NCBI GenBank assembly: GCA_016929205.1
Contig: JAFGJF010000112.1
Span: 1-9,577 of the forward strand
Source of the DNA: Anaerolineae bacterium
GTDB taxonomy: Bacteria > Chloroflexota > Anaerolineae > JAFGEY01
Reading direction: 5' to 3'
Length of the DNA: 9,577 nucleotides
Positions 1 through 9,577 of the stretch are shown here, piece after piece. How positions within the stretch are numbered: the first letter of the stretch is position 1; the number at the start of each line of letters is the position of its first letter. The notes under the pieces were generated by a model, which did no database searches, was not told where the DNA came from, and saw only the letters and a program-made list of their open reading frames with translations. Position numbers and translations under genes: made by a program.

Positions 1-11
1 AATGCCGCACT

Positions 12-59
12 ATTGGGAAGCATAACCTTGCCGCGGCCATTTGGAAGCATAAGCTTGCC
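12..59. repeat. Two direct copies of a 21-bp repeat, 27 bp apart
   Basis: Positions 12-32 and 39-59 match at 19 of 21 bases around the shared core GGAAGCATAA, with a 6-nt GC-rich spacer. The bases TGCCGC at 3-8 resemble the end of another copy (compare 29-34), so the array may continue beyond the left edge. Read on the minus strand, the units encode the repeated peptide GK(L/V)MLPN in one frame, but no gene is supported there. The spacers are much too short for CRISPR. Confidence 0.65.
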
Positions 60-75
60 AAACGGCAAAGTTATG
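48..75. repeat. Imperfect inverted repeat formed with the second repeat unit
   Basis: CATAAGCTTGCC (48-59) pairs with GGCAAAGTTATG (64-75) at 10 of 12 positions around a 4-base loop. The right arm also matches the reverse complement of the first direct repeat (21-33 against 63-75, 12 of 13). A stem-loop could form in the transcript just after the PfkB stop. There is no T-run on either strand, so it is not called a terminator. Confidence 0.55.
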
Positions 76-82
76 GGTCAAG

Positions 83-865
83 TCACACCGGCGACGCCGT
101 CAACCTTTTGCAGAGATAGGCGCCTGTACAGGTATCTCCACGCCCACTCCGTCCTCGCAGAGCACGCGGCACAAGAGGTGCTTGATCAAAAACGCCATCG
201 TGATAAAGCAGCACGCCGCTTGAGTGGGTCATCAGAATCTCGCGTGGGCCATACTCGGCCAGCCGGCGAGCTGCCGTGCGCCGGTCAGACTCGCCGGTGA
301 GCAACCTGGCCTCGACTGCATCAGTCTTGAGCACGGTGACGTGCCGCAAAACAGTTTCCTTGCCCGGCCAAGTGTCGTGCGTGAGTGTGCCATTGCAAAG
401 AACCCGGATAAAGCCCTGTACATCCAGCGCAATCATCGCGCCTCGCGCGGCCAAAACCTCTACAATCTCGGGCGGTATCTCACCCCGCACTGACGAGGCG
501 ACGATGGCATAAGCACGGGCTTGCACGTGGGCCACATCTTGAACAGCAAAAGGGCCCGCCGATCTGCTCAGTTCAATGGTACGTTCATCCAGGTTGTCGG
601 TCGGATAGATCAGACGCAACAGCGTAGAGGAAGGCGTGGCGCGGGCGAACATCGTCACACCCAGACGCTCTAGTTTTTTGACCGCGCCCCAGTCCTCCCG
701 GGCCAAGCGGGTCACAACCGCAACTCGCAGCCCCATGCGAGCGGCAACGTTCGCTCCAAAGAAATATGCCCCGCCGTCCACAGTCCGCGTGGCATGAGGG
801 TAGACAATTGTATCCTTGGTATAGTGACCGATAAAAGCGACGTCAAATGGCACAGATTGAGTCAT
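83..865 (-). CDS. PfkB-family sugar kinase, C-terminus shortened
   Basis: 260 residues of the ribokinase/PfkB fold, which phosphorylates sugars or nucleosides with ATP. The N-terminal substrate region has VDGGAYFFGANVAARMGL (29-46), the family's GG....NvA..laklG signature. LDVQGFIR (147-154) and KTDAVEARLLTGE (180-192) are the usual central motifs. The catalytic anion-hole motif is GRGD (241-244, Asp244), a variant of GAGD. Only 16 residues follow it, while relatives normally carry another 40-50 (helix, ATP-contacting loop and last strand). The coding sequence ends SPV-stop where a helix of the form SPEEA is expected, and a repeat cluster starts within 10 nt. No continuation of the family sequence is evident to me in the other two frames. 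The ATG at 865 has GGAGG at 870-874, four nt upstream, and follows the P-loop kinase by 33 nt. It may be a damaged gene or a genuinely short variant; the substrate is unknown. Confidence 0.8.
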   Translation of the reverse strand: MTQSVPFDVAFIGHYTKDTIVYPHATRTVDGGAYFFGANVAARMGLRVAVVTRLAREDWGAVKKLERLGVTMFARATPSSTLLRLIYPTDNLDERTIELSRSAGPFAVQDVAHVQARAYAIVASSVRGEIPPEIVEVLAARGAMIALDVQGFIRVLCNGTLTHDTWPGKETVLRHVTVLKTDAVEARLLTGESDRRTAARRLAEYGPREILMTHSSGVLLYHDGVFDQAPLVPRALRGRSGRGDTCTGAYLCKRLTASPV

Positions 866-898
866 ATGGCCTCCAAAGAATTTCTAGGCAATACCCAT

Positions 899-2107
899 TC
901 AACCAACTCGCTGGGGATCACCCAAGATCTTGGCGATTTCAGGCGTTGTCCATATCGCTGCCCCGGTCGTGTCAACGACAATATCGCATACTTGCATCTG
1001 CGGCACGTAACATTTCTGAGCCATCAAAAATTGGCTTCTAAAGAACCTGTTGCAAAAGTAAATGGGTTCGTATTTTTTCCGGTAATCAATGTCGCGTTTC
1101 CATTTCCGCTTTAGCCTGATCGGATCATCGGTCAGATACACTACTTTGATCCCGATCAAATGCACGACCTCCTGAAGCAGAAATGGGAAATTGCCCTCGA
1201 TAAAAATGATATCGGCCGGCTCGATCTCAATCGGAATGCAGCCGGCCTTTAGCTTGCCGTTCAGGTTGTGGCTTGAGGTGGCATAAACAAAATCATACCT
1301 GGGGATGGTTATCTTGTGCCCTTGGCAAATATCTTCAAGACTCTGTTTGAAAAGGCTCAAGTGGATGGCCTCTTTGCCCAGAGTATAGATGCCTTTCTCC
1401 TCTCGATAGTCTCTGTCGGTTAAAAAGTTGTCCATCTCAATGGAAGTGGTTTTCCCGACTGTTTGCTCAAATGAACTGCGCAGGCGTTCAACGATCTCGG
1501 TCTTGCCAGCCGCCGTAGGCCCGGCAATTGCGAGCACAATGGGTGTTCCTTTGGCAGCGACGAGCGTTTTGACACTTGTTATAAAGAGCTGATCCACCGC
1601 GGCATTTGCTTCTTTAAAATCTTGATAGCCAACGTCCTGATAGCACTCAAATCGCTTTTGCTTCTGCTCGAAACGCCTGTATGGCTTGCCGCCCAGATGC
1701 GCCAACACCTGGTCGGTGAAATAGAGGGTCCGGTGCAAAAAGTAAAACCCCCTGATGTCAAAGTAAAAATGCGCGCTAACCCACTCCACCGGGTATTTTC
1801 CCGTGACCAGACCCACAAAGAGCATATTTGTCAGACGAACAATGTTTTCATCCAGTACAATCCTGCCATCAACCCGTGGCCTGATCTGGATACTGGCATA
1901 AAAATCGCTCGTGTTGATCAGCCTTTCGATCTCTTTTTTTTCATCCAGTTCTACAGAGGCCCATCCCCCATTCTTAGGATACATGTTGTCGAGCGCGTAG
2001 CGGAATTCATAGCGTTCCAATTTCCCTACGCCCACGTTGATCTGCTTTATTTTTTCATACAGGATTTCAGAAAAAGCTTTCGGACTCCAGGTGTTCGATT
2101 CTGCCAT
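899..2107 (-). CDS. Uridine-kinase/phosphoribulokinase-like P-loop kinase with an unrecognised N-terminal domain
   Basis: 402 residues. The C-terminal half is a small-molecule kinase of the uridine kinase/phosphoribulokinase group: Walker A GPTAAGKT (196-203), Asp226 in SIEMDNFL as the likely base/Mg2+ residue, ITIPRYDF (266-273) matching the V--P-YD segment of these kinases, IIFIEGNFP (300-308) as the second Asp/Glu strand, and the lid helix RKWKRDIDYRKK (334-345). Residues 1-180 have no family I recognise; they are mixed, contain aromatic-rich VSAHFYFDIRGFYFLHRTLY (110-129), and have no membrane segment or signal. Ordinary uridine kinases are about 210 residues and lack this part. The ATG at 2107 has AAGGAGG at 2112-2118, directly next to the apgM stop codon, so translation is coupled to that gene. 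The phosphate acceptor is unknown. Archaeal 2-phosphoglycerate kinase, attractive given the mutases, is an alternative, but the motifs look more like uridine kinase. Confidence 0.78.
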   Translation of the reverse strand: MAESNTWSPKAFSEILYEKIKQINVGVGKLERYEFRYALDNMYPKNGGWASVELDEKKEIERLINTSDFYASIQIRPRVDGRIVLDENIVRLTNMLFVGLVTGKYPVEWVSAHFYFDIRGFYFLHRTLYFTDQVLAHLGGKPYRRFEQKQKRFECYQDVGYQDFKEANAAVDQLFITSVKTLVAAKGTPIVLAIAGPTAAGKTEIVERLRSSFEQTVGKTTSIEMDNFLTDRDYREEKGIYTLGKEAIHLSLFKQSLEDICQGHKITIPRYDFVYATSSHNLNGKLKAGCIPIEIEPADIIFIEGNFPFLLQEVVHLIGIKVVYLTDDPIRLKRKWKRDIDYRKKYEPIYFCNRFFRSQFLMAQKCYVPQMQVCDIVVDTTGAAIWTTPEIAKILGDPQRVG

Positions 2108-2118
2108 CAGGCCTCCTT

Positions 2119-3324
2119 TTATGCACCAAATTTGGTGATACGCTGCGCATTTGCCAGCGCAATAGGCATCACGTCCTTTGCCGGCAGTACGCCGAGACTG
2201 CCACGCGCGCAGGCGCGTTCGCCAAATTCGGCAATACCATCTGCGCGAACGTACCGGGAGTACAGCAGTGTTGGCACGGGATGCCAGCTATGTGCCTTGA
2301 GCACAGCCGGCGTCGAGTGATCGCCGCTGACGATAACCACATCCGGCTTGAGCGCCAGCAAGCGCGGCATCAGCGCATCCACTTGTTCGATAACGCGCAC
2401 CTTGCGCGCAAAGTCGCCGTCCGAGCCTGCGGTATCTGTTTCCTTGACGTGCAGATAAAAAAAGTCCAAGTCGCTCCAGTTCCGCTCTAGCGCTGCAAAT
2501 TCATCCTCAACCGTATCGCCATCAACCTTTAGCACGTCCATCCCGGCCAATCTCGCTACCCCACGATACATGCCATTCACCGCAATGGCTGCCGCGCGCA
2601 GGCCGAACAGCTCGAGGTACGTCGGCAACGCGGGAAACCTGGCAAAGCCTCGCAACAAGATCATGTTTGCAGGATGCTTGTTCGCCAACACCTGGCGCGC
2701 CCGCTCGACGAACTGGTTGACGAGTCGCGCCGCTTTTTCGGAATCCGGCTTGAGCGCTCGCACCGGCCGTGCAGGTACGCCGATCTTCCATGGATCCGTT
2801 TCGGTCAATGCGTCACCCAATCCAGGGCCGCGCATAATAAAAGCGAAACGATGCTCTTTGACCGGCTCGATAAAAAATTCAACGCCGCTCACTTTGATCG
2901 CCCGCAGCAGCTTTGCCAACTCTTTGCTCACATCGGTCGAGACGCGTCCTGCACGACGATCCGTCAACAACCCCGTCGCGTCCACCGAACAGAAATTACC
3001 GCGCGCTGCCACGTCATCTGGACCCAATTCGAAATCGACGCCGAGCGCCTCCAGCGCCCCGCGTCCGATTGGGTATTGGATTGGATCGTAACCGAAAATA
3101 CCGAGGTGACCGGGACCACTACCCGGCGTGATGCCCGGCCCGACAGGTACAGTGAGCCCCAAAGCCGACTGCGCAGCCAGCGCGTCGAGATGGACTGTGT
3201 GCGCGGTTTCGAGTTCGGTTTTGCCGCCCGGCTCAAGCGGCAGCCCGCCCAGTCCATCCATAATAATCATCGCAATTTTCGTTTGAGCGGGCACAATCAG
3301 TTTTTGCAGAAATTCGAAATCCAT
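2119..3324 (-). CDS. apgM: ApgM-type cofactor-independent phosphoglycerate mutase
   Basis: 401 residues of the alkaline-phosphatase superfamily, archaeal/bacterial ApgM branch, which interconverts 3- and 2-phosphoglycerate. Metal-binding Asp23 is in IIMDGLGG. The nucleophile is expected at Ser69 in PGSGPGHLGIFGYDP. GRGALEALG (88-96) and RGNFCSVD (108-115) are typical of the family. HVKETDTAGSDGD (292-304) corresponds to the DxxGH ligand motif but has Ser301 where archaeal members carry His; as I recall, bacterial members often carry Glu there. Asp335-His336 sit in VSGDHSTP and His348 in HSWHPVP. The ATG at 3324 has AAGGA seven nt upstream and begins 15 nt after the permuted mutase. Two mutases of the same reaction side by side is odd and suggests that one has another substrate. 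A relative, the proposed homoserine kinase of this fold, is less likely because the PGSGPGH and SWHPVP motifs fit the mutase. Confidence 0.88.
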   Translation of the reverse strand: MDFEFLQKLIVPAQTKIAMIIMDGLGGLPLEPGGKTELETAHTVHLDALAAQSALGLTVPVGPGITPGSGPGHLGIFGYDPIQYPIGRGALEALGVDFELGPDDVAARGNFCSVDATGLLTDRRAGRVSTDVSKELAKLLRAIKVSGVEFFIEPVKEHRFAFIMRGPGLGDALTETDPWKIGVPARPVRALKPDSEKAARLVNQFVERARQVLANKHPANMILLRGFARFPALPTYLELFGLRAAAIAVNGMYRGVARLAGMDVLKVDGDTVEDEFAALERNWSDLDFFYLHVKETDTAGSDGDFARKVRVIEQVDALMPRLLALKPDVVIVSGDHSTPAVLKAHSWHPVPTLLYSRYVRADGIAEFGERACARGSLGVLPAKDVMPIALANAQRITKFGA

Positions 3325-3339
3325 ATCGCCATCCTTCCG

Positions 3340-4950
3340 TCAGTGCGCGATGCATTTTTTCCCGACGCCAAACACAAATGCGTCGTATGCGCGTTTGGTC
3401 TTGGCATAGTTGCCGTCGCGGTCGAGAGCAATTCCTCTGCCAACGCCGGAAACGATTCGCCCTATCCCGATCTCTTGTACCTGGCTCTCCAGCTTTTCTA
3501 GCATCTCGGGTGCGCTTCCCGGCTCTGTACTCCGCCCATCGAAGATGACGTGCAAATAGACTTGGCTCAAATCGTTTGCCTTTGCCATTCGCAACAACGC
3601 CAGCGGATAATCGATAGAACCATGAGAGCTTTTCTCTGTGAGCAGACCAATCAAGTGTAAGCTCGCATTCCGTCGCTTGACCTCATCGATCGTACGACAG
3701 AGCGTTTCGTTGGTGTAAAACGAGCCATCCTTCATCGCGAGATCGAGCCGCACGTCATCCTGCAAAACAACACGTCCGGCCCCGATGTTCATATGCCCCG
3801 CTTCGGAATTGCCGGCCTTGCCCGGCTGTAGACCGACCGCGTCACCTGCAGCCTGCAACTGGGCACACGGATACCGACGTATCAGATCGTCCCATACTGG
3901 CGTTTGCGCGACAAAGATCGGGTTCGTGCTATCATTTTTGCCGATGCCCCAGCCATCGAGAATGACAAGCAATACGCGCCTTCGTCCAACCCAGTCGTAA
4001 CCGGGTGCGAGCGTTCTGCCGGTCATAGCAGCCGGTGCCACGATATCGAGTGCGCATAGCACGGTGGGCGCAATATCCGCGAGGCTTCCGTTATGCACGT
4101 TAGCACGCGCCTGGGCGCGTGGATCGACCAGAATGAATGGAACAGAATTGGTCGTATGCGCAACGTGTGGCGTTCCATCGGGGCCGGTCATCTCTTCGAG
4201 GTTGCCGTGGTCAGCCGTCACGAGAATGACATAGTCAGCCGCGAGCGCGGCGTTCACAGCCTGTCCCAGTCGTACATCCACAAACTCGGCGCATTCGATC
4301 TTGGTGCCACAGTCCTGTGTGTGACCAATCACGTCACCGTTCGCGAAATTGGCCACGACAAGATCGTACCCTTGATCGATGCCACGTAAAACCTGTTTGG
4401 TCACTTGTGCCAGACTCAGTTCGGGGACCCGATCGAGAGGGATGCCCTTGGGCGACGGAATGCACACATCCTCCTCGCTTGTGAACGGCTGGTGGTTGCC
4501 TCCGTTGAAGAAAAAGGTAACGTGCGCAAATTTTTCCGATTCGGCGACGCGCAGTTGGCGCAGGCCCGCCCGGCTGACGATTTCGCCCAGGGTGTCTTCG
4601 ATCCTGGTTGGCGCAAAGGCAACAGGCAGGTTTTCGAACTTGACGTGATACAGGGTCAGGATCACGAAAGTGAGGTTTTGAAAATCGCGCCTCGGGAAGC
4701 GATCCCACTCGGGTGCGACAAACGCTTCCGTCAACTGGATTTCGCGTTCGCCACGACGACAGCAAAAAACGACCGCATCATCATCGTTTATGCGACCGAC
4801 AGGTTTCCCCTGCACGTCGACCAAGACAATCGGTTCGAGTAAGTAATCTGTCTGTCTTTGGCGATACAACTCTCTGACGGCATTAGCGAGCGCGGTGTCG
4901 CCGCGCGAGAGGTGTTCGGTGGGCATGCGGAACTCGGTCAAGTGGGGCAA
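3340..4950 (-). CDS. Circularly permuted GpmI-type cofactor-independent phosphoglycerate mutase
   Basis: 536 residues containing every part of a GpmI-type mutase (interconverts 3- and 2-phosphoglycerate, two metal ions, Ser nucleophile) in rotated order. Residues 18-115 match the second half of the transferase domain (TDYLLEPIVLVD, VVFCCRRGER, Arg65/Arg68). Residues 115-315 match the C-terminal phosphatase part: Lys140 in AESEKFAHVTFFFNGG, Asp206 and His210 in NFANGDVIGHT, Asp247-His248 in TADHGN, His265 in AHTTNSVPF, ending IAPTVLCAL and MTGRTL. After the linker APGYDWVGRRR comes the usual N-terminus: VLLVILDGWG with Asp332, nucleophile Ser382 in GNSEAGHMNIGAGR, His443, DGR at 471-473, Arg505, Arg511, ending KRAYDAFVFGVG, where the canonical chain would run on into residue 18. 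The Asp after DGR (Asp154 in the Geobacillus enzyme) is Ser474. Total length equals one normal enzyme (about 510-540), so nothing is duplicated or lost. The start is TTG with AGGGA seven nt upstream; ATG at 4926 is the alternative. Confidence 0.88.
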   Translation of the reverse strand: MPHLTEFRMPTEHLSRGDTALANAVRELYRQRQTDYLLEPIVLVDVQGKPVGRINDDDAVVFCCRRGEREIQLTEAFVAPEWDRFPRRDFQNLTFVILTLYHVKFENLPVAFAPTRIEDTLGEIVSRAGLRQLRVAESEKFAHVTFFFNGGNHQPFTSEEDVCIPSPKGIPLDRVPELSLAQVTKQVLRGIDQGYDLVVANFANGDVIGHTQDCGTKIECAEFVDVRLGQAVNAALAADYVILVTADHGNLEEMTGPDGTPHVAHTTNSVPFILVDPRAQARANVHNGSLADIAPTVLCALDIVAPAAMTGRTLAPGYDWVGRRRVLLVILDGWGIGKNDSTNPIFVAQTPVWDDLIRRYPCAQLQAAGDAVGLQPGKAGNSEAGHMNIGAGRVVLQDDVRLDLAMKDGSFYTNETLCRTIDEVKRRNASLHLIGLLTEKSSHGSIDYPLALLRMAKANDLSQVYLHVIFDGRSTEPGSAPEMLEKLESQVQEIGIGRIVSGVGRGIALDRDGNYAKTKRAYDAFVFGVGKKCIAH

Positions 4951-5720
4951 GACGTATTCCCTGATCGTGAATAGCTGGCGTCACGCGGAACCCGGCGCGC
5001 CGGGAAAATATCCAAGAGCTCGCGTAATTCGTGAATGCTCAGATCGGGCTTTTCCTCACCGATATGGGGCTCTTTATTCAGTGTAGCCGATTCCTTCAGA
5101 ATGATGGTCATCCCAAATCCAGCCAGCCGGGCACCCAGAATATCGCGGGAGGGATTATCTCCCACATACGCCGACCGGGCAGGGTCAACGCCAGCCCTAC
5201 GGGCCGCTTCCAGGTATATCTCTGGACCAGGTTTTCGGTATCGAACCTGTGAAGAAAGGATCACCGTCTTGAAATATGTGGTGAGCCCGTCCTCTTCCAG
5301 CCAGTCCGGGATTTCAGTCTCGGTAATCGTATTGGCAATAATCCCCAGGCAGTAGCCGCGATTGCTCAGTTCGATGACCACTTGTTTGACATCCGGCCGC
5401 GCGACCCGGCGCCCGTCGCGATCGCGCCACAGACGAGTCAGTTTACCGGATAGTGGCGCAACTTTGTCAGCTGGCAAATCCGGCAGCATCCAGTGTGTCC
5501 ACAATTCCTTTTCGGATGATTCGATCAGGGTCTCTTTGGCCTGCTTTCTACAGACCTTGTACCTTTTAGCCAACCGCTCACAGAAAGCCTCGGGGGATTC
5601 ATGCGCTCCGACCAGCGTCGCGAGCTGCTGTCTGGCCTGGGCTTGGAACGGCTCATCTTGCACCACAATTCGCAGCGTGTTGCCAACATCGATGAAAATG
5701 GCTTCAATGTCGTGACGCAT
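4938..5720 (-). CDS. HAD-superfamily hydrolase-like protein (second of a tandem pair)
   Basis: 260 residues, a paralogue of the preceding gene. Motif I is FIDVGNTL with Asp11 as nucleophile and Gly13 in place of the usual second Asp. Motif II reads GIIANT, so the Ser found in the sister protein is Ala129 here. Motif III is Lys163 in YRKPGPEIY, and motif IV is Asp188 and Asp193 in VGDNPSRD. The helical cap spans roughly residues 18-105. Loss of both the acid/base Asp and the motif II Ser makes ordinary phosphatase activity doubtful, although the nucleophile and metal ligands remain. The ATG at 5720 has AAAGG eight nt upstream. The last codons overlap the start of the permuted mutase gene by 13 nt, and the tail after the final helix (about residues 243-260, ending SGNTSCPT) looks non-conserved. 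Duplication followed by divergence is likely; the substrate is unknown. Confidence 0.87.
   Translation of the reverse strand: MRHDIEAIFIDVGNTLRIVVQDEPFQAQARQQLATLVGAHESPEAFCERLAKRYKVCRKQAKETLIESSEKELWTHWMLPDLPADKVAPLSGKLTRLWRDRDGRRVARPDVKQVVIELSNRGYCLGIIANTITETEIPDWLEEDGLTTYFKTVILSSQVRYRKPGPEIYLEAARRAGVDPARSAYVGDNPSRDILGARLAGFGMTIILKESATLNKEPHIGEEKPDLSIHELRELLDIFPARRVPRDASYSRSGNTSCPT
4958..4962 (-). promoter_or_regulatory. Ribosome binding site supporting a TTG start within the HAD gene
   Basis: AGGGA lies seven nt before the TTG at 4950, inside the 3' end of the HAD gene. The alternative ATG at 4926 has only a weak GAG in front. This favours the TTG start and translational coupling by overlap. 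Confidence 0.5.
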
Positions 5721-5769
5721 TTCATTTACCTTTCAGGTGAGTGGTTTTTTCGAAATAGACAGGTTATTG

Positions 5770-6555
5770 TCATAGATCAGCCCTGTTTGGAGTAACAAGA
5801 TTAACAACTTGGCTCAGATCATGGATGACTGCATCGGGCAGCACATTACCCGTACCACAGTCGGCCTTATCGGTGAGGAAAGATTTGATTTGAATGACTA
5901 ACCCATACCCGGCACGCCGCGCCCCAATGACATCACGAGACACGGTATCGCCCACGTAAGCGCAAGCAGCAGGTGTCAGATTCATTAACCGGGCCGCCTC
6001 GATGAAAATTCGCGCATTGGGTTTGCGCCAACCAAATTGCGCACTGGTGACGACAGGATTGAAATAGTGTTCAATACCATACTGCTTGAGGCTGTGCAAA
6101 ACAACTCGGTGGCTGATGATGTTGGAGATAATGGCCAAGCAAAAACCCCGCTTATACAGCGAGTCAAGAAGCTCCGGAGCTTCGGGACGCAAAGAACGCA
6201 CTTGAAAATGTGTCTCGTAAAAGAATGTAAGATCTTGGGCTGCGGCCATCAGCCCAAGATCCCACTTATAGGACCGACCGTGAGGCAAATCGTGATTCGC
6301 AAAAATGTACTCCGTCCACACCCGCTCCGGCGGCAACTCGACCTCGCTTTCCTTGCGCCAACCCTGGTATGCCTTCATCCCCGAAAGGAGAGTGGCCTGC
6401 AGATCAGGCAAATCCAGGCCAGGATCGAGGTCCCGCGCTGTCAAAAGCTCTTGCAGGCCGCGGGTAGCCTCCTGGCGGATAGCATCGTCGTAATAAAGGT
6501 CCTCAAGCGTGCCGCCCATGTCAAAAACGACAGCCCGGATGGGGGTTACTGCCAT
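5770..6555 (-). CDS. HAD-superfamily hydrolase-like protein (first of a tandem pair)
   Basis: 261 residues with the haloacid-dehalogenase core and an alpha-helical cap inserted after motif I (about residues 18-120). Motif I is FDMGGTL with nucleophile Asp12, but the +2 position that normally carries the acid/base Asp is Gly14. Motif II is Ser144 in AIISN, motif III Lys178 in WRKPN, and motif IV Asp203 and Asp208 in VGDTVSRD. Thus the fold, nucleophile and Mg2+ site are kept and the usual phosphatase acid/base is missing. DxG-type HADs are common and mostly uncharacterised; they may be slow phosphatases or act on other substrates. The start is set by AGGAG at 6564-6568. The protein is clearly paralogous to the next gene: the second halves share RGxCLxII, YVGDxxSRDxxGARxAG and a closing PDxxIH. 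It lies 104 nt after the solute-binding protein gene. The substrate cannot be told. Confidence 0.88.
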   Translation of the reverse strand: MAVTPIRAVVFDMGGTLEDLYYDDAIRQEATRGLQELLTARDLDPGLDLPDLQATLLSGMKAYQGWRKESEVELPPERVWTEYIFANHDLPHGRSYKWDLGLMAAAQDLTFFYETHFQVRSLRPEAPELLDSLYKRGFCLAIISNIISHRVVLHSLKQYGIEHYFNPVVTSAQFGWRKPNARIFIEAARLMNLTPAACAYVGDTVSRDVIGARRAGYGLVIQIKSFLTDKADCGTGNVLPDAVIHDLSQVVNLVTPNRADL

Positions 6556-6563
6556 GAATTGGT

Positions 6564-6568
6564 CTCCT
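6564..6568 (-). promoter_or_regulatory. Ribosome binding site deciding the start of the first HAD gene
   Basis: AGGAG eight nt before the ATG at 6555. The alternative TTG at 6588 would place this site inside the coding region and has no comparable site upstream. Confidence 0.7.
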
Positions 6569-6659
6569 ATGCCCAGCCGGAGCGGCAAAACCCATCTCCG
6601 CCCCGATACGAAAGAAATCGCTCACTCGTTCCTGGCGTCCATCTGAACTTGTTCTACGC

Positions 6660-7859
6660 TTATGGAGCAAGCAGGCTGACGGCCCAAAAGTCGCGCACTT
6701 GGCTGGCGTTTTCATAGGAGAACAGATCATCGCTGGGCCAGAGACTCAGTTCTTCCCGAGGGGGCATGCCCTCGGCAGCAGAAAGACCTTCAGTTGCCGG
6801 GTAAGCGCCTATCTTGTTCCAGGGATCAAAACCATCCTGCGAAAGAGCGAATCGGATGAACAATTTGGCTGCATTGGGGTGCGGAGCGTTGTTGGCAATG
6901 GCCAGATAGCTGGCTTTCAAGATACCCAACACCGGTTCGAGACCCATGCAGGGTGCCATGGCCAATTCTCCATCCAGGGTATTCTCGTAGCTCGAGTAAC
7001 CGGTCCAGCCGTACCCGGGTTCTACCGCTGGATCCATACCAAGCGTCGCAAATGCCGCGTCGACCTCATCGCCGCCGGGCTGAATGCCGGGTTGATTCTG
7101 GGCCAGCTTTTTGAGGAACAAATAACCCGCATTGGGAACATCCTCCCCATAGGCTTCATCCGCGGTCCACTCCTGGCCGTATAGTGTCTGATAGGCCGTA
7201 GCCATTTGATCTGCGTGTTGAACAATCAAGGCAATCTTGGCCGTCGTGCTCATATCTGCTAGCGGATCCTCCATAAAGAACTTGCCCTTTAGCGCCGGTT
7301 CGGTCAACTGCCACCAGTTGGTGAGCGGGCAGCCTTCCGGATGAATCTCGTTGTTGTACCCGATGACATCCACTGAGCGGCGCGCAAGCGCAAACGGCCG
7401 TTCGGCAGTGACCTCCGACTGCACCACCCCCGGAGGGAGGTACGACCAGATCCATTGATTGGGCACAAATTCCCCGTACAAGATGTGTCCATCGCTGTTG
7501 AACCAGACGTCTCCCACAACGTTCCCGGCCTCCTGCTCCGCACCCATTTTGATGGCGATGTCGTCGGTATCACCACCTTCAAGGGCAATGTCCGGGTATA
7601 ACTCGTTCCAGGCATCGAGTAATTTCTCAAACTTGGACGAGTTGGCATAAACAACCACTTTGCCTTCCAGCTTGGCCGCTGCTTCGACCGCCGCCCAGTC
7701 TTCCTCGGCGGGCTGGTACGGCCCGAGACCATTCGCCTGCGCCCATTGCTCGGCTGCAGTGAGTTCGGTGGCGGGGGGTTCGGTCGCGGCCGGTTTAGCG
7801 CAGCCAGCAACAAGGCTGACCAACAAACATACTGTCAAGAGTTTTACCAACGCTTTCAT
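6660..7859 (-). CDS. ABC transporter solute-binding lipoprotein, AfuA/FbpA-like (family 1)
   Basis: Extracytoplasmic receptor of the importer, 399 residues. It starts with MKALVKL, a hydrophobic segment and a lipobox VAGC with Cys20, so it should be lipid-anchored outside the membrane. A Pro/Ala/Thr/Glu-rich linker follows (residues 22-32), then the binding fold. GKVVVYANSSKFEKLLDAW is the typical first strand and helix of the iron/sugar-phosphate/aminoethylphosphonate group. NNAPHPNAAKLFIRFALS near the C-terminus is the standard closing helix motif of that group. The ATG at 7859 is chosen over a GTG at 7907 because of the perfect AAGGAGG five nt upstream and because only this start places the signal peptide at the N-terminus. 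Members of this fold bind Fe3+, hexose phosphates, phosphonates or polyamines. The neighbouring phosphoryl-transfer enzymes make a phosphorylated or phosphonate ligand more likely than iron, but that is inference. Confidence 0.92.
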   Translation of the reverse strand: MKALVKLLTVCLLVSLVAGCAKPAATEPPATELTAAEQWAQANGLGPYQPAEEDWAAVEAAAKLEGKVVVYANSSKFEKLLDAWNELYPDIALEGGDTDDIAIKMGAEQEAGNVVGDVWFNSDGHILYGEFVPNQWIWSYLPPGVVQSEVTAERPFALARRSVDVIGYNNEIHPEGCPLTNWWQLTEPALKGKFFMEDPLADMSTTAKIALIVQHADQMATAYQTLYGQEWTADEAYGEDVPNAGYLFLKKLAQNQPGIQPGGDEVDAAFATLGMDPAVEPGYGWTGYSSYENTLDGELAMAPCMGLEPVLGILKASYLAIANNAPHPNAAKLFIRFALSQDGFDPWNKIGAYPATEGLSAAEGMPPREELSLWPSDDLFSYENASQVRDFWAVSLLAP

Positions 7860-7948
7860 TTTTTCCTCCTTGGAAAATAGTTGGGAAACGGAATCCTCGA
7901 AACACACTGTTCTACAACCCTCTGCTCTCTTTTTCTTTTCCTCCTTCT
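7860..7948 (-). promoter_or_regulatory. Leader of the solute-binding protein gene with two Shine-Dalgarno-like sites
   Basis: The leader before the lipoprotein gene holds two perfect AAGGAGG sequences. The one at 7865-7871 is five nt before the ATG at 7859 and is the working ribosome binding site. The other, at 7940-7946, is about 80 nt upstream and heads a run of almost pure purines extending to about 7918. It is not followed by any credible start codon: the nearby TTG runs straight into TAG, and a GTG at 7907 is badly placed. No convincing -35/-10 promoter was seen. A strong own ribosome site fits the usual need for excess binding protein. Confidence 0.5.
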
Positions 7949-7992
7949 GCGACGATCATGATCATTACAATGACCATCTTGGACGCTGTCGC
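7949..7992 (-). other. Possible stem-loop directly after the ATPase stop codon
   Basis: Immediately after the TAG of the ATPase gene the minus strand has GCGAC, paired 34 nt later by GTCGC (an outer 5-bp stem). Inside it GGTCAT and ATGATC enclose a 4-nt loop TGTA (6 bp, one G-U). A perfect palindrome GATCATGATC overlaps the inner stem at 7954-7963. No T-run follows, so it is not a classical terminator. It could protect or attenuate the transcript between the ATPase and the solute-binding protein genes, but the stems are short and may be chance. Confidence 0.25.
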
Positions 7993-9081
7993 CTAGTTTC
8001 TCGCGACGATCAATTTTCCGCTTTCTTGTTCGTACAGATTTAGCGTGTCTGGATCGAATCTCAGCCAGATCTTGTCATCCATCTCGATCTTGCTGATGCC
8101 CATTTCTCTGACGGTGATCTCTGTATCTGCCAAACGCGCCATGATGGTTGAATCGGCTCCCGACGGTAAGATAGAATATGCCGTGAACTCGACAGCTCCC
8201 TGAACAGGTTTTGTCGAGATGGCGATATCTTCTGGTCGTACGGCGACGACCACTTTTCCGGATGCGTTAGATGTATCCATGGCGATCTTGAACCTTCCGA
8301 GATCGACTGAATTATTTTCATTCACAACACCATCCAGCAGGTTCACCTTGGGGTTGCCAATGAAATCCGCCACAAACAGATTGGCCGGGTAATGGTAAAC
8401 GGCATCGGGCGATCCCACTTGCTGAAGAACGCCTTCTTTCATCACGGCAATATTGGAAGACATCGTCAACGCTTCTACTTGATCGTGGGTCACGTAAATT
8501 GTGGTCGCCCCGGCACTGCGGTGCAAACGTTTGATTTCCGACCGCATATCCATACGCAGGCGGGCATCCAGGTTGGAGAGCGGTTCGTCCATCAGGAATA
8601 CCTTGGGGCGATAGGCTAACATACGCGCCAGGGCAATACGCTGCTGCTGGCCGCCGCTCATCTCGCGTGGATAGCGGTCTTCGTAGCCGTCCATTTGCAC
8701 TTCGGCCAGGGCTTCTTTGACGCGTTTTTGCATCTCTTCTTTGCCCATTTTTTGGATCTCGAGAGCAAAAGTGATGTTTTTATCCACTTTCATATGCGGC
8801 CACAGGGCATAGTTCTGGAAGACCAAGCCCAGGTCGCGTTTTCCAGGAGGCAGCGATATGCCTTTGTCGTAAGAAAAAACCAGTTTATCGCCGATATAGA
8901 TCTCACCACCATCCGGTTCTTCAAGCCCGGCCACACAACGCAACAGCGTCGTCTTGCCACACCCAGAAGGACCCAGCAAGGTCAAAAAAGCTCCCGGCTC
9001 GACGGTCAGGCTGACATTGTCTATAGCAACGACTTTACCGAAACGTTTGCAAAGATTTTTGATGATGATTGTTGTTTCCAT
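7993..9081 (-). CDS. ABC transporter ATP-binding protein, FbpC/PotA/MalK class
   Basis: ATPase subunit that drives the importer, 362 residues. Visible motifs: Walker A GPSGCGKT (37-44), Q-loop Gln89 in VFQNYALWPH, signature MSGGQQQR (141-148), Walker B VFLMDE (161-166), D-loop SNLD, and switch His199 in YVTHDQ. After about residue 240 comes a beta-rich TOBE-type region containing VRPEDI, as in ATPases of the spermidine, iron and maltose importers. All residues needed for ATP hydrolysis are present. The ATG at 9081 is chosen over an upstream in-frame start at 9156: the upstream start would overlap the permease gene and add 25 residues that fit no family, while 9081 has GAGGGG at 9087-9092, five nt upstream, and begins with the usual short lead METTIIIKNLCKRFG. 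The gene sits between the permease and the solute-binding protein. The role is certain; the substrate is not. Confidence 0.95.
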   Translation of the reverse strand: METTIIIKNLCKRFGKVVAIDNVSLTVEPGAFLTLLGPSGCGKTTLLRCVAGLEEPDGGEIYIGDKLVFSYDKGISLPPGKRDLGLVFQNYALWPHMKVDKNITFALEIQKMGKEEMQKRVKEALAEVQMDGYEDRYPREMSGGQQQRIALARMLAYRPKVFLMDEPLSNLDARLRMDMRSEIKRLHRSAGATTIYVTHDQVEALTMSSNIAVMKEGVLQQVGSPDAVYHYPANLFVADFIGNPKVNLLDGVVNENNSVDLGRFKIAMDTSNASGKVVVAVRPEDIAISTKPVQGAVEFTAYSILPSGADSTIMARLADTEITVREMGISKIEMDDKIWLRFDPDTLNLYEQESGKLIVARN

Positions 9082-9086
9082 GGTTT

Positions 9087-9092
9087 CCCCTC
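9087..9092 (-). promoter_or_regulatory. Ribosome binding site of the ATPase gene
   Basis: GAGGGG on the minus strand, five nt before the ATG at 9081, inside the short gap after the permease stop. It decides the ATPase start in favour of 9081. Confidence 0.6.
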
Positions 9093-9094
9093 TG

Positions 9095-9577
9095 TTACAT
9101 TCCAAGCCCTCGTTTAAGACTGCCACCCCGAAACCGCGTGATGATAAAGTTGCCAAACGCGACGAGCGAGATCAGGATCAGAATGACCACGTTCGCCATC
9201 TGGCCATCTCCATTTTCGATATAGAACATGGTCTGGCTGGCCAGCACCTGAGTTTGCGGCGTGACCAGCAGGATGATCAAAGACAGTTCGCGCATGGTAG
9301 TGATAAAGGTCAGCAGGAATCCGGCGACAAAGCCGGCGCTAGTGAGCGGAAAGATAAGGCGCACGAAACGCTGCCAGACATTGGCGCCGGAGATCTGCCC
9401 CGCCTCTTCCAGCTCCCGGCCAACCTGCATCATAGCTGAAACTCCCGAACGGGAGGAATACGGGATATGTTTGGCCACCGAGACGATCACCAGCAGGGCA
9501 AAGGTCCCGTACAAAGCCGGGAGCGGCCCGAGCGGCTTGATGAACATCGCAATGTAAACTGCGCCAAAGGCGATGCC
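9095..9577 (-). CDS. ABC transporter permease, FbpB/ThiP-like, C-terminal part (5' end outside window)
   Basis: Only the last 160 residues are visible; the frame stays open to the right edge, so the Met at 9547 is probably internal. This is the inner-membrane channel subunit of a binding-protein-dependent importer. Three hydrophobic stretches are seen (around YGTFALLVIVSVA, LTSAGFVAGFLLTFI and VVILILISLVAFG), plus the beginning of a further one at the edge. The cytoplasmic EAA loop that docks onto the ATPase reads EEAGQISGANVWQRF followed by IFPL, matching the EAA---G---------I-LP consensus. The segment MRELSLIILL after the loop resembles permeases of the ferric-iron, thiamine and 2-aminoethylphosphonate type. 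Its stop codon lies 13 nt before the ATPase start, so the two are surely co-transcribed. The family assignment is firm; the substrate is unknown. The full gene would probably encode a two-unit permease of roughly 500-570 residues, but the window cannot show this. Confidence 0.9.
   Translation of the reverse strand, partial: GIAFGAVYIAMFIKPLGPLPALYGTFALLVIVSVAKHIPYSSRSGVSAMMQVGRELEEAGQISGANVWQRFVRLIFPLTSAGFVAGFLLTFITTMRELSLIILLVTPQTQVLASQTMFYIENGDGQMANVVILILISLVAFGNFIITRFRGGSLKRGLGM

Follow-up and report, generated by a model that had tools for sequence, protein, structure and literature searches.

The window, by which we mean the whole 9,577-nucleotide stretch analysed here, comes from an Anaerolineae bacterium of the Chloroflexota (assembly GCA_016929205.1, contig JAFGJF010000112.1, positions 1 to 9,577 of the forward strand). 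Its genes lie on the same strand and are separated by gaps of 11 to 133 bases if the binding protein and the ATPase are given later starts (Table 1). A gene related to the GpmI (iPGM) phosphoglycerate mutases sits among genes for an ABC importer, two HAD-family proteins, two kinases and an archaeal-type phosphoglycerate mutase (aPGM). In the protein resembling phosphoribulokinase (PRK) and uridine kinase, about 180 residues preceding the kinase domain lack a match in Pfam or NCBIfam. The importer's probable binding protein had zero matches in the Pfam and NCBIfam scans, and its structure model agrees well with the ferric/citrate/sugar-phosphate binding-protein class, with MctA, the iron binder HitA and AfuA all within 1 Z unit. 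Because iron, citrate and sugar-phosphate binders fit about equally, no ligand was chosen for the importer.

Table 1. Genes of the window and landmarks of the permuted protein (residue numbers refer to the 528-residue chain; canonical numbers to the Geobacillus enzyme)
Feature	Position	Strand	Basis
Circularly permuted iPGM-like gene, subfamily A, 528 aa	3340..4926	-	frame, profile scan, alignments
Residues 1-106, second part of transferase domain (to canonical ~310), new N-terminus	4609..4926	-	alignment; boundaries assumed
Residues 107-388, whole contiguous phosphatase domain (canonical ~311-508, then 3-76)	3763..4608	-	alignment; boundaries assumed
Residues 389-528, first part of transferase domain (canonical ~77-211), new C-terminus	3343..3762	-	alignment; boundaries assumed
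Connector APGYDWVG, residues 307-314, between old C- and N-termini	3985..4008	-	alignment
CRRGER (residues 56-61) replacing canonical NFRPDR; Arg261 and Arg264 equivalents kept	4744..4761	-	alignment
Lys132 = canonical Lys336	4531..4533	-	alignment
Asp198 and His202 = metal ligands Asp403 and His407	4321..4335	-	alignment
Asp239-His240 = metal ligands Asp444 and His445	4207..4212	-	alignment
His257 = metal ligand His462	4156..4158	-	alignment
Asp324 = metal ligand Asp12	3955..3957	-	alignment
Ser374 = nucleophile Ser62 (GNSEAGH)	3805..3807	-	alignment
SSHGS (residues 433-437) replacing canonical GVHSH; His123 kept as His435	3616..3630	-	alignment
Arg465-Ser466: Arg153 kept, Asp154 replaced by Ser	3529..3534	-	alignment
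Arg497 = canonical Arg185	3436..3438	-	alignment
Arg503 = canonical Arg191	3418..3420	-	alignment
Archaeal-type PGM (PRK04135, 567 bits, cut-off 468), 15 bases from permuted gene	2119..3324	-	profile scan
Phosphoribulokinase/uridine-kinase-like protein	899..2107	-	profile scan
pfkB-family carbohydrate kinase	83..865	-	profile scan
HAD-family protein HAD1, 11 bases upstream of permuted gene	4938..5720	-	profile scan
HAD-family protein HAD2	5770..6588	-	profile scan
Probable ABC-importer binding protein; model fits FbpA/AfuA/MctA class	6660..7907	-	structure model
ABC-importer ATPase	7993..9156	-	profile scan
ABC-importer permease, runs past window end	9095..9577	-	profile scan

The GpmI relative occupies a single open frame listed at 3340-4950 on the minus strand. 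A preliminary description of this DNA, made from the sequence, implied a start at 4950; the family alignment places the likely ATG at 4926 instead. The same description read the GpmI motifs as occurring in rotated order and expected one unbroken match to a doubled canonical sequence, and both readings are borne out. Against a doubled Geobacillus iPGM (1ejj), the best BLASTP alignment runs without a break over query residues 17-522 (510 columns, 39.2% identity, 363 bits), and with a single copy as the target it splits into two pieces of 207 and 167 bits. By phmmer, query residues 25-314 fall on residues 220-508 of 1ejj and residues 323-531 on residues 3-211, in the numbering of the 536-residue frame. 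The protein passes the TIGR01307 equivalog model in two stretches (498.4 bits, cut-off 330.65) and fails NCBIfam model NF003897 (394 against 862 bits). It is a GpmI/iPGM protein by fold, with the canonical order of phosphatase N-part, transferase and phosphatase C-part rotated. The permutation of the chain is solid.

We divided the chain at domain boundaries that we take to be 76/77 and 310/311 of the Geobacillus enzyme. The new termini then fall within the transferase domain and the phosphatase domain becomes unbroken, an arrangement that had been proposed earlier and is supported by the sequence alignments and consistent with the structural model. The link between the old termini had been put at 11 residues and is shorter, with eight residues lying outside the canonical alignment. 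Of the 58 proteins in which both motifs were found (81 scanned), 56 have MTGxxL and ILDGWG spaced 14 or 15 residues apart. An origin through duplication and trimming of a canonical gene is plausible, although no intermediate form was seen.

The permuted gene is not a single odd gene, as its relatives constitute a family that forms one clade in trees. Of 8000 protein hits scored, the best 120 were examined. The window's own protein heads them, and the others share 74-84% identity with it over 92-100% of the query. The order is rotated in all 120, in 117 by the first motif pattern and in the other three once a change at the T of TADHG is allowed for. In a scan of genomes, 271 stretches matched, of which 243 were confirmed as relatives and the best 80 loci kept; every one of these 80 has the permuted order. 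Their record titles name Anaerolineae, other Chloroflexota, Clostridia (Oscillibacter, Butyricicoccus and others), one Actinomycetes metagenome-assembled genome (MAG) and one Thorarchaeota MAG, and the titled strains include Levilinea saccharolytica KIBI-1 (L010) and Oscillibacter valericigenes An411 (L039).

A full-length match in a single piece implies the rotated order. Such matches occur in 1 of 196 genomes in the class of genome G034 (G034 itself), 19 of 249 in the class of G010 (seven of them, G010 included, were already sources of loci), 2 of 296 in the phylum of G031 (one being G031) and 5 of 195 in the phylum of G029 (one being G029), which is apparently archaeal, as judged from the title of the one Thorarchaeota record, whose genome is G029, and the taxonomy of that name. 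Other matches reach at most 311 bits in the class of G034 and 287.5 bits in that of G010, and the permuted ones score at least 468 bits. In a Chloroflexota sample of 201 genomes centred on G010, the rotated two-piece TIGR01307 pattern appears in G010 and G049 among the matches listed. The permuted family is widespread but uncommon. Phages or plasmids were considered as carriers and rejected: matches came from 22 phage and 44 plasmid records, none reaching 60% identity, and the 20 phage and 5 plasmid matches listed are in two pieces, in line with canonical genes.

Two subfamilies can be told apart. Subfamily A, the window's type, accounts for 8 of the 19 genomes in the class of G010, the Anaerolineae, at 912-951 bits, and subfamily B for the other 11, at 491-566 bits. 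Four extra genomes of the apparently archaeal phylum score 468-493 bits and cluster with subfamily B; two of their four genes sit on contigs of 4.9 and 3.2 Mb, which argues against contamination. In a tree of rotated sequences with 14 A, 15 B and 21 canonical rows, a branch supported at 100/99 sets all permuted proteins included apart from the canonical ones, and A and B each receive 100/100; further trees, one with A alone, agree. Clostridia are nested within the Anaerolineae part of A in two trees whose root is not known, a position that fits a transfer.

The catalytic residues of the family can be set against those of characterized enzymes. The available text of PMC3886921 names nine contacts to 2-PG/3-PG in the Bacillus enzyme (S62, H123, R153, D154, R185, R191, R261, R264 and K336), and that of PMC5382265 names, for the C. 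elegans enzyme, the seven equivalents of Asp12, Ser62, Asp403, His407, Asp444, His445 and His462. We compared 86 permuted type-A proteins (80 loci and six listed proteins, not deduplicated) with 20 chosen canonical ones from Clostridia and Chloroflexota. The serine nucleophile and the two-metal site are retained in 86 of 86, and also in the rows of type B and of the apparently archaeal phylum. Eight of the nine substrate contacts are retained in every type-A row that has the column (L032 is cut by a contig end), and they stay in subfamily B as well. The ninth is Asp154: all 20 canonical proteins have Asp at this position, and 85 of 85 type-A proteins have Ser; two later type-A proteins (L112 and L117) likewise have Ser, and Gly takes its place in the 11 type-B Anaerolineae proteins and in all four proteins from the extra genomes of the apparently archaeal phylum. 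Asp154 is thus missing in 102 of 102 permuted proteins readable at that column, and DGRS is present in all 120 best-scoring listed proteins. As read from these alignments, what is new is the loss of the Asp154 contact in every readable permuted protein.

The sequence around the retained contacts has been rewritten as well. SSHG is common to A and B where canonical proteins mostly have GVHS, and in A the canonical GGVHS becomes mostly KSSHG. RGER is likewise common to both subfamilies where the canonical stretch is mostly RPDR or RADR, preceded so as to give CRRGER in A versus D/N-I/L-RGER in B. The rewritten motifs are invariant across the 51 type-A rows of one alignment (A2). Among the proteins looked at, none in canonical order was seen to carry these changes.

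Most of the host genomes examined carry another phosphoglycerate mutase. Such a gene was found in 36 of 38 type-A genomes, chosen from those behind the 80 loci, and in all 11 type-B Anaerolineae genomes, or 47 of the 49 examined, so that replacement of the housekeeping enzyme by the permuted gene is unsupported. Among the 38, aPGM occurs in 32, dPGM above cut-off in 18, and a full-length canonical iPGM_N match in nine, which are all nine Bacillota-titled genomes searched. G029 and G031 showed no match to canonical iPGM_N, aPGM or dPGM, absences that weigh little because both are MAGs and MAGs are incomplete. In many Chloroflexota genomes the aPGM match is the operon neighbour itself; by listed positions, 26 of 27 Chloroflexota-titled genomes have dPGM, or an aPGM far off or on another contig, the exception being G026. 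The 11 type-B Anaerolineae genomes all have aPGM, with neither canonical iPGM_N nor dPGM above cut-off. One genome, G027, has an extra partial iPGM_N match besides its permuted gene (contig C432, 3710-3895; positions 135-195, 38 bits).

The surroundings of the permuted gene were counted over the 80 loci, many of them cut by contig ends, by labelling same-strand genes within 9 kb as relatives of window genes; the labels come from a home-made, composition-scored gene caller and best BLAST hits, and some (for example clusters c15 and c35) look like reverse-strand shadow ORFs. HAD1 is present in 69 loci and HAD2 in 47, the importer's binding protein in 34, its ATPase in 33 and its permease in 25. 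The pfkB kinase occurs in 25 loci, none of them among the 28 that are Chloroflexota-titled, and the PRK-like kinase (20) and aPGM (19) are confined to those 28. Further clusters, counted anywhere in the locus and with one member of each scanned, are LacI-type (49 of 80 loci), membrane pyrophosphatase (22), MgtC-like (20) and RpiR (18). Several loci (L031, L033 and L061, for example) have little or nothing of the operon. Near the 11 type-B Anaerolineae genes, nothing was labelled as HAD, kinase, binding protein or aPGM, and labels are limited to weak ABC-ATPase matches in L110 and L111. The operon is absent from subfamily B and so is no hallmark of the family as a whole.

Several further features of these neighbourhoods were observed. 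Six Anaerolineae loci (L010, L014, L016, L017, L020 and L021) have members of the IolB and IolD clusters, of myo-inositol catabolism, close to the permuted gene (one member of each cluster scanned), and L009, L012, L013, L023 and L026 have, as judged by eye, other sugar-type genes instead, so the flanking operons give no single answer as to substrate. In Clostridia (L030, L034, L035, L038 and others; clusters c8 and c9), the permuted gene is often followed by genes for an MgtC-like membrane protein, a membrane pyrophosphatase and a pfkB kinase. The HADs beside the permuted gene, in the window and across L001-L080, have motif I in the form D-x-G-x-T (DVGNT, DVGAT, DLGGT, DMGGT), 37 of 216 labelled HADs giving no match to the pattern used. 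As the commonest motifs lack an acid two residues past the nucleophile, these neighbours may not be ordinary phosphatases. In the type-B loci L113, L114 and L115, the common neighbours are a small protein starting KIYLS..IRGGR and a long repeat-like protein, a context conserved among the three but unlike the Anaerolineae loci, and in three type-B Anaerolineae loci (L101, L103 and L105) a histidine-phosphatase-like gene comes next after the permuted gene. One listed protein, P0060 (935 residues; five member sequences, one contig), has the permuted protein and aPGM fused in one chain.

The preliminary description had called the product a GpmI-type phosphoglycerate mutase. Its kinship with GpmI stands, in permuted form; function as a phosphoglycerate mutase is not established, with Asp154 replaced, the His123 loop and the Arg261/Arg264 stretch rewritten and another such mutase in nearly all genomes examined, and the label is unproven. 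We think it probable that the protein, a member of a permuted GpmI/iPGM offshoot that forms one clade, is not the housekeeping enzyme but a metal-dependent phosphomutase or phosphotransferase whose substrate or reaction step has changed. This reading is favoured over a plain glycolytic mutase because the catalytic engine is intact, the substrate side is altered consistently throughout the clade and other phosphoglycerate mutases occur alongside.

The chain has been re-opened within the transferase domain, at about canonical residues 211-220, with the old termini bridged by the short connector. As the two-metal, serine-nucleophile site is intact, the phosphoryl group would very probably still be moved through a phosphoserine. 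The substrate side is remodelled by the loss of Asp154 and the rewriting of the His123 loop and the Arg261/264 stretch, and the substrate may be phosphoglycerate-like or another small phosphorylated acid or polyol. Subfamily A appears to serve an uptake operon comprising an ABC importer, tandem HADs and sugar kinases, presumably under LacI- or RpiR-type regulators. Whether permutation and Asp154 loss together mark a new, chain-rotated family of phosphoryl-transfer enzymes with a substrate of its own, spread over Chloroflexota, Clostridia and apparently archaea, serving in A an uncharacterised uptake pathway and misannotated as phosphoglycerate mutase, is in our judgement evenly balanced.

Phosphoglycerate could still be the substrate, since eight of nine contacts are kept and the TIGR01307 cut-off is passed. 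Under this alternative, which we regard as unlikely, the enzyme is a true phosphoglycerate mutase whose chain is merely permuted, Ser or Gly (perhaps with the SSHG loop and water) replaces the role of Asp154, and the cell gains an extra 3-PG/2-PG conversion. The retained nucleophile and metal ligands are in keeping with it, as are the aPGM-labelled gene within 9 kb at 19 of 80 loci and the P0060 fusion; it must, however, accommodate the contrast between 102 proteins without Asp154 and 20 canonical ones with it, the presence of another phosphoglycerate mutase in 47 of 49 genomes, and rewritten motifs so invariant in A as to look differently selected. Somewhat less probable again is a phosphatase, in which phosphoserine forms and the phosphate, which cannot be returned without Asp154, is hydrolysed. 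The phosphatase half is intact and the missing residue belongs to the transferase side, but every row that has the relevant column retains His123, Arg153, Arg185, Arg191, Arg261 and Arg264, beyond what a plain phosphatase would need, and the type-A operon already holds several HAD-family genes. A non-catalytic relative with a regulatory role, to which the one lost contact might point, is very improbable given the nucleophile and metal ligands in every row examined. Misassembly, or a chimera built from two partial genes, found no support and is effectively ruled out, because independent genome loci (80 of 80, the titled strains L010 and L039 included) and listed proteins (120 of 120, the window's own included) share the rotated order, and the permuted proteins put in trees form one clade.

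A changed-substrate offshoot of GpmI can be compared with known systems. Like GpmI (TIGR01307; Geobacillus 1ejj/1o98), the permuted protein has two domains, the nucleophile, the metal ligands and eight of nine contacts, with 39% identity over the doubled alignment; unlike it, the order is rotated, Ser or Gly stands for Asp154, CRRGER replaces NFRPDR in A, and another such mutase is present in 47 of 49 genomes examined. It shares the metalloenzyme superfamily and PF01676 with aPGM (PRK04135), its neighbour in the window and partner in P0060, yet scores only 38 bits against a cut-off of 320 (TIGR00306) and 32 against 489 (PRK04024). Against the phosphopentomutase (DeoB) models it is likewise far below the cut-offs, at 24 to 41 bits against 254 to 341 (TIGR01696, PRK05362 and PRK12383).

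PGM3 and PGM1 belong to the alpha-D-phosphohexomutase superfamily, which is unrelated. According to the text available from PMC5570346, PGM3 is naturally circularly permuted relative to PGM1, with the phosphoserine loop holding its spatial place; it is the closest precedent we have seen for a permuted mutase, although the change there involves about 60 residues within a single domain, and here the entire chain is rotated. The stem "permut" is absent from the main texts of PMC2964296, PMC5382265 and PMC12077085 in their available form, and our literature search, with subscription papers and preprints outside its scope, found no description of a permuted iPGM.

The clade described here, with its whole-chain permutation, spans bacteria and apparently archaea. 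To our knowledge, central metabolic enzymes rarely show a natural circular permutation of the whole chain that has become fixed in a clade of this breadth. In this family the permutation coincides with the loss of a substrate contact, so that chain rotation can be examined alongside change of function. Many source-named members among the best 120 proteins are annotated as phosphoglycerate mutase, and the standard model assigns the window's protein to that enzyme. Metabolic reconstructions may therefore count permuted proteins as glycolytic, those of gut and rumen Clostridia (by record titles) included, though they possibly belong to another pathway.
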